Assembly (NCBI RefSeq): GCF_023015625.1
Contig: NZ_JALKAH010000005.1
Span: 248,001-312,000, forward strand
From: Yoonia sp. F2084L
Lineage (GTDB): Bacteria; Pseudomonadota; Alphaproteobacteria; Rhodobacterales; Rhodobacteraceae
Length of the DNA: 64,000 nt
Direction: 5' to 3'
Under the pieces are notes generated by a model. The model searched no databases. It saw nothing but the letters and a program-made list of their open reading frames with translations, and was not told the DNA's origin. A program made the position numbers and the translations under genes. Shown here piece by piece: positions 1 to 64,000 of the stretch (positions are counted from its first letter, which is position 1; every line of letters starts with the position of its first letter).

Positions 1-699
1 TTTGCCGGAACCCTGACACCAGAAGCGATGAGCACGCAGCGCCCGATTGATCAGATTATTGAAGGTAGCATCCGCTGGTCCATCGACACACAAGAGCTGA
101 TCGCAGCACTGATGCTGGAACCGTTTGGCGATCTGGTTGACGGGCTGACGGATTGTATGGCCACGCCCTTTGTGCCCGAACTCGACCCGACGATGGCTTG
201 CTGCGACCTGAAGGCGTTGATTAGCACTGATTGGGCGTGGGCTTGCGATGTGGATTACGACGCGCCAGAGGAATGCGCGCAGTTTTGGTACGTATCCGAG
301 GAAAAACTCGAACCCCGCCTTGGCAACAGGCACGCAGAGCCGGGGGCTGATCGTGAATCACCATTGGATATCGGGCGGCAGGTCAAAGCGCTGTCCCTTG
401 ACGTGCCCGATGATATCACACCGATCGGCCAATTCCTTGCTCAGCATCCCCAGCACCGGGCCGCGACCCGGCGGGTGCAAACCATGCAAAGGCACCCTTA
501 CGCCGAAATCCGCGATAACCTGATCAGTGAAACCTGCCTGCCCATCGACATTCTGCGCTGCAAGCTCGCGTTCTTTGGGGCTGCGAAGTTTGACCCAAAG
601 TCAGACCGCTGGACCCGGATCACCTTGGCCCAAGGTGCGCCACTTTTTGATGAATTGGACAACGCGGACGATTGGTGGCTGCCAGTGGCCAGCATCTGA
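1..699 (+). CDS. Hypothetical protein, 5' end outside window
   Basis: The reading frame is open to the window edge, so the true start may lie upstream; the first ATG inside is at 28, giving 223 residues. I recognise no family. The protein is rich in Asp, Trp and Cys (for example the DWAWACDVDYD stretch near residue 67) and has no signal peptide or membrane segment in the visible part, so it is probably cytosolic. Its stop overlaps the start of the next gene as TGATG, which suggests translational coupling with the DUF3726 protein and a joint role. Function unknown. Confidence 0.6.
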   Translation, partial: FAGTLTPEAMSTQRPIDQIIEGSIRWSIDTQELIAALMLEPFGDLVDGLTDCMATPFVPELDPTMACCDLKALISTDWAWACDVDYDAPEECAQFWYVSEEKLEPRLGNRHAEPGADRESPLDIGRQVKALSLDVPDDITPIGQFLAQHPQHRAATRRVQTMQRHPYAEIRDNLISETCLPIDILRCKLAFFGAAKFDPKSDRWTRITLAQGAPLFDELDNADDWWLPVASI

Positions 700-1217
700 T
701 GTGGGCGCTGAATGAAGTTGAAGGGTTGGTGAAAAAGGCCGCGCGTGGGGCAGGCTTTCCGACAGGCCAAGCCGAAGACCTTGGGCGCGTTGCGGCCTAT
801 CTGGCAGGCACCGGCGCGTCCGTGCAGCCAATTACGATGGCCTTGCAGGAACGGTTGAGCCAAGTTGATGTCAGATGGGCCGAGGGCTGTGTCGAAGTCC
901 AGCAGGGACCTGCCGCCTTGATCGGCCCCATCATCCGGGACGCTTTTGCGATGGGCTGCACAACTGCTGTGCTGACCGATATCAGGCATGCACCTTTAGT
1001 CGGTGCGTTTCTGGCAGAGAACGGTGTTGCGCAAAAATGGGACGGACCCGTTGTGACACGCAGCGATACGACCGTCCTGAAAGCGGCCTGCGGCCCGGTG
1101 ACAATACCCGGCCATGACTGGCAAATCTGGCTGGATTTGGCTGCAAAGACTTATGTCCCCGAAACCGATGCGTCGCGGATCGCCGGGGCAGGTGCGGGTC
1201 TTACAGACAACGACTAG
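699..1217 (+). CDS. DUF3726 family protein
   Basis: The N-terminus (MWALNEVEGLVKKAARGAGF) matches the conserved opening of DUF3726 proteins: an N-E pair, then a K-A-A-R-G-x-G block. The ATG at 699 is preferred over an upstream in-frame start at 672 because it begins exactly at this conserved motif and overlaps the stop of the preceding gene (TGATG). The product is 172 residues without signal peptide or membrane segments. The family is widespread in Rhodobacterales and has no established function. It is convergent with the response-regulator gene, with only 10 bases between their ends. Confidence 0.75.
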   Translation: MWALNEVEGLVKKAARGAGFPTGQAEDLGRVAAYLAGTGASVQPITMALQERLSQVDVRWAEGCVEVQQGPAALIGPIIRDAFAMGCTTAVLTDIRHAPLVGAFLAENGVAQKWDGPVVTRSDTTVLKAACGPVTIPGHDWQIWLDLAAKTYVPETDASRIAGAGAGLTDND

Positions 1218-1227
1218 GGTCAGGACC

Positions 1228-1899
1228 CTAGGACATCCGGTAGCCCACATTTCGCAACGTTACGATCCTTGCTCCTTCGGGGCCGATCTTGCGGCGAAGG
1301 CGGCCAACATAGACGTCCACAACATTGGTTAACGGATCAGCGTTGAGGCCCCAAACGACGTTTAGGATACGTTCGCGAGACAGGACGCGCCCGTTGTTTG
1401 TCAGGAATAGTAAAAGCAAATCACGCTCTTTTTTTGACAGTTCGATCTCTTGGTCCTCCACGGAAACCTGTAGGGACGCACGGTCGAAGGTGAGCGCGCC
1501 GCTGGTGATGAGTGTCTCACTGACGTCTGTTTCGTACCCTTTTGCGCGTCGGTGGAGCGCCTCGACGCGCGCAATCAATTCATCAAAGTCGAACGGTTTC
1601 GTCAGATAATCATCAGCACCCATCTTGAGGCCGCTGACCTTTTCTTCGGGACTATCGAGGGCAGTCAGCATCAGGATGGGTGTCGTTGACTTGCGCGCAC
1701 GCAGTTTCCGGCACACATCCTGACCCTGAATGCCGGGCAACATCAGATCAAGTAAGATCACATCGTAGCTATTGACTGCCGCGTGTTCGAGTGCATCTTC
1801 GCCGTCGCCGACATGATCCACGGACCAACCTTCTGCCGCCAATCCACGGCGGATAAAATCGGCCACGCGCGTCTCGTCTTCGACGAGTAAGATATTCAT
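1228..1899 (-). CDS. OmpR/PhoB-family response regulator
   Basis: A 223-residue two-domain regulator. The receiver domain (about 1-115) has the acidic pair E7/D8, phosphoacceptor D51 in the LLDLMLPG strand and K101 in the YLTKPF motif. The C-terminal half (about 130-223) is an OmpR-type winged helix ending in the RRKIG and VGYRM signature. It lies 115 bases downstream of the histidine kinase gene on the same strand, so the two form a cognate pair. OmpR-family proteins bind tandem half-sites about 11 bp apart, and such boxes occur upstream of three genes in this block (6273, 6838 and 6982), which are its likely targets. The signal is unknown. Confidence 0.93.
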   Translation of the reverse strand: MNILLVEDETRVADFIRRGLAAEGWSVDHVGDGEDALEHAAVNSYDVILLDLMLPGIQGQDVCRKLRARKSTTPILMLTALDSPEEKVSGLKMGADDYLTKPFDFDELIARVEALHRRAKGYETDVSETLITSGALTFDRASLQVSVEDQEIELSKKERDLLLLFLTNNGRVLSRERILNVVWGLNADPLTNVVDVYVGRLRRKIGPEGARIVTLRNVGYRMS

Positions 1900-2014
1900 T
1901 TGCGACGGCTCCCATTGCTAAGTCAGGAAGGGATCTTAGCCCCGATTTATCAGGTAAGACACTTTTCTTGAGTTTACGTTGGCTTTACAAACCAGAGTTT
2001 CTGACAGTTTCTTG

Positions 2015-3583
2015 CTATTTTGCTGGTGCGACCATCTTAACGTGCGGCTCGCTTGGGATGGTAATGATCGCCCGCAGTCCGCTTTCGCTCCTATCCTCTA
2101 ATGCGACTGTGCCGCCATGCGCTTCGACGATTGATTTGACGACCGGAAGACCAAGTCCATTACCCTCGATGCCCTGACCCGATGCATTCGAGCCGCGAAA
2201 AAAGCGCTCAAACGCTTGCGATTTTTCGGCGTCGTTCAGGCCGGGCCCATTGTCTTCGACCGCGATGATGTAAGATGTCGTATTTTGCTGCACCGAGGCA
2301 GTTATCATCGGTCCGCCATAGCGCCGGGCATTTTGCAAAAGCGCCAGAACGGACTGCCGCAGGCGTACTTCGTCTATGCTGGCGGTCACCGGTTCGTCGG
2401 GTTCATAAATAATGACCGAGCTTGGAAACATTGATGCAGCGTCACGTATGACTTTGCGTAGATCAATGTCTTTGCGGTCAAGCCGCAGCTGGCCGGCTTC
2501 GTAACGCGCGACAGTCAACATATCGTCAACGATTTGGTTCGTATGCTTGGCTGAATCGCGGATTCGCGCGAAAGCATCCGACACGTCCTCGCTGAGGTTT
2601 GTCGAGGTGCGCAGCGTGACTTCTGCCTCACCCAGGATAATTGCAAGCGGTGTGCGCAACTCATGGCTGATGTCGGCCATCAGTTGTTTGCGGTTCTCTT
2701 CGCCGTTTTCAAGCTTGTAGACCAGTTGCTGAAGCTCATTGGTGCGCGCTTCAACCGTGTCCTCAAGGTGTTTCTTCTGCTCCGCACGGGTGGCTTCACG
2801 GGCAGCAAGGCCCTCGCTCATACTGTTCAGCACGGTGCCGAGTTCGCGGAATTCCCGACTGCCACCAAGGTGGACAGCTTCAGAGTAATCTGCATCGCGC
2901 AGCCGGTGAAAGCCTTGTTGCAACTGGATGATCGGCTTGCGTATCTGCTCGTTGAAAGACACACCACCCACAATCACCGTTGCCCCTGCACCCAGCAAGA
3001 TCATGTAAACCAGTTGTTCGTTCCAGGCGCGAAAAGCTGATGCCTCGGCGAGTACTTCTTCGGTTTCCTCGCGCTCTTCGGCAAGTGCGGCTGCGATTTT
3101 GCGGTCAAGCTCTTCGTCGATATCGCCATCAAGAAGTGCCGCCAAACGCTCGATCTGAATGAAGGTATCAATCGGGTCGCCTGATGCCGTCAATGTCGCG
3201 ATGGCGTCATCGACAAACCTGATGTCAGCTTCGATTGTATCAAGCAGTTCGAGCTCTTCAATTTCTTCTTCACCGACCATCAGGATTTCGCGACCGATGA
3301 CATTGCGAATATCGGCAAGGTTCTGTGCGATCGCGTCACGTAATTCGCTTTCCAATGCCCCCCCATCACGGTCACCGATCAGCAAGGCATCGCCGCGCTG
3401 CTTGAACAGACGATACAGGTTCGATTCCAATCGCTGGTGGAGGCTGAAGGATTCTTGTGCCAGTTGCGTCCGGGCATCCCACCAGCGTGCTTTGTCGAGA
3501 CTATAAAGGGTCATCCCGGCAAAGCCGCCGATCAAGCCAACAATAACCACCGCATAGATGCCAAAAAGGGTTGTAGAACGCAT
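2015..3583 (-). CDS. HAMP-containing sensor histidine kinase
   Basis: A 522-residue membrane kinase. TM1 spans about residues 8-28, followed by a very acidic helical extracytoplasmic region (about 30-188, with Glu-rich runs near 105-120 and 169-180) and TM2 at about 191-210. HAMP and coiled-coil segments follow (about 212-300). HisKA carries H307 in SHELRTP; the ATPase domain has the N box near N418, the DNGPGL box at 444 and the GNGLGL box at 475. The start lies two bases after the stop of the ABC-like gene upstream, so both are in one transcript. The acidic sensor region could respond to cations; that is inference only. Confidence 0.93.
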   Translation of the reverse strand: MRSTTLFGIYAVVIVGLIGGFAGMTLYSLDKARWWDARTQLAQESFSLHQRLESNLYRLFKQRGDALLIGDRDGGALESELRDAIAQNLADIRNVIGREILMVGEEEIEELELLDTIEADIRFVDDAIATLTASGDPIDTFIQIERLAALLDGDIDEELDRKIAAALAEEREETEEVLAEASAFRAWNEQLVYMILLGAGATVIVGGVSFNEQIRKPIIQLQQGFHRLRDADYSEAVHLGGSREFRELGTVLNSMSEGLAAREATRAEQKKHLEDTVEARTNELQQLVYKLENGEENRKQLMADISHELRTPLAIILGEAEVTLRTSTNLSEDVSDAFARIRDSAKHTNQIVDDMLTVARYEAGQLRLDRKDIDLRKVIRDAASMFPSSVIIYEPDEPVTASIDEVRLRQSVLALLQNARRYGGPMITASVQQNTTSYIIAVEDNGPGLNDAEKSQAFERFFRGSNASGQGIEGNGLGLPVVKSIVEAHGGTVALEDRSESGLRAIITIPSEPHVKMVAPAK

Positions 3584-3584
3584 G

Positions 3585-5114
3585 TTAGAGAGCCTTTTCG
3601 TTGTCTAGTGCAATAGTAGAGGAAACTGCCGTTTGCGCTATGATGATTGTTGCCGGAGTCATCCCGCGCAGGGTTTCGATTAAGCTGTTTTGATCAGGCT
3701 CTGCCGACCAGCGCGACGATGCAATCACGATCACATCGCATTTGCCTAACACGACACGTGCAAGCTCAAGCCGCAGCGATTGAGCGGCCGTCAGGCCTTT
3801 GCCGTTCTCTGACATCCGTTGGTCCAGGCCCTGTGGTGCGCTTAGCAGTGTTTCAAGACCGAATGCGGTCAAGGTCTGGGCGATGCGTTTGTCAGTTGGG
3901 CGTTTCCGGCTCATCAAGGTTGCAGACCGCCGTAAACTGCCTTGCAGACCCAGATGATCGTCACCGATATGGGCGATCCTTGGTCGCTGTGCCTGGCCAT
4001 CAAAGCGGACATCGACGCTGTTGCTTGCATCAAGCCCCGCGATAAGTCGGGCAAGCGTGTGGCTTGAAGCGCCGGTCAGTTTGGTGACTTCACCACGGTT
4101 TGCGTCGACCTTTACTGGCTTGCCTCGATACATCCCGGTGAGCGTCACCGAAACGGGTCCAGCCTTTGACCGCGACCGCCGCCTCATGACCGGTTCGTTC
4201 AAAAGCCGTTGGGCCTTTTCGCGCGCAACACGCCATGCGCAATACTTGTCCCATGCAGACCCAAGGTCCTGCATCGGCATGGCGATAAGCGCCAAAACAG
4301 ACAGGCTCGCAGCGACCGTGGCCGGTGCAATGCCATTACGGCTGGCCAGCCACAGCATTGTCAGACCCGAGAGCGCTACCCCAATTTGCAAAATCGCTTG
4401 AAGCCCTGCGGTCCGGCCCCGGCGGGCGACGGCATCATCACGGAGCGACGCGCCTTGTCCGTCCAATGCGCGCAATTCCCGGCTCGTCCGGCCCATCAGA
4501 TCAAGATCGGGGGCGATGGCGATACGTTCGATCATTGCAATCGCGATACTGGCGCGGCGGTGGCGCAATTTGCGGTGACGACGCTCCAAATGCCAGGCGG
4601 CCAGCACCATGACCACAAGGGCAGCGCCTAGTGGTATCAGGCCTGCGGTCGCAAGGGTAGGATCAAGGGCAAACAGGATCGCAACAGCAGCGGGCAGGAC
4701 CACTGACGCAGACAGCACGTCTGGCAAACCACGCCCGAACCATAACCGGGCAGCGGACAGATCACCGACAAATCGCAAAGACAATGCCCCGACACGACGT
4801 TCATCGTGGCGCGATTTTGGCAGCCTTGCAATCTGCTTATATAACGCATGGCGCAAGGCTATTGCATAGCTTTGTCCAAGGCTTTCAGCGCGCCGTCGCG
4901 ATAGCAGCAAGCAGATCGCGGCGACAATGCCTGCCGCTGCCAGTGCAAGCATCGTGTGTATCGCAAGCCCGCCGCCAGTATGCAGTGCCGCGAACGCATC
5001 TCGTGTGGCAAACGCACAGACAGCAAGAGCTGCTGCCTGCGCGATGCCACACGACACGACGAGGACCGCGTCAATGACGCGGTCCCTTGTAGCCAGAGTT
5101 GGGGAAGTACTCAT
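3585..5114 (-). CDS. ABC-exporter-like protein with degenerate ATPase domain
   Basis: The 509-residue protein has the layout of a half ABC exporter (CydC/CydD-like): several hydrophobic segments in residues 12-285, then a nucleotide-binding-like domain (about 320-505). Every catalytic motif has decayed. The Walker A position reads LTGASSHTL (346-354) with no Gly-Lys-Ser/Thr; the signature reads LTAAQ (441-445) instead of LSGGQ; Walker B is VIVIASS (461-467) without Asp-Glu; the H-loop is IIAQ (491-494) without His. The frame is intact over 1.5 kb, so this looks like a maintained pseudo-ATPase rather than a pseudogene. Start ATG overlaps the upstream stop by four bases. It may act as a sensor partner or scaffold for the adjacent kinase. 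Confidence 0.8.
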   Translation of the reverse strand: MSTSPTLATRDRVIDAVLVVSCGIAQAAALAVCAFATRDAFAALHTGGGLAIHTMLALAAAGIVAAICLLLSRRRAESLGQSYAIALRHALYKQIARLPKSRHDERRVGALSLRFVGDLSAARLWFGRGLPDVLSASVVLPAAVAILFALDPTLATAGLIPLGAALVVMVLAAWHLERRHRKLRHRRASIAIAMIERIAIAPDLDLMGRTSRELRALDGQGASLRDDAVARRGRTAGLQAILQIGVALSGLTMLWLASRNGIAPATVAASLSVLALIAMPMQDLGSAWDKYCAWRVAREKAQRLLNEPVMRRRSRSKAGPVSVTLTGMYRGKPVKVDANRGEVTKLTGASSHTLARLIAGLDASNSVDVRFDGQAQRPRIAHIGDDHLGLQGSLRRSATLMSRKRPTDKRIAQTLTAFGLETLLSAPQGLDQRMSENGKGLTAAQSLRLELARVVLGKCDVIVIASSRWSAEPDQNSLIETLRGMTPATIIIAQTAVSSTIALDNEKAL

Positions 5115-6175
5115 GCGGCTACGTCGTTGGTTTCCCGACGCATCAGCGGTGCAACATGCTGCATGATGGTGTCAGGGGATCGAAGGTCTTCGCGCGATAC
5201 GATTGGCAAATCGGTCGCTTCGGCAGCTTCGGCTGCCGCAAGCGGCGAGCAGCTGACCATGCCAGAGATCGCGAAGGGTGACAGACCGACCTGCTCAAGC
5301 ACCAACTTGCCGCCCAAAGCGCTGAGCGCATCTGGTGCTGCAAAAAGGATGCCGTCCAGCCGGTCGCGGATGGTTGATGACCTGAGGATCGCGCGGGTTT
5401 CCTGCTGGAACACCCCGTCAGCAATTTCGACCACGACAATTTCGGCGCCTCGTACGGCGGCTGTTGCCACAAGCGTGTCAAAGCCTGCCTCGATCTGCTC
5501 CATCGGCATCCGGTATGTTGTCGGCATACCGACGTCGGTGAAATCCAGTGCCGGCGCGCCGCCATCTTCAAAGCTGTTAAAGTCACCAAATGCACCGGTG
5601 CCTGTCGCCTTGACGCCTGCAACTGAATAACCGGCGCGGATCAGCCCGTGCGCAAGACTGGAGGCCGCTGTCGTTTTGCCCGAATTCATAGAGGCCCCAA
5701 AGACCCCGATCACGGTCACGTGGTCATTTGCGGGAAGCTGCGGCAAAACATAATCTGCTATGTTCATGATCTTGCCATGTTCACCGACCAAAAGGCCGAT
5801 TGGCTTCAGTCGGGTCGGCTCGGAAATGCGGACATGCGATGCATCAATGCGACCCGCTATACCGCCGCCTGCGACGAGGTCGATCAGATCATCGTCAATC
5901 ACAGCGCTGGCGAGGAACTGGTCAGGGGCATATCGGTCGCCAATGCATAGAACGACCAAGTCGCCGGGGTAGCTTTCTGAGGCACGGCGCTCGGCGAGTT
6001 GAATTTTCTTATGTTGTCCGATCTCGGCGATTTGGCACAGGATCAGGTCACCGGCTTTTGCGGCATCATAGTTTGTAGATAGATCGCGGACATCGCAACG
6101 ATCAACGCGACGGGTTGTAAAGGCCCACTTGGCAGTTGTGCAAAGTGTGGCGCTCAGCGGGGTCATCGTGGTCAT
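5111..6175 (-). CDS. P-loop NTPase of unknown role
   Basis: This 354-residue protein has an intact Walker A motif, GASMNSGKTT (160-169), followed by an AxSLAHGLIRAGY helix as in the MobB/dethiobiotin-synthetase/DUF1611 group. Later stretches such as VKATGTGAFGD and EIVVVEIADGVFQQ fit the same fold. An N-terminal domain of about 150 residues is not recognised. No signal peptide is visible, so it is probably cytosolic. It heads the operon P-loop protein, pseudo-ABC, kinase, regulator: the next gene overlaps it by four bases. A tandem TCAT box lies 97 bases upstream of its start. The substrate is unknown. Confidence 0.75.
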   Translation of the reverse strand: MTTMTPLSATLCTTAKWAFTTRRVDRCDVRDLSTNYDAAKAGDLILCQIAEIGQHKKIQLAERRASESYPGDLVVLCIGDRYAPDQFLASAVIDDDLIDLVAGGGIAGRIDASHVRISEPTRLKPIGLLVGEHGKIMNIADYVLPQLPANDHVTVIGVFGASMNSGKTTAASSLAHGLIRAGYSVAGVKATGTGAFGDFNSFEDGGAPALDFTDVGMPTTYRMPMEQIEAGFDTLVATAAVRGAEIVVVEIADGVFQQETRAILRSSTIRDRLDGILFAAPDALSALGGKLVLEQVGLSPFAISGMVSCSPLAAAEAAEATDLPIVSREDLRSPDTIMQHVAPLMRRETNDVAA

Positions 6176-6272
6176 TGGTCTACTCCTGGTTCAGACAATT
6201 GTGATGACCCCCTTTTGACAGCTGCACCTGACTGTTTTCCGGCAGACTGATGAACGTCTTTTGGACGGATGA

Positions 6273-6289
6273 ATGAATGTCACATGAAC
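6273..6289 (-). promoter_or_regulatory. Putative response-regulator box, P-loop operon promoter
   Basis: On the coding strand of the downstream operon the site reads GTTCAT-N5-ATTCAT, two six-base half-sites spaced 11 bp, the geometry used by OmpR/PhoB regulators. Its gene-proximal edge is 97 bases from the start codon at 6175. A further GTTCAT lies 18 bases nearer the gene (6250-6255). The same arrangement recurs before the EF-hand gene and the DUF4956 gene. Confidence 0.5.
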
Positions 6290-6334
6290 GCATAAGTATC
6301 TGCTTTTCGTGATTGCCATTGCCGCAAAGGCACC

Positions 6335-6736
<402 letters not shown>

Positions 6737-6837
6737 TCTACTCCCTCCTTACTTTGGGCAATTGATAAACGGTCTAAAATCTTTTTGTTCGAAGGGTGAA
6801 ACTAGCGGTCATAGATGACAGCTGTCCTGTCATAGAA

Positions 6838-6854
6838 ATGAACATCAGATGAAC
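6838..6854 (-). promoter_or_regulatory. Putative response-regulator box, EF-hand promoter
   Basis: On the coding strand the site reads GTTCAT-N5-GTTCAT, a perfect direct repeat with 11-bp spacing. It is 101 bases upstream of the EF-hand TTG start at 6736 and in the same orientation relative to its gene as the box before the P-loop operon. The flanking gcGTTCAT is also shared between the two sites. Confidence 0.5.
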
Positions 6855-6981
6855 GCGAAGGTTCTGCATGACCCAAGGCTGATGGCGCGGCGCAGATCGG
6901 GGCACCGCTGATACAACAAGGCTGATCCAGAGATATAGTGAGGGCGTGATCCGGGGCGTGCATGTCGCGCGCAAGTCAAAC

Positions 6982-6998
6982 TGTCATCTTTTGTTCAT
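6982..6998 (+). promoter_or_regulatory. Putative response-regulator box, DUF4956/VTC promoter
   Basis: The plus strand reads TGTCAT-N5-GTTCAT, 11-bp spacing, facing the DUF4956 gene. The first half-site is imperfect. If translation starts at the ATG at 7098 the box lies 99 bases upstream, the same distance as for the other two boxes. The rest of the 6737-7097 intergenic stretch shows no further gene. Confidence 0.4.
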
Positions 6999-7097
6999 AA
7001 AAGTGTTACGCGCCCTTCACCGGCCATGCAGGCCGCTGCCATTTCTTCCTGCCATCCCTTTCATCAAATGCTGGCCATCGTGGCAGCGAAGATTGGA

Positions 7098-7682
7098 ATG
7101 GATGGAGCAATGCTGGAAGATCTTTTTACAAGCGGAGTAATTGAACGTTTCTTACTGAACGTCATCGCGATGACGTGCCTGATTTTTGGCCTTTTCTATA
7201 GTCGGTATCGCGACAAGGAACTTGTCACCGCAGCGTCGCTCTTCAACATTTTTGCTTTCGGGGTTCTGACGATCCTTGGCTCGGTTGAGTTTTCGCTGGC
7301 CGCCGGTTTCGGCCTGTTCGCGATCCTTGCCCTTTTCACTCTACGCTCAGAACAGATCAGTAAAATCGAGATCACCTACTTCTTTGGTTCTATCGCCATC
7401 GCAGTGGTTTGTTCCGTGCAAGGCACCACAATGCCGTTTGTGATCGTCGTTGTCGGGTTTGTTTTGATCGGAGCCTATGTTTTCGACCATCCGCGCATTC
7501 TGAAGTCTGTCGATGGCATCAAGATCACTCTCGATAAGATCGACCCCGACGCCCTGTCCGACCCCGCAAAGATGCGCACAGACCTGTCCGAAAGGCTGGG
7601 TGTTGAGGTCATGACCTATCAGATTATCGCGCTGAACTACATCACCGACATGGCGCAGATCAACGTCTTCTATCGCAAATAA
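7098..7682 (+). CDS. DUF4956 membrane protein, VTC partner
   Basis: An integral membrane protein with about four hydrophobic segments in its first two thirds, followed by a soluble tail (from about YVFDHPRILKSVDG). Sequence and neighbourhood match DUF4956, a family usually encoded directly before VTC-domain proteins, as here (23 bases apart). I place the start at 7098 (194 residues); the frame is open from an ATG at 7026, and 7110 is also possible. None has a convincing ribosome site, but 7098 puts the upstream TCAT box at the same distance as in the two sister promoters. It may form the membrane channel or anchor for a VTC-type polyphosphate polymerase; this is inferred from VTC complexes in general. 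Confidence 0.82.
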   Translation: MDGAMLEDLFTSGVIERFLLNVIAMTCLIFGLFYSRYRDKELVTAASLFNIFAFGVLTILGSVEFSLAAGFGLFAILALFTLRSEQISKIEITYFFGSIAIAVVCSVQGTTMPFVIVVVGFVLIGAYVFDHPRILKSVDGIKITLDKIDPDALSDPAKMRTDLSERLGVEVMTYQIIALNYITDMAQINVFYRK

Positions 7683-7705
7683 TCACGCAAGCTGAGGTAA
7701 GCATC

Positions 7706-8512
7706 ATGGACCATCGTATCGCTCAAAGCCTGTCGACATTTGACACGATCACATTAGAGGGCCTGAACGCAAAAGCGGCAATGCTGGAGCGGCTGGATAA
7801 CAAATACATTGTACCTGCGGATCGCCTTCTTCCTGCGTTCAATGCCTTTGCCGATCATTTCGATGTTCTTGAGATCGACGGCAAAAAGTCGTTCATCTAC
7901 GCGACCGAGTATCATGACGATGCGGCTGCACAATCCTACTTTGACCATCATCAGGGCCGGCGCAAACGCTGCAAAGTACGGGTGCGAAACTATGTCGACG
8001 CTGGATTCAGTTACCTTGAGGTCAAGCTTAAGGACCTGCGGAATGTCACAGTGAAGAAACGGCTCAAGCTGGATCAAACCTCTGCTGGTCTATCGCCCGA
8101 AGCATTGGCATTTATTGATGATTGTCACACTGAAATGTACGGCACACCCCTTGGTCGCAATTTGCAGCCTGTGCTAAAGATGCGCTACGCACGGATCACG
8201 CTTGTCGCCAAGGATGGTGGCGAACGCATGACGATTGACACCAATCTTAGCTTCCGCACGAAAGCGCTGGAACGTCACGCCGCACCCGACCACTTCATTC
8301 TTGAAACGAAATCGGCACGGGGCAACGGCTTGGCGGATAGTATTCTGCGCGGTCAGCAGATGCATCCCACCAAGCAGTGTTCAAAGTTCTGCATGGGAAT
8401 GGCCGCACTTGGCGTGGTCGAGCGGCACAATCGGTTCCTGCCAGCGCTGAGAAAGCTGCAAGTCTTCGAGCAACCCTTGCTGCAACGCGATGGGCTTTCA
8501 GCTGCGGCATAG
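7706..8512 (+). CDS. VTC-domain polyphosphate polymerase-like protein
   Basis: A 268-residue soluble VTC (triphosphate-tunnel) domain. The tunnel residues expected for the family are visible: ERLDNKY with K33, the CKVRVRNY strand (K90, R92, R94), YLEVKLK (E105, K107, K109), K118-R119, R160, the ETK motif (E200, K202) and the final K223/K227 around a CSKFCMG turn. Eukaryotic VTC catalytic subunits make polyphosphate from ATP, and bacterial members are predicted to act similarly. No membrane anchor is present, so association with the DUF4956 protein is likely. The adjoining acidic Ca-binding protein suggests a role in polyphosphate or mineral handling (inference). Confidence 0.88.
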   Translation: MDHRIAQSLSTFDTITLEGLNAKAAMLERLDNKYIVPADRLLPAFNAFADHFDVLEIDGKKSFIYATEYHDDAAAQSYFDHHQGRRKRCKVRVRNYVDAGFSYLEVKLKDLRNVTVKKRLKLDQTSAGLSPEALAFIDDCHTEMYGTPLGRNLQPVLKMRYARITLVAKDGGERMTIDTNLSFRTKALERHAAPDHFILETKSARGNGLADSILRGQQMHPTKQCSKFCMGMAALGVVERHNRFLPALRKLQVFEQPLLQRDGLSAAA

Positions 8513-8581
8513 AATTACATGGGTCGGTACATAACAGGCACAGGTAGCGCCTTCTAACAGCGACGCTCAACAAGCGAAGTT

Positions 8582-8658
8582 TGGTGACCCCGATTGGATT
8601 CGAACCAATAACCTGCCCCTTAGGAGGGGGCTGCTCTATCCAGTTGAGCCACGGGGCC
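8582..8658 (-). tRNA. tRNA-Arg (anticodon CCT)
   Basis: The minus strand folds into a 77-nt cloverleaf including an encoded CCA end. The acceptor stem GGCCCCG pairs with CGGGGTC (one G-U), the anticodon stem is GCCCC/GGGGC and the loop CTCCTAA presents CCT, which reads the rare AGG Arg codon. The T arm has the canonical GGTTCGAATCC loop. It stands alone and no att repeat or integrase is seen beside it. Confidence 0.97.
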
Positions 8659-8770
8659 GTTTGCCAAGACGGAATGCCTGTGTTTGCCTTTGCGGTCAAC
8701 GGTCATGCGGAACTGGCTTTTGTGGCAAAGCCCCGCTAACAATAAGAAAACGACGGACGGGACCCTTCCT

Positions 8771-9793
8771 TTGACCAATACACCCAAGCGCCCTTTGACC
8801 CTGCGTGATGTCTCTGAGGCATCCGGGGTCAGCGAAATGACTGTCAGCCGCGTGTTGCGTAACAAAGGCGATGTCAGTGCGGCGACCCGCCAAAAGGTCC
8901 AAGATGCGGCGAAACGCCTGGGCTATGTGCCAAATAAAATCGCGGGTGCTTTGGCGTCGCAACGGGTCAATCTGGTCGCGGTCATCATTCCATCGTTGGG
9001 GAATATGGTGTTTCCCGAGGTGCTTTCGGGGATTTCTGAGACGCTGGAGGACACCGGATTGCAGCCGGTTGTTGGCGTGACGGATTACTTGCCTGAGAAA
9101 GAAGAGAAGGTCCTGTTTGAGATGCTGTCATGGCGCCCATCTGGGGTGATCATTGCAGGCTTAGAGCATTCCGAAGCTTCACAGGCGATGTTGCAGCAGG
9201 CCGGCATTCCGGTGGTTGAGATTATGGATACCGATGGTGAGCCGATTGACCACTGCGTCGGGATTTCGCATCGCCGCGCGGGGCGCAAAATGGCGGAAGA
9301 GATTATCGCGGCTGGTTACAAGCGTATCGGGTTTATGGGCACCAAGATGCCTTTGGATCACCGCGCCCGCAAGCGGTTCGAAGGGTTTACCCGTACTCTT
9401 GCCAAAGCCGGGATCGAGATTGCGGATCAGGAATTCTATTCGGGTGGATCCGCCCTTGCCAAAGGCCGCGAAATGACCGCGAAGATGTTGGAACGCACCC
9501 CTGATCTGGATTTTCTTTACTACTCAAACGACATGATTGGAGCCGGTGGTCTGCTTTATTTACTTGAGCAGGGCATTGACGTGCCGGGCAAGGTTGGTCT
9601 GGCTGGGTTCAATGGCGTTGAACTGCTTGATGGTCTGCCGCGCCAATTGGCAACGATGGATGCATGTCGGCGTGATATTGGTGTGAAAGCTGCACAGATT
9701 ATTGCGGCGCTGAATGCGGGCGATGCTGTGCCTGACGGCCCTATTGTAGCGCTTGATCCGACATTGGCTGCGGGCGATACACTGCGTCGCTGA
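8771..9793 (+). CDS. LacI/GntR-type transcriptional repressor
   Basis: The N-terminus has the LacI helix-turn-helix (TLRDVSEASGVSEMTVSRVL) and hinge helix (YVPNKIAGALASQ), followed by a periplasmic-binding-protein-like effector domain beginning at VNLVAVIIPSLGN. It most resembles gluconate-type (GntR) repressors. The frame is open from an ATG at 8684, but I prefer the TTG at 8771: it gives 340 residues, the family norm, starts close to the helix-turn-helix and has a GGACGGGA sequence eight bases upstream. The regulated sugar genes are not in the window. An intrinsic terminator follows at once. Confidence 0.88.
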   Translation: MTNTPKRPLTLRDVSEASGVSEMTVSRVLRNKGDVSAATRQKVQDAAKRLGYVPNKIAGALASQRVNLVAVIIPSLGNMVFPEVLSGISETLEDTGLQPVVGVTDYLPEKEEKVLFEMLSWRPSGVIIAGLEHSEASQAMLQQAGIPVVEIMDTDGEPIDHCVGISHRRAGRKMAEEIIAAGYKRIGFMGTKMPLDHRARKRFEGFTRTLAKAGIEIADQEFYSGGSALAKGREMTAKMLERTPDLDFLYYSNDMIGAGGLLYLLEQGIDVPGKVGLAGFNGVELLDGLPRQLATMDACRRDIGVKAAQIIAALNAGDAVPDGPIVALDPTLAAGDTLRR

Positions 9794-9810
9794 TAGGCTC
9801 CAAGACATGA

Positions 9811-9846
9811 AAAAGGCGCCTGTGCCAAAGACAGGCGCCTTTCTTG
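9811..9846. terminator. Bidirectional intrinsic terminator
   Basis: A perfect 10-bp stem, AGGCGCCTGT (9814-9823) with ACAGGCGCCT (9831-9840), flanked by A5 on the left and a T-rich stretch on the right. It lies between the convergent LacI and PilJ-like genes and can serve both. Confidence 0.88.
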
Positions 9847-9857
9847 TTTCTGCTCGA

Positions 9858-11324
9858 TTACATCAAGTTTTGAACGTTCACACCAAATGTGACAGCGCCA
9901 ATCACTTCGCCCGTTGCGGGGTCTTTGATGGATATGGATGCCTGTGATTGGTAAAAGCCTGTGCTGTCATCAAATTCGACTTCGCTGATGTGCAATGCAT
10001 CTGGACCGACAAGATAGGTCTCTTGCCATTTGGCCTCATCGCCTTGCCAGTAGTCAGATGTTTCGACGCTTTGCGCGACATTCAGGCCCTTGTCATCCAT
10101 GATAAACACTTCGGTGACAAAGCCGGCCGTGGCGTTCTGCTGCCCGCGCAACCATGCGGAAACAGGGTGCTCCAGAAGCTCTGATATCAGAGGGCCACCG
10201 CCGTCTCCGGCCTCTGCCCGCCACTGCTGATCAAGGGCGATCACTTCGTCCTCTGACAGGCCGGCGTGACGTGCATTTTGCGCTTTAATGGCTGCGATCA
10301 GTTCAGGATTGTCGAGCCATGTCGACAGTTCGCTGTCGGCATAGGCCTCAAGCGGGACACGGTAGACACCTTCCTGACCTGGTGTCGCGATCAGGTAAAG
10401 TGTGATTGCGTTTTGCATTTCAACCGAAAGGTCTTTGGCCAAAGCAACTGATGCGATCACATCTTCTGCATCCGGGGTCTGCCCTGCCAGTGTGTCGTCA
10501 AAGATGCTCTGACCTGACTGCCAGACGTCATAAGTCTGTATCAGGCTATTTTTGACGGCGTCATTTGGTGGTGGCTGAATTCCCACTTCAGGAAACCCAT
10601 CCCGTAACGCGACCAAAGACAGCTCAAACAGCTCAACACTGCCCTTCAACTCTTCGAATGTTTCGTCATCTCCTGTGCCAGTCGCCAATTCGCATAAGGC
10701 GCGTGTCATCCGGAATGCCAGTTCGCGTTGGCGCACGGCAAAGTTCAACACTGTCGCATCGCTTTGCAGCAGCTCAATTGGGTTGGAGTATTGTCCAGAC
10801 ACTTCAGCAGCTAGGACTGTCGTTTGCTCAGAAAGGTCGCTGTAGGATTGGTTGATCAAAGCGGCGTCTTGTGCAGAGCCGGTCCCGTTCAACATCCGGT
10901 TTGCCGCGTCTTCCATCGGCATCCAGATATCTGCGGTGGCACTGATTTGCCGTAGCGTGCGTGCGCGCGTTTCAGGCGTTGGCATACCCAATGCGGGATC
11001 GCCGTTCCGAAGCCCGGCGATGATCGCATCAAAGTTGTCACGGGCCAATAACAAATCAGATTTTGCTGTGTCCGGGCCAATGTCGGCGTCTAAACGACAA
11101 CTTGCAGATGCATTGGCCTCAGCCAGCGTGCGCAGTTCGGCGGATCGGTTAACCCGGGCCTTACCACCGTCATAAAGCGCCGAGTCTACAAATTGTTCAT
11201 CGGCAGCGGCAGAGGTGACGTTCGCACCGACCGCTGTGCCCAGCGCCAGCAGAGCGGTGCATGTGGTGGCGACAAGTCTTGTGGCGGTGCGCGTCTTGGG
11301 TGTCGTGACTGTATATTGCGACAT
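9858..11324 (-). CDS. Periplasmic PilJ-type sensor-like protein
   Basis: A 488-residue exported protein. A hydrophobic segment at about residues 15-40 ending in SAAADE acts as signal or anchor. Two helical modules of the PilJ/NIT type follow (about 55-175 and 195-300, each with the ATVLNFAVRQRELAFRM-like pattern), then a C-terminal PAS/Cache-like domain (about 330-488) containing FIMDDKGLNVAQS and PATGEVIGAVTFGV. No methyl-accepting, kinase or HAMP domain exists, so it is a sensor-like module without an output domain. It is 198 bases downstream of the PstS-OmpA fusion on the same strand. Function unknown; it could bind a ligand for a partner receptor. Confidence 0.72.
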   Translation of the reverse strand: MSQYTVTTPKTRTATRLVATTCTALLALGTAVGANVTSAAADEQFVDSALYDGGKARVNRSAELRTLAEANASASCRLDADIGPDTAKSDLLLARDNFDAIIAGLRNGDPALGMPTPETRARTLRQISATADIWMPMEDAANRMLNGTGSAQDAALINQSYSDLSEQTTVLAAEVSGQYSNPIELLQSDATVLNFAVRQRELAFRMTRALCELATGTGDDETFEELKGSVELFELSLVALRDGFPEVGIQPPPNDAVKNSLIQTYDVWQSGQSIFDDTLAGQTPDAEDVIASVALAKDLSVEMQNAITLYLIATPGQEGVYRVPLEAYADSELSTWLDNPELIAAIKAQNARHAGLSEDEVIALDQQWRAEAGDGGGPLISELLEHPVSAWLRGQQNATAGFVTEVFIMDDKGLNVAQSVETSDYWQGDEAKWQETYLVGPDALHISEVEFDDSTGFYQSQASISIKDPATGEVIGAVTFGVNVQNLM

Positions 11325-11472
11325 TGCGATGTCCTATTTTTATCAATGGATTACCTGCAACAGGTGCTACTAATACTCAGATATTGAATACAATAGGATG
11401 GCATAGCACAAACGCGTTCGGATATTCTCAATACCGTCGAACCGTTTGCACGCCCGTCCCTGGTGTTGGGCT

Positions 11473-11502
11473 GTGCCCGCCTGAAATACGAACGGCGGGC
11501 AC
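11473..11502 (-). terminator. Stem-loop after PstS-OmpA gene
   Basis: A perfect 9-bp inverted repeat, GTGCCCGCC with GGCGGGCAC, about 20 bases beyond the stop of the PstS-OmpA gene. There is no U tract, so it may be a processing or partially effective terminator. The remainder of the 11325-11522 gap shows nothing recognisable. Confidence 0.5.
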
Positions 11503-11522
11503 ATTAGCGTTAGACGATCAAG

Positions 11523-13103
11523 TTACGCAGGTGACTTGATCCAAACTTCAACGCGGCGGTTGATGCGGCGACCTTCGTCGCTGGTGTTGCAACCAGAAGG
11601 TGCGATCTCACCGAAGCCGACTGAGGAAACCGTAATGTCTGCTACACGGTCTCCACCTGAATTGCGCAGCTCATTTGCAACTTGCGCTGCACGTTGCTGT
11701 GACAAGGCCAGGTTGCCATCGAATTGGCCGACGTCATCGGTAAAGCCCACCATCAACAACTCTGTTCCCGCTGGCTGGGTTTCAAGATATTCAATCAGAC
11801 GCTGTTTGTCGATCAGACCACGTTCATCCAACTGGGCAGAACCCGTACGAAAGCGGAATGTTGTCGACAGGCGATCAAAGTCAGCCATCTGGGCCAGCAT
11901 CTGACGCATGAAGCCACCCTCATAAGCGTCGACGTCTTGGTTCAGAAGAGCACGTGCACGGTCACCGTCGAGCGGTTGCTCGCGACGGTCAACAGCAAAA
12001 CCGATAAAGCCCGCCTTACCAATCAGGCTGTCTGCTTCGTCAGATGTAGCATACGTGACGAAATCACGTGTTTTATCACTTGCGGTGTCTTCACGTGTGT
12101 AAAGATAAAGGCGACGCTGAAGCGCATATTCTTCTGTACGTGCCGAGAACGCATTGGGCTGCATTGAGATTCCGCATTCGTTGACAATGCTCAGCGCATT
12201 TGCACCACGTTGGAAAGCATAACCGACGTAGCCGACAGCGCCTTCTGTTTGGTTAACGATCTGCGAAACGTCGCCGTTAGATTCTGCCACAATAGTTCCA
12301 GGCGCGTCAGATGTGTTGGCATCCCCAAAGATACGGTCTTCAAAGACATCGCGTGTACCAGAGCCTTCGGGACGGCTTACCACGGTGATTGCAAGGTCAG
12401 GACCACCCACTTGTGACCAGTTCGTGATTTGGCCGTTATAGATCTGCTGGACCTGCTGGGTTGTCAAAGAGTCGATTGGGTTTGCAGGGTTTGTCACCAG
12501 CACAAGGCTGTCGACCGCAATAATGTGTTCTTGGGCCGGGTTCACCATGTTGCCGGCACCGTCGTTGCGCAATGCACGCGCTTCGGCTGGCTGGATACGG
12601 CGCGATGACATGCTAATATCTGTCTGGCGCTCCAGTAGTTTTGCAAAACCGTCGGATGAACCTGACGATGTGACCAGGATCGAGGCAAGATCTTCACCAA
12701 AGCCCTGATCACCGATCAGTTCTGCAACGATGTCGTCGCCATTGCCGGTGTTCACAAGATCGGCGGCTGCGTCGATTGAACCTGCATAGCCTTCCAGTAG
12801 AAGTGGCATCAGACCCAGACCGACGGTGTCTGACCCTGCAATCGTGATGTCAACTTCGCCACCACCAAGTTCGGGACATGCAGCACCTTCGCAGTTTACC
12901 CGGCTTGCGGAGACGCGAAGTTCGCCTAGCGCGGTTGCAATAATATATGCGTTATCGCGAAAATCTACAAAGTCGCCAGTCATGTTCACTGTGCCGTCGC
13001 TTGATGTCAGCGTGACCTCTTGCGCGAATGCAAAGTTCGAAAGCGACAAGCTCCCTACCAGTGTCAGCATGCCTAACGCCGTGCTATTCCACTTTTTCGT
13101 CAT
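11523..13103 (-). CDS. PstS-like binding domain fused to OmpA domain
   Basis: A 526-residue exported protein with signal peptide cleaved near AFAQ (27-28). A small beta-rich domain (about 29-85) precedes a PstS-type phosphate-binding domain (about 88-370) with the typical GSDTVG entry, the TDISMSSR and VSRPEGSGTRDVF motifs and the VGYVGYAF strand. The C-terminus (about 405-526) is an OmpA/Pal peptidoglycan-binding domain: FRTGSAQLDERG, VGFTDDVG, LSQQRAAQVANEL and GRRINRRVEVW. The fusion would place a phosphate-binding module on the cell wall. No pstCAB genes are present nearby, so it is not obviously a transport component; sensing or scavenging is possible. Confidence 0.87.
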   Translation of the reverse strand: MTKKWNSTALGMLTLVGSLSLSNFAFAQEVTLTSSDGTVNMTGDFVDFRDNAYIIATALGELRVSASRVNCEGAACPELGGGEVDITIAGSDTVGLGLMPLLLEGYAGSIDAAADLVNTGNGDDIVAELIGDQGFGEDLASILVTSSGSSDGFAKLLERQTDISMSSRRIQPAEARALRNDGAGNMVNPAQEHIIAVDSLVLVTNPANPIDSLTTQQVQQIYNGQITNWSQVGGPDLAITVVSRPEGSGTRDVFEDRIFGDANTSDAPGTIVAESNGDVSQIVNQTEGAVGYVGYAFQRGANALSIVNECGISMQPNAFSARTEEYALQRRLYLYTREDTASDKTRDFVTYATSDEADSLIGKAGFIGFAVDRREQPLDGDRARALLNQDVDAYEGGFMRQMLAQMADFDRLSTTFRFRTGSAQLDERGLIDKQRLIEYLETQPAGTELLMVGFTDDVGQFDGNLALSQQRAAQVANELRNSGGDRVADITVSSVGFGEIAPSGCNTSDEGRRINRRVEVWIKSPA

Positions 13104-13347
13104 TTATCCACTCCTGCGAGATTACTGCGCGCTTTGAGAAATTCAAAAGCATCTGCGCTGCCTCAAAAAATAATTCCTAGCGGCTATAAGGCGTGGCAAA
13201 TGTGCGCAAAGTTAGGCAAATTTTTTCCAAACTGAGGGCAAATGCTGACAAATGGGACATATAGTTAACTAATCCCAGCCACACTAATTCTGGGTTGCAC
13301 TTGTTTGTGCAAAAGCTGACGCAATCAAAATTTACCAGCAAATTCAA

Positions 13348-14067
13348 CTAGATCATGCGTATGACGTCTTTATCAATCGCCAGTACATAGCCCTTTCGGG
13401 CGATATTCTTGACCAAAAGTTCACTCATCATCTGATTTCCGAGTGTATCACGCAATCGCTTGATTCGGGTAGCGCCAGCTGCCTCATCACAGTCGGCGGC
13501 ATTGCGGCCCGAGATGACCCCTTCGATTTCGGCACCTGTCATGACTTCATCATCCATCCGGGCCTCGGCCAGAACAGACAGCGTTTCAATCGCCGCATCC
13601 GTCAGCTTGAATTCAAAGTCGTTGAGATAAACTGCCTTTTGATCGCGACTGATGGTTAGCGAGTTCACTTCAATCCCCTGACGCTCAATCCGGCCCATAC
13701 GGCGGTTAAGCGCGATCAGCATGACAAGGAAGGCGACAGCGGCGACCAAAAGGGCCGTGGCAAAGATCAGCAGCACGAAGATAACAAAACGGTAAGATGC
13801 AAGCGTGTCGGAAAACGCGGTGCCGGACCCCGCGAGGATTTCAAGCAGTTTGATCTCGGCATTGCTGGTAAGATTGTCATTTTCCACAAACAACCGTTCA
13901 ACCCGCATGTTGAATGCGTTGGCATCAGGCAGATTGATAAACAACAAAACGGCCGCAATCGCCAAAATCAGAACGATCGCCGCAATCCCAGCGACGACAA
14001 TCCGGTTCCCGATTTCACGTGCCTCAGTAGCGGAGGAAGAAGTCACCTGCGCTGTCCTTTCTTTCAT
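13348..14067 (-). CDS. Membrane protein with C-terminal winged helix
   Basis: A protein of about 239 residues. Two hydrophobic segments (about 23-45 and 93-120 from the ATG at 14067) bracket a roughly 45-residue loop. A soluble C-terminal domain follows, from about LTISRDQKAVYLNDFEFKLT, and resembles an OmpR-type winged helix (beta strands, LTDAAIETLSVLAEA, RIKRLRDTLG, ARKGYVLAID). It therefore looks like a membrane-anchored transcription regulator, with the DNA-binding domain at the C-terminus rather than the N-terminus as in ToxR/CadC. Starts at 14100, 14067 or a GTG at 14046 (AAGGA eight bases upstream) are all possible. It overlaps the preceding small gene and may control the PstS-OmpA gene. 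Confidence 0.65.
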   Translation of the reverse strand: MKERTAQVTSSSATEAREIGNRIVVAGIAAIVLILAIAAVLLFINLPDANAFNMRVERLFVENDNLTSNAEIKLLEILAGSGTAFSDTLASYRFVIFVLLIFATALLVAAVAFLVMLIALNRRMGRIERQGIEVNSLTISRDQKAVYLNDFEFKLTDAAIETLSVLAEARMDDEVMTGAEIEGVISGRNAADCDEAAGATRIKRLRDTLGNQMMSELLVKNIARKGYVLAIDKDVIRMI

Positions 14068-14305
14068 CAAGGCCCGCGTCATCAAAGACGCCAAGCACAT
14101 TCAATAGCTGCCACCCGTTACCAGCCAACCGGTCGCGCAGTTGTCCTTCGGCTGAACCGACAGAACAGTCGCCGCGGACCTCTGCAACCCCATAGTGAAG
14201 CCGCAGCGGGTCGTCTTGCTTTGCCTTATAGTCGGCATAGCATGCCGCTTGTGCGACGGTCGCGCTCAACATCAGAGCCATGAATGAGAAAGAAAGTTGT
14301 TTCAT
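14024..14305 (-). CDS. Small secreted protein, conserved-looking, unknown function
   Basis: A 93-residue protein with signal peptide ending at AQAA (about residue 20), then CYADYKAKQDDPLRLHYGV, a pattern I associate with small Rhodobacterales exported proteins of unknown function. Two Cys remain in the mature part and could form a disulfide. The ATG at 14305 is chosen over 14341 because it starts the signal peptide directly and has AGGA upstream. Its 3' end overlaps the start of the membrane winged-helix gene, implying translational coupling. Confidence 0.7.
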   Translation of the reverse strand: MKQLSFSFMALMLSATVAQAACYADYKAKQDDPLRLHYGVAEVRGDCSVGSAEGQLRDRLAGNGWQLLNVLGVFDDAGLDERKDSAGDFFLRY

Positions 14306-14465
14306 ATGCTCATCCTGATCCAAAGCCGTCCTGATATTCAATAACGCCTTATGTTATCGCGATGGCAATCGCATAACCATCCCCCGTTATTGTTTGGCAA
14401 GCAGGGTCTGCCCCATTTTCGGTTCATCGCCACCACGAAGGCACCGATACCGAAAGGACGAACAC

Positions 14466-14954
14466 ATGTTGAAACCATTGATTGCCGGGATAACCGCACT
14501 TTCACTGACCCTCGCCGCCGCAGTACCTGCACAGGCCCAGGGGATGAACCGCGAAGATGTTGGCAAGCTGTTGATCGGCCTGGCCGCCGTCGCTGTCATC
14601 GGCGCCGCCATTGAGGAAAACCGTGATCGGAACCGCGACCGCAGCACACCTGTGCATGATCGCCATGACTGGAACGGAATCAATCGTAATAACGACTGGT
14701 CTGATCTGAACCGTCAGCATTCCAGTAACCGCGACCGTCATCGCGCGCTGCCTCATGGTTGCTTGCGCACGGTCGAGACGCGTTTTGGCAATCAACGGAT
14801 GTTCGGCAAACGCTGCCTGGAACGCAACTATCGCCACGTGAACAGTCTGCCTGATCGCTGTGCCGTCCGCATCTATACCAATGATGGCCCACGCCGTGGC
14901 TTTGATCCGCTGTGCCTGCGCGAGCAGGGCTTCCGTACAGATCGGCGTCACTAA
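14466..14954 (+). CDS. Exported basic protein of unknown function
   Basis: A 162-residue protein. The signal peptide (cleaved near AQAQG, residue 20) is followed by a short hydrophobic segment, LLIGLAAVAVIGAAI, and then an Arg/Asn/Asp-rich low-complexity stretch. The C-terminal half has four Cys (LPHGCLRTV, GKRCLERNY, PDRCAVRIY, FDPLCLRE), which fits two disulfides in a periplasmic fold. The ATG at 14466 with AAAGGAC upstream is preferred over 14394, which would prefix a non-secretory leader. Divergent from the small secreted gene at 14305. I recognise no named family. Confidence 0.75.
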   Translation: MLKPLIAGITALSLTLAAAVPAQAQGMNREDVGKLLIGLAAVAVIGAAIEENRDRNRDRSTPVHDRHDWNGINRNNDWSDLNRQHSSNRDRHRALPHGCLRTVETRFGNQRMFGKRCLERNYRHVNSLPDRCAVRIYTNDGPRRGFDPLCLREQGFRTDRRH

Positions 14955-15062
14955 GACGCTGTACCAAAGCGCGGTTTCCTGCCCCGGTCACCGCGCCACC
15001 TTGGGGGCTTGGTCTGATAACGAGTGCGCAGAGTAATGCGTAACGGACCAAGCGCCCATCAC

Positions 15063-15103
15063 GGGGCAGAGAGGTTGGACATGGCTCTCTGCCCCTTTTT
15101 CCT
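15063..15103 (+). terminator. Intrinsic terminator before rnhB
   Basis: GGGGCAGAGA pairs with TCTCTGCCCC around a 13-base loop and is followed by TTTTT. It lies downstream of the exported basic protein gene and upstream of rnhB. The intervening 14955-15062 stretch holds nothing else recognisable. Confidence 0.82.
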
Positions 15104-15136
15104 TGAAGTTGCCCGTCGCATCTGGTGACTGATCTT

Positions 15137-15769
15137 ATGACCAAACCCGATTTCAGTTTTGAGAAGGCCGCGCAAAAGCGTGGCTTTAGGCATATCGCAG
15201 GTGTTGATGAGGTCGGGCGCGGGCCGCTGGCGGGGCCGGTTGTGGCTGCTGCCGTGATCCTTGATCCCGCGAACATCCCCGACGGGCTGAACGACAGCAA
15301 GAAACTGACGGCCAAGCGGCGCGACGCGCTTTATGACGCGTTGCTGATAGCAGCAGATGTATCCATCGCCGAAGCGACCGTTGCCGAGATTGACGCACAT
15401 AACATCCTGCGCGCGTCACACATCGCGATGGTGCGGGCGATTGCGGGCCTGTCGCAAGTGGTGGATCACGCTTTGATCGACGGCAACATGATCCCGCGTG
15501 ATTTGGCCGTTTCGTCAGAGACGCTTATCAAGGGTGACGGTCGCAGTCTGAGCATCGCTGCGGCCTCTATCGTGGCGAAGGTGTGGCGTGACAGACACAT
15601 GGTGACATTGGCGCAACAGCACCCCCACTACGGCTGGGATAAGAACGCAGGTTATCCTACAGCCCAACATAAATTGGGGCTTGAGCAGTTCGGAGTCACT
15701 GAACATCATAGGCGGTCGTTCAAGCCGATACACAACATCTTGTATCAAGATGAAAACCTAAGCGATTGA
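15137..15769 (+). CDS. rnhB: Ribonuclease HII
   Basis: Cleaves the RNA strand of RNA-DNA hybrids and removes single ribonucleotides from DNA. The acidic catalytic set is visible: D-E in GVDEVGRGPLAGP near the N-terminus, LNDSKKLTAKRR, the HALIDGN Asp and the later AAASIVAKVWRDR motif. The length (210 residues from the ATG at 15137, 214 from a GTG at 15125) is normal. It lies just upstream of ccrM on the same strand, an adjacency I associate with Rhodobacterales. The 90-base gap to ccrM carries three GANTC sites. Confidence 0.97.
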   Translation: MTKPDFSFEKAAQKRGFRHIAGVDEVGRGPLAGPVVAAAVILDPANIPDGLNDSKKLTAKRRDALYDALLIAADVSIAEATVAEIDAHNILRASHIAMVRAIAGLSQVVDHALIDGNMIPRDLAVSSETLIKGDGRSLSIAAASIVAKVWRDRHMVTLAQQHPHYGWDKNAGYPTAQHKLGLEQFGVTEHHRRSFKPIHNILYQDENLSD

Positions 15770-15806
15770 ATCAATAATGTTTTTGACTTGGAATCGCCTC
15801 TGACTC
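15768..15806 (+). promoter_or_regulatory. Three GANTC methylation sites upstream of ccrM
   Basis: GAATC at 15768-15772, GAATC at 15791-15795 and GACTC at 15802-15806 lie within 39 bases, ending 53 bases before the ccrM start. GANTC is the target of CcrM methyltransferases and is known to mediate methylation-dependent control of ccrM in Caulobacter, so autoregulation is likely here. Confidence 0.7.
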
Positions 15807-15850
15807 ACATTGGGCTCAACCAACAGAGCGGGACACCCGCCGGGGCTTAG

Positions 15851-16969
<1,119 letters not shown>

Positions 16970-17047
16970 GTTTCACCAAAGTTGATACCGCCGGTGCTCA
17001 CGGCAAGCCTTTTCAATGGTGGAAAGGTCCGCGAGCACTAACTTTTC

Positions 17048-17080
17048 CCCCGCCATCCATATGTGATGGCGGGGTTTTTT
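17048..17080 (+). terminator. ccrM intrinsic terminator (copy 1 of 3)
   Basis: CCCCGCCATC pairs with GATGGCGGGG around a 7-base loop, followed by six T. Near-identical stems occur at 19542 and 20236. The preceding stretch from 16971 is also duplicated at 19466-19541. Confidence 0.93.
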
Positions 17081-17195
17081 ATCGTTGTGTCGAAATCGGG
17101 CAGATCATCCCTAAAATCGTCATATTCTCTCGGCAAATTCAGATTAAAGACTAGAGCTTAACGCACCAAAGACGTGACATGAGGCACTGCAGAGC

Positions 17196-18932
17196 ATGGC
17201 AGCCAAAATTTACTATGACGGCGAATGCCCGTTTTGTACCAGCTACGTGGGCTTGGTCCATTTGCGTGAAGCAGTCGGGCAAGTGGACCTGATCAACCTG
17301 CGTGAGCACGTCGCCATGCGTGAGGAGCTGACGCAAGAAGGCTATGACCTTGACCAAGGCATGGTCGTCGACATCGACGGCAAGCGTGTTGGTGGCGCTG
17401 AGGCGACACATCTATTGGCGACACTTTCTACATCATCAGGTTGGTTCAATCGTCTGAACAGAGCGATCTTTAGCGTCCGCTGGCTGTCTGCGTTCATCTA
17501 TCCGTTCTTACGCAGTGGCCGCTGGTTCACGTTATTCCTAATGGGGCGACGCACGATCAACGATGCGGATGGCAGAGCCGAAGAACGGCAAAAGATCTTT
17601 GGTTTGATCTTTGCACTCTTCTCTGTTTTCCACGTTATTATCTTCTTGTTAGAACCCGGACGATGGCCCGGCGGCCCGGATATCATCGCAATATTCATCG
17701 CAGCGCTTTTGTTGCTGTCTCGGCCGAGCTCAGCCAGACTTTTGTTTGTACTCGTCCTGTTCAGTACTATCAGCACAGTCCTGCAAGCCCCCTCGCAATC
17801 AAACCACACAATGCTCAGGACTATGATGTTGATTGGGTATTGGCTGTCTTTTCTTTACGCAATGATCGCAAGCAGACCGGTAGGTGATATCTTTGCCAAT
17901 TTTACTTTGGCAGGGCGCGGCGCTCTGTTGGTGATGTATTTCTTTGGCATTTTTCATAAGCTCAACACCGGCTTCCTTGACCCTGAATACAGCTGTGCAA
18001 TAGCTCTTTGGGACAAGATGCTGCCTCCCATTAGTTGGGTGCAGTCGGTTTACATCGACTACGCAGCGATCTACGGCACCTTTGTTGCCGAAGGTTTGTT
18101 AGTTCTGGCGCTACTGAATCCCAAGACCCGCCACATTGGTATGATCGGTGGAATCCTTTTCCACACTTTGCTGGCCTTAAGTAGCTATTCAGCCTATATC
18201 GGTTTCACGACATTGGCGATTTCGTTGCATATGCTGTTCCTCAGTCGACAACAGCTCGACAATATCAATATGACCAAGGACATGGCCTGGTTGGAAGAGC
18301 GTGCTGGGCAGTGGACCAACAAGCTCGCGCTTCTAATTCTTTTGGTCGTTGGCGTCTTTTGTATGCTTCTAAGGCGTTATGATTTGGCAAGTTTGTGTTT
18401 CTTGCCGGCCGTCTTTGTTGTTTGCTTTCTTATCTTCCGACATGGCCGTGCGATCGATGGAGATCGCACATTAGTTCATAGTAAAGTAGCTTACCTGATT
18501 GGTGCGTTTATCACAGTCCTTTACTTCGCGAATGGGGCGATGCCCTACGCCGGGCTAAAGACCGCGCAAGCTGTCAATATGTTTGCTAACCTTAGGATTG
18601 AAGGTGGTGTTAGCAATCACATTGTCTTTTCGGAACCACCCAGTCTCTTCGGATATCTTGATGATGTGGCGAGTATCACAGCAGAGGGAACTACAGAAGT
18701 GATGCTGCCAAATGATAAACCAGAAGTTGGAGTAGTATACTATGATTTGCTGGCAAGACTTGCAGACAATCCGGATCTTCGCGTTAGCTTTACGATGAAT
18801 GGTCAAACATATGAAGACGTCAGTAGCACTGACTTGCAAGCAGACATCGATGCGCGATTGCATCATCCTTTCATTCGAAAGTTCTTTAATTTTCGGACAG
18901 TCAAATTGTCGGAGCCATGGAGTTGCCGGTAA
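17196..18932 (+). CDS. DCC thioredoxin-like domain fused to HTTM-like membrane protein
   Basis: A 578-residue protein. The N-terminal 90 residues form a DCC (DUF393) thiol-disulfide domain: YYDGECPFC with the C-P-F-C pair, then the GMVVDIDG and GGAEATHLL motifs. About ten hydrophobic segments follow, from about residue 125 to 450, resembling HTTM (horizontally transferred transmembrane, vitamin-K-carboxylase-like) proteins. A soluble tail of about 125 residues ends the protein. Base composition is visibly more AT-rich than flanking genes, with many TTA, ATA and ATT codons, consistent with transfer. The stop codon abuts a truncated copy of the ccrM 3' end. The enzyme activity is unproven. Confidence 0.75.
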   Translation: MAAKIYYDGECPFCTSYVGLVHLREAVGQVDLINLREHVAMREELTQEGYDLDQGMVVDIDGKRVGGAEATHLLATLSTSSGWFNRLNRAIFSVRWLSAFIYPFLRSGRWFTLFLMGRRTINDADGRAEERQKIFGLIFALFSVFHVIIFLLEPGRWPGGPDIIAIFIAALLLLSRPSSARLLFVLVLFSTISTVLQAPSQSNHTMLRTMMLIGYWLSFLYAMIASRPVGDIFANFTLAGRGALLVMYFFGIFHKLNTGFLDPEYSCAIALWDKMLPPISWVQSVYIDYAAIYGTFVAEGLLVLALLNPKTRHIGMIGGILFHTLLALSSYSAYIGFTTLAISLHMLFLSRQQLDNINMTKDMAWLEERAGQWTNKLALLILLVVGVFCMLLRRYDLASLCFLPAVFVVCFLIFRHGRAIDGDRTLVHSKVAYLIGAFITVLYFANGAMPYAGLKTAQAVNMFANLRIEGGVSNHIVFSEPPSLFGYLDDVASITAEGTTEVMLPNDKPEVGVVYYDLLARLADNPDLRVSFTMNGQTYEDVSSTDLQADIDARLHHPFIRKFFNFRTVKLSEPWSCR

Positions 18933-18935
18933 ACA

Positions 18936-19355
18936 ACCGGCGCAGTTGCAAAGATGCTGGGCCGCGATTTCAACGGGATTGAGCGTGAAGAGGCGTACCG
19001 CAAGGTGGCCGAAAAGCGCATCAAGAACACCCGCAAGTTCGACAACGAAGCGCTGTAGGTGTCCACTTCCAAACGCGCTGAACCACGCGTTGCGTTCGGT
19101 GTCCTGATCGAGCGCGGCATGCTGCGCCCCGGTGAGGAATTGTGGAGCATGAATGGCCGGCACAAAGCAAAGGTCCGTGCGGATGGCACGTTGATCGGTG
19201 ACGACATCAAAGGATCAATCCATCAGGTCGGGGCGCATCTGGAAGGTGCGCCAAGCTGTAACGGCTGGACCTATTGGCAGTTTAAACGCGACGGGCAAAA
19301 GGTGCCCATTGATCTGCTACGCCAGCAGATCCGCTCAGAGATGGCGAAGCATTAA
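18936..19355 (+). pseudogene. Truncated, stop-containing duplicate of ccrM 3' end
   Basis: This matches ccrM from about residue 231 to its stop (16549-16969). It lacks the first 230 codons, including both catalytic motifs, and has an in-frame TAG at 19056-19058 where ccrM has GAG. The first half differs from ccrM at about 25 of 223 positions, mostly at third codon positions, whereas 19170-19318 is identical to 16784-16932. A frame is open from 19059 to 19355, but without catalytic residues it cannot be a methyltransferase. It is a relic of a second ccrM-like gene or of a segmental duplication. Confidence 0.93.
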
Positions 19356-19360
19356 CGGCG

Positions 19361-19458
19361 TTTGATCTTACAGAAAAGGATATGCATCCATTGTCGCGTT
19401 CGCAGGCAGGCGAAGCCTGACAAGAGGCAGCGAAACATGGGTTCCCTTAAAGATCAAA
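19361..19458. repeat. 98-bp compound inverted-repeat element
   Basis: The ends are 9-bp inverted repeats, TTTGATCTT (19361-19369) and AAGATCAAA (19450-19458). Inside, further pairs nest in order: AAGGA with TCCCTT, CCAT with ATGG, TTGTC with GACAA, and TTCGC with GCGAA. The whole could fold as one long imperfect hairpin. It interrupts the duplicated ccrM downstream region: after the true ccrM the corresponding sequence continues directly, without this segment. Confidence 0.7.
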
Positions 19459-19465
19459 TGACGGC

Positions 19466-19541
19466 TTCACCAAAGTTGATACCGCCGGTGCCTGCGGCAA
19501 GCCCTTTCAATGGTGGAAGGGCCCGTAAGCACTAACTTTTC
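19466..19541 (+). repeat. Duplicate of ccrM downstream flank
   Basis: Starting at ttcaccaaagttgatacc, this segment repeats 16971-17047 with a few substitutions and leads into the second terminator copy. It shows that the duplication covered the ccrM 3' end plus its terminator. Confidence 0.9.
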
Positions 19542-19573
19542 CCCCGCCATCCCTAGTGATGGCGGGGTTTTTT
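19542..19573 (+). terminator. Duplicated intrinsic terminator (copy 2 of 3)
   Basis: CCCCGCCATC pairs with GATGGCGGGG around a 6-base loop and is followed by six T. The stem is identical to the ccrM terminator at 17048. Confidence 0.93.
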
Positions 19574-19649
19574 CGTGGAGGGCAGGTTTGGACCCTGATT
19601 GAGCGCGTTTGTGTTTGTCACTTTGCGCAAATTTAAATACTTGTGGTGC

Positions 19650-19877
19650 ATGGCTTCAGGAAGCAACAGAGATGCTGCCAGACGCGAGTTAGTCCGACTT
19701 CTGGAGGGTTTGGAGTGCTATCGCTCATGGAAGATTTCATGCATAGAACGCGATAAAGGTTTAGTCACCGAAGATGACCTAAATCAGGTCGTCATGCCGA
19801 GTTCCTTCTTCCTTCAGGTCTTTGACGAAACAAAAGGCAGCGGCAGTGCAGCGATAATCAGAGAGGTTCGACAGTAG
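19650..19877 (+). CDS. Small orphan protein
   Basis: A 75-residue protein from the ATG at 19650; an in-frame TTG at 19599 would add 17 residues. Predicted soluble and mostly helical, with RRELVRLLEGLECYRSW and a C-terminal FFLQVFDETKGSGSAA stretch. I recognise no family. It sits in the AT-richer accessory island between two copies of the same terminator and 30 bases before a second small gene, so the two may be a pair. There is no evidence for a toxin-antitoxin role beyond size and arrangement. Confidence 0.45.
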   Translation: MASGSNRDAARRELVRLLEGLECYRSWKISCIERDKGLVTEDDLNQVVMPSSFFLQVFDETKGSGSAAIIREVRQ

Positions 19878-19907
19878 TACTCTCATACAGCTAGCGACCT
19901 GTTCCAT

Positions 19908-20183
19908 ATGATGAATTCTGGCAATGAAGCATGTGTCACTGATGCGAAGCAGTTTCTTGAACACTTCCCAAGAGAGGTAGGGTTTGATTTCTATGCCGAA
20001 GCGGGTCTTCTCCGAGAAATGGCCAAAAAGGCGTTAAATTCACGCAAGATTATGAACCGAGGGGACTATCACGCTCTGATGGAGCTTGAGAATGATCTGT
20101 CACAGGCGGTTTTAGCCTCAGAAGAACTGGCGGAAATCTCAGAACTCCTCCGTGAAGTCGAGAATGGTGCAGATGGGGGGTAA
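19908..20183 (+). CDS. Small orphan protein
   Basis: A 91-residue acidic, Leu/Glu-rich helical protein (MAKKALNSRKIMNRGDY, then HALMELENDLSQAVLASEELAE). No signal peptide or membrane segment. The ATG pair at 19908/19911 is the only sensible start. No family recognised. It follows the other orphan gene by 30 bases and is ended by the third copy of the CCCCGCCAT terminator, suggesting a two-gene cargo unit. Confidence 0.5.
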   Translation: MMNSGNEACVTDAKQFLEHFPREVGFDFYAEAGLLREMAKKALNSRKIMNRGDYHALMELENDLSQAVLASEELAEISELLREVENGADGG

Positions 20184-20235
20184 TGGCAACTTGGTTCCAC
20201 AAAGCTGCTTTCAAATCCCAGCTGCGTTAAACGTT

Positions 20236-20268
20236 CCCCGCCATCCAATGTAATGGCGGGGGTTTTTT
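20236..20268 (+). terminator. Intrinsic terminator (copy 3 of 3)
   Basis: CCCCGCCAT pairs with ATGGCGGGG around an 8-base loop and is followed by six T. The stem matches the terminators at 17048 and 19542, but the sequence upstream of it is unrelated to theirs. Confidence 0.92.
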
Positions 20269-20278
20269 CTTTGGCGGC

Positions 20279-21202
20279 CTAACCTACCAATTGCCCGGCC
20301 TCAGGCACCCAGCGGAATTCTGCCCCATCTGTGCCCGTATCGACATAGCCCACCGCAGGGAAGGGCATGTGATAGCCGATTGCAGGCACACGGTCAGCAG
20401 CGATCATACCAAGCACATTGCGGCGGCTGGCTGCTGCGGCCTCTTTATCCGCGTCAAAGCGTACTTCCCAATCGGGGCGTGCCAATGACCATACCGGGTG
20501 GTTTGCCAGATCGGCAAAAATGACAAGCCCGCTGCCTGCGCTTTCGATGCGGTAGACCATGTGGCCGGGTGTGTGGCCAAACGCAGCCATCCCTGTGATC
20601 CCGGAAACAACATCATCACCATCGCCAAGGAAGGTCATCATATCGGCCATCGGGCGCACGTTGGCGTCAAAGCCTTCATTGCCAGCGGCCGCCCAGTGAT
20701 CATATTCGACCTGCCCGGTCACGTAGCGGGCGTTGGCAAAGGTCGCCGTACCATTGCTCATCAGGCCACCGATGTGGTCGCCATGCATATGGGTCAACAC
20801 AACGATATCGACCTGATCGGCTGTGTAGCCTGCGCTTTCGATTGCGGCGGTGGTCGCCTCAGCATTCAGGCCAGTGTCAAACAGTACCAGTTCAGCACCG
20901 GTATTGATCAGTGTTGGTGTGAAGAAAAAGTTAGAGCTTTCTGTCGAAAGAAAGTTTTGCTGACTGACCTCGGCGAACTCAGCCTCAGACACGTTCATGC
21001 CAAAGATGCCTTGTGGGTTCTCGCGGGGCGCTGTCCCGCCAAGAATTGTCGTGACTTCAAAATCGCCGATCGCAAAGCGGCGATGGTTGGCCATGCTTGG
21101 CCCTTTCATGGGCGCTTCAGCCTGCGCGGCACCGGCGGCAAGTCCGGCCATCGGCAGCGCTGCCCCTGCGGTGAGAAGCTTGCGTCGTGAAAAATGTGTC
21201 AT
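20279..21202 (-). CDS. Tat-exported MBL-fold metallohydrolase
   Basis: A 307-residue metallo-beta-lactamase-fold hydrolase. The N-terminal SRRKLLTAGAALPMAG is a twin-arginine signal, so the enzyme is folded before export to the periplasm. The metal-binding motif THMHGDHIGG is clear, with further ligands in AFGHTPGHM, FADLANH and the late IGYHMPFP. The start at 21202 has GGAGG seven to eleven bases upstream; the longer frame to 21274 lacks a site. Such enzymes resemble quorum-lactone or sulfatase-type hydrolases, but the substrate cannot be read here. The gene is convergent with the accessory island. Confidence 0.9.
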   Translation of the reverse strand: MTHFSRRKLLTAGAALPMAGLAAGAAQAEAPMKGPSMANHRRFAIGDFEVTTILGGTAPRENPQGIFGMNVSEAEFAEVSQQNFLSTESSNFFFTPTLINTGAELVLFDTGLNAEATTAAIESAGYTADQVDIVVLTHMHGDHIGGLMSNGTATFANARYVTGQVEYDHWAAAGNEGFDANVRPMADMMTFLGDGDDVVSGITGMAAFGHTPGHMVYRIESAGSGLVIFADLANHPVWSLARPDWEVRFDADKEAAAASRRNVLGMIAADRVPAIGYHMPFPAVGYVDTGTDGAEFRWVPEAGQLVG

Positions 21203-21308
21203 TGTTCGTCCTCCAATGGCGTTATCATTAACGCTTTTACATAGCTGGAGATAAGACAAAGGCCACAATGGCACAGCACAGTTTCGTGAAATCGCGGTGG
21301 ATGGTGCC

Positions 21309-22451
21309 CTAACGTGGCATCGGATTTGTTGCCCGCTTGTAAGGCTCCCAATCCTTTATCTCGGGATAATACTGCTTGCGCCAAGCCTTGACCCGCGGGT
21401 TCATCGTCTTGCGCCACAGTATCGGCACCAAGGCCATCATCGTCATAAGAGGATAGCCAAAGGGAAGTTGCGGGGCCTCATCGTCATCATAAGTCTGCAA
21501 CAGTGGAAACCGCCGGTTTGGTTTGTAGTGGTGGTCTGAGTGTCGCTGCAGATTGATCAGCAACCAGTTCGACGCCTGTTGCGTCGCGTTCCATGAATGC
21601 CGTGGCAGGACGTGTTCGTATTTGCCATCACCAAGGTGCTTGCGTGTCAGACCGTAGTGTTCGACGTAGTCGACCAACTCAAGCTGGAAGATCGCCCAAA
21701 ACGCTTGCACCGTGAACAGGAATACACCCCAGCCGCCGCCGATGATCCACGCCAGCAGGACGAAACCAGCCTGTAATCCAAGATAGAGCCAGAACGGGTT
21801 GGACCGATGGAACCACGGCAGGGATTTGCGGGCGAGCATCCCTTTTTCGGCTTTGAAGGATGAAACCAACGATTGGTAAAGCACACGCGGGAAGAAGCGG
21901 TAAAAGCTTTCACCATAGCGCGCGGTCACAGGGTCGCGCGGCGTCCCGATGTAACGGTGATGGACCAGCAGATGCTCGGACCGAAAGTGTGAATACAAGA
22001 CCGACGCCAGCAGGATATCCGCCATCCAGCGTTCCAGCTTGGGCTTTTGGTGCATCAGTTCATGGGAATAGGTGATCCCGATGGTGCCGGACAGAATGCC
22101 AAGGGCGGCGAACAAGAGCCATTCTTCAACCCCGCTCAGATGATCAGTCTGCACGACATAGAGCATAATCCCGAAGATCGTGAACAACTGGACTGGTGTC
22201 CAAAGCAAGGTGATCAACTGATACCAGAAAAGTTGATCCTCTGGCGTTTCAAGGTCGGGGTTTTGCGTGTTCTGCCCAACGACATAGTCCAGCCCGGTAA
22301 ACAGATACCATGTAGACAATGGCAAAAGCGCGATGGTCCATCCCCCGTACATAGCGGCAATGATCGCCAAGGGCACCAGACCCAGCGACAGCCAGAATGG
22401 CAATGCGGTGCTGAGACGGGCGAATTTGGGTGTGCCGGGGACTGCGGTCAT
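21309..22451 (-). CDS. alkB: Alkane 1-monooxygenase (AlkB-type)
   Basis: A 380-residue integral membrane di-iron hydroxylase that oxidises medium-chain n-alkanes at the terminal carbon. All His boxes are present: HELMH, HLLVHHRYIGTPRDP, the DYVEHYGL motif and LQRHSDHHYKPNRR near the C-terminus. About six hydrophobic helices are visible in the first 260 residues. Rubredoxin and rubredoxin reductase, which would supply electrons, are not adjacent. It lies between the MBL hydrolase and mutY on the same strand. Confidence 0.95.
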   Translation of the reverse strand: MTAVPGTPKFARLSTALPFWLSLGLVPLAIIAAMYGGWTIALLPLSTWYLFTGLDYVVGQNTQNPDLETPEDQLFWYQLITLLWTPVQLFTIFGIMLYVVQTDHLSGVEEWLLFAALGILSGTIGITYSHELMHQKPKLERWMADILLASVLYSHFRSEHLLVHHRYIGTPRDPVTARYGESFYRFFPRVLYQSLVSSFKAEKGMLARKSLPWFHRSNPFWLYLGLQAGFVLLAWIIGGGWGVFLFTVQAFWAIFQLELVDYVEHYGLTRKHLGDGKYEHVLPRHSWNATQQASNWLLINLQRHSDHHYKPNRRFPLLQTYDDDEAPQLPFGYPLMTMMALVPILWRKTMNPRVKAWRKQYYPEIKDWEPYKRATNPMPR

Positions 22452-22504
22452 CGTGAGCTCTCGCGTTTTGGTTTGGCCTCAGCCTACTGAGTATCTCGCA
22501 TTTA

Positions 22505-23557
22505 TCAAATATCGCGTAACGTCACATGCGCCAGATCAAAGACCTTACGCATCGCGGTTGGCAGTGCCGTGGGGCTGAAGTCCTGTGGGGACAGGAACTG
22601 TCCGCGCAAAGGCTGTGTGTCGCTTTCGGCATGGACGGTCATGATTCTCAGCCGCAGATGAAAATGCGTGAATGTGTGGCGCGCTTCGGCATCCAGAGGC
22701 TGCCAATCAGCCTCAAACGGTGGGTTTTCCTCTGGCTGATCGCACCAGTCTGATCCGGGCCAGCCGAGCATGCCGCCAAGCAAGCCTTTTTCAGGGCGGG
22801 TTTCCAGCAGCCACGCACCATCAGGTCGACGCGCGACATAGACGATGCCAAATCGCGTCGGCGTTTTCTTCTTTGGTGTCTTTTTTGGCAATTCCGCCGC
22901 CGTTCCCGCGACGCGGGCTGCACACGGGTCGCGCCATGGGCAGATGCCGCAGGCCGGGCTGCGCGGAGTGCAGATTGTCGCCCCAAGGTCCATCACGGCT
23001 TGCGCATAATCCCCGGGGCGTTCTTGCGGGGTCAGTGCCTGCGCCTTTTGCGTCAGTGCGGCCTTCGATCCGGGCAATGGTTCGTGGATATCATACAAAC
23101 GCGCCATGACGCGCTCTACGTTTCCATCCACCACCGTTTCCGGGCGGTCAAAGGCGATGGCCGAAATTGCGGCAGCAGTATAAGGTCCTATGCCCGGAAG
23201 CTTGAGCAATGCCTCATATGTATCAGGGAAAGCCCCGCCATAGTCGGCGACCACAGCGCGTGCGCATTTCAGCAAGTTGCGGGCGCGGGCATAATACCCC
23301 AGACCCGCCCATGCAGCCATGACATCAGCATCCTCTGCGGCAGCCAGATCAATGACGGTCGGCCAAATTTCCAGAAATTTGCGATGGTAGTCGCGCACGG
23401 CCGCAACAGTCGTTTGCTGCAACATCACCTCGGACATCCAGACGGCGTAGGGGTCTGGCAAAACGCCCGCTTTTCGATCAGCGGGCGACACCCGCCACGG
23501 CATCTCGCGCGCGTGCACGTCATACCATGCCAAAAGCTCTGAACTGAGGTCACGCAA
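22505..23557 (-). CDS. mutY: A/G-specific adenine glycosylase
   Basis: Removes adenine mispaired with 8-oxoguanine. The 350-residue protein has the catalytic Glu in SEVMLQQT, the helix-hairpin-helix LPGIGPYTAAAI followed by the catalytic Asp region (AFDRPETVVDGNVERV), a [4Fe-4S] Cys set (TICTPRSPACGICPWRDPC) and a C-terminal NUDIX-like domain with WLLETRPEKGLLGGM. The start appears to be TTG at 23557. Divergent from the dciA-like gene with 68 bases between. Confidence 0.96.
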   Translation of the reverse strand: MRDLSSELLAWYDVHAREMPWRVSPADRKAGVLPDPYAVWMSEVMLQQTTVAAVRDYHRKFLEIWPTVIDLAAAEDADVMAAWAGLGYYARARNLLKCARAVVADYGGAFPDTYEALLKLPGIGPYTAAAISAIAFDRPETVVDGNVERVMARLYDIHEPLPGSKAALTQKAQALTPQERPGDYAQAVMDLGATICTPRSPACGICPWRDPCAARVAGTAAELPKKTPKKKTPTRFGIVYVARRPDGAWLLETRPEKGLLGGMLGWPGSDWCDQPEENPPFEADWQPLDAEARHTFTHFHLRLRIMTVHAESDTQPLRGQFLSPQDFSPTALPTAMRKVFDLAHVTLRDI

Positions 23558-23625
23558 TGTTTATTACCCGTTTCATCCTGCGACACAGACTTGGCGCATT
23601 CATCATCTTAGAGTAGGGCTTAGAT

Positions 23626-24144
23626 ATGAAACGGCCACGCCACACCAGCACCACGCGCGGATTTTCCCGCGCGGCGACGTTGATGCAAAGCAACATTCGC
23701 AAAGCCAGCGAAGATCGCGGTTTTGCGGTGACACGGCTATTGACGCATTGGGCCGAGGTCGTTGGTGAAGCGACGGCAAAAATCGCAACGCCTGTGAACG
23801 TCAGCTACGGCAAAGGCGGGATGGGGGCCACGCTGACGGTGCTGACGACCGGCGCGCAGGCCCCGATGCTAGAGATGCAAAAAGAACAAATACGCGAAAA
23901 AGTGAATGCCTGTTACGGGTATCGCGCGATTTCACGCGTGCGGGTCACGCAGACGGCACCAACGGGTTTTGCGGATGGGCGCGTGGCCTTTACACCCGCC
24001 CCCAAAGTTCAGAAAACACCGGATGCAGCGATGCAATCTGTGGCATATGACCTATCTAAGAACGTGGAAAACGAAAAACTCCGCGCGGCGCTGACGGCGC
24101 TGGGCGCGAACGTCCTAACAAAACAAAACTCTAATCAGAGGTAG
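23626..24144 (+). CDS. DUF721/DciA-family protein
   Basis: A 172-residue basic protein with the DUF721 core at about residues 20-100: ADR/EDRGFAVTRLLTHWAEVVGE, then IATPVNV and LTVLTTGAQAPMLEMQ. DciA members load the replicative helicase in many bacteria; the alphaproteobacterial forms also have this domain near the N-terminus. The remaining C-terminal part is low in conservation. It heads a plus-strand run with the DsbA-like gene two bases downstream. Confidence 0.82.
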   Translation: MKRPRHTSTTRGFSRAATLMQSNIRKASEDRGFAVTRLLTHWAEVVGEATAKIATPVNVSYGKGGMGATLTVLTTGAQAPMLEMQKEQIREKVNACYGYRAISRVRVTQTAPTGFADGRVAFTPAPKVQKTPDAAMQSVAYDLSKNVENEKLRAALTALGANVLTKQNSNQR

Positions 24145-24146
24145 AT

Positions 24147-24812
24147 ATGAAACGTAGAACTCTTTTGACCGCAGGTGGCGGCGCTTTGGTGGCTTTGGGT
24201 GCCGGTTGGACACTCACACGGCCTGATCCACAATCAGGACTTTTGCCCGGCGCGGCTATGGCGCAAAGCGCAGATGGCGAACTGCCTGAAGTTATTGAAA
24301 TGGTGCAAGGCGATCCAAATGCCGCTGTCGAAGTGATCGAGTACGCGTCTTTCACCTGTCCGCATTGCGCGACTTTTCATGCCAACCAGTATCAGGCGCT
24401 GAAGGCGAACTATATCGACACTGGGCGGATCAAGTTCGTGTATCGCGAAGTCTATTTTGATCGTCCGGGCCTGTGGGCGTCGATGATCGCGCGTTGCAAC
24501 GATGATTCTGAGTTCTTCTTTGCCTTCTCTGAGCTGCTTTACTCTGAGCAACGCGCATGGCTGGCCTCGGGCGATCCGGCTGGCATTATCGAAGACCTGC
24601 GGACCTTGGCCAAAACAGCCGGGTTGGATAATGAAACGCTTGATGCATGTCTCAGCGACGGACCAAAAGCTGAGGCCCTGTTCACTTGGTATCAAGAGAA
24701 TGCGGAACGTGATGGCATCAGCTCAACCCCGACATTCATGATTGATGGTCGCCAGCATTCAAATATGACCTATGATGAATTCGCTGAAATTCTGGATGGG
24801 AAGCTGGGCTAA
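24147..24812 (+). CDS. DsbA-family thiol oxidoreductase
   Basis: A 221-residue exported protein. The N-terminus (KRRTLLTAGGGALVALG) is a Tat-like signal or anchor. The thioredoxin-fold catalytic motif CPHC lies in EYASFTCPHCATFHAN at about residue 70, with the helical insertion that follows and the cis-Pro loop STPTFMIDG near residue 192. It matches periplasmic DsbA/DsbG-like proteins of alphaproteobacteria that introduce or repair disulfides. No DsbB partner is in the window. Confidence 0.92.
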   Translation: MKRRTLLTAGGGALVALGAGWTLTRPDPQSGLLPGAAMAQSADGELPEVIEMVQGDPNAAVEVIEYASFTCPHCATFHANQYQALKANYIDTGRIKFVYREVYFDRPGLWASMIARCNDDSEFFFAFSELLYSEQRAWLASGDPAGIIEDLRTLAKTAGLDNETLDACLSDGPKAEALFTWYQENAERDGISSTPTFMIDGRQHSNMTYDEFAEILDGKLG

Positions 24813-24844
24813 GTCGGCCTGCGCGTGAACTGAAAGCATATGCG

Positions 24845-25966
24845 ATGCAGCCTCTTGCGGGCCTGAAAGTTGTGGAATTGGCGCGGGTCCTTGCGGGCCC
24901 GCTTGCCGGTCAGACACTTGCTGATCTTGGGGCCGAGGTGATCAAGATCGAAAGCCCGCAAGGCGATGATACCCGCCAATGGGGTCCGCCCTTTGTGGAT
25001 CATGATGGCGAAGAAAGTGCCGCCTATTTTCATTGCTGCAATCGGGGCAAGAAATCGGTGGTTATCGACTTTCGCACGCCCGAAGGCCAAGCGCAGGTCA
25101 AGCATTTGGTTGCTGACGCGGATATCCTGATTGAGAATTTCAAAGTTGGCGGCTTGGCAAAATACGGGTTGGATTATGACAGCCTTGCTGCGCTCAACTC
25201 GCGTTTGATCTATTGCTCAATCACGGGTTTTGGACAGGACGGCCCCTACGCCAAACGCGCCGGTTATGACTATATCATCCAAGGGATGTCCGGCCTGATG
25301 TCCGTGACAGGGGACCCTGATGGTCAGCCGCAGAAGGTGGGTGTGGCCGTCACCGATATCTTTACCGGGATCTATGCCTGCACCGGTATTCTTGCGGCGG
25401 TCAATCAGCGCCACACAACTGGCAAAGGTCAGCATATTGATATGGCCCTGTTGGATGTGGCGACTGCGGTGATGACCAATCAGGGCATGAATTATCTGGC
25501 GACCGGCAATGCACCGATACGCATGGGCAATGCGCACCCCAATATCGTGCCGTATCAGGTCTTTGGCTGCGCCGATGGTCACATCATCGTCGCCAGCGGC
25601 AATGATGGCCAGTATCGTCATTTTTGCGCGTTGCTGGGCGTGCCGGAACTGGCGGACCACCCCGACTATGCAACCAATGCCGCCCGGCTATCGAACCGCG
25701 ACAAGCTGGCAGCACTTTTGACAGCAAAGACGCTTGAATGGTCAAAGATAGACCTGCTTGCTGCTTGCGAAGCGGGTGGCGTGCCGGCCGGTCCGATCAA
25801 TGACATGCAAGAGGCATTTGCCGACCCCCAAGTGATCCACCGCGGTATGCGTGTTGACCTGGATGGTATCCCCTCGGTCCGTTTGCCCATCACGTTTTCT
25901 GATGCTGACGTCAGCCCGAAAACAGCATCACCTAAGCTGGGTGCCGATCAGGACCTGCTGGACTAA
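24845..25966 (+). CDS. CaiB/BaiF-family CoA transferase
   Basis: A 373-residue class III CoA transferase. It opens with [20 protein letters not shown], followed by the GAEVIKIE strand, NRGKKSV, the IENFKVGGL segment and the [16 protein letters not shown] motif. The likely catalytic Asp is D171 in AVTDIFTG. The acyl substrate cannot be told from sequence; members move CoA between carboxylic acids. The end overlaps the convergent lpxK end by four bases. Confidence 0.92.
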
Positions 25967-26949
25967 AGCCCCAGCCGATCAAAGGCTGCGTCAACAGGCC
26001 CCCAATCGACCAACTGCAATCGCACTGGTAATGTCAGCACCTTCATACGAAAGCTGTCGGGCAGGCGCACCGCGTCCTTTTCGGTTGTGACCAATTGCGC
26101 CTTGCGCGCCTCGGCCTCGATCTCAAGCCGTTTCATCAGGGCGTCAGTCAGCGGCTGGTGATCGCCCAGCGCCTCGGTCCGGACCAAATTGGCCCCCATA
26201 TCGCGCAGCGTGACAAAGAACTTTTCCGGATGCCCAATCCCCGCAAAGGCCAAAAGCTTGAGGTCGCGCCACGGCATCCCCGTGGGCAGAGGGGCCAGAT
26301 GTCCAACAAGGTGCGGAATAACCGACGTCCATTGTCCGCTGAACCGATCCTGATCGCGCGGCGGACCAATTGAGAGGAGCAGATCAGCCCGGTTCAACCC
26401 TGCCGCAACGGTTTCGCGCAACGGACCTGCCGGAATGACGCGCCCGTTGCCAAAGCCGCGCAGGGCATCCACCACAACAATTGAAAGGTCCTTGGTGACA
26501 TCCGGATTTTGAAACCCATCGTCCAGCAGGATCACATCTGCACCGGCCTCTTGCGCGGCCCGCACACCAGCGGAACGGTCCTTGGCAACCCAAGTCGGCG
26601 CAAATGCTGCGAGCAATAGCGGCTCGTCCCCGGTCTGATCGGCTTTGTGCGTACGCTCATCGACACGAATGGGCCCTTCAAGGCTGCCGCCATACCCGCG
26701 CGAGACAACATGCGGCGCGCGTCCGCGCGTGATCAAGCGCTCAATCAGCGCAATCGTTGTGGGTGTCTTTCCGGTGCCGCCTGCGTTGATGTTGCCAACG
26801 CAAATAACGGGCACATTGGCGGTGATCTTGGCAGGTTTTGCGACCCTGCGGCGGGTTGCGGCACCATATATTGCCGCCAATGGTGCCAGCAATCGCGCGG
26901 CCCATGCCGGTCGATCAGGTGGCGTGAACCAGAAAGACGGCGCGCGCAT
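25963..26949 (-). CDS. lpxK: Tetraacyldisaccharide 4'-kinase
   Basis: Phosphorylates the lipid A precursor at the 4' position on the inner membrane. The 328-residue protein starts with [19 protein letters not shown] and has the family Walker [13 protein letters not shown], then the HVVSRGYGG and [11 protein letters not shown] motifs. It directly follows waaA (their codons abut as TAGATG), forming an LPS core unit. Confidence 0.95.
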
Positions 26950-28146
26950 CTATTGCACCATCTCTTCCAGACGCAGTTGAATAAAAGCGGCGATCCTATT
27001 CGTCACCGTCGCCCCGCGCGACGTGACATCCCAAGCGGCATGGGCAAGCTGAGCTGTCTTATCGGTGGCCAAAAGGCTTTCCACAGTGGGCCCCAGATCA
27101 GCCGCAGACCGGATGAGCCGCGATGCATCAGCGGCATTGAGCCGGGCCGCGTGCCGCTGAAACGGGGATACTTGCGGGCCATAAAGCACCGCCGACCCCA
27201 ATGCCGCAGCCTCAAACGGGTCACGGCAACCGCCACCATCCAACGTGCCGCCCAGATAGGTGATCGGAGCGATGCGATACCAAAGCCCCAGTTCATCCTC
27301 TGTGTCGGCGATGTAGACTTGGGTAATGTCCGACGGGTTCGGTTGTTTGGATTGCATCGCCACATTGAACCCATGACGCCGCATGTTGTCAGCCATCGGG
27401 ATGGCCATGACAGGATGCCTTGGCACGATGATCAGCAGCAGCCGGTGCGCGCGTCTGCTGGCAAATTGATGCGCTTTGGCAAGGTGGTCACTCTCATCGA
27501 GTTGTGCGGCTGCCGCCAGCCAGACCGGGCGGGTGCCAATAGCGGCCGCCACTTCGCTCCTGTCGGTTTCGTCGCAGGGCAGGGTCGGGGCCGCATCTTC
27601 CATCGGGCCGGTGACCAAAACCGTGTCTTCCGGAGTACCTGCGCGGATCAGGCCAGCTGCGGCATGCTGGTCCAGCGCAAGTACGGCCTCAAACTGTGAC
27701 AGCAATGACCGCATCGCACCGGGCACCCATGTGCCTGCAATATCATCAAGCCCCTCTGCCGTGGCATCGACAAGCATGGCGACGATACCGGCTGCGCGCA
27801 TCTCGGTCAGTAGAATGGGGTCAAGGTCGCCTTTCATCCAGACACACATCGCAGGTTGCCAGTGAGCGATGAAATTCTGAATGTTCTGCTTGCCCATCGG
27901 TTCCGGCAAAGCACGTTTGGCATAAACCGGGTTCCAGTCCAGCATCGTTGCGATGATGTGCAATGGATCGCCGTCTTCAGCCAGCTTTCGGGCCAGCGTT
28001 TCGACGGCCATCAACTGATCGGGGTGGCTGCATCGGGCCCAGATGATTGTCCCTTCCGGGCGCGGCGGCTGTTCTGTCGGGTCTCTGGGGCGGTCGGGTG
28101 ATCCCAGCCCGGCCAGATAGGCAGCAATAGCGAGGGATCTTGCCAT
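26950..28146 (-). CDS. waaA: Kdo transferase (GT30-type)
   Basis: Transfers 3-deoxy-D-manno-octulosonic acid to lipid A. The 398-residue protein is recognisable from the N-terminal GT30 pattern (EGTIIWARCSHPDQL, KQNIQNFIAHWQP and WMKGDLDP) and the C-terminal half with PRHPV, DTEDELGLWYRIA and ITYLGGTL-GGGCRDPFEAAALG. The usual N-terminal membrane helix is weak, so the protein is slightly short for the family. It is followed immediately by lpxK and preceded by a DUF4170 gene, an arrangement that supports the assignment. Confidence 0.88.
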   Translation of the reverse strand: MARSLAIAAYLAGLGSPDRPRDPTEQPPRPEGTIIWARCSHPDQLMAVETLARKLAEDGDPLHIIATMLDWNPVYAKRALPEPMGKQNIQNFIAHWQPAMCVWMKGDLDPILLTEMRAAGIVAMLVDATAEGLDDIAGTWVPGAMRSLLSQFEAVLALDQHAAAGLIRAGTPEDTVLVTGPMEDAAPTLPCDETDRSEVAAAIGTRPVWLAAAAQLDESDHLAKAHQFASRRAHRLLLIIVPRHPVMAIPMADNMRRHGFNVAMQSKQPNPSDITQVYIADTEDELGLWYRIAPITYLGGTLDGGGCRDPFEAAALGSAVLYGPQVSPFQRHAARLNAADASRLIRSAADLGPTVESLLATDKTAQLAHAAWDVTSRGATVTNRIAAFIQLRLEEMVQ

Positions 28147-28169
28147 TCTTTTGGTCCTCGGTGGTTGCC

Positions 28170-28415
28170 TTAGTGATCAAGCTCTTCGGTTGGTGACGCT
28201 TCGGTTTCTTCGTCGCGCAAGCGGTGAATATGGGCAATGAAGTACCGCATATGCGCGTTATCAACCGTGCGCTGGGCCGCCCCTTTCCACGCGTTGTAGG
28301 CGGCCTCGTAGTTGGGAAACATGCCGACGATGTCGATGGCATCGACGTCTTTGAATGCGTTCTTGCTTGGATCAACAAGTTCGCCGCCAAAGACGAGGTG
28401 TAGGCGCTGTGTCAT
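28170..28415 (-). CDS. DUF4170 family protein
   Basis: An 81-residue soluble protein with the DUF4170 pattern: LHLVFGGELVDP, then FKDVDAIDIVGMFPNYEAAYNAWK and AHMRYFIAHIHRL. The family is alphaproteobacterial and normally lies in this position between cysQ and waaA. Function unknown; the fold is probably a small alpha-beta domain. Confidence 0.88.
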   Translation of the reverse strand: MTQRLHLVFGGELVDPSKNAFKDVDAIDIVGMFPNYEAAYNAWKGAAQRTVDNAHMRYFIAHIHRLRDEETEASPTEELDH

Positions 28416-28451
28416 GGGAAAACCTTTGTGAAAACGACTGTTGCGCGCAGT

Positions 28452-29243
28452 CTAGGGGTTTGGTTGCTGCGGCTCAAGCCGCGCCAGCAAGTCAGCGTGC
28501 AAAGGCTGGCCCGCAGCCAGCACACCGGGCACCTGAGGATGGGCATTGTTGAAGCGCAAGTTATCCCCATGTTGATCCGTCACTGTGCCGCTGGCCTCGG
28601 TGATAATCAACGCGCCCGCCGCAATGTCCCATTCCCAACTGGGCCAGAACGTGATCATGCCATCATATGCGCCCTGCGCCACAAGGCACATGCGATAGGC
28701 CAGCGACGAGCGGAACTTGCGCTTGATCGGAGGCAGGACGCCCTGTTTCCAGAAACGTCCGTCAAAGTTGGGTTTTGCGCCCAGAATGGTCGCCCCGTCC
28801 AACGCCGCATCGGTCGTGTGGATTGGATCTCCGTTCAATGTTGCGCCGCCACCTGCACTGGCGGCAAACATCATATCGCGCATAGGCAGATAGACAGCGG
28901 CGGCGACGGGCTGCCCGTTTTCAACAATCGCAAGCGAATGCGCCCAGTCTTTACTGCCCTCAATAAAGGCGCGTGTGCCGTCGATGGGGTCAATGATGAA
29001 TTGACGGGTGGTGCTGAGGCGCGCGGCGTTATCTTCGGTTTCCTCAGACAGCCAGCCATAGTCGGGCCGTGCCGATTGCAGATTGCTTTCCAGCATCGCA
29101 TTCACGGCAAGGTCTGCGGCAGTGACGGGCCCTGCACCGTCTGGCTTTTCGGTGATATCGGGGTCTTGCCGAAAATAGTGCTTTGCGATGTCGCCAGCGT
29201 GGCGTGCTGCGTCGACCAGCAGCGCCAGATCAGTCGCCTGCAA
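28452..29243 (-). CDS. cysQ: 3'(2'),5'-bisphosphate nucleotidase
   Basis: An inositol-monophosphatase-fold, Mg2+-dependent phosphatase that hydrolyses PAP/PAPS. The 263-residue protein shows the metal-binding set: GPVTAADLAVN, WLSEETED, FIIDPIDGTRAFIEG and the late WEWDIAAGALI. The start appears to be TTG at 29243 and overlaps the 3' end of the pmbA-like gene by 14 bases, indicating coupling. Confidence 0.9.
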   Translation of the reverse strand: MQATDLALLVDAARHAGDIAKHYFRQDPDITEKPDGAGPVTAADLAVNAMLESNLQSARPDYGWLSEETEDNAARLSTTRQFIIDPIDGTRAFIEGSKDWAHSLAIVENGQPVAAAVYLPMRDMMFAASAGGGATLNGDPIHTTDAALDGATILGAKPNFDGRFWKQGVLPPIKRKFRSSLAYRMCLVAQGAYDGMITFWPSWEWDIAAGALIITEASGTVTDQHGDNLRFNNAHPQVPGVLAAGQPLHADLLARLEPQQPNP

Positions 29244-30576
29244 CGGTCAGCCCTTCGACCAGCAGCGATGGCACCACCCGCGACAGATGCATGCGCGCGT
29301 CATTGGCGGGCACAATCGTCATCAGCATATCGCGCAAGTTGCCTGCAACAGTGCATTCGTTCACCGGATAGGTGATCTCACCATTTTCAACCCAGAACCC
29401 TGCGGCCCCACGGGAATAGTCACCGGTGTTCGGGTTGATGGTTGAGCCGATCATGGATGTCACCAGCAGGCCGGTGCCCATGTCCTTGATCAGATCATCG
29501 CGCGATTTGTCACCTTGGGTCAGCGCGACATTCGTCAAGCTTGGAGAAGGCGGGCTGCCAGTACCACGCGCCGCATTCGCGGTGCTTTCCATTCCCAGCT
29601 TGCGTCCGGTGGCAAGGTCTAGCGTCCAACCGGTCAGAACCCCATCGTCAACAATCGCGCGTTTGGATGTGGCCAGACCTTCGGCATCAAACAGTCGCGA
29701 TCCGGTCACGCGCGGACGATGCGGGTCTTCGATCACCGACAACCCGTTCGGCAAGACCTGTTCGCCCACCGCATTGCGCAGCCAACTTGATCCGCGTGCG
29801 ATCATCATACCGTTGGTGGCTTGCAGGAGGCTACCGATCAGTGAACTTGCGATGCGCTCATCGAACAGCACCGGGAAAGTGCCGGTCTGCGGCTTCTTGG
29901 CTCCTGCACGCTCCACCGCGCGTTCTGCGGCGATACGCCCGATCTCTTCGGCGTCGCGCAGGTCTGCCTGAAACACGCGGCTGTCATAGTCATAGTCGCG
30001 TTCCATGTCCGTTCCGGTCCCACTGATCGCGACACATGAAAGGCCGCGGTCACTGCGGGCATATCCAGCAGAGAAACCATTGCTGGCGGCAAGGTGGATT
30101 TGCCTACGGCCATACCCGGCTGAGGCGGATTGGACTTGGCTGACACCCGCGTTGCGCAAAGCGGCAGCTTCCGCGCGGGTCGCGTCATCTTGAAGGGCGG
30201 CAGGATCAGGTTCTGCACTGGGATCATAAAGCTGCAACGCTTCCGTCGCGATATCAGTTGCCAATTGTGACGGATCAGCAAGGCCCGCATAGGGGTCTTC
30301 GGGGGCTTCCCTGGCCATCGCCACGGCGCGTTCCGCCATCTGGGTCAGGGTATCCGGCTTGGCGTCGGAGGATGACACACAGGCCTGCCGCTGGCCCACA
30401 AAGACCCGCAATCCAATGTCGATCCCTTCAGAGCGTTCCGCTTGTTCCAAAGCACCTTCACGCACGGTAATCGACAGCGATGTGCCATCCACCGCAATCG
30501 CATCAGCGGCATCCGCACCGGCCCGCTTGGCGGATTGCAAAATCTGGTCGGAAAGGTCGGAGAGCGATTTGGTCAT
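29230..30576 (-). CDS. pmbA: PmbA/TldD-family metalloprotease
   Basis: A 448-residue PmbA-type subunit of the TldD/TldE protease. Visible features are the N-terminal SDLSDQILQSAKRAGADAAD, the IGLRVFVGQRQA strand, the FDERIASSLIGSL helix, the RVTGSRLFDAEG motif and the C-terminal STINPNTGDYSRGAAGFW block. TldD-type partners carry the zinc motif HExxxH; none is seen here, as expected for PmbA/TldE. Partner gene not in the window. Confidence 0.93.
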   Translation of the reverse strand: MTKSLSDLSDQILQSAKRAGADAADAIAVDGTSLSITVREGALEQAERSEGIDIGLRVFVGQRQACVSSSDAKPDTLTQMAERAVAMAREAPEDPYAGLADPSQLATDIATEALQLYDPSAEPDPAALQDDATRAEAAALRNAGVSQVQSASAGYGRRQIHLAASNGFSAGYARSDRGLSCVAISGTGTDMERDYDYDSRVFQADLRDAEEIGRIAAERAVERAGAKKPQTGTFPVLFDERIASSLIGSLLQATNGMMIARGSSWLRNAVGEQVLPNGLSVIEDPHRPRVTGSRLFDAEGLATSKRAIVDDGVLTGWTLDLATGRKLGMESTANAARGTGSPPSPSLTNVALTQGDKSRDDLIKDMGTGLLVTSMIGSTINPNTGDYSRGAAGFWVENGEITYPVNECTVAGNLRDMLMTIVPANDARMHLSRVVPSLLVEGLTVAGD

Positions 30577-30643
30577 TTTCTATCCTTGTGCTGGCCAAAG
30601 ACCTAGTGCGCTGGGCCATGACCCGCAAGGTTATGGTTGCCCC

Positions 30644-30677
30644 AAAAGAAAAAGGCGCGGATGCCAGCACCCGCGCC
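30644..30677 (-). terminator. Intrinsic terminator after DUF2125 gene
   Basis: On the minus strand GGCGCGG pairs with CCGCGCC around a 10-base loop, followed by TTTTTCTTTT. It ends the DUF2125 transcript. Confidence 0.88.
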
Positions 30678-30696
30678 CAATCTGGATCATCTATGA

Positions 30697-32205
30697 TTAG
30701 CGAACGCGGTTGCCGTTCACGTTAACCTGACCGTTGGGCAGGATTTCAACGGCGGTTTCCATGCTGTCCTCGCCGGTCGAACGGGCAAACATACCCATCA
30801 TCATCCGTGCGCCCATCACGTCCTGTTCAGGCACAACGCCCATGGCGACAAGGTTGTCGAGCAAGGTGTTAAAGCCTGTAATCTCAACCTTTGCTTCGCC
30901 TTCCGGACGGGGCAATGGGGCAAAGCTTTGCATGTCCGTGTTGTCGAATGTAAATGCACCTTCACCTGTTACCAATGCGCCGGCTGCGTCGATGTTGAGA
31001 GTTTCAAGCACCAGCGTTTCAGGCTCAAAAGGCGCGCCACCACCCATAGCCATAGCCATCTGATCTTCCGGATCCATCACATTAAGCATCGCCCTTACTG
31101 TGCCTTGCAACGATAGTTGGATGGTTGCCGGATTACGGGGCAGAATGCTTCCCGGATCAAAGAGGTTCCACAGACCATCGCTCATTGTCAGATCAATCAG
31201 GTCAAAACTGATGCCCATCGGGGCTGGTTCTTCTGTTTCCGCAATCGGGACTTCAAAACTAAGACCATATCTTGCCATGTTGATATCAATAGGGAGCGGA
31301 AGCTCAGAGCTTTGCATTGAAAGGTCCAGATCATCGACCGCGGTGTCATAGGCTACTGCTGCGTCGCTCATTGCGACGGTGAATGTTGCTTGTCCGGTGC
31401 TGCCGGACGCGGCGAATTGATTATCCTCGGCATTCACGTCCACCACGAAGTCAGAGCTTTCAATGATATAGCCGCCGGCAGTCGTCATACCCGCAGCAAC
31501 CAACTGTCCGGGCGCAATCTGTTCGACGTCAACCGGCATGGATACCTCACCCTGCACCGACAGGTCGTTGTATTTGGCTGCCGCAGCGACGTATTCGCCA
31601 CCAGACCCCGGTATTTGGAAGTCAACCAGCATATCAATAACATCAACTGTCGCGCTATATGACGTTTCGCGCGTTTCGCCGATCGTGCTGGTAGAGCTTG
31701 CCGTGACATTGTTCGCGGTGAGTGTAGCATCACCGCCAAACGTGACATCGCCATTTACAGCGTCAACGAAGGCGATCTTATACTGATCAGCGGTTACATC
31801 GTAATTCATTGCATCAGGATCGCCGCTGACGATCATATCGACATTGGTCTGACTGACCTCGATATTAATGACGGTGCCATCTTCGGCAGTGATCACAAAC
31901 GGATAGCTGTCCGCCATCGTGACGCGCACTGTGCCGTCGGATTGTTCATTGAAAATGATATCGCCGATGTTCATTTCGAATGCGACGTCATCGTCAGCAT
32001 AGTTCACTGCCAGATCGCGGACGGTCACAGTGCCGCTGGAAGTTTCCTCTGCGCCGATGGAAATGCCGTCTTCCCCGTAAAGGGCCATCTGCGATTTCCA
32101 GTCCTCCCAGACCTGCGCTGCGGTGACATCCGCCTGTGCTGCACTGCCAGCAATCAACGCGGCGAGGCAAACAGCGCTGCGCATTCCAGTTAAATTGGTC
32201 ATCAA
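30697..32205 (-). CDS. DUF2125 exported protein
   Basis: A 502-residue protein with signal peptide cleaved near AAQAD (about residue 25). It is rich in beta strands and Asp/Thr, with the DUF2125 pattern (QVWEDWKSQM, GISIGAEE, VRDLAVNYADDDV, and near the C-terminus LETLNIDAAGALVTGEGAF and GFNTLLDNLVAMG). The acidic beta-rich build resembles AsmA/DUF2125-type envelope proteins. No catalytic motif is visible. Monocistronic, ended by its own terminator; divergent from the SDR gene. Confidence 0.85.
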   Translation of the reverse strand: MMTNLTGMRSAVCLAALIAGSAAQADVTAAQVWEDWKSQMALYGEDGISIGAEETSSGTVTVRDLAVNYADDDVAFEMNIGDIIFNEQSDGTVRVTMADSYPFVITAEDGTVINIEVSQTNVDMIVSGDPDAMNYDVTADQYKIAFVDAVNGDVTFGGDATLTANNVTASSTSTIGETRETSYSATVDVIDMLVDFQIPGSGGEYVAAAAKYNDLSVQGEVSMPVDVEQIAPGQLVAAGMTTAGGYIIESSDFVVDVNAEDNQFAASGSTGQATFTVAMSDAAVAYDTAVDDLDLSMQSSELPLPIDINMARYGLSFEVPIAETEEPAPMGISFDLIDLTMSDGLWNLFDPGSILPRNPATIQLSLQGTVRAMLNVMDPEDQMAMAMGGGAPFEPETLVLETLNIDAAGALVTGEGAFTFDNTDMQSFAPLPRPEGEAKVEITGFNTLLDNLVAMGVVPEQDVMGARMMMGMFARSTGEDSMETAVEILPNGQVNVNGNRVR

Positions 32206-32323
32206 TGATCCCTTTCGTTATCTCTCTTTCAGAACGGTCTTTGGCTTTCTACTATAGAACCAAAGGGCGCTACTATCGATTCACTAAGTAGCTATCCCAA
32301 ACACAGACTGAAAGGGAGCAGGT

Positions 32324-33082
32324 GTGAAAAACATCGACATGGTCGGGAAAACCGTACTGATCACAGGGGCAAGCCGGGGGATTGGCGAAGCTGCGGCCTA
32401 TGTATTTGCCGAAGCCGGAGCCAATGTGGCCCTTGTGGCGCGTAGTACCGATGAAATTGCTGAAATTGCAGGGAAAATCGGGGAAAAGGCGCTGGCTATC
32501 CCTTGCGATGTGTCGCGATACTCTGATGTGGCCATGGCCGTATCTGCGACGGCACAGACCTTTGGCGGATTGGATGTGTTGATCAACAACGCAGGCATCG
32601 TGGACCCCATTGGTCACCTGCAAGACACCGATCCAGAGGCATGGGCGCGCACCATTGATATCAACCTCAAGGGGGTGATGCATGGGCTACATGCAGCCAT
32701 GCCGGGTATGATTGCGCAAGGGCACGGGACGATTATCAATATCTCATCAGGTGCCGCGCATGGCCCGGTCGAGGGGTGGACGGCGTATTGCAGCTCAAAA
32801 GCAGGCGTTTATATGCTGACGCGGGCGGCCGATAAGGAATCCCGCGACAAGGGTCTGCGCATCATGGGCCTGTCCCCCGGCACAGTCGCCACGCAAATGC
32901 AGCGCGAGATTAAGGCGTCGGGCATCAACCCGGTCAGCCAGTTGGACTGGTCAGATCACATCCCGCCTGAGTGGCCCGCAAAGGCACTTTTATGGATGTG
33001 CACACCTGAGGCGGATCCGTTTTTGGGTGATGATGTCAGCCTGCGTGATGATGACATTCGCAAACAGGTCGGCCTTACATGA
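32324..33082 (+). CDS. Short-chain dehydrogenase/reductase
   Basis: A 252-residue SDR. The NAD(P) glycine motif TGASRGIGEA is near residue 14, NNAG near 85, the catalytic Ser in INISSG and the Tyr-Lys pair in YCSSK near 151-155. The start is GTG at 32324, with AAGGGAG upstream. It overlaps the enoyl-CoA-hydratase-like gene by four bases, so both act in one pathway, perhaps on hydroxyacyl or branched substrates. Substrate not determinable. Confidence 0.93.
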   Translation: MKNIDMVGKTVLITGASRGIGEAAAYVFAEAGANVALVARSTDEIAEIAGKIGEKALAIPCDVSRYSDVAMAVSATAQTFGGLDVLINNAGIVDPIGHLQDTDPEAWARTIDINLKGVMHGLHAAMPGMIAQGHGTIINISSGAAHGPVEGWTAYCSSKAGVYMLTRAADKESRDKGLRIMGLSPGTVATQMQREIKASGINPVSQLDWSDHIPPEWPAKALLWMCTPEADPFLGDDVSLRDDDIRKQVGLT

Positions 33083-33687
33083 TCCGTTGCGACAAGGATG
33101 GGGATATCTGGACCGTCACCATCGACCGACCTGACAAGGCGGGTGCGCTGACAAAAGCAATGCTGGCCGAACTGGCCGATATTGCCGAGGCGGCACAGGC
33201 GGCCAAGCTGTTTATCCTGACAGGGACTGGCGGCGTTTTCAGCGCCGGTGCTGATCTGGATGCAGCACGTGCCGGGCTTGCGACTGATCCAGTGTGGGAA
33301 AGGCTATCGGCGGGCATCGCCGCCTTGCCGGGGCTGAGTATCGCCGCCTTAAACGGCACCGTTGCGGGTGGAGCGTTTGGCATGGTGCTCGCCTGTGATC
33401 TGCGGATCGCCGTGCCCAAGGCGAAATTCTTCTACCCTGTGATGAAGCTTGGTTTCCTGCCCCAGCCCTCTGATCCACCGCGTTTGGTGGCATTGGTCGG
33501 ACCTGCGCGCGCGAAACTTATCCTGATGGCCGGGCAAAAGGTAGAGGCCGCGCGTGCACTGGAATGGGGTTTGTTGGACGAGATTGTTGAGGCTGAAGCG
33601 TTGATTAAAGCCGCACATGCCCTTGGCACCGACGTGCTTGTCGCTGAGCCGGGTCATATCGCGGGTATCAAGCGTCTGACGACCTAG
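33079..33687 (+). CDS. Enoyl-CoA hydratase/isomerase family, non-canonical
   Basis: A 202-residue crotonase-fold protein, shorter than the usual 255-260 because the C-terminal helices are reduced. The CoA-binding loop FSAGADLDAA and the oxyanion-hole region LNGTVAGGAFGMVLACD are present. The two Glu that catalyse hydration in classical enzymes are absent: GGAFGM replaces the Glu-containing GGxxEL and PVMKLGF replaces the PEIxLG motif. It may therefore act as an isomerase, hydrolase or lyase. Coupled to the SDR gene by a four-base overlap. Confidence 0.8.
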   Translation: MIRCDKDGDIWTVTIDRPDKAGALTKAMLAELADIAEAAQAAKLFILTGTGGVFSAGADLDAARAGLATDPVWERLSAGIAALPGLSIAALNGTVAGGAFGMVLACDLRIAVPKAKFFYPVMKLGFLPQPSDPPRLVALVGPARAKLILMAGQKVEAARALEWGLLDEIVEAEALIKAAHALGTDVLVAEPGHIAGIKRLTT

Positions 33688-33746
33688 GCTTGTTTCTTGG
33701 GCTGACGCACGGCACAACAAATTAAACGGCAGGGGGCTAGGCTGTA

Positions 33747-35054
33747 ATGGAACCGACGACATTGATGGATCAGGCGCGTGATGCGTTTGATCAGGCTTTG
33801 GTCCTTGCGCAAGAATGGCTCTTGTCGCCTGCCGCTTGGTCGCAGTTCGCGCTGTTGATCGGGGCCTATCTGTTGGCGCGTTTGGTCAATCGGATCGCCG
33901 CACCGCGCATCAAAGGCCTGCTCACACCGGACCCTGAAAATCAGTCGATCATCGCCAAGTCCCGGCGATTCATCCTGATTTTCCTGCCTTTGTTGTTGCC
34001 GCTCTTGGCCTATGGTTTCACGGCGATCGGCGAGGTGGTGACGCGATCCCTGTTCGGGTCGGGCGCTGTCATCGCCTTTGGCAAACGGGTCTTCCTTTTC
34101 CTTGCTGCGCGCGCGCTTGCCAAACACATCATTACCGATCCGTTCCTGCGGACACTGGCCAAATATGTGCTGGTCCCGGCCGCAGCGCTCTATGCCGTGG
34201 GCTTTTTGGATGAAGTGGTAACAGCCCTGGATGCGGCACAGGTGAACCTTGGCAATATCAGCTTTTCCGCACTGGCCATCGTGCGGGGCGTTGTTGCGGG
34301 CAGTATCCTGTTCTGGCTGGGCCAATGGTCCAATTCGCAGTCATCATCCTACATCGAACAACAACCGATGCGCCCCGCCATCCGGCAGCTGGCGATCAAG
34401 TCATCCGAGTTTTTGATCTTTGGCATCGCGTTCCTTGTGCTGATGAACGTCATGGGCATTAGCCTCAGTTCGCTTGCGATCATTGGGGGTGCAGTTGGTG
34501 TGGGCCTTGGTTTTGGACTGCAAAAGATTGCATCCAACTTCATCTCTGGTGTGATCCTCATGGTCGAAGGGCAAGCGACTGTCGGGGATTATGTGGAACT
34601 GGATGGTGGCGAGGCGGGCACGATCATCAAGATGACGGCGCGTGCGACAATCCTTGAAACCTTCGATGGGCGCTGGATTGTGGTGCCGAACGAAGACTTC
34701 ATCACGACACGGGTGGTCAATTACTCTGACTCCGGGTCTGCGAACCGGTTGGAAGTGGCGTTTTCTGTCAGTTACGATACTGACATCAATCTTGTGCCCG
34801 CCATCATCGAGGCAGCGGTCGCCAAACACCCCGGCGTGCTGCAAGAACCTGAGGGCCCAGATTGCGAGCTACGGGGCTTCGGTGACAGCGGCGTTGACTT
34901 TGGCGTCGAGTTTTGGGTCGAAGGCATTGATGACGGCAAGAACAAATATGCCTCCGATGTGCTGTTTCTGATCTGGAACGCGTTGAAAGAGAATGACATC
35001 GAAATTCCATACCCACACCGCGTGATCGAAATGAAAGGGCCCATGCCGACGTGA
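33747..35054 (+). CDS. MscS-family mechanosensitive channel
   Basis: A 435-residue membrane protein. N-terminal hydrophobic segments (about 28-48, 68-92, 99-118, 165-190) precede the MscS core: TM near 205-225 and the pore helix with the glycine-rich IIGGAVGVGLGFGLQKIASNFISG (read in parts, about 240-265), then the beta domain (GDYVELDGGEAGTI, VPNEDF, VVNYS) and C-terminal alpha-beta domain. Releases osmolytes on hypo-osmotic shock. The stop overlaps the start of the flavoprotein by four bases. Confidence 0.94.
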   Translation: MEPTTLMDQARDAFDQALVLAQEWLLSPAAWSQFALLIGAYLLARLVNRIAAPRIKGLLTPDPENQSIIAKSRRFILIFLPLLLPLLAYGFTAIGEVVTRSLFGSGAVIAFGKRVFLFLAARALAKHIITDPFLRTLAKYVLVPAAALYAVGFLDEVVTALDAAQVNLGNISFSALAIVRGVVAGSILFWLGQWSNSQSSSYIEQQPMRPAIRQLAIKSSEFLIFGIAFLVLMNVMGISLSSLAIIGGAVGVGLGFGLQKIASNFISGVILMVEGQATVGDYVELDGGEAGTIIKMTARATILETFDGRWIVVPNEDFITTRVVNYSDSGSANRLEVAFSVSYDTDINLVPAIIEAAVAKHPGVLQEPEGPDCELRGFGDSGVDFGVEFWVEGIDDGKNKYASDVLFLIWNALKENDIEIPYPHRVIEMKGPMPT

Positions 35055-36214
35055 CCGATGCAGTTGTCATCGGTGCGGGTCCTGCTGGTTTGATGGCCGC
35101 CGAAGAGCTGGGCAAAGCGGGCCTTTCGGTTTTGGTCGCCGACGCGATGCCGTCGGTGGGGCGCAAGTTCCTGATGGCGGGCAAGTCAGGTCTGAACATC
35201 ACCAAGGCAGAGCCAAAAGCGGCTTTCTTGGTGGCCTACGGCAAGCAAGTGCCGCAAGCTTTGGCGACTGCGCTTGACGCCTTCCGCCCGGACGATGTGA
35301 TGGCGTGGGCCGAAGGGCTGGGCCAACCTTTGTTCACGGGTTCTACCGGGCGGGTGTTTCCCAAAGCCATGAAAGCGTCGCCTTTACTGCGAGCATGGTT
35401 GGTGCGCCTGGACAGTCTGGGCATGGCCCTGCAAACCCGTTGGCACTGGGATGGTTGGCAGGATGATGCACTGGCGTTCAGCACCCCGACTGGTCCGGTT
35501 TCATTGCGCCCCAAGGTCACCGTCCTTGCGCTGGGCGGTGCCAGTTGGGCTCGGCTTGGTGCAAACGGGCAGTGGGCCAGGCATTTGGCCGATCATGTTG
35601 CACCCTTCGCGCCTGCCAACATGGGGTTCGTCGTCAACTGGTCGGCGCATATGGCACCCCATATGGGATCGCCGCTTAAATCAGTCGCATTGACTGCGGG
35701 CGATACAACAACGCGCGGCGAGTTGGTAATATCGCAGCGCGGGATTGAAGGTGGCGGTGTCTATACGGTGTCGCGGGCGATGCGTGAGGGTGCGGCGCTC
35801 TACGTTGATTTGTTGCCAGACTGGTCGTTGGAAAAACTGCGCAATGCGCTGGGTAAACCGCGTGGCAAGGCGAGTATGACAAACCACCTACGCAAGGTCC
35901 TGCGGTTCAACCCGGTCCAAATGGCACTGCTGTCCGAATTTGGGCGACCGTTCCCAGATGACCTCGCGCCAATGATCAAAGCACTTCCCATTCAACACGC
36001 CGGACCCAGACCGATGGATGAGGCGATTTCGACGGCGGGTGGTGTGCGGTTTGATGCGTTGACGGGTGATCTGATGCTGAAGGACCGGCCAGGGACATTT
36101 TGCGCAGGCGAGATGCTGGATTGGGAGGCACCAACGGGCGGTTATTTGATTACCGCTTGCTTGGCCACAGGGCGCGCAGCAGGTCGCGCGGCGGCGTTAC
36201 ATGCGGGTGGCTGA
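35051..36214 (+). CDS. TIGR03862-type flavoprotein (HI0933/BaiN-like)
   Basis: A 387-residue FAD protein. The N-terminal dinucleotide motif is VIGAGPAGLMAAEELG, followed by VADAMPSVGRKFLMAGKSGLN, typical of the HI0933/BaiN group. The C-terminus has the FCAGEMLDWEAPTGGYLI segment that closes the FAD site. The start is GTG at 35051. Members are NAD(P)/FAD oxidoreductases of unknown substrate. Coupled to the MscS gene, although a shared function is not evident. Confidence 0.9.
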   Translation: MTDAVVIGAGPAGLMAAEELGKAGLSVLVADAMPSVGRKFLMAGKSGLNITKAEPKAAFLVAYGKQVPQALATALDAFRPDDVMAWAEGLGQPLFTGSTGRVFPKAMKASPLLRAWLVRLDSLGMALQTRWHWDGWQDDALAFSTPTGPVSLRPKVTVLALGGASWARLGANGQWARHLADHVAPFAPANMGFVVNWSAHMAPHMGSPLKSVALTAGDTTTRGELVISQRGIEGGGVYTVSRAMREGAALYVDLLPDWSLEKLRNALGKPRGKASMTNHLRKVLRFNPVQMALLSEFGRPFPDDLAPMIKALPIQHAGPRPMDEAISTAGGVRFDALTGDLMLKDRPGTFCAGEMLDWEAPTGGYLITACLATGRAAGRAAALHAGG

Positions 36215-36688
36215 GGCGTGTCATTGCAATAAAACGAGAAACATGGGTCGCTCAAATTCGCCTAAAGAGATGGGAATTGGAGCGGGGTGATTTGGGCGAC
36301 TCTCATCCGAGAAATGCAGATATGGCCATTCTTACGCGCGATCCGCACTCCGTTGGCGATTCTATTTGCCTTAATTTAGTCATAAAGTGTTGCACCGCAG
36401 CATCGTTTTGAAGTGATCTTACGATTCGTGTTTGCTGGATAAATCACGCAAACTGCCCGGATCATTGAAAAATTATCGGATCAAATGCACAGAATCCTCA
36501 AGATTCATTGACTATTTGGCGTCTCATTGATGTGGCCTTGGTGGCTGCGCGACAAACTGAAATGCACTCGGCGAAGAATCGCCCTTAAAAATATGCCTAG
36601 AATTCGCGTCCAATGCCTGATTCAATGTATTGATGTGGACAGGTCACGCTTTGGCCTTCCCGCCCCGTGCATGAATGGAGTATTTAAT
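36215..36688. other. 474-bp gene-free stretch with GANTC cluster
   Basis: No plausible gene is seen on either strand. It carries seven GANTC sites between 36298 and 36623 and a sequence TTAA-N7-ATAA at 36371-36385, one base from the CtrA-type TTAA-N7-TTAA motif. It precedes the small membrane-protein gene and is presumably its regulatory region. Confidence 0.55.
36298..36623. promoter_or_regulatory. Cluster of seven GANTC methylation sites
   Basis: Sites start at 36298 (GACTC), 36358 (GATTC), 36423 (GATTC), 36492 (GAATC), 36502 (GATTC), 36576 (GAATC) and 36619 (GATTC). The 1164-bp gene immediately upstream contains none that I can find. About 1.3 would be expected by chance in 326 bp. Confidence 0.6.
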
Positions 36689-36901
36689 ATGCGCTTTACA
36701 ACAACACTTGCTGCCGCAGCTGCTATCGCAGTTTCTGGCGTTGCCGCCACAGCTGGCGGTATGAGCGACGAAGTCATGGAAGCCCCTGTTGTGATGGTTG
36801 ATCCAGCACCAGCACCAGCAGCTTCTTCTGTCAGCCCAACATATGTGATCCTCGGTGTGCTTGCTGCACTGTTGATCGCTGCGGCTGTCAACGAAAGCTA
36901 A
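36689..36901 (+). CDS. Small exported/membrane protein
   Basis: A 70-residue protein. Signal peptide at about 1-22 (MRFTTTLAAAAAIAVSG), then a short Met/Val/Pro/Ala linker (VMVDPAPAPAASS) and a C-terminal hydrophobic segment, YVILGVLAALLIAAAV, that would anchor it. The ATG at 36689 is chosen because it begins the signal peptide; the longer frame from 36527 is low quality. The family is not recognised. It is followed by a strong terminator and preceded by the GANTC-rich region. Confidence 0.7.
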   Translation: MRFTTTLAAAAAIAVSGVAATAGGMSDEVMEAPVVMVDPAPAPAASSVSPTYVILGVLAALLIAAAVNES

Positions 36902-36950
36902 TCAAAGCTTTTGCTTTGATTGAAAGGCAGGCTTTGGCCTGCCTTTTTTC
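36902..36950 (+). terminator. Terminator of small membrane-protein gene
   Basis: Two stem-loops: AATCAAAG with CTTTGATT directly at the stop (about 36900-36921), then AAAGGCAGGC-tttg-GCCTGCCTTTT (about 36924-36948), the latter followed by T-rich sequence. It lies against the convergent holA end. Confidence 0.85.
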
Positions 36951-36953
36951 GTT

Positions 36954-37976
36954 TTAGCGTCGCGCCATCATTGCCAGGCGGATCAATGTGCGTTCCATGA
37001 GCGCATTTTGCGGCGCGGTATTGGCCGAGCGTAGTTGTAGATCAACGTCCGTCAGCGCAGTCAAAGCCCGCTCTAACCGGTCCCGTCCCCATCCGCTGGC
37101 TTGGCGCACGATTTTGTCGCGACGTGGCCCAAACACCGGTGGACGCAGCCGTCCTACCCCTGCCGCCGGCCCACCGGGGTCAGAGGCGACAACATGCAGA
37201 CGGCGGAAATGGCGCATCGCACCGATACACAGCGTCACGGGTGCCACGCCTTGCGCATACAGGTTCCGCAAGAGCGGCCCCAGACGGTCGGCCTGACCGG
37301 TCGCCACGACCTCCAGCACATCGTCAACATCCACCTCAGCCGACTGCGGCGCATTGGCCATGACGTCATCAATGCTCAGCGGGCTGTTATCGCCGCGTTT
37401 GTAAAGGCTGACCTTTTCGATGGTCTGCCGGAAATCACCGGGTTCAAGTGCATTGGCCAAGGACATCAACGTGTCCATCACGTCACGATCGGGCTGCCGG
37501 ATGCCTGCATCTTTGAGCGCTTGTTCGACATCGGCCATCGTGGGTGGATCATCGTAAAGGCCAATCGCGACCGCATTACGATGTCCTTCGACGACCTTGC
37601 GCAGCGCTGATTTGGCCGTCAGCTGGCCCGCAGTGATCACGACCTGTGCATCACCCGCCTGCCAATCTGCCAAAGCGGCAGCGATCAGTTTGGACAGCCC
37701 GTCGGTCGCGTCCTCCACAAAGGCGACGCGATGGCCGGGAAAGAACCCTTGCGCCTTGATCGCGTCATCCAGCAGGGCCGGGTCCTTGCGCAGGTCAGCG
37801 GCGCTGAGACGGGTCAGGCGCATCTCTTCCTCGCCCTGCGGACCAACAAGTGCATGGATCACCTGCTGGCGCTTGTCAGCGACGCGCATGGGATCAGCCC
37901 CAAAGATCAGCAGGGCGGTATGGCCAGAATCCGGTTTGCGAAAATAGTTTTGCGCTGCACCACCCGTCAGCTTCAT
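36954..37976 (-). CDS. holA: DNA polymerase III subunit delta
   Basis: Clamp-loader subunit that opens the beta clamp. The 340-residue protein has the HolA pattern: LLIFGADPMRVADKRQQV near residue 23, FFPGHRVAFVEDATD, and the C-terminal helices with LRNLYAQGVAPVTLCIGAMRHFRRLH. It overlaps lptE by four bases in the leuS-lptE-holA operon, the conserved arrangement in Proteobacteria. Confidence 0.93.
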   Translation of the reverse strand: MKLTGGAAQNYFRKPDSGHTALLIFGADPMRVADKRQQVIHALVGPQGEEEMRLTRLSAADLRKDPALLDDAIKAQGFFPGHRVAFVEDATDGLSKLIAAALADWQAGDAQVVITAGQLTAKSALRKVVEGHRNAVAIGLYDDPPTMADVEQALKDAGIRQPDRDVMDTLMSLANALEPGDFRQTIEKVSLYKRGDNSPLSIDDVMANAPQSAEVDVDDVLEVVATGQADRLGPLLRNLYAQGVAPVTLCIGAMRHFRRLHVVASDPGGPAAGVGRLRPPVFGPRRDKIVRQASGWGRDRLERALTALTDVDLQLRSANTAPQNALMERTLIRLAMMARR

Positions 37977-38458
37977 TGGGGCAACTCGGCGGTGATAACC
38001 AGCACGCGGCTGACGATCATATCAGCAAGGATAACCGACAGGCGTGCTTCGGCATCATCGCGGGTTGCCTGGGTGGCGATTGTAGAACCGGTGGCGGAGT
38101 AGCTGGTAAATGCATCTACTGCGCCGCTCTCAATGGTTTCGTCGCGCGCGATGTCCACAAGCGACCAGGTGGCCGTGCCAATGATATTCAGCCGCGACGT
38201 GTCGCCATCTGCCGTAATCGCAGCCGCACGTTCGCTGGACCGTACCGTGGTCTTCAGCACGTACTGCGGTGCACTGCTGCGCCCCAGACGCGCCTCAAGC
38301 CGTTCCTGAAGCTTGAAGCCGGCCACACTGTCGTCGGCCTCAATGCGGACCCGGTCGCGCAGGCCGTTACCCGCCCCATAGATCGGAGCAAAGCCGCAGC
38401 CCATCAACCCAAGCAAGCTGATCAGTGTGGCGCGGCGGGTGATCGGGTTAGACGACAA
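37973..38458 (-). CDS. lptE: LPS-assembly lipoprotein LptE
   Basis: A 161-residue outer-membrane lipoprotein that plugs the LptD barrel. The signal and lipobox LLGLMGC are near the N-terminus (Cys about 21), followed by [10 protein letters not shown], typical of the family. Two predicted beta-alpha repeats follow. The start is TTG at 38458, overlapping the leuS end. Position between leuS and holA confirms the call. Confidence 0.9.
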
Positions 38459-40997
38459 TGTTCACAATCCGCCCCGGCACAACGATCAGTTTCTTCGGCG
38501 CAGCCCCGGCAAGGGCGGTCTGCACGACCTCCAGCGCCAGCGCGATCTCTTGCACCGCTTCCTTTGAGGCATCGGCCGCGACCTGGATTTCAGCGCGGCG
38601 TTTGCCGTTGATCTGGATGGGCATGGTGACCGTGTCTTCGACAAGCATGGCCTCATCTGCAACCGGCCAAGGCGCGTTTGCGATCAAGCCCTCACCGCCC
38701 AGCATCGACCAGATTTCTTCGGACAAATGCGGGGTCATGGGCGACATCAGTTGCGCCAATACCTTTGCCGCCTGACGCTTAGCAGCACCGCCAGCCTTGG
38801 ACTTGGCCAGCACATTGGTGAACGCGTAAAGCTTTGCAATGGCTGCGTTAAATCCAAAGGTTTCAACCCCCATGGTCACGTCATGGATCGCTTTGTGCAT
38901 GGCGCGCAGCAGGTCTTCATCACCCGCACCGGTGCCCTCATCCATCGCGGCGATATCGGTCGCCACGCGGTGTACACGGTTCAGGTGCTTAAAGGTTGCT
39001 TCCGCGCCAGAGGCGGTCCACTCCACATCCCGCTCAGGTGGGCTGTCGGACAGCACAAACCAGCGGGCGGTGTCGGCGCCGTATTTTGCCAAGATGTTAT
39101 CTGGATCGACGACGTTCTTTTTGGACTTCGACATCTTTGCGGATGGGATCACATCAACGTCCTGTCCCGTCGCACCCAAGCGCGCGCCACTTTCCGTCCA
39201 TTCGATGTCCTCGGGCAGATGATAGACCGGACGGTCCTTTTCATCCCGCGTCACATAGATCTCGTGTGTGACCATGCCTTGCGTGAACAGCGCGTCAAAA
39301 GGCTCTGACGTGCCTTGGGGCAGATGCCCTGTCATGTTCATCGCACGGGCAAAAAAGCGGCTGTACAGTAGGTGCAAGATCGCATGTTCAATCCCGCCGA
39401 TGTACTGGTCAACATTCATCCAATATGCGGCATCTTCGATGTTGGTCGGCGTTTCTGCATCCGGTGCGGTGAAGCGTGCGAAATACCACGAGGAGTCCAC
39501 GAAGGTGTCCATCGTGTCAGTTTCGCGCTGCGCAGGTTTCCCACAAGACGGGCAGGCGCAGTCGCGCCACGTCGGATGGCGGTCCAGCGGGTTGCCGGGC
39601 ACGTCAAAAGTGACGTCATATGGCAATTCGACCGGCAGGTTTTCCTTCTTTTCAGGCACCACACCGCAGTCATCGCAATGGACAACCGGGATCGGGCAAC
39701 CCCAATAGCGCTGGCGGCTCAGGCCCCAATCACGCAGGCGGAATTTGGTGACACCTTTGCCCAAGTTATTGGCTTCAAAGTAGTCAATTGTGGTGTCGAT
39801 ACCCTCTTGGCTGGTGGCTTTTTCAATGCCGGCAAAATGGTCGATGTATACGACGGCTTCAGACTTTGCCGGGACAAGTGCCGTGTTTTCGACCTCAACC
39901 GGATCATCGGGCATATGGAAGGCATTCCTGACGGGCAGGTCATATTTGCGTGCAAAATCCAGATCGCGCTGGTCGTGGGCCGGGCAGCCAAAGACCGCTC
40001 CGGTCCCGTAGTCCATCAACACGAAGTTGCCGACCCAGACAGGCAGTTCCATATCCGGATAAACCGGGTGACGCACGGTGATGCCGGTATCAATCCCTTT
40101 CTTTTCCGCCTTTTCCATAGCCGCTTCGGTTGTGTCCATCTTGCGGGTTTCCGCAATGAAGGCAGCAAGGTTTTCGTCAGTGTCAGCAAGCGCACGAGAC
40201 ACCGGGTGTTCTGCTGAAATGGCAAGGAAGCTCGCGCCACGCATGGTGTCGGGACGGGTCGAATAGCAGACTATTGGTGCTTCGCCGTCCGTCCGATGGA
40301 AAGGAATTTCAATGCCACGCGACTTGCCGATCCAGTTTGCCTGCATCAGTTTCACCTTGGCAGGCCAGTTATCCAGCGTGTCCAACGCCTCCAGCAATTC
40401 TTCGGAATAGTCACTGATCTTGAAGAACCATTGCACCAGTTCGCGGCGTTCAACCTCGGCACCAGAGCGCCAGCCTTTGCCGTCGATCACCTGTTCATTG
40501 GCCAGCACGGTCATATCGACCGGGTCCCAGTTAACCACGGCTTTCTTACGGTAAATCAAACCCTTGGACAGGAAATCAATGAACAACGCCTGCTGCTGGC
40601 CGTAGTATTCGGGATCGCAAGTCGCAAACTCGCGCGACCAGTCAATCGACAGGCCCAGCGGCTTCATCTGAGCCTTCATGTCGGTGATATTGCCGTAGGT
40701 GTAATCCTTGGGATGGATGCCTGTGGCCATCGCCGCATTTTCGGCAGGCATCCCAAAGGCGTCCCAGCCCATCGGGTGCAGAATGTTATGACCGGTTGCC
40801 AGCTTATACCGGGCAATCACATCGCCCATGGTGTAGTTGCGCACGTGGCCCATGTGGATGCGGCCCGATGGATAGGGGAACATTTCCAGCACGTAATACT
40901 TAGGCTTATCGGCGCTGCGCTCAGCCTTAAAGGTCTGGGCGGTGGCCCAGGCATCCTGCCATTTCGCCTCGATCGTGGCGGGGGAGTAGGTGGTCAT
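38448..40997 (-). CDS. leuS: Leucyl-tRNA synthetase
   Basis: An 849-residue class I synthetase that charges tRNA-Leu. The HIGH-type motif is in [15 protein letters not shown] (about 41-55) and the KMSKS motif in [10 protein letters not shown] (about 622-631). The CP1 editing domain ([15 protein letters not shown]) and zinc-like CxxC pairs (CPSCGKPAQ) are present. First gene of the leuS-lptE-holA operon. The DUF3576 gene upstream has its own terminator, so leuS probably has its own promoter in the short 41,000-41,011 spacer or reads through. Confidence 0.98.
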
Positions 40998-41011
40998 CTT
41001 ATTGGTCTTTC

Positions 41012-41044
41012 AAAAAAGCAAAACGCCGGGCAATGGGCCCGGCG
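41012..41044 (-). terminator. Intrinsic terminator after DUF3576 gene
   Basis: On the minus strand CGCCGGGC pairs with GCCCGGCG around a 5-base loop and is followed by TTTTGCTTTTTT. It sits between the DUF3576 gene and leuS, so leuS may depend on partial read-through or a downstream promoter. Confidence 0.87.
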
Positions 41045-41073
41045 CTATTCATAATCGGGCTGAGGGCCGATGG

Positions 41074-41475
41074 CTATAGGGCGCCGTCAGCAATCCGTAA
41101 CTGGCGGGCCCGCGCAAGGATCGCATCCTCAACCGCGCGCTGGGTTTCAACGGCGACAGGGCCGTTGCGGGTCAGCAAGCTGAGGTTCAGCGAGCGGGCA
41201 TCCATCGCAGGGTCTGTCACCTGCACGGTGGCACGGTAGGCGCGGCCACTGCCGGGTGGGGTGCCGAAACCGGTTGTGATCACACCGGTGAATGGGTCGG
41301 CGGATTGCACGGGCAGAAAGCTGAGCACGTCCAGTGATGCCGCCCAGAGGTAGCGGTTCACGGCAACGTTTTCGGCACCGCGGGGCGTTGGGGGTGTCCC
41401 ACTGCCACAGGCCACGAGTGCGCCAAGGGCGATGATCGCGAGCGTTTTGCGCCAAATACTGGATAGGACAGTCAA
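41074..41475 (-). CDS. DUF3576 lipoprotein
   Basis: About 133 residues from the TTG at 41475, which has an AGGGGA site eight bases upstream and starts the lipoprotein signal (MTVLSSIWRKTLAIIALGALVAC). The frame extends to 41541 but would then prefix a charged leader. Mature pattern: VNRYLWAASLDVLSFLPVQSADPFTGVI, then DARSLNLSLLTRNGPVAV, matching DUF3576. Outer-membrane or periplasmic lipoprotein of unknown role, often located next to leuS/lptE. Confidence 0.88.
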   Translation of the reverse strand: MTVLSSIWRKTLAIIALGALVACGSGTPPTPRGAENVAVNRYLWAASLDVLSFLPVQSADPFTGVITTGFGTPPGSGRAYRATVQVTDPAMDARSLNLSLLTRNGPVAVETQRAVEDAILARARQLRIADGAL

Positions 41476-41559
41476 ACCATTTCCCCTTTGGTCGGGTGAA
41501 CTACATTGGCGAAATATGTAGCGAAGGGGGGGCAGGGTCACAAGCGGTTATCATCACAC

Positions 41560-41594
41560 AAAAAGAAAGAGCGACCCCAAGATGGGGCCGCTCT
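41560..41594 (-). terminator. Intrinsic terminator after porin gene
   Basis: On the minus strand AGAGCGGCCCC pairs with GGGGTCGCTCT (one mismatch) around TATC-like bases and is followed by TTCTTTTT. It ends the porin transcript. Confidence 0.9.
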
Positions 41595-41620
41595 GACAAT
41601 TTTGGATCGTTCTACTTCAA

Positions 41621-42880
41621 TTAGAAGGAGAATGAGATCTCAAGAGTTGTACCTGGCAGGTACTCTGGATCACCAATTTCGTCTTCCTGGTCGCCATCTT
41701 CGTCGTTTGCATAAACAGCGAGGAATTCAGCACCACCACCCAGATCGAATGTACCACCGACGTAGTAGTCAGTGTCGTCACCTTCGTTTTCGTTCTGTGC
41801 ACCAGCAACAACTGTCAGGCCGTTACCAACATCAAAAGAACCGTCGAGGTTAACTTTCTCAAGGCCTTGGTCGTTGTCGTAGTCAAGTGTGACTGCGATT
41901 GGGCCGTCAGAGTAAGCAAGTGTCGCGCCGAAGTTGTCTTCGTCGGTGTCGTCATCTTCAGAGACGTAGTACACAGTCGCTGTAACTGGACCAATTGGGT
42001 AAGCAACCTGAATACCAGTTGACGATGTGTCAGCGGATTCATTGGAAGCATATGCCAGAGTGATGTCAGCGCCTGCAACGCTTACGCCAGCAGAGATACC
42101 GAAGATTTCATCATTTGAGAAATCGCCGTTTGCAACACTTGGTGCATAGACACCGCCTGAAACAAGAGTATCAACCAGCGCATCAACTGCGTCAGCATCG
42201 GTTGGATCAGGCAGTGCTGCGATTGCTGCAGCGGCAGCGGCTGCTGCGTCAACAGATACTGACTCTTCCTGATATGCGACCGACATTGAGAACATGCCGA
42301 CGTCGCCTGCAACACCAACGGAGAGCTGATCTACGAATTCATCGTTTTCCAGGTCATCAAGACCAAGAGCGTCGTCGATATCGCCGTTTACAAAGCCACC
42401 GTTATCGGCGTCTGTGCCTGCAGCGTGTGTGACGTTGTAAGACACAGAAGCATCAAAGCCGCCCAGAGATACGTCGCCGCGGATGACGTTTTCGCCGTCA
42501 GCTTCGGAGAAGCCGTCAGATTCCATGTCACCGGCTGACTGCCAGCGTGTTTCAGCAGCAAATGCTGTGTCGCCAAAGAACAGGCCAGCTGTGTCGCTTT
42601 CCAAAGACAAGACGTACTCGTCGGCTGTGAAAGCGCCTTCGTTTGCGTCGTCCAATACGTCGATTTCGAAAGCAGCAGTTGCTGTCAGGCCGTTGTCCAG
42701 AGCGGCGGACATTGTTACGTCAATGTCAGCGTCCCAATAGAAGCCGTCTTCACCAAAGTCGCTGTCGTCGTTGAAGCCAAGCTCAGCGTTACCAGCAAAG
42801 CTGATACCTGAGTGTCCATCAGCAGCAGCAGCGCCGGCAAATGCGACGATAGCTGTTGTTGTAAGAAGGATGCTTTTCAT
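41621..42880 (-). CDS. Rhodobacter-type porin
   Basis: A 419-residue outer-membrane porin. Signal peptide MKSILLTTTAIVAFAGAAAA, then DGHSGISFAGNAELGFND with the acidic, Gly/Asp-rich alternating strands of 16-strand general porins; the protein ends in the C-terminal Phe motif EISFSF needed for BAM insertion. An Ala-rich insertion (about 212-226) is probably a surface loop. A typical trimeric diffusion porin; expected to be highly expressed. Confidence 0.95.
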   Translation of the reverse strand: MKSILLTTTAIVAFAGAAAADGHSGISFAGNAELGFNDDSDFGEDGFYWDADIDVTMSAALDNGLTATAAFEIDVLDDANEGAFTADEYVLSLESDTAGLFFGDTAFAAETRWQSAGDMESDGFSEADGENVIRGDVSLGGFDASVSYNVTHAAGTDADNGGFVNGDIDDALGLDDLENDEFVDQLSVGVAGDVGMFSMSVAYQEESVSVDAAAAAAAAIAALPDPTDADAVDALVDTLVSGGVYAPSVANGDFSNDEIFGISAGVSVAGADITLAYASNESADTSSTGIQVAYPIGPVTATVYYVSEDDDTDEDNFGATLAYSDGPIAVTLDYDNDQGLEKVNLDGSFDVGNGLTVVAGAQNENEGDDTDYYVGGTFDLGGGAEFLAVYANDEDGDQEDEIGDPEYLPGTTLEISFSF

Positions 42881-43107
42881 GGATATTTTCCCTCGTGTTT
42901 TTGCATTCCCAAGAATGCCAGTTTTCCTAGCATTGGCGATTACCTGCGCCCTTCAACGTGAACACTCAAGTGAAATAGGGGTTTAAAACTTGTCTTTGGC
43001 CTGAATGGTGCATCAATGACACACAATTTTTTCGGCCATGACATCCGGTCAAAATCGCACTATTTCACCTCGAAACTTATCGTGATCCTTATTTTCCGGA
43101 GCCTGCC

Positions 43108-43761
43108 ATGCCCCTCGCCGAAATTCAGGCCCGTATCGCTGCCGCTTGTGATGCTGCGGGTCGAAATGCAAAAGATGTGAAGCTGATTGCAGTTTCCAAA
43201 GTACAACCAAACGCCCGTGTTGATGCGGTGCTTGCGGAAGGTCACCGCATTTTTGGTGAAAACAAGGTCCAAGAGGCCGCAGGAAAGTGGCCCGATTTTC
43301 GCGAACGCTATGATGGGATTGAATTGCACCTGATTGGTCCGTTGCAATCCAACAAGGTCAAGCAGGCCATGCAGCTTGCGCAGGCGATCCACACGATTGA
43401 CCGCCCTAAACTTGCCACAACCATTGCGCGGCACGCACAAGATTTAGGGCAGTGCCCCGATCTTTATATACAGGTGAACACCGGGGAAGAGCCGCAGAAG
43501 TCAGGCGTCCTGCCTGCCGAGGCGGATGATTTTGTGGCGCAAGTCCGTGCGCTTGATCTGCCACTCAAGGGATTGATGTGTATCCCGCCGGTGGATGAAG
43601 AGCCATCCTTGCACTTCGCCTTGCTGGCCAAGATCGCGGCCCGCAATGACCTGTCGGGGCTCTCGATGGGGATGAGCAGTGACTTTGAAAGTGCGATTGC
43701 TTTGGGTGCCACCCACATCCGCGTTGGTTCCGCCATCTTTGGCGAGCGTGTCTACGGGTGA
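43108..43761 (+). CDS. YggS-family PLP homeostasis protein
   Basis: A 217-residue fold-type III PLP-binding protein. The Schiff-base Lys is K31 in LIAVSKVQP. The FGENKVQEA and HLIGPLQSNKVK motifs and the C-terminal GMSSDFESAIALGATHIRVGSAIFGER are textbook. The family keeps free PLP in balance and has no known catalytic reaction. The RluA-type gene overlaps its end by four bases. Confidence 0.95.
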   Translation: MPLAEIQARIAAACDAAGRNAKDVKLIAVSKVQPNARVDAVLAEGHRIFGENKVQEAAGKWPDFRERYDGIELHLIGPLQSNKVKQAMQLAQAIHTIDRPKLATTIARHAQDLGQCPDLYIQVNTGEEPQKSGVLPAEADDFVAQVRALDLPLKGLMCIPPVDEEPSLHFALLAKIAARNDLSGLSMGMSSDFESAIALGATHIRVGSAIFGERVYG

Positions 43762-44405
43762 GCGACGACTACGATCCTCCACAAGACCCGCTGACAATCC
43801 TGCATGACGATCATCAGGTTCTGCTGGTTGAGAAACCAAGCGGCCTTTTATCGGTTCCCGGCAAAGGCCCGCATTTGGCGGATTGTTTGTTGGCGCGGGT
43901 ACAAGCCGTTTTTCCGATGGCGCTGTTAGTGCATCGTCTTGATCGCGACACATCCGGCGTGATGATCTTTGCCCTGACCCCGCATGCCCAACGCCACCTT
44001 GGTTTGCAGTTTGAGAAACGCCAGACCAGAAAAACCTATGTTGCCCGCGTGTGGGGCGAGATGGCTGAAAAGACCGGTACCGTCGATCTGCCGTTGATTG
44101 TGGATTGGCCGAACCGACCCTTGCAGATTGTCGATCATGAGAACGGCAAACAGGCCGTAACTGATTGGCGGGTCATGCGCGTGAAGGACGGCGAGAGCCG
44201 GGTGCGGCTGATGCCGCGCACTGGCCGGTCGCATCAGTTGCGGGTGCATATGCTGGCGCTGGGGCATCCGATCTTGGGCGATCCGTTTTATGCGACAGGT
44301 GAGGCACGAGATCACCCGCGCCTCATGCTGCATTCCGAGACCTTGCAGTTCCGCCACCCTGACGGTGGGCAAGGGATGCGCATCACTGCAAAGTGTCCGT
44401 TCTAA
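43758..44405 (+). CDS. RluA-family pseudouridine synthase
   Basis: A 215-residue enzyme that isomerises uridine in RNA. The core motif VHRLDRDTSGVMIFA carries the catalytic Asp (about 58). The VEKPSGLLSVPGKG opening and the C-terminal GRSHQLRVHMLALGHPILGDPFY are family hallmarks. There is no S4 domain. The start is GTG, overlapping the yggS-like stop. The exact RNA target (23S or tRNA) cannot be read. Confidence 0.93.
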   Translation: MSDDYDPPQDPLTILHDDHQVLLVEKPSGLLSVPGKGPHLADCLLARVQAVFPMALLVHRLDRDTSGVMIFALTPHAQRHLGLQFEKRQTRKTYVARVWGEMAEKTGTVDLPLIVDWPNRPLQIVDHENGKQAVTDWRVMRVKDGESRVRLMPRTGRSHQLRVHMLALGHPILGDPFYATGEARDHPRLMLHSETLQFRHPDGGQGMRITAKCPF

Positions 44406-44998
44406 GCAGTGGTAAACTGCGTAATGGCTTCGACTTCGGACTGCGCAATTTCATGTCCGCCCGGATGCCAATGCACCGAAACCTTTGCCCCCTGCGCTGA
44501 CAGATAGTCAGCGAAGGACTGCGTCATCGGCGCAGGACAAATCGGATCACGCTCGCCTGCGGTGATCAGGATGCGCCGCCCCGCTAAACCGGGTTGCGGG
44601 TCGGGCGACCAAGGGATCAGCGGGTGCATAAGGATCAGGTCATCCACCAGTGCGGGGCGTTCAAGCGCAACTGCTGCCAGAATGTTTGCCCCGTTAGAAT
44701 AACCCAAACCAACCGTCTGTGACGGCATGACTGAGTCTTTCTCAGCCTCTATGAACGCGGCCATCGCCGTCGTCCGCTGCGCAAGATCATCCATGTCATA
44801 GACGCCTTCGCCTGTACGGCGGAAATAACGCAGCGCGCCATGCTCTGATACATCGCCGCGCGGCGATGTCACATGGGCACCCGGGATCAGTTGTTCGGCA
44901 AAGCCGTGAAATTGGTCCTCATTCCCGCCGGTGCCATGAAAGGTCAGGAACAGCGGTGCACCCGCTGTTCCCTTCGTGCGTTTCGCAACATAGGCCAT
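44402..44998 (-). CDS. Alpha/beta hydrolase (carboxylesterase/phospholipase type)
   Basis: A 198-residue hydrolase. The oxyanion HG motif (FHGTGGNEDQF) is followed by the nucleophile GLGYSNGANIL, the catalytic Asp in AGERDPICP and His in HPGGHEI. It belongs to the dienelactone-hydrolase/YpfH-like phospholipase-carboxylesterase group. The ATG at 44998 is chosen because it follows the preceding stop by one base; a frame to 45040 would overlap the dioxygenase. It is coupled with the ring-cleaving dioxygenase, and such pairs are common in quinone detoxification (MhqD/MhqO-like). Confidence 0.9.
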   Translation of the reverse strand: MAYVAKRTKGTAGAPLFLTFHGTGGNEDQFHGFAEQLIPGAHVTSPRGDVSEHGALRYFRRTGEGVYDMDDLAQRTTAMAAFIEAEKDSVMPSQTVGLGYSNGANILAAVALERPALVDDLILMHPLIPWSPDPQPGLAGRRILITAGERDPICPAPMTQSFADYLSAQGAKVSVHWHPGGHEIAQSEVEAITQFTTA

Positions 44999-44999
44999 G

Positions 45000-45929
45000 T
45001 CAGTCACCCAGCGGCTGCAATAAGCTTTCCAGACGGGCACGCAAATGCTCGTGCTGGCTGGGCAGCTTCAGGGCTTCACCCAGATGTGCCGTGTCTTCAT
45101 CACGGTCAAAACCGGGCTCATTCGTGGCGACCTCAAACAGCACACCGCCGGGCGTGCGGAAATAGATCGCATAGAAATAATCGCGGTCGATGACCGGGGT
45201 CACCTGATAGCCCGTGTCCAACAACGCCTCGCGTACTTCCAACTGACGCGCGCGGTTTTCCACGGCAAACGCGATGTGATGCACCGATCCTGCCCCTTGC
45301 GACGCATGGCCCGCATTGGGCAACTCTTCGATATCAATCGTGTTGGCGTCATTGCCGCCGGGCACGATGAAACGGGTCACGTTGTCTTGGGTGTCCAGCT
45401 TTTCGTAGCCCATGAATTGCAACAACTCGCCACTGACGCCCGCATCCTTCAAGCGCATATCGGCAGAGTGGAAGCCACGGATACCCATCGCTTCGCTCAC
45501 GCCATTGCGGGTCCAGGCGGCGCGGTTGTCATCGCGCTCAACAAGCGCGAACTGATCGCCATCGGGGCCATCAAACAGCACACGTTTTTCGCCAAAGCGG
45601 GTGTCCTGGGCAACGCCGCCGACTTCGAATGTCGCGAACCTGTCCAGCCATGCCTTTGAGGACCCGGTCGGGATGCTGAACGCAGTTCGCCCAACTTCGC
45701 CCACACCTTTTCCACCGCGCCCCGCATTGGGGAAGGGAAAGTAGGTCATGACTGTGCCGGGCGACCCGGCCTCGTCGCCATAGTACAGGTGATAAACGTC
45801 GGGTGCGTCGAAGTTCACCGTCTTCTTCACCCGGCGCAGGCCGAGTACGTTTGTGAAGAAGGCATTGTTTTCGCGGGCATCACTGGCCAGCGAGGTGACG
45901 TGGTGTAGTCCTTTGATCTGGGTGATCAT
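45000..45929 (-). CDS. VOC-family ring-cleaving dioxygenase (MhqO-like)
   Basis: A 309-residue two-domain glyoxalase-fold protein. Metal ligands are expected at the His in GLHHVTSLASD (about 9), the later SVHHIAFAVEN His and the Glu in GGVLFEVATNEPGF. It opens with ITQIKGLHHVT, characteristic of the MhqO group, and the downstream hydrolase matches MhqD. The likely role is cleavage of quinone-like or hydroquinone compounds; the substrate is inferred from the pairing, not shown. Confidence 0.9.
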   Translation of the reverse strand: MITQIKGLHHVTSLASDARENNAFFTNVLGLRRVKKTVNFDAPDVYHLYYGDEAGSPGTVMTYFPFPNAGRGGKGVGEVGRTAFSIPTGSSKAWLDRFATFEVGGVAQDTRFGEKRVLFDGPDGDQFALVERDDNRAAWTRNGVSEAMGIRGFHSADMRLKDAGVSGELLQFMGYEKLDTQDNVTRFIVPGGNDANTIDIEELPNAGHASQGAGSVHHIAFAVENRARQLEVREALLDTGYQVTPVIDRDYFYAIYFRTPGGVLFEVATNEPGFDRDEDTAHLGEALKLPSQHEHLRARLESLLQPLGD

Positions 45930-46025
45930 ATCTCTCTCCTATTCCTTTGCAGGGATAGATAGCGACACAGCTTCTGCACGAAAGGCCAATAGACGCACCT
46001 ATTTGGTGCGCTCATGCACATGACG

Positions 46026-47465
46026 TTATTCGGCAGCCCACCCAGAGATGGCCTTCACTTCAAGAAACTCCTCAATCCCCCAAACGCCGCCTTCGCGGGC
46101 GCGGCCTGACATCTTGACGCCACCAAAGGGCGATCCAGCACCGCGACCCTGACCATTCATCTCAACCATGCCAGAGCGCAGCGCGCGGGCCATGCGGTTG
46201 CGTTTGGCACCATCTTCGCTTTGGACGTAGTTGGTCAGGCCGTAGGGTGTGTCATTGGCGATCTTCACCGCGTCTGCTTCATCCTCGAATGGGATGATCG
46301 AAAGAACGGGGCCGAAAATCTCTTCCTGTGCGATCCGCATATCATTGCTCACGTCAGCAAAGACCGTCGGACGCACATAGTACCCACGGTTCACCCCCTC
46401 TGGCAGGCCGGGACCACCGGCGACCAGACGCGCACCTTCGTTGATGCCGACCTCGATCATGTCCTGAATTTTGGTCCACTGCGTTTTATTCACCACGGGG
46501 CCAATATGGCGACCGGGTTCAGAGGCGGGGCCAACGCTGATCTTGCTGGCAATCTCGGCCGCTGCTTCGACCGTCTGATCATAGATCGACCGTTCCACCA
46601 ACATCCGTGTCGGTGCGTTACAGGATTGACCCGAGTTATTCATGCAATGGATCACGCCGCGCTTGACCGCTTTTTCGTCGGCATCCGCAAAGATCACATT
46701 GGCACCCTTGCCGCCCAGTTCCAGCGTCACACGCTTGAGCGTTTCGGCAGCAGCAACAGAAATTGCCTTACCAGCGCGGGTTGATCCCGTGAAGCTGATC
46801 ATCGCAACGTCTTCATGGCGCGACAGCTGGCTGCCGACACCAGCACCGTCACCGTTCACAAGGTTGAAGACACCGGCAGGGATGCCTGCGTCATGGACAA
46901 ACTCGGCGAACAGCAGCGATGAAAGCGGCGATTCCTCAGAAGGTTTCAGCACCATTGTGCATCCAGCAAGCAAAGCGGGAATGACCTTGAGCGTCACTTG
47001 GTTCATCGGCCAATTCCATGGCGTGATCAGACCAACAACGCCAATGGGCTCCATCGCGATGCGATCGTTAGGGGCGTGAGGGCCAAGGGGCCTGATCCAC
47101 TCCATGTGTTCCATAGCTTTCAGCGAATTATTCAGATGCCATGGCAAACATGGGGCCTGACTGCTGCGGGCCATATCAATGGGCGCACCCATTTCCATAC
47201 TGATCGCTTCGGCCATTTCCTCGACCCGCGCTTCGTACTGCTCAAGGATGCCACGCACATAGCCCGCGCGCGTTTCAGGATCAGTCGCGGCCCACGCAGG
47301 AAACGCAGCCTTCGCCGCCGCAACCGCAGCGTCCGTATCCGCCTGATCACCCAAGGAAATGACCGCGCAGGGGTCCTCGGTCGAAGGATCAATCACGTGA
47401 TAATCGTTCGCCTTTACAGGCGGTACCCATGTTCCGTTGATATAGAAATTGCGGCTCTCAATCAT
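46026..47465 (-). CDS. NAD(P)+-dependent aldehyde dehydrogenase
   Basis: A 479-residue ALDH. The catalytic Glu is in LELGGKGANVIF (about 250) and the catalytic Cys in NNSGQSCNAPTRML (about 285). The Rossmann PWNWPMNQ motif and the FGPVLSIIPF strand are present. It oxidises an aldehyde to the acid; the specific aldehyde is not evident. Monocistronic, with the opposite-strand peroxiredoxin gene 123 bases away. Confidence 0.95.
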   Translation of the reverse strand: MIESRNFYINGTWVPPVKANDYHVIDPSTEDPCAVISLGDQADTDAAVAAAKAAFPAWAATDPETRAGYVRGILEQYEARVEEMAEAISMEMGAPIDMARSSQAPCLPWHLNNSLKAMEHMEWIRPLGPHAPNDRIAMEPIGVVGLITPWNWPMNQVTLKVIPALLAGCTMVLKPSEESPLSSLLFAEFVHDAGIPAGVFNLVNGDGAGVGSQLSRHEDVAMISFTGSTRAGKAISVAAAETLKRVTLELGGKGANVIFADADEKAVKRGVIHCMNNSGQSCNAPTRMLVERSIYDQTVEAAAEIASKISVGPASEPGRHIGPVVNKTQWTKIQDMIEVGINEGARLVAGGPGLPEGVNRGYYVRPTVFADVSNDMRIAQEEIFGPVLSIIPFEDEADAVKIANDTPYGLTNYVQSEDGAKRNRMARALRSGMVEMNGQGRGAGSPFGGVKMSGRAREGGVWGIEEFLEVKAISGWAAE

Positions 47466-47588
47466 CGCGGCTCTCCCATGCTTTGGGTATTATGTGGCAT
47501 CGCATTTGATCTTCCGCAAGCGGATGTGGTGTTGGTCTGTCATCATACCTATATTGAGAATTGAATTCACACGTTAAGGAGCACCAAA

Positions 47589-48242
47589 ATGGGCCTGCGC
47601 ATCAACGATACGATCCCTGATTTGACGGTCGAAACCGATCAGGGCACTTTTTCACTGCATGACTGGATTGGCGATAGCTGGGCTATCCTGTTTTCGCACC
47701 CCAAGGATTTCACGCCTGTGTGCACCACTGAATTTGGCGCTGTTGCGCAACTGGCTGACGAATGGGCCAAGCGCGGCACTAAGGTCATTGGCGTCAGTGT
47801 TGACGGGGTTGAGGACCACAAGAAATGGAAAGGCGATATCGAGACGGTTGGCGGTGCGCCTGCCGGGTTCCCGATCATTGCGGATGCGGGGCTGGAAGTT
47901 TCCAAGGCCTTCGACATGCTGCCTGCCGAAGCTTATCTGCCTGATGGGCGCACACCTGCGGACAGTGCTACTGTGCGGTCAGTCTTTATTATCGGGCCCG
48001 ACAAGCAACTGAAACTGTCGATGACCTACCCTATGACTGTTGGACGCAACTTTGCCGAAGTCCTGCGTGCGCTGGATGGGTTGCAGACATCCACTGGCCG
48101 TGGTGTTGCGACACCTGCGAACTGGAATGTGGGTGACGACGTTATCATTCCGGCGACAGTAAGCGATGAGGACGCGAAGGCAAAGTTTGGTGATTTCACC
48201 AAGGTGTTGCCTTACCTGCGCACGACAAAACTGAAAGACTAA
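47589..48242 (+). CDS. 1-Cys peroxiredoxin (Prx6 type)
   Basis: A 217-residue peroxidase reducing H2O2 and alkyl peroxides. The peroxidatic Cys is C45 in the HPKDFTPVCTTEFG motif; the long C-terminal arm (about 170-217) with RVVATPANW-like GVATPANWNVGDDVI is characteristic of the Prx6 subfamily. No resolving Cys is apparent. AAGGAGC lies upstream of the ATG. Followed by a bidirectional terminator. Confidence 0.96.
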   Translation: MGLRINDTIPDLTVETDQGTFSLHDWIGDSWAILFSHPKDFTPVCTTEFGAVAQLADEWAKRGTKVIGVSVDGVEDHKKWKGDIETVGGAPAGFPIIADAGLEVSKAFDMLPAEAYLPDGRTPADSATVRSVFIIGPDKQLKLSMTYPMTVGRNFAEVLRALDGLQTSTGRGVATPANWNVGDDVIIPATVSDEDAKAKFGDFTKVLPYLRTTKLKD

Positions 48243-48245
48243 TGA

Positions 48246-48285
48246 CAAAAGGCCGCCTGTGAATGCAGGCGGCCTTCTGATTTTT
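48246..48285. terminator. Bidirectional intrinsic terminator
   Basis: AAAAGGCCGCCTG pairs with CAGGCGGCCTT around a 5-6-base loop and is followed by TTTTT on the plus side. It separates the convergent peroxiredoxin and outer-membrane protein genes. Confidence 0.88.
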
Positions 48286-48299
48286 AATTGGTGCTATCT

Positions 48300-48914
48300 T
48301 TAGAATGTGTACGAAACACCGAACGAAAGATATGGCAGCGCAACTACGTCCTCTGCATCGCTGATCGCATCCTGGACATCTGGGTCGGCATCAATGATGG
48401 CCTGGTTGCCAGAGCCGGTTGCGTTCACTTCCAGATCAATGCCGCCAGTGAAGACAACACCAACTTCTGAGTTGAAGGACCACCCATCGCCAAAGCGCCA
48501 GTCGTAACCTGTTGTCACCATCGGTGCGACTTGGTTTGCAAACTCAGCGCTGAGTTCAGCGTCTTGGCCTGCAGATGTGCCGCTCGCGCTCAGCTCAGTG
48601 TTTGACAGGAACAACCCGCCGGACACGCGCCAGCCGCTTTGCGTCGGATAATAGTCTGCCAGCAGGGCCAGACCACCAAGGTCAAAATCGCCTTCGGCTG
48701 TGTCGCCATCTTCAGTTTCGTCATAGCTGGCGCTGATGCCACCCATCAATGCGCCACGTGCGCGCCATTGGGGATCAATCTGATAGGCACCTTCAAGGTT
48801 CAGACCAAATGTGGAAAGGCCGGTGCCAACGGTTACGTCGCCGGCTTCTTGTGCTGTCGCCATAGCACCAATTGTTGTGAGGGCTGCGGCAGCCAGAAGT
48901 GTCTTAGGGATCAT
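48300..48914 (-). CDS. Outer-membrane beta-barrel protein
   Basis: A 204-residue protein with signal peptide ending at AMATAQE. The mature part alternates polar and hydrophobic residues (TVGTGLSTFGLNLEGAYQI, WRARGALMGGISASYDET, GLALLADYYPTQSGWRVSGGLFL) and ends with GVSYTF, a C-terminal Phe consistent with BAM targeting. Predicted eight-stranded barrel of unknown role. A palindrome similar in layout to a Zur box lies about 160 bases upstream (49074-49088). Confidence 0.85.
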   Translation of the reverse strand: MIPKTLLAAAALTTIGAMATAQEAGDVTVGTGLSTFGLNLEGAYQIDPQWRARGALMGGISASYDETEDGDTAEGDFDLGGLALLADYYPTQSGWRVSGGLFLSNTELSASGTSAGQDAELSAEFANQVAPMVTTGYDWRFGDGWSFNSEVGVVFTGGIDLEVNATGSGNQAIIDADPDVQDAISDAEDVVALPYLSFGVSYTF

Positions 48915-49049
48915 GTGCTTTCTTTCTTAAAATTTTCCGATTTGTGGCAAAGCGGTGGTTCAAAATGTTGCTTGCCAATCCGTGAACCTATGCCTGATGC
49001 AGTTGGTCCAGAATAAGGCATTTCTTCTACAATTTTGAGTTGTTAACCA

Positions 49050-49088
49050 ATAACACCCGATCGATTGACCGGGTGTTATCAGATAACA
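49050..49088. promoter_or_regulatory. Two overlapping inverted repeats between pnp and OMP
   Basis: ATAACACCCG (49050-49059) pairs with CGGGTGTTAT (49070-49079), 10 bp, without a U tract. Overlapping it, TGTTATC-A-GATAACA (49074-49088) is a perfect 15-base palindrome. The first may be the pnp terminator; the second resembles the TGTTATA-N-TATAACA frame of Zur boxes apart from one base in each half, and would lie in the OMP promoter. Identity uncertain. Confidence 0.35.
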
Positions 49089-49114
49089 TTCAAGAATGCG
49101 GCTAATCGGATAGA

Positions 49115-51247
49115 TTATTCTGCCGCGTCCTCTTTCTTGATCTCTTCGCCGGTTTCCTGATCAACCATCTTCATGGCCAGACGGACTTTACCGCGATCAT
49201 CAAAGCCCAGCAGCTTGACCCAAACTTCCTGACCTTCTTTCAGAACATCGGAAGGATGGTTCAGACGCTTGTTTTCGATCTGGGAGACGTGCACCAGACC
49301 GTCGCGCTTGCCAAAGAAGTTCACGAAGGCGCCAAAGTCGACGAGCTTCACGACTGTACCTTTGTAGATCACACCTTCTTCGGGCTCGGCCACGATCGAG
49401 TGGATCATGTCGTAGGCTTTCTTGATGGCCTCGGCATCGTTGGACGCCAGCTTGATGATACCTTCGTCATTGATATCAACCTTGGCACCAGATACTTCCA
49501 CGATCTCGCGGATGACCTTACCGCCGGATCCGATCACTTCACGGATCTTGTCGGTTGGGATCTGCATGGTTTCGATCTTTGGTGCGTGCACAGAAAATTC
49601 CTGCGCGCCGGTCAGAGCTTTGCTCATCTCGCCAAGAATGTGCAGACGGCCAGCTTTCGCCTGAGCGAGCGCTTTTGACATGATCTCTGGCGTGATGCCT
49701 GCGATCTTGATGTCCATCTGCAAGGATGTGATGCCGTTTTCGGTACCAGCAACCTTAAAGTCCATGTCGCCAAGGTGGTCTTCGTCACCCAGAATGTCGG
49801 ACAGAATAGCGTAGTCGCCATCGTCTTCCATGACCAGACCCATGGCCACACCAGCAACCGGCGCTTTCAAGGGAACACCTGCGTCCATCATGGACAAAGA
49901 GCCACCACAAACAGACGCCATAGAGGACGAACCGTTTGATTCCGTGATCTCTGATACCAGACGGATGGTATATGGGAAATCAGTCGCCGCAGGCAGAACC
50001 GCCTGCAACGCGCGCCATGCCAGCTTACCGTGACCAATTTCACGACGGCCCGGGCCACCCACACGACCAACTTCACCAACAGAGTATGGTGGGAAGTTGT
50101 AGTGCAGCATGAAGTTGGATTTATACATGCCAGTCAGCGCGTCGATCATCTGTTCGTCGTCGCCAGTGCCGAGTGTTGTGACAACAAGACCTTGGGTTTC
50201 ACCACGTGTGAACAAGGCAGACCCGTGTGTTCGTGGCAAGATGCCAGTCTCGGACACGATCGGGCGGATGGTGTCGAGGGCACGACCATCGATACGCTTG
50301 CCGTTCTTCACAACGTCGCCACGCAGCACGGCTGATTCCAGACCTTTCAGGGCGGAACCAAGGTTGCCGTCTTCTTGCTGCTCTTCGGTCAAGGCTTCAA
50401 CAATCGCAGCTTTCGCCGCAGTTACAGCAGCAGTGCGTTCCTGCTTGTCTGTGATCGCATAAGCAGCACGCATCTGATCTTCGCCAGCGGCCTTCACGGC
50501 AGCGGACAATTCTGAATAATCCTCTGGCTGGAAGTCAAACGGCTCTTTCGCGCAATCTTCGGCCAGATCAATGATCAGGTCGATGACAGGCTGGATGGAC
50601 TCGTGTGCAAACGTCACCGCACCCAGCATTTCTTCTTCTGTCAGCTCATAAGCCTCGGATTCAACCATCATCACGGCGTCTTTGGTGCCGGCAACAACAA
50701 GGTCCAAACGCTGCTCTGGGTTCATGCGCAGGTTGTGCATGTCGTCGATTTCCGGGTTCAGGATGTATTCGCCATCCTCAAAGCCAACGCGACACGCAGC
50801 AATCGGGCCACGGAACGGCGCACCAGAGATGGTCAGCGCGGCAGAAGCCGCGATCATCGCGACCATGTCGGGGTCGTTGACCATGTCGTGAGACAGCACA
50901 GTACACATCACCAGAACTTCGTTTTTGAAGCCGGGGACGAACAATGGGCGAATAGGACGGTCGATCAGGCGGGATGTCAGCGTCTCTTTTTCGGTTGGAC
51001 GCGCTTCGCGCTTGAAAAAGCCGCCTGGCACTTTACCGGCGGCATAGTATTTCTCTTGGTAGTGGACGGTCAGCGGGAAAAAGTCCTGCCCCGGCTTTTG
51101 CTTACGTGCATATGTCACGTTCGCCATAACGCTGGTTTCACCCAATGTCGCGATGACAGAGCCATCGGCCTGGCGGGCAACCTTGCCCGTTTCCAGTGTC
51201 AGCGTTTCTTCGCCCCACTGAATTGATTTCTTCACTTCATTAAACAT
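49115..51247 (-). CDS. pnp: Polynucleotide phosphorylase
   Basis: A 710-residue 3'-5' exoribonuclease, trimeric, part of the RNA degradosome. Two RNase PH domains (about 1-230 and 300-545) contain the [22 protein letters not shown] and [14 protein letters not shown] motifs and the GEMSKAL stretch. KH ([18 protein letters not shown], about 560-600) and S1 ([20 protein letters not shown], about 625-700) follow. It is usually next to rpsO; here rpsO lies 7.4 kb away. The leader 51248-51340 contains inverted repeats that may be autoregulatory. Confidence 0.98.
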
Positions 51248-51262
51248 GATGTTTTCCTAGTT

Positions 51263-51336
51263 GGCCGATTTGCGGCCTTTTTTGCGTAGGGGGCGTATTC
51301 CCCCTCATTCCGGTATCTTGCTATGGCGCTGGAATG
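51263..51336 (-). promoter_or_regulatory. Inverted repeats in pnp leader
   Basis: GGCCG with CGGCC (51263-51277), GGGGG with CCCCC (51289-51304) and CATTCC with GGAATG (51306-51336) lie in series directly upstream of pnp. In E. coli the pnp leader is a stem-loop processed by RNase III and used for autoregulation; these could do the same. The rest of 51337-51511 shows nothing else. Confidence 0.35.
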
Positions 51337-51511
51337 CGGGCGCCTGCTTCTTCAAGATTTGCGGGGCTTAGCGGGTTTTGCGGTGTTTGGGAAGGGGTCG
51401 TTGGGCTAAGCTGTTTGATGTTCAGTCTTGGAAAGGGTTTGTAGCATGGCGCTTGGCAGCGAAGGGCCGGTTTCAACCCATCACTGAAGCGTCATAGGTC
51501 CAGTGGGCCAT

Positions 51512-52717
51512 TCACTGTGCCGCGAATGGGGCGGCCTTCGCATCCGCTTCACCAAAACCTTGTGGCACTGGCAAATCCGGCAGCGCCGCTGCGCGTTTTT
51601 GCAACGCACGTCCGATCACGACCCGGCTGATTTCGGTTGTGCCGTCAACGATCCGCAGCATCTGTGCGAGGCGGGACAAACGGTCTAAGCCGTAAGGCTG
51701 CAACAGGCCCATGCCGCCCAAGACCTGTGTGCAGGTGTTAGCCGCCTTCACAGCCGCGTCCGGCACGAAACGCTTCGCATGGGCGGCCATCAACGGACCC
51801 TCAGGCGTGCCAAGCGCCTCTGCGGCCTTGCGATAGAGCAGTTTGGACGCTTCCAGATCGGTCGCGACCTCACCCAGCATCCATTGGATGCCATCCAGAT
51901 CAAGGTTCTTGCCGCCAAACATCTTACGGTTCTTGGCATAGGAAAGTGCTGTATCAAGTGCGGATTGCATCAGGCCGCAGCAGCCAGACGCAATGGACAC
52001 GCGGGCAATATCAATCGCCATGAGCGAGCCTTGCAGGCCTTGGCCAACGGGCAAGATGATGTTGTCTTCGCTGACGACCACATTATCGAGATACATCTCT
52101 GACATAGGCAGGAAGTTGTAGGACGGTGTTTCATAAAGTGGGCCAAAGCTGATGCCCGGCGCATCGGCGGGAATGGCGATCATTGCCATGTCTTTGTGGC
52201 CGGGCGCATCGCTTGTCTTGACGACAGTGAAATAGACATCTGCTTCACCGGCAAGGCTGACCCAGGCCTTTGATCCGCTGATCGTCCATGTGCCGTCATC
52301 GTTCATCGTGGCGCGCGTGTACATCTGCATTGGATCGGACCCTGACTGCGGTTCAGTCAGAGCAAAATTCGCCAGTTTGCGCCCCGAGGTCAGATCATGC
52401 GCCCATTTTTCCTTGAACGCTTCGGTGCCATAGCCACAACCCGCAAACGTACAGATGTTATGCATGGACAAGGCGAACGCGTAAGCGCCGTCGCCAAGCC
52501 CGAGTTGTTCGTACACCTGAATACCCTCGGCCAGTGGCAGGCCCTGACCGCCCCAGTTTTCGGGGGCATAGAGACCGGTTAGACCCACAGCACCAGCCTT
52601 GTCAGACGCATCGCGCGGCCATTTCCTTGTAGTGTTCCAAGCATCGACATTGGGCGCGATGACAGTTGTCGCATGGTCGTGGGCAGCGGCGAGGATTTTG
52701 GCAAGCTTGTCAGACAT
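51512..52717 (-). CDS. Acyl-CoA dehydrogenase
   Basis: A 401-residue FAD enzyme that introduces a 2,3-double bond in acyl-CoA. The ATG at 52717 ([12 protein letters not shown]), with AAGGAC upstream, is preferred over 52795. Typical motifs are [31 protein letters not shown] and the C-terminal [32 protein letters not shown]. The catalytic base region near the C-terminus (IVDGTTEIS) is present. Preceded by the AraC regulator, 179 bases away, a possible controller. Confidence 0.93.
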
Positions 52718-52895
52718 AGGATAGGTCCTTTCGAAGGCGCGCACTGTCGTATTGTGCCATCGGCGACCGACCGACGGCAAAAATGCATTGCGCATGAAAA
52801 TCAGGTTGAGATCAAAATTATGGGGTAAATGTACCCATCAGAGACATCAGGTGCGATCTCATGCGATGACAGGTTATTGTCCGAAAGTGACAAAA

Positions 52896-53924
52896 TCACA
52901 TGTCGGGCGCTTGTTTGCGCCGATAAGAGCTTGGCGTATTGCCGGTCCATCTTTGAAAGGCCCGATGGAAATTCGCCGCTGACGAAAACCCAACATCATG
53001 GGCGATGGCCTCAACGCTTTTGCGTCCCGCCTGCAGATCGCGGATCGCAATGTCGCGGCGCAGGGCATCCTTGATCGCCTGAAACGATGTGCCGTCAGCC
53101 TCAAGTCTGCGGATCAAAGTGCGCGGCGTCATGTGCATGGCTTTCGCGGTCCGGGTCAGGTTTGCCCGGTCCCACCCTGCTTGGCTCAGATGCTTGCGCA
53201 CCCGCAAAGACTGCGTGTGTTCGCGCGAACTGGTGAAAATCCAGTCGCGCGGCGCGTTCTCTAGAAAGAGGTCAAGATCTGCGGTGCTGCGCGCCTCAAC
53301 GATGCCCAATGCGCCGGGATCAAAAGCGATGGACGTCTCGGGGCTATCGAACTGCACAAGGGTGGGGAAGATGACGGCATAATCTTCCCCAAAAGCCGGA
53401 CGCGGGAAGGCAAATGCCACCCCTTTTATGGGCACTTCATGCCGGGCAAGCCAGGATATCAAACCATGGGCCAGCTTGAGGATCAGCATGTGCCCAAACC
53501 GCTGCACGGCGACGTCGCCCTGTGGTTTCAGACGAAGCACCAAAGCCGCATCGGTTTCCATCAGGTCGAATTGATACTCATCCAGCAAGAGGTTCCAGAA
53601 CGTCGAAAACCGATAAAGGGCCGAAGGAAGCGAGGTCGCCTCGCGCACGGAGGTCAGCAGATGTTGCAAGGCGCGTGGCCTGATCGGGCGGCTCCAAAGG
53701 CCCATCATCTCATCACCGGTTTCCACGGCGGCCAGTTGATAGAGGCCGACGATTTGATCCAGCGTTACTCGACCATGGGCGTGGCGCTGGTCCGTCGCCA
53801 GATCAGAGCGTTTCAAAAGTGATTGAAACTGCGCCTCCGTGCACAAGGGTCGCAATGCGGCCAGCCAGTCGGCGATAAACTGGCCGGAAACAGTCAGATT
53901 GATCGCTGGCTTGGCATTGGTCAT
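52896..53924 (-). CDS. AraC-family transcriptional regulator
   Basis: About 342 residues from the ATG at 53924; a frame to 53975 would overlap the preceding gene. The N-terminal ligand-binding region (about 20-215) resembles the OruR/ArgR-type regulators (LRLKPQGD, LKLAHGLISWLA). The C-terminal AraC helix-turn-helix pair is clear: NLTRTAKAMHMTPRTLIRRLEADG and SVEAIAHDVGFSSAANFHRAFQRW, ending in GNTPSSYRR. Last gene of the zinc-locus run, and upstream of the acyl-CoA dehydrogenase gene, so either could be its target. Confidence 0.92.
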   Translation of the reverse strand: MTNAKPAINLTVSGQFIADWLAALRPLCTEAQFQSLLKRSDLATDQRHAHGRVTLDQIVGLYQLAAVETGDEMMGLWSRPIRPRALQHLLTSVREATSLPSALYRFSTFWNLLLDEYQFDLMETDAALVLRLKPQGDVAVQRFGHMLILKLAHGLISWLARHEVPIKGVAFAFPRPAFGEDYAVIFPTLVQFDSPETSIAFDPGALGIVEARSTADLDLFLENAPRDWIFTSSREHTQSLRVRKHLSQAGWDRANLTRTAKAMHMTPRTLIRRLEADGTSFQAIKDALRRDIAIRDLQAGRKSVEAIAHDVGFSSAANFHRAFQRWTGNTPSSYRRKQAPDM

Positions 53925-53934
53925 CGGGGATGCG

Positions 53935-54444
53935 CTAGGACCTATACGGTTCGATCCGGTCAGCCGATAGCGCATAGGCGATGTCTGCCAGTTCTGTCGA
54001 CAGGGACGAAACGCCGAACATGCCGATAACGTTCACCGGTTCAAACAGGCCCGAGCTCTCATAGGGTTCACCCGTGGTGACGAATACTAGCTGGTTCGCG
54101 GGTGGTGGTGGGACATGCACGCAGGCCCCCACAAACGGCACGAGGATAAAGGCAGTAACGCCCGTTCCTGAATAATCAATCGGCACGATAAATCCGGGCA
54201 AGCGGACAATCTGGCCGTTCCAATCAGTGCGCACACCGTTCATTTGGGGCTGTTGGCTGACCAAAGGTGCTTGGCCGTGGTCAATGATGCCTTGCAGCAC
54301 GGGCGGGATCGCAACTTGCCCTTCTGGCAGCAGGTCTTTCCACTTGATGTCAACGTATTCCTCGGCCCATGCCAGTTGCGGTATCAGTCCCGATGCCGCC
54401 AGGCTTGCCAAGACAAGCCGCCGGTTCAACTGCGTCTTCACCAT
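53935..54444 (-). CDS. DUF3299 exported protein (second copy)
   Basis: A 169-residue exported protein (signal VLASLAASGLIPQLAWAEE). The DUF3299 core is WKDLLPEG, then RLPGFIVPIDYSGTGVTAFILVPFVGACVHVPPPPANQLVFV, with the Cys-His pair in GACVHVPPPP. The family sits in Zrg-like zinc-uptake loci. It overlaps its paralogue upstream by seven bases. The two copies share the core pattern but differ elsewhere, so this is an old duplication. Confidence 0.88.
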   Translation of the reverse strand: MVKTQLNRRLVLASLAASGLIPQLAWAEEYVDIKWKDLLPEGQVAIPPVLQGIIDHGQAPLVSQQPQMNGVRTDWNGQIVRLPGFIVPIDYSGTGVTAFILVPFVGACVHVPPPPANQLVFVTTGEPYESSGLFEPVNVIGMFGVSSLSTELADIAYALSADRIEPYRS

Positions 54445-54941
54445 ACATACACCTCCATCTGCTCTGCATTCAGAGTATAGCCCGTTTCTGCCACATCCGT
54501 TGTCTGGATTTCATGCTGCATCTGGCCGGTTACCCATACGGCCTCCCACAGGTCTTGGCTGGGCCAAGGGGTTCGGGTCGTCACGAAGACAAGCTGGTTT
54601 GGCGGCGGCGGTGGCGTGTGCAGACACGCCCCGACATAGGGGACCAATACAAAGCTGGTCACGCCATCCGTGGACAGCTCTATGGGAATGATAAAGCCCG
54701 GCATCTTGATGTAGGCACCATCAAGCGCTGGGTTCAGCTTTGTTGCATTGGCATCGAAAATAGGCCGCCAGATATCATTGTGCCAATCCATTTCGCCTTC
54801 GCCAATAATCTCTGAATAGGGCACGCCGGGCGGGATCAGATCATCCCACGTGATTTCTGTCGCCGTGTTGGCGAAAGCAGCCTGCGGCAAGGCCGCGCTG
54901 GCCAAACCTGCCATGATCAATTGGCGACGTGATAGGTACAA
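54438..54941 (-). CDS. DUF3299 exported protein (first copy)
   Basis: A 167-residue protein with Tat-like or Sec signal (SRRQLIMAGLASAALPQAAFA). The core reads KMPGFIIPIELSTDGVTSFVLVPYVGACLHTPPPPPNQLVFV, again with a Cys-His pair. The start is TTG at 54941 with AAAGGG upstream. It follows the FtsX-like permease gene by 18 bases. DUF3299 members probably handle metal, or act with the ABC unit, in the periplasm; function unproven. Confidence 0.88.
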   Translation of the reverse strand: MYLSRRQLIMAGLASAALPQAAFANTATEITWDDLIPPGVPYSEIIGEGEMDWHNDIWRPIFDANATKLNPALDGAYIKMPGFIIPIELSTDGVTSFVLVPYVGACLHTPPPPPNQLVFVTTRTPWPSQDLWEAVWVTGQMQHEIQTTDVAETGYTLNAEQMEVYVW

Positions 54942-54959
54942 AACCGCTGCCCTTTCATC

Positions 54960-56210
54960 CTAAATTCGCACCATCATACCATCCGCAAGTGACATGCGGT
55001 AGGCACGCCATGCAGGCACCATGCTCACAATTGCGCCAGCGGCGACCACGCCAAGCAGGACCCATGCTTCGCGCAATGTCAGAGGTTCAATCGGCAGCCA
55101 AAGCCCGAAAGCGCTGTCAATCAGTGGCTGTCCGACGAACAGCCCGACATAAAGCAATGCCAGCCCCAAGACCGCGCCGAGTGCAGCCATCAAAATCGCC
55201 TCCAGCACCAGCAACCCCAAGATCACCCTTGGCCGCGCGCCCATCGCCCTGAAAATCGCCATCTCTCGGCGGCGTTCATTGAGGCTGGAAAAGATCGTGG
55301 CCATCATCCCGATCAATGCGGTTACCACCACCATCGCTGATACCCCGATCAAGGCCGTTTCTGCGATACCGACGATTTGCCACAGTTCTTGCAGCGCCAC
55401 CCCCGGCAGGATCGCAAGCAGAGGTTCTTGCGGATATTCGTTGATGGCGCGCTGCAAACCAAACACCTGAAGGCGGCTTTTGACACCGATCAACGCTGCG
55501 GTGATGGCTTGCGGCTGTAGGTCCATTTGCCGAATGACGTCAGGCGAGGTGGATTGACCGGGTATCTGTGCGCCGCTTTGCCAATCGACATGGATCGCCT
55601 CGATCGCTTCAAGGCTGACAATGACCGTGCGATCAACAGGCGTGCCTGTCTTTTCAAGAATGCCGGAAATGCGGAACGGCTGATCTTCGTGTTCGGTGAA
55701 GGACGCCAGACCATGCGCGACCACGATTGGATCACCAACACTGTAGCCAAGGGTTGCGGCGACATCCGCCCCGACAACCGCGTCAAAAAGGTCGTCCATG
55801 ATCGCCCCGCCCCGCACGGCAAGCAACTGGCCTGACCGATACTTGTAGCGGTCAAAGAACGCGGTCGTCGTGCCCATGACACGGAATTGGCGGTGGCTGT
55901 CGCCAAGCGAAATCGGCACGATCCAATCGACCTCCGCGCGGACGGCGATATCCTGATAGCTTTCCCACGTCAGATTGTTGGTGGCATTCCCGATCCGAAA
56001 GACCGAATAAAGCAGCAATTGCACTGATCCCGAACGCGCCCCAACGATCAGGTCGGTGCCTGATATCGTGTCGGCAAAGCTTGCCTTGGCGCCGGTGCGG
56101 ACCTTCTCAACACCCAGAAAAAGCGCGACGGACAAAGCAATTGCAAGGATGGTCATCCCGACTGTCAAAGCCCGCGCAAGCAGTGATCCAATGGCAAGAC
56201 GCAGGATCAT
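54960..56210 (-). CDS. FtsX/MacB-type ABC permease
   Basis: A 416-residue permease with the MacB/LolC topology: one N-terminal hydrophobic segment (about 5-30), a large periplasmic domain (about 35-270), then three hydrophobic segments (about 285-310, 330-355 and 380-405). The FSSLNERRREMAIFRAMGARPRVI coupling helix typical of FtsX proteins is present. It overlaps the ATP-binding gene by four bases and works with it, probably on an envelope substrate tied to zinc acquisition. Confidence 0.92.
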   Translation of the reverse strand: MILRLAIGSLLARALTVGMTILAIALSVALFLGVEKVRTGAKASFADTISGTDLIVGARSGSVQLLLYSVFRIGNATNNLTWESYQDIAVRAEVDWIVPISLGDSHRQFRVMGTTTAFFDRYKYRSGQLLAVRGGAIMDDLFDAVVGADVAATLGYSVGDPIVVAHGLASFTEHEDQPFRISGILEKTGTPVDRTVIVSLEAIEAIHVDWQSGAQIPGQSTSPDVIRQMDLQPQAITAALIGVKSRLQVFGLQRAINEYPQEPLLAILPGVALQELWQIVGIAETALIGVSAMVVVTALIGMMATIFSSLNERRREMAIFRAMGARPRVILGLLVLEAILMAALGAVLGLALLYVGLFVGQPLIDSAFGLWLPIEPLTLREAWVLLGVVAAGAIVSMVPAWRAYRMSLADGMMVRI

Positions 56211-56908
56211 GCGGCGGCGCGTTCAGTTTGGGCGATCTCATCCATCTGGATGACGCGGTCAAACTGATTGGACAGGCGCGCGTCGTGGCTGACCATCAAC
56301 AGTGCTGTGTCATGGGTGCGGGACTGGGCGAACAACAGTTCGAGAAACGTCGCTTGTGTCGCTGCATCCAAAGACGACGTCGGCTCGTCTGCGATGATCA
56401 ACGGTGGCGTGCCGATCAACGCACGTGCGGCGGCGACCCGCTGTTGCTGCCCAACACTGAGCGCGCCTGCCTTCACCGTCATCATACCGTCAGGCAGCCC
56501 CAGATCGCGACAAAGCCGTGCAGCCTCAGCGTTTAGATCTGACACCCGCTTGCGCCGTTGGGGTGCAAATTTCAAAGGCAGCAGGATATTGTCGCATACG
56601 CTGGCGAAGGGCAGCAGATTGAACTGCTGAAAAATCAAACCAATCTGTTCGGCCCGGAACCGATCACGGTGGCCAGCCGAAAGCGATGCGATATCCGTGC
56701 CCGCAACCACCACGCGCCCCGCATCAGCGGTAATCGTGCCGCAGATCAGGGACAGCAGCGTTGACTTGCCCGACCCGCTTTCGCCCAGCAACAACACCGT
56801 TTCGGAAGCTGCCAAGTGAAGAGCGGGGACGTTCAGCCCAAATGATGCCCGACCCGGCCAGCGGTATCGGACGTCTTCAAGTCGCAGGATTGAGGCGGGG
56901 TCAGACAA
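56207..56908 (-). CDS. LolD/MacB-type ABC ATP-binding protein
   Basis: A roughly 233-residue ATPase (from a TTG at 56908 four bases after the preceding stop; the open frame to 56974 overlaps that gene). Walker A GESGSGKST, Q-loop FQQFNL, the signature ALSVGQQQRVAAAR, Walker B LIIADEPTSSLD and H-loop MVSHD are all intact, in contrast to the pseudo-ABC at 3585. It energises the FtsX-like permease immediately downstream. Confidence 0.92.
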   Translation of the reverse strand: MSDPASILRLEDVRYRWPGRASFGLNVPALHLAASETVLLLGESGSGKSTLLSLICGTITADAGRVVVAGTDIASLSAGHRDRFRAEQIGLIFQQFNLLPFASVCDNILLPLKFAPQRRKRVSDLNAEAARLCRDLGLPDGMMTVKAGALSVGQQQRVAAARALIGTPPLIIADEPTSSLDAATQATFLELLFAQSRTHDTALLMVSHDARLSNQFDRVIQMDEIAQTERAAA

Positions 56909-56912
56909 GAGC

Positions 56913-57512
56913 CTAGAACATACCGCGCAGATCAAGTGTGGGCGCGTCGCGTTCCACCTCAAACGATGTGGCACCCACGTCCGAGATCACCTGCACTTCA
57001 ACCTCCAACGCGTTTGGAAAAGTGTCGAAGTAGGCAAATGTAATCTTGGTAACCGCAGAAGGATCGGCGCAGGTCAGCAGATATTCGGCATGAAACTCTG
57101 TATGACCCGCTTCGTCGGCGTGATCATCATGTGCGTGCTCGGCATGGTTGTGGTCGTCATGTGCATGTTCTTCATGGTCGTGATCATCATGCCCATCTTC
57201 GCTCTCCAATGCTGCTGCGGCCTGAACAACGCTACAGCCCGCGGCATCCGGTAGAGCGAACAAATCCAATGGTCTGGCCAATGTCGCAACGGCAGTATCG
57301 ACCGCCGCGCGATCCTGCGCACTTTCCGCTGCATATTCAAAACCCACGATATCAGCGCCGGGCGCGTGAAATTCCAGCGCGATCTGTTGGCCGTCAAAGG
57401 CGATATTTAACTGTCCGACGCCGTGCTCATGGGCATCAAGTTGCCGGGTGTCTTCGGCCAAAACAGATGTTGCAGCGATTGTGGACGTGGCGAGGAGAGC
57501 AAGAAGTTTCAT
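56913..57512 (-). CDS. DUF2796/ZrgA-like zinc-binding protein
   Basis: A 199-residue exported protein (signal ending VLAEDT, about 20). It opens with LDAHEHGVGQLNIAFDG, the DUF2796 hallmark, and carries a His/Asp-rich loop (about 106-141: HDDHDHEEHAHDDHNHAEHAHDDHAD, in parts) suited to zinc. DUF2796 proteins head zinc-uptake loci (ZrgA in Vibrio). It leads the run of ATP-binding protein, permease and two DUF3299 proteins. No clear Zur box was found upstream. Confidence 0.9.
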   Translation of the reverse strand: MKLLALLATSTIAATSVLAEDTRQLDAHEHGVGQLNIAFDGQQIALEFHAPGADIVGFEYAAESAQDRAAVDTAVATLARPLDLFALPDAAGCSVVQAAAALESEDGHDDHDHEEHAHDDHNHAEHAHDDHADEAGHTEFHAEYLLTCADPSAVTKITFAYFDTFPNALEVEVQVISDVGATSFEVERDAPTLDLRGMF

Positions 57513-57821
57513 CAGAGTAATCCTATCAGGGTTCAGAAAATCAGGTGCACTGCCGTCTTCTTTATCATTTCAAGCTTGGCATCATGAAATTGCAAGTGGC
57601 AACTGCTTTCTTTTGGACGTTTCTACGACACGCAAGAGATTGGCTCCAGCGCCTTGCACGCAGCCATTACTGGACCGGTAGCGTAACTGTTTTGCAGAAA
57701 ATAACTGGTCACTCGGCACGACCCAAAGAAATTTTCCGAAAACCACAGAATAAACCGCGGCACGGGTGCGTAACCGTTGTGAAGACCCTGACAGCACAAC
57801 AAATAAAAAGAGAGTATTCCA
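57513..57821. other. 309-bp divergent intergenic region
   Basis: Lies between the divergent ZrgA-like and outer-membrane barrel genes and must hold both promoters. I saw no clear Zur, Fur or GANTC motif. An AGAGAG ribosome site is present before the 57822 start. Confidence 0.5.
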
Positions 57822-58544
57822 ATGACAACATTTACATCAACAACACTGACGGCACTTGTATTAGCCGCCACAGCATCCTTTGCGAGCGCGCAAGAATTCA
57901 GCTTAGAGGTCGATGCCTTGAGCCTCACCCCGTCAGTGAGTGATGGGTTCGGAGATGATGATAACCTTGGCGCGGAAACATCCGTACGTGCAAAAGCCGG
58001 ATATACATTCGCCAATGGCGCAGGTGTGCGGTTGCAGTACTGGGACATGGATGTGGACTATGATGAAGGACAAGCCGGCAACCCTACGGAAATTCAGGTG
58101 CAACAAATTGATCTGATAGGTTTCCGCGAATTTGAGGTGACGCCCGGCCTTGATCTTGAACTTTCCGCTGGCGTCCGAAGCCTTGAATTTGATGACCTGA
58201 ATTTTGCTGATGCCGGTATCACCAATGAGCACAGCTTTGAGGGTATTGGTGCTGTCTTCGGCGTGAAAGCGACGCAAGCTGTGTTCCGAAATGGTGGGGT
58301 TTACGGTAGCTTTGAGACTGCAGCCCTGTTTGGCGACTTGGACGATAACGGGAATGATGATCCGCAATCAAATCTGTCGCAGATGGCTATTGGCTTTGGT
58401 TACGAGCACACATTCGCGGTTGGCGCGACGGCAACAACATTGAAAATCGGCTATGAAGCACAGGAATGGATTGGTATCGAAGATAGCTCCGACGGCTCAT
58501 TCGGTTTTGATGGTCTAGTGTTGGGCGCAGCCGTTTCGTTCTAG
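57822..58544 (+). CDS. Outer-membrane beta-barrel protein (Lpg1974-like)
   Basis: A 240-residue outer-membrane protein. The signal peptide ends at ASAQE (about 24). The mature part shows regularly spaced beta strands (VRAKAGYTFANGAGVRLQYWDMD, LDLELSAGVRSLEFDDL, GSFETAALFGDL) and ends in AAVSF, a C-terminal Phe. The pattern resembles Lpg1974-type pore-forming outer-membrane proteins. It is divergent from the zinc locus and may be co-regulated with it, as a metal-limitation porin; that is inference. Confidence 0.82.
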   Translation: MTTFTSTTLTALVLAATASFASAQEFSLEVDALSLTPSVSDGFGDDDNLGAETSVRAKAGYTFANGAGVRLQYWDMDVDYDEGQAGNPTEIQVQQIDLIGFREFEVTPGLDLELSAGVRSLEFDDLNFADAGITNEHSFEGIGAVFGVKATQAVFRNGGVYGSFETAALFGDLDDNGNDDPQSNLSQMAIGFGYEHTFAVGATATTLKIGYEAQEWIGIEDSSDGSFGFDGLVLGAAVSF

Positions 58545-58590
58545 GGTCCTGACCCTAAGGCAATGCCACGCAAATCTTGCCGCAAAAATG

Positions 58591-58618
58591 AAAACGCCCA
58601 CCATTCGGTGGGCGTTTT
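58591..58618. terminator. Bidirectional intrinsic terminator
   Basis: AAAACGCCCACC (58591-58602) pairs perfectly with GGTGGGCGTTTT (58607-58618) around ATTC. It serves the convergent outer-membrane gene and rpsO. Confidence 0.95.
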
Positions 58619-58640
58619 GTCATTCCGAAAGCGTTCGTGC

Positions 58641-58910
58641 TTAGCGACGCAGACCCAGACGCTTGATCAGGTCTTGGTAACGTGCTTCGTCTTTGCCTTT
58701 GGTGTAATCCAAAAGCTTACGACGCAGAGCTACCATTTTCAGCAGGCCACGGCGACCGTGGTTGTCTTTTTTGTGGGTCTTGAAGTGCTCTGTCAGTGTC
58801 GCGATGCGGCTGGACAGGATCGCGACTTGCACCTCGGGGGAGCCGGTGTCGCCCTCTTTGGTTGCAAATTCCTTCATGATCCGTGTTTTTTCTTCAGCAG
58901 TAATCGACAT
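58641..58910 (-). CDS. rpsO: 30S ribosomal protein S15
   Basis: The 89-residue protein starts at the ATG at 58910 ([17 protein letters not shown]) with GGAGA upstream, giving the standard S15 length. The motifs [46 protein letters not shown] and [10 protein letters not shown] are canonical. It binds the 16S central domain early in 30S assembly. On this strand, truB lies upstream, separated from it by the DUF1643 and RTX genes. Confidence 0.98.
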
Positions 58911-59046
58911 CGGGGTCTCCTTATCTAAAGGGTTGATGGCGCGATCCGGGATGTCGTCCAGAAAGGCCCGTGGAGGGTCCGTGCAGGGCAAACCCTGCGC
59001 AGATGCGTCGCAATAGGAGGATTCTGTATAAAAGGAAAGGGTTTTG

Positions 59047-59886
59047 TTACGCCGCGATCAACGTGATGCGGGTCACGTCCAGATCGTCCAGATCAGGGAA
59101 GGTCGCGACGATGGTATCATCCGCCAGCAGGACCAACCCGTCTACGCTATCGACGGTGGTCAAGGTGGGGGGCTCACCTTCATAAGTAAGCTCGATCACG
59201 TCCTCATCAGCGTCGTAGTCTTCAACAATCAGATCATTGTCCGCCAGCACCGCAAAAGTGTCCGCTCCGGTGCCACCGTGCAGGTTATCGCCAGCCCCGC
59301 CCATCAATATGTCATCGCCCGCGCCGCCGTTGATATAGTCGGCGTCATCGTCGTCCCGGTCATACAGGATGTCATTCCCGGAACCGCCATGCAGCGTATC
59401 CGCGCCGCTGCCGCCAACCAGCACATCATCGCCAAGTGATCCAAGCAAGGCATCGTCACCAGCGTTGCCCATCAGGATGTCATTGCCGCCACCACCGTTC
59501 AGCGCGTCATCCCCGTCGCCCCCGCTCAGGATATCATCGCCCACATGTCCATTCAGCAGATCATCCCCGGCCCCGGCATCCAGCACATCATCGCCGCGCC
59601 CACCGTGCAATATGTCGTCCCCGGCACCAGAGGCGAGGTGGTCGTTCCCGTCTTCGCCATCCAGATAGTCATCTCCAGCGCCAGTCAGAACCAGATCATC
59701 AAGATCGCCTGAAAAGATCACGGTGTCTTCGTCACTGGGATCAAACAGTTCGTCGACCGGGGTGATGTCCACGCTGGGGTCATCATCCTCTTCCGGTACA
59801 TCCGGTTCGGTCACGGCCTCTTCATCAGATTCCGAGATCACAAAAGCCGTCAAAGCGACCCCCATCAATCCAAAGATAGCGAGCAT
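59047..59886 (-). CDS. RTX (hemolysin-type) Ca2+-binding protein
   Basis: A 279-residue protein with an N-terminal hydrophobic segment ([17 protein letters not shown]), an acidic linker (about 19-62) and about a dozen glycine-rich nonapeptides of the GGxGxDxLx type (about 63-215), each able to form half of a calcium-binding beta-roll turn. No catalytic domain or C-terminal type I secretion signal is evident. The N-terminal segment suggests anchoring to the inner membrane or export by Sec. Placed between DUF1643 and rpsO. The repeat DNA also gives long reverse-frame shadows that are not genes. Confidence 0.88.
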
Positions 59887-59980
59887 AAGCCATACCTGTA
59901 AGTAACCGAGTCACCCCTGACCCCGTACTTCGTTGATAGCATGCGTGCAGCGCTGCGTGGCCCGCAAACTGCGCAAATGG

Positions 59981-60493
59981 TTAACGCCCGTCCCACCGGA
60001 TCGGTTGTTGGCTGTAACTGATGTATAGCGGATGTTTTGGATGACCATGCTTGCTGATCCCTAAACTGAAGAGTGGTTTGCCTGTGTCGCGCAACAACCC
60101 CTCAACCGCAGGGCCACGCCCCAGATGGGCGCCATGTGTGCCCCAGGCAGCGATGATCTGATCCGCCCAAGCGGCGCCATCGCACAGTGTTGCGTCGTTG
60201 TCTGGCCCAATGGGCTCTGCTGCCTTGCGCATTTGGAACGGATCGGTGTCCCGCCACGCAAAGATATTCGTCACTCGAAACGCACCAAACCCCAACGCCC
60301 GCGCCCGCCGTTCGCAGCGTTCGACTGTGGGGTCGTTTTGCACCTCGGTCGCCTTGGACGGGTTCAGCATCACAAAAAGCACGCGCTTGCCACCCTCATT
60401 CCATGTTCGGGTCAAGGCATAACGATAGCGCTCGCAGTCTGAGTAAGTCGCGGTGGACGGCGCGTCGTCTTTGATATGCGTGCGCGTGATCAC
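59981..60493 (-). CDS. DUF1643 family protein
   Basis: A 170-residue cytosolic protein with the DUF1643 pattern: RYRYALTRTWNEGGKRVLFVMLNPSKA, then NDPTVERCERRARALGFGAFRVTNIFAWR, and AWGTHG near residue 118. Family function unknown. Its start, GTG at 60493, immediately follows the truB stop, so the two are co-transcribed. Confidence 0.9.
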   Translation of the reverse strand: MITRTHIKDDAPSTATYSDCERYRYALTRTWNEGGKRVLFVMLNPSKATEVQNDPTVERCERRARALGFGAFRVTNIFAWRDTDPFQMRKAAEPIGPDNDATLCDGAAWADQIIAAWGTHGAHLGRGPAVEGLLRDTGKPLFSLGISKHGHPKHPLYISYSQQPIRWDGR

Positions 60494-61399
60494 CTAGACC
60501 ACGAAAACGCGTGACGGCTGCAATTCACCGCCGCGATAGGTCCCGACGGCGATGGCTTTGCCTTCATAAGAGGCCCACACTTCCTCACCGTACTCCACAT
60601 CCGTTGCAATCACCGAGGCCGGGTTGCCGTTGCGCAGTTTGGCAACGCTTTCGGCAAGGCAGCGGACCTCTGGCAGGTCGGCAAGCCCAACTTCGAGTGG
60701 TTGCAGGTATGCGTCCAGGTCAGGTGTCTTGGCCATCGCATCCACTTGCTCAAGTGTCACACCGTCCGTGGCCTGAAACGGCCCCGACCATATGCGGCGC
60801 AGGGATTTGACGTGGGCTTTACAGCCCAAAGCATCCCCCAAGTCGCGCGCGATGGAGCGGACATAGCCGCCCTTGCCACAGGTCATTTCAAGGACAACAT
60901 GGTCAGCGTCGGGGCGGTCGATCAGCAACAGCTCTTCCACCCACAACGGCCGGGCAGCAAGTTCCATTTCCTCACCATCGCGGGCTTTCTTGTACGCACG
61001 TTCGCCATCCACCTTCACGGCTGAAAACTGCGGCGGGACCTGCATGACGTCACCGATGAAAGGACCCAAAGCCGCTTTAATCGCCTTATCATCAGGGCGC
61101 AGATCAGACGTCGCGATTACTTCGCCTTCGGCGTCATCGGTGTTGGTGGCCTGACCCAAACGGATTGTGAAAACATAGGCCTTCAACGCATCAGTGATGT
61201 ACGGCACGGTCTTGGTTGCCTCACCCAGCGCAACAGCCAGAACGCCGGTCGCCTCCGGGTCCAGCGTGCCTGCATGTCCCGCCTTCTTGGCCTCCATCGC
61301 CCAACGGACCTTGTTGACCACCGAGGTCGAGGTAATGCCCGTAGGTTTATCCACCACCAGCCACCCCGAAATATCGCGACCCTTGCGTTTGCGTGCCAT
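60494..61399 (-). CDS. truB: tRNA pseudouridine-55 synthase
   Basis: Makes the T-loop pseudouridine. The ATG at 61399 ([21 protein letters not shown]) gives 301 residues, the family length; the frame to 61606 would add an unrelated leader. The catalytic Asp is in [15 protein letters not shown]. The C-terminal PUA-like part with [11 protein letters not shown] is present. It is usually followed directly by rpsO; here DUF1643 and an RTX gene intervene. Confidence 0.97.
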
Positions 61400-61654
61400 G
61401 TCAGACCCTTTGTTGCTTACCGGGCTGCTAATCCTGTACAGATCAAGGGTCAAGCACGGGCAGGTGATATACGTACCTGTCAAAAACGGACAAAGCATGC
61501 CAGTCTGGCCAGATACTTTCCGCCTCTGCGCAAATAATTTCAGAAAGACGGGAATAAATCTGATCGGTGGAACGTAAACCCATCGAGACATGCGATCGAC
61601 GCACATGTTTTAGCAATCAGCGCAGTATTGGCGCATCTATCAAAGGACTTCGAC

Positions 61655-61966
61655 ATGACTATTAAATCACTTCTTATCGCAGGCGCACTTCTTGTTTCCG
61701 CAACTGTGGCCAACGCCGCCGATCACGTTGTCACGATCAAGGGGTTCGCGTTCGAACCCGCCGTCCTGACCATCGCAGCAGGCGACAGCGTGACATTCGT
61801 GAACGAGGATGGCGCGCCCCATACGGCCACCGCCAACAACGGCGCATTCGATACCGGGAATCTGGGACGTGGTGACCAAAGCAAACTGACGTTCTCTGCC
61901 GCCGGCACATTTGATTACTTCTGCTCGGTTCACCCGAACATGACCGCACAGATTGTCGTTCAATAA
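61655..61966 (+). CDS. Small blue-copper protein (cupredoxin)
   Basis: A 103-residue exported electron carrier. Signal peptide MTIKSLLIAGALLVSATVANA; mature part is an amicyanin/pseudoazurin-type cupredoxin. Copper ligands are the His in GAPHTATA and the Cys-His-Met set in YFCSVHPNM near the C-terminus. The ATG at 61655, with AAAGGAC upstream, is preferred over 61628. The redox partner is not in the window. Confidence 0.94.
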   Translation: MTIKSLLIAGALLVSATVANAADHVVTIKGFAFEPAVLTIAAGDSVTFVNEDGAPHTATANNGAFDTGNLGRGDQSKLTFSAAGTFDYFCSVHPNMTAQIVVQ

Positions 61967-61986
61967 ATTCCAGATTGTTGAGCAAG

Positions 61987-62010
61987 GGGCGGATTGATTG
62001 AGATCCGCCC
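61987..62010. terminator. Stem-loop between cupredoxin and recQ
   Basis: GGGCGGAT (61987-61994) pairs with ATCCGCCC (62003-62010), overlapping the recQ stop. The T tract is weak, so termination efficiency is uncertain. Confidence 0.55.
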
Positions 62011-64000
62011 TATGACGTGTTCTCCAGCACCTCCAAGAACGCCTCGCCAAATCGTTCCGCATATTTGTCACCAATAACACGCGTCAGGTGATCCATGTCT
62101 GTGCTGCGTAACTGGGCCACTTTCGCCAGCAAAGACGCTGAGCAGCTCATCGGTTTGTCAGCGCCATGCGGGCCGCGATTAAGTGACGCCTGCACCTGCA
62201 TCAGCCGGTCATAAACCGCACCCTCATCGCGTCCTGCCAGCTTGCGGCGCATTGGATGCACCTCTTCGACGGCCCCGGCGATGACCTCCAGAAAATCGCG
62301 CCCGTAGTTTTCCAGTTTCTTGGCCCCGACCCCGCCAATATGCGCCATTTCATCCAAGGTCATGGGCCGCTTTTCGGCCATCTCAATCAGCGTGCGGTCA
62401 TTGAAAATGATATAGGCAGGCGCATTGGCCTGTTCAGCCAGATAACGCCGCTTGGCCTTCAGCGCGGACAGCAGCGGTGCATCTTCTTCGCTGACCAGCA
62501 TGCGGACCTTCGGGCCGGACCCGCGTGCGGCCTTGATCGTATCTTTGCGCAACTCAATGGTCGCCTCACCCCGCAGAATGGGCCGTGCATGTTCGGTCAT
62601 CCGCAGCGCGCCGTGCCGTTCGCGATCAGGGCGCAGCAGGTCATGCCCCATCATCTGCCGGAAAATCGCCTGCCATTGGCGTTTGTCATAGTCCTTGCCA
62701 ACCCCGTAGGTTGGTAGACTGTCATGGCCGCGTTGCTGGATTTTGTCGGTTGCGTTGCCCAACAAGATGTCGATCAGATGACCCGCACCGAACCACTCTT
62801 CCGTGCGTAGTGCGGCAGAAAGGGCCATGCGCACAGCCGTCGTCCCATCAAACACCTCGGCCGGTTTGTCGCACAAATCGCAGTGCCCGCAGGGGCCGGG
62901 GGTTTCGCCAAAATACTCCAGCAAATTCTGTCGCCTGCAACGCAGGGCCTCAGCCAGACCCAATAGCGCATTCAACCGCCCGTGATCCGCCGCACGCCGT
63001 TCGGGTGGGGCAAGCCCCTCATCAATCTGCTGACGGCGATAGCGGATGTCATCGGGGCCAAAAAGCGTCAACGTTTCGGCAGGCGCGCCATCCCGGCCGG
63101 CGCGTCCGATTTCCTGATAATACGCCTCAATCGACTTGGGCAGATCGGCATGCGCGACCCAGCGGATATCAGGTTTGTCGATACCCATGCCAAAGGCGAC
63201 GGTTGCACAGACGATCAGCCCGTCTTCCTGCTGAAAACGCCGTTCCACGATGCGCCGGTCCTCGGCTTCCATCCCGCCGTGGTAGTGGCACGTGTTGTGG
63301 CCAGCATCCGACAGTGCTTTGGAGAGTGTTTCGGTTTTGGCGCGGGTCCCGCAATAGACGATGCCCGACTGCCCCTTGCGGGCGACGGCGAAGTTCAGGA
63401 TCTGATTTCGTGGCCCGTCTTTGACGGCAAAGGCCAGATGAATGTTGGGGCGGTCAAAGCCGCGTAGGAAGGTCGCTGGTTGCTGGCCACCAAACAGCTT
63501 TTGCACGATCTCTTCGCGGGTTTCGGCGTCGGCGGTTGCAGTGAAGGCGGCAAGAGGAACATCCAGCGTGCGCTTGAGTTCACCAATCCGCAAGTAATCC
63601 GGGCGGAAATCATGGCCCCATTGGCTGACGCAATGGGCCTCATCCACCGCGATCAAACTGACGCCAGCCCGGCGCAGCATGTTGATAGTTCCACCCGAGG
63701 CGAGCCGTTCCGGCGCCATATAAAGCAGCTTGAGGGTGCCGGCCTCCAGCGCTTCCCAGACGGCATCGGTTTCCTCAGGTGTGTTGCCTGATGTCAGCGC
63801 ACCAGCCTCGACCCCCGCTTCACGCAGCCCACGCACCTGATCGCGCATCAAGGCGATGAGGGGCGAAATGACGACAGTCACACCATTTCGCACCAAGGCA
63901 GGAAGCTGAAAACAAAGCGACTTACCACCGCCGGTCGGCATGATTGCCAGCGCGTTTTCACCGGCGATGACGGCTTCCACGATCTCTTGTTGCCCCGGCC
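62010..64000 (-). CDS. recQ: ATP-dependent DNA helicase RecQ, 5' end missing
   Basis: The 5' end lies beyond the window: the visible frame already reads PGQQEIVEAV at the edge, the end of motif 0, so roughly 25-40 N-terminal residues are missing. Walker A is MPTGGGKSLCFQLP, motif II is AVDEAHCVSQWGHDFR, followed by helicase-C motifs (GIVYCGTRAKTE and QEIGRAGRDG). The RecQ zinc-binding Cys (CRRQNLLEYFGETPGPCGHCDLC) and a C-terminal HRDC domain are present. Unwinds DNA 3' to 5' in recombination and repair. Confidence 0.96.
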   Translation of the reverse strand, partial: PGQQEIVEAVIAGENALAIMPTGGGKSLCFQLPALVRNGVTVVISPLIALMRDQVRGLREAGVEAGALTSGNTPEETDAVWEALEAGTLKLLYMAPERLASGGTINMLRRAGVSLIAVDEAHCVSQWGHDFRPDYLRIGELKRTLDVPLAAFTATADAETREEIVQKLFGGQQPATFLRGFDRPNIHLAFAVKDGPRNQILNFAVARKGQSGIVYCGTRAKTETLSKALSDAGHNTCHYHGGMEAEDRRIVERRFQQEDGLIVCATVAFGMGIDKPDIRWVAHADLPKSIEAYYQEIGRAGRDGAPAETLTLFGPDDIRYRRQQIDEGLAPPERRAADHGRLNALLGLAEALRCRRQNLLEYFGETPGPCGHCDLCDKPAEVFDGTTAVRMALSAALRTEEWFGAGHLIDILLGNATDKIQQRGHDSLPTYGVGKDYDKRQWQAIFRQMMGHDLLRPDRERHGALRMTEHARPILRGEATIELRKDTIKAARGSGPKVRMLVSEEDAPLLSALKAKRRYLAEQANAPAYIIFNDRTLIEMAEKRPMTLDEMAHIGGVGAKKLENYGRDFLEVIAGAVEEVHPMRRKLAGRDEGAVYDRLMQVQASLNRGPHGADKPMSCSASLLAKVAQLRSTDMDHLTRVIGDKYAERFGEAFLEVLENTS

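What the first reader, a model, noticed from the sequence alone, without database searches (positions are those of the whole stretch)
1228..8512. Candidate new system: two-component pair, pseudo-ABC protein, P-loop protein, EF-hand/poly-Asp protein and DUF4956/VTC pair
Seven adjacent genes look functionally linked. DUF4956/VTC pairs are a known but poorly described module. Here the pair adjoins a secreted EF-hand protein with 22 terminal Asp, and an operon joining a P-loop NTPase, a catalytically dead ABC exporter, an acidic-sensor histidine kinase and its regulator. The shared promoter boxes (next finding) tie the parts into one regulon. A reasonable hypothesis is a calcium- or cation-sensing circuit controlling VTC-type polyphosphate synthesis and an acidic Ca-binding exoprotein, perhaps for mineral or phosphate handling. 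That function is inference.
Basis: partly seen in the sequence, partly recalled or inferred. Interest (0 to 1): 0.75.

Follow-up and report, generated by a model that had tools for sequence, protein, structure and literature searches.

The report
Sensor-controlled poly-aspartate and polyphosphate gene cluster
This is a real, conserved bacterial gene cluster, not described in the papers I could search, in which an acidic membrane sensor and its regulator seem to control, through one shared DNA box, a nucleotide-binding protein, a disabled transporter, an exported aspartate-rich EF-hand protein and a likely polyphosphate-making pair; what it does for the cell is still inferred.

Summary
The seven genes are real and as described. 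Starting from the P-loop gene I collected 79 loci: ABC found in 74, kinase in 60, regulator in 58. A box GTTCAT-N5-GTTCAT lies ~110 bp upstream of the P-loop gene and also upstream of the EF-hand gene, and tracks the presence of kinase/regulator. A variant (TGTCAT-N5-KTTCATAA) precedes DUF4956; in 20 genomes searched it occurred only at such loci. In 9 of 11 P-loop genomes with VTC, VTC sits at this locus, in several arrangements. So the linkage holds, but DUF4956/VTC is optional cargo: 29 of 40 P-loop genomes tested lack it.

The core is P-loop–ABC–kinase–regulator. The P-loop protein is a SIMIBI-type NTPase with an N-terminal beta-rich domain and intact Walker A. The ABC protein keeps exporter fold and purifying selection but lost its ATPase motifs in this clade; intact motifs mostly go with a nearby Asp/Asn hydroxylase or alpha/beta hydrolase. 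Asp-rich exported proteins (EF-hand or subtilase type) recur beside the core.

Best reading: an autoregulated, cation- or polycation-responsive envelope regulon making polyanions (poly-Asp protein, polyphosphate). The regulon is well supported; signal, polyphosphate and calcium are inferred.

The parts
1228..1899 (-). OmpR-family response regulator (223 aa), presumed reader of the GTTCAT-N5-GTTCAT box
   Evidence: Pfam Response_reg + Trans_reg_C; below NCBIfam PhoB cut-off, 185.8 of 296.2 bits; found in 58 of 79 loci
2015..3583 (-). HAMP-containing sensor histidine kinase (522 aa) with acidic sensor
   Evidence: Pfam; acidic positions 105-110, 118, 152, 156, 170, 172, 173 conserved (83-100% of 59 sequences)
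3585..5114 (-). ABC exporter-like half transporter with degenerate nucleotide-binding domain (509 aa)
   Evidence: Walker A/B lost; exporter fold kept, pLDDT 87.7, best PDB match TmrAB TMq 0.83; dN/dS 0.07-0.14 (TM part), 0.16-0.34 (NBD)
5111..6175 (-). P-loop protein: N-terminal beta-rich domain + C-terminal SIMIBI-type NTPase (354 aa)
   Evidence: model pLDDT 93.3; PDB folds SRP54/FtsY/HypB match only part of it; weak profile match to dethiobiotin synthetase; Walker A intact in 59 of 59
6250..6289 (-). regulator boxes upstream of the P-loop operon; best GTTCATGTGACATTCAT at 6273-6289
   Evidence: 28 of 29 relatives have a site within 2 mismatches, 27 of them 110-115 bp upstream
6335..6736 (-). 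exported EF-hand protein with Asp-rich tail ending in 22 Asp (133 aa; TTG start uncertain; signal peptide judged by eye)
   Evidence: 23 sequences incl. the window all with Asp-rich tails
6338..6397 (.). (GTCATC)10 hexanucleotide repeat coding most of the Asp run
6838..6854 (-). exact regulator box GTTCATCTGATGTTCAT upstream of the EF-hand gene
6982..7000 (+). variant box TGTCATCTTTTGTTCATAA upstream of DUF4956
7026..7682 (+). DUF4956 membrane protein (218 aa as called; a later start is possible)
   Evidence: Pfam PF16316 146.9 bits
7706..8512 (+). VTC-domain protein, likely polyphosphate polymerase (268 aa)
   Evidence: Pfam PF09359 108.2 bits; K/R/E-rich strands invariant in 13 sequences

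Best explanation
An autoregulated envelope two-component regulon that raises polyanions at the cell surface. Shown by sequence: a core operon P-loop NTPase - ABC-like protein - kinase - regulator; a direct-repeat box in front of it and of the EF-hand/poly-Asp gene; a variant box in front of DUF4956/VTC; long conservation of this. Inferred: (1) the kinase reads divalent cations or cationic compounds through its conserved acidic sensor; (2) the phosphorylated regulator binds the boxes; (3) it induces its own operon, an exported EF-hand protein whose Asp-rich tail binds cations, and a DUF4956/VTC pair that makes polyphosphate from ATP and passes it through the membrane; (4) the P-loop NTPase and the ATPase-dead ABC protein form a membrane complex that acts as a nucleotide switch or scaffold for the kinase and no longer as an ATP-driven exporter.
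For: Core: ABC 74, kinase 60, regulator 58 of 79 loci. Box: a matrix from 37 sites outside the window gives the window's P-loop, EF and DUF4956 promoters p = 0.0002 each, the floor of 4000 random stretches (230-bp promoters against 200-bp stretches). Box within 2 mismatches upstream of P-loop in 50 of 60 loci with kinase or regulator, 1 of 16 without (76 of 79 loci scored). EF-carrying loci scanned: 19 of 19 have a site within 2 mismatches before EF. Exact box in 12 genomes: 32 sites against 2 for the reversed pattern; 17 of the 32 are P-loop or EF promoters (one search placed). Variant box: 10 sites in 20 genomes, 8 distinct since G399 and G458 are one genome; 7 lie before DUF4956, 1 before a transporter divergent from EF. 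VTC at the P-loop locus in 9 of 11. EF orthologues over 90 bits in 3 of 149 genomes, each beside the P-loop gene. Acidic sensor. Dead ABC under purifying selection, fold kept. In the one same-genus relative a second DUF4956/VTC copy again adjoins an EF/poly-Asp gene and a PHO4-family phosphate transporter; the core is single-copy there.
Against: No binding, expression or ligand data. The acidic sensor could read cationic peptides, metals or pH as well as calcium. 29 of 40 tested P-loop genomes lack VTC; DUF4956/VTC occurs in the family without the core. Of 10 genomes with DUF4956/VTC at the locus (own included) 4 lack the exact variant box. Ten of 60 loci with kinase or regulator show no box before P-loop. 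Seven of nine genomes tested, own included, also carry a PPK, so VTC is not the only polyphosphate route. EF-hand found in only 21 of 79 loci. The variant box shares its first half with a Pho box (recalled). Loci are related, so counts are not independent events.
Confidence: 0.42

Rival explanations
1. Phosphate-starvation cargo: DUF4956/VTC is driven by PhoB (or by both regulators) and is only parked beside an unrelated two-component operon.
For: The DUF4956 box begins with CTGTCAT in the window, like a Pho half-site (recalled); a second copy and one family relative adjoin PHO4-family transporters, the former also a phytase-like gene; a PBP_like_2/OmpA protein lies 3 kb from VTC.
Against: The exact variant was found in 20 genomes only at this kind of locus; I would expect a general Pho box at other phosphate genes too. 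Its second half is mostly of the local TTCAT type. Co-location in 9 of 11 genomes.
Confidence: 0.2
2. Remnant of an export/maturation system: ancestrally P-loop + active ABC + alpha/beta hydrolase + Asp/Asn hydroxylase handled an Asp-rich exoprotein or a small product; in this clade the enzymes were lost and the ABC decays, leaving a regulatory shell.
For: Intact ABC motifs in 18 of 19 loci with hydroxylase or hydrolase and 4 of 38 without (57 of 79 loci scored). Subtilase found in 19 loci, 17 of which hold an Asp-rich ORF.
Against: The ABC is still under purifying selection, so this is not plain decay; NBD dN is only about 1.7-3 times that of the TM part. That the enzyme-bearing state is ancestral was not tested by a tree.
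Confidence: 0.2
3. Specifically a calcium circuit controlling polyphosphate for mineral handling, as first proposed.
For: Two EF-hand loops; D9, D13, E20, D38, D42, E49 invariant in 23 sequences; acidic sensor.
Against: The EF-hand gene was not found in 58 of 79 loci, some of them short contigs; nothing shows that Ca2+ is the signal.
Confidence: 0.13
4. Chance neighbours with no common function.
For: VTC and P-loop co-occur in only 1 of 149 family genomes.
Against: Shared boxes and repeated co-location in different orders.
Confidence: 0.03

Closest known systems
DUF4956-CotH-VTC module (e.g. accessory genes of Gram-positive Pel clusters; PMC7112168, passages read)
   Same: DUF4956 and a polyphosphate polymerase side by side
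   Different: No CotH here; two-component pair, EF-hand/poly-Asp protein and P-loop/ABC core instead. Elsewhere in the class two loci have a Pfam CotH gene between or beside them (L145, L223) and two have a large gene there without any informative Pfam match (L146, L225)
Eukaryotic VTC complex (PMC9911596; title, start of abstract and one passage seen)
   Same: VTC/TTM domain; coupling of synthesis and translocation could be played by DUF4956 (inference)
   Different: No SPX domain seen; the membrane part would be DUF4956
Periplasmic EF-hand regulators: Caulobacter CaBP-SigV (PMC13171946, abstract and outline seen); Pseudomonas EfhP (PMC11559002, listing only)
   Same: Small exported EF-hand protein tied to an envelope regulator
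   Different: The abstracts mention no Asp tail, P-loop/ABC core or VTC
CydC/CydD and other type IV ABC exporters
   Same: Fold and TM part; nearest NCBIfam CydC 73.3 bits of cut-off 329; PDB TmrAB, MsbA, CydDC
   Different: ATPase motifs missing in the window's clade
SIMIBI NTPases: BioD, MobB, HypB, SRP54; DUF1611
   Same: C-terminal NTPase fold
   Different: N-terminal beta-rich domain; no Pfam family over cut-off

Membership tests
DUF4956-CotH-VTC module | DUF4956 gene adjacent to VTC gene | tested here: met
   23 bp apart
DUF4956-CotH-VTC module | CotH-type kinase in the operon | tested here: not met
   ten proteins of window 28-9793 scanned, none CotH
VTC polyphosphate polymerase | VTC domain over curated cut-off | tested here: met
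   108.2 bits, cut-off 23
VTC polyphosphate polymerase | basic tunnel residues of the active site | tested here: inconclusive
   K90/R92/R94, E105/K107/K109, R174, E200/K202 invariant in 13 sequences; mapping to yeast Vtc4 is recall; no PDB match was found
VTC polyphosphate polymerase | ATP-dependent polymerisation | not testable with these tools
   needs an assay
ABC exporter (active) | type IV exporter fold | tested here: met
ABC exporter (active) | Walker A and Walker B motifs | tested here: not met
OmpR-type two-component system | HisKA/HATPase kinase next to receiver + Trans_reg_C regulator | tested here: met
PhoB/PhoR | NCBIfam equivalog cut-off | tested here: not met
   regulator 185.8 of 296.2 bits; kinase 115.1 of 334.2
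DUF1611 | Pfam DUF1611 match | tested here: not met
   no match for the window protein; a cyanobacterial homologue 18.6 of 25 bits
EF-hand calcium-binding protein | EF-hand domain over cut-off and loop residues | tested here: met
EF-hand calcium-binding protein | binds Ca2+ | not testable with these tools
   needs an assay

The most novel reading that the evidence does not exclude
The P-loop NTPase and its ABC partner are the core of an undescribed system devoted to aspartate-tract exoproteins: ancestrally, with an Asp/Asn hydroxylase and an alpha/beta hydrolase, it modifies or handles Asp-rich exported proteins (subtilases, EF-hand proteins), and in the window's clade it has become a membrane signalling complex that couples an acidic kinase to poly-Asp and polyphosphate production.
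Probability: 0.17. Interest if true: 0.85.

Novelty: new variant of a known kind. Interest (0 to 1): 0.57.

Why it matters
It gives bacterial DUF4956/VTC, a pair with little literature (3 papers in the library mention DUF4956), a likely regulon and testable partners. It also shows an ATPase-dead ABC exporter kept by selection next to a SIMIBI NTPase with intact Walker A in every sequence aligned, and a recurring tie between that pair and aspartate-tract exported proteins. If the sensor reads cations, it would be a circuit in which a bacterium answers with polyanions of two chemistries.

Tried and rejected
Rejected: chance neighbours (boxes and repeated co-location). Rejected: the ABC as a pseudogene (dN/dS well below 1 in eight pairs). 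Rejected: anti-phage defence (PADLOC at E <= 0.001 matched only regulator and kinase, weakly; none for the other five proteins). Rejected: PhoB identity of the regulator. Not resolved: whether the variant box is read by the local regulator, PhoB or both; a two-mismatch scan for a plain Pho box in the own genome gave 30 sites against 8 for the reversed pattern, of which I looked at 6 and could not tell a set of true Pho boxes. Led nowhere: PDB sequence search with VTC; DUF1611 literature; poly-Asp and Roseobacter papers. In one search the DUF4956 comparisons are void (wrong frame in my coordinates) and not used. Extra regulon members: 15 of 32 exact sites lie off the P-loop and EF promoters, all 15 looked at; about five fall at the start of one recurring gene that I take by eye for a phosphoesterase and look like codon coincidence; citrate synthase (two related genomes), a subtilase and a PepSY-like protein (by eye) remain possible.
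Full report
Anatomy. On the minus strand lie P-loop (5111-6175), ABC-like (3585-5114, 4 bp overlap), kinase (2015-3583, 1 bp gap) and regulator (1228-1899, 115 bp gap); upstream of them, same strand, an EF-hand gene (6335-6736) whose product ends in 22 Asp; divergent from that, DUF4956 (7026-7682) and VTC (7706-8512). A tRNA-Arg lies at 8582-8658.

P-loop protein. No Pfam family over cut-off. Its model (45-sequence alignment, pLDDT 93.3) shows a beta-rich N-terminal domain and a C-terminal NTPase domain. The best PDB folds are SRP54/FtsY/HypB with TMq at most 0.40 among the 50 listed, so only the NTPase part is matched; a profile search gives dethiobiotin synthetase weakly (E 0.0005). Walker A is intact in 59 of 59 aligned sequences.

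ABC protein. An exporter half with the NBD fold retained but without GK[ST] and the Walker B acid. Selection still acts: dN/dS is 0.07-0.14 for the TM part (seven pairs; one pair saturated) and 0.16-0.34 for the NBD (eight pairs). Across loci, intact motifs go with an Asp/Asn hydroxylase or alpha/beta hydrolase nearby: 18 intact and 1 not with either, 4 intact and 34 not without (57 of 79 loci scored by a simple motif rule). The hydroxylase is Pfam PF05118 over cut-off; the hydrolase is just below (23.1 of 25.8 bits). These loci are related, so the Fisher value is only a guide.

Neighbourhood. One scan of genome contigs gave 79 loci, the best 80 of 114, from Rhodobacterales and other Alphaproteobacteria, Halomonas, Methyloversatilis, a cyanobacterium and MAGs labelled Acidimicrobiia, Nocardioidaceae and Anaerolineae. 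Components found: ABC 74, kinase 60, regulator 58, alpha/beta hydrolase 29, Asp/Asn hydroxylase 26, EF-hand 21, subtilase 19, ECF sigma 19, anti-sigma 17, DUF4956 10, VTC 9. Some loci are short contigs, so these are lower bounds. In an even sample of 149 genera of the family the P-loop gene is in 14 and VTC in 5; only the window genome has both. VTC is in 5 of 289 genomes of the class, own included.

Asp-rich exported proteins recur beside the core. An ORF with at least 10 Asp in 20 residues lies within 5 kb of the P-loop gene in 35 of 77 loci (791 kb); one lies in the remaining 642 kb. So 42 of the 77 show none at this threshold. They are of two main kinds: the EF-hand protein and a subtilase with an Asp-rich stretch just after what looks like its signal peptide; of 19 loci with a subtilase, 17 hold an Asp-rich ORF. 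All 23 EF sequences compared have an Asp-rich tail (28-67% Asp); 22 end in Asp, one in Asp-Gly. The pure 22-Asp run is the extreme and rests on a perfect hexanucleotide repeat. The EF core at over 90 bits occurs in 3 of 149 family genomes, each beside the P-loop gene; 15 others have weaker EF-hand matches of 50 bits or less.

Link to DUF4956/VTC. I searched 40 of the 79 loci's genomes, including all nine with VTC near the core: 11 have VTC, 9 at the P-loop locus, 2 only elsewhere. Of those two, G462 has a CotH-type operon (L223, CotH by Pfam) and G466 a DUF4956/VTC pair with no CotH seen and no Asp-rich ORF at threshold 9 (L224), which is a counter-example. Orders differ: divergent from EF (window, L039, L047, L060), after the regulator (L043, L048, L058), ahead of EF on the same strand (L053), between kinase and P-loop (L061), 6 kb off (L062). 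A contig of an incomplete genome (73%) carries subtilase-DUF4956-VTC-kinase-regulator, and no P-loop gene was found in that genome (L034). The same-genus relative has a second DUF4956/VTC copy beside another EF/poly-Asp gene, a PHO4-family transporter and a phytase-like gene; the contig ends about 150 bp after EF, but only one P-loop gene is found in that genome. Three family relatives with DUF4956/VTC and no core (L035-L037) have a LuxR-type response regulator within a few kb; two of the three have an Asp-rich ORF at threshold 9, one does not. In L092 (and by clustering L052) the divergent slot holds a CitMHS/Na_sulph_symp transporter and a glycerate kinase instead, so the slot seems exchangeable.

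Boxes. Of 29 loci of the nearer groups, 28 have GTTCAT-N5-GTTCAT within 2 mismatches before the P-loop gene, 27 of them at 110-115 bp; the exception, L064, has an exact box before its divergent kinase. All 19 EF-carrying loci in that list have a site within 2 mismatches before EF. A matrix from 37 sites outside the window scores the window's P-loop, EF and DUF4956 promoters at p = 0.0002 each, while its regulator, kinase and ABC starts score as background. Over 76 of 79 loci the box is there in 50 of 60 with kinase or regulator and 1 of 16 without; that one, L098, is a truncated contig. In 12 genomes the exact box occurs 32 times, the reversed pattern twice; 17 of the 32 are P-loop or EF promoters. 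In the own genome the exact box occurs twice: EF, and 172 bp before a protein-kinase gene; with one mismatch there are 18 more (reversed control 2 in all), many of them inside or far from gene starts. Before DUF4956 the site is a variant, TGTCAT-N5-KTTCATAA. I framed that pattern after seeing the sites, so its presence is not news, but its specificity is: 10 hits in 20 genomes, none for the reversed pattern, 8 distinct as G399 and G458 are one genome; 7 before DUF4956 and 1 before the transporter in L092. Of the 10 genomes with DUF4956/VTC at the locus (own included), 6 have the exact variant and 4 (L047, L053, L058, L061) do not. Its first half equals a Pho half-site (recalled), so PhoB input remains possible.

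Sensor. In 59 aligned kinases, positions 105-107, 109, 110, 118, 152, 156, 170, 172 and 173 are acidic in 86-100%. By analogy with PhoQ (recalled) this suggests divalent cations or cationic peptides. That is inference.

Mechanism. The regulon is well supported by sequence. The sensor signal, the poly-Asp protein as a cation binder, polyphosphate synthesis by VTC with passage through DUF4956, and the P-loop/ABC pair as a switch are inferences in falling order of support. PPK is present in 7 of 9 tested genomes, own included, so VTC would serve a special pool.

Known work. DUF4956 appears in 3 papers of the library; in Gram-positive Pel clusters it sits with CotH and a polyphosphate polymerase (PMC7112168, passages), and in Bacteroides thetaiotaomicron a DUF4956 gene is listed among iron-dependent genes (PMC10434189, one table passage). 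I found no description of the P-loop/ABC core; the searches were in an open-access library, none of which could name the core directly, so absence is weak evidence.

Noticed in passing
window 11523-13103: PBP_like_2 (phosphate-binding type) domain fused to a C-terminal OmpA domain (Pfam), about 3 kb from VTC.
   Followed up: partly
L147:2589-3911 (own genome C9): Protein-kinase (Pfam Pkinase) gene with an exact regulator box 172 bp upstream: possible further regulon member.
   Followed up: partly
L148:4284-8288 (own genome C8): DUF1800/DUF1501 gene pair with a one-mismatch box 70 bp upstream.
   Followed up: partly
L151; L175: Exact boxes before a PepSY-like Asn/Gly-rich protein (by eye; Ruegeria halocynthiae) and before a subtilase (Pfam; genome of L041, Tateyamaria).
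   Followed up: partly
L035, L036, L037: DUF4956/VTC without the core, near LuxR-type response regulators; in L036 followed by a PHO4-family phosphate transporter.
   Followed up: partly
L092:5936-8927; L052:6105-9146: CitMHS-type transporter plus glycerate kinase (Pfam for L092) occupy the slot that holds DUF4956/VTC in the window; by clustering the same pair is near L070, L073, L077, L078, L080, L114.
   Followed up: partly
L146:4094-6307; L225:4945-7203: DUF4956 and VTC genes flank a 737- or 752-aa gene without an informative Pfam match: perhaps a divergent CotH-like partner.
   Followed up: no
window 672-1217: DUF3726 protein convergent with the regulator gene; among the fetched loci tblastn found it only in the window genome's own stretch.
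   Followed up: no
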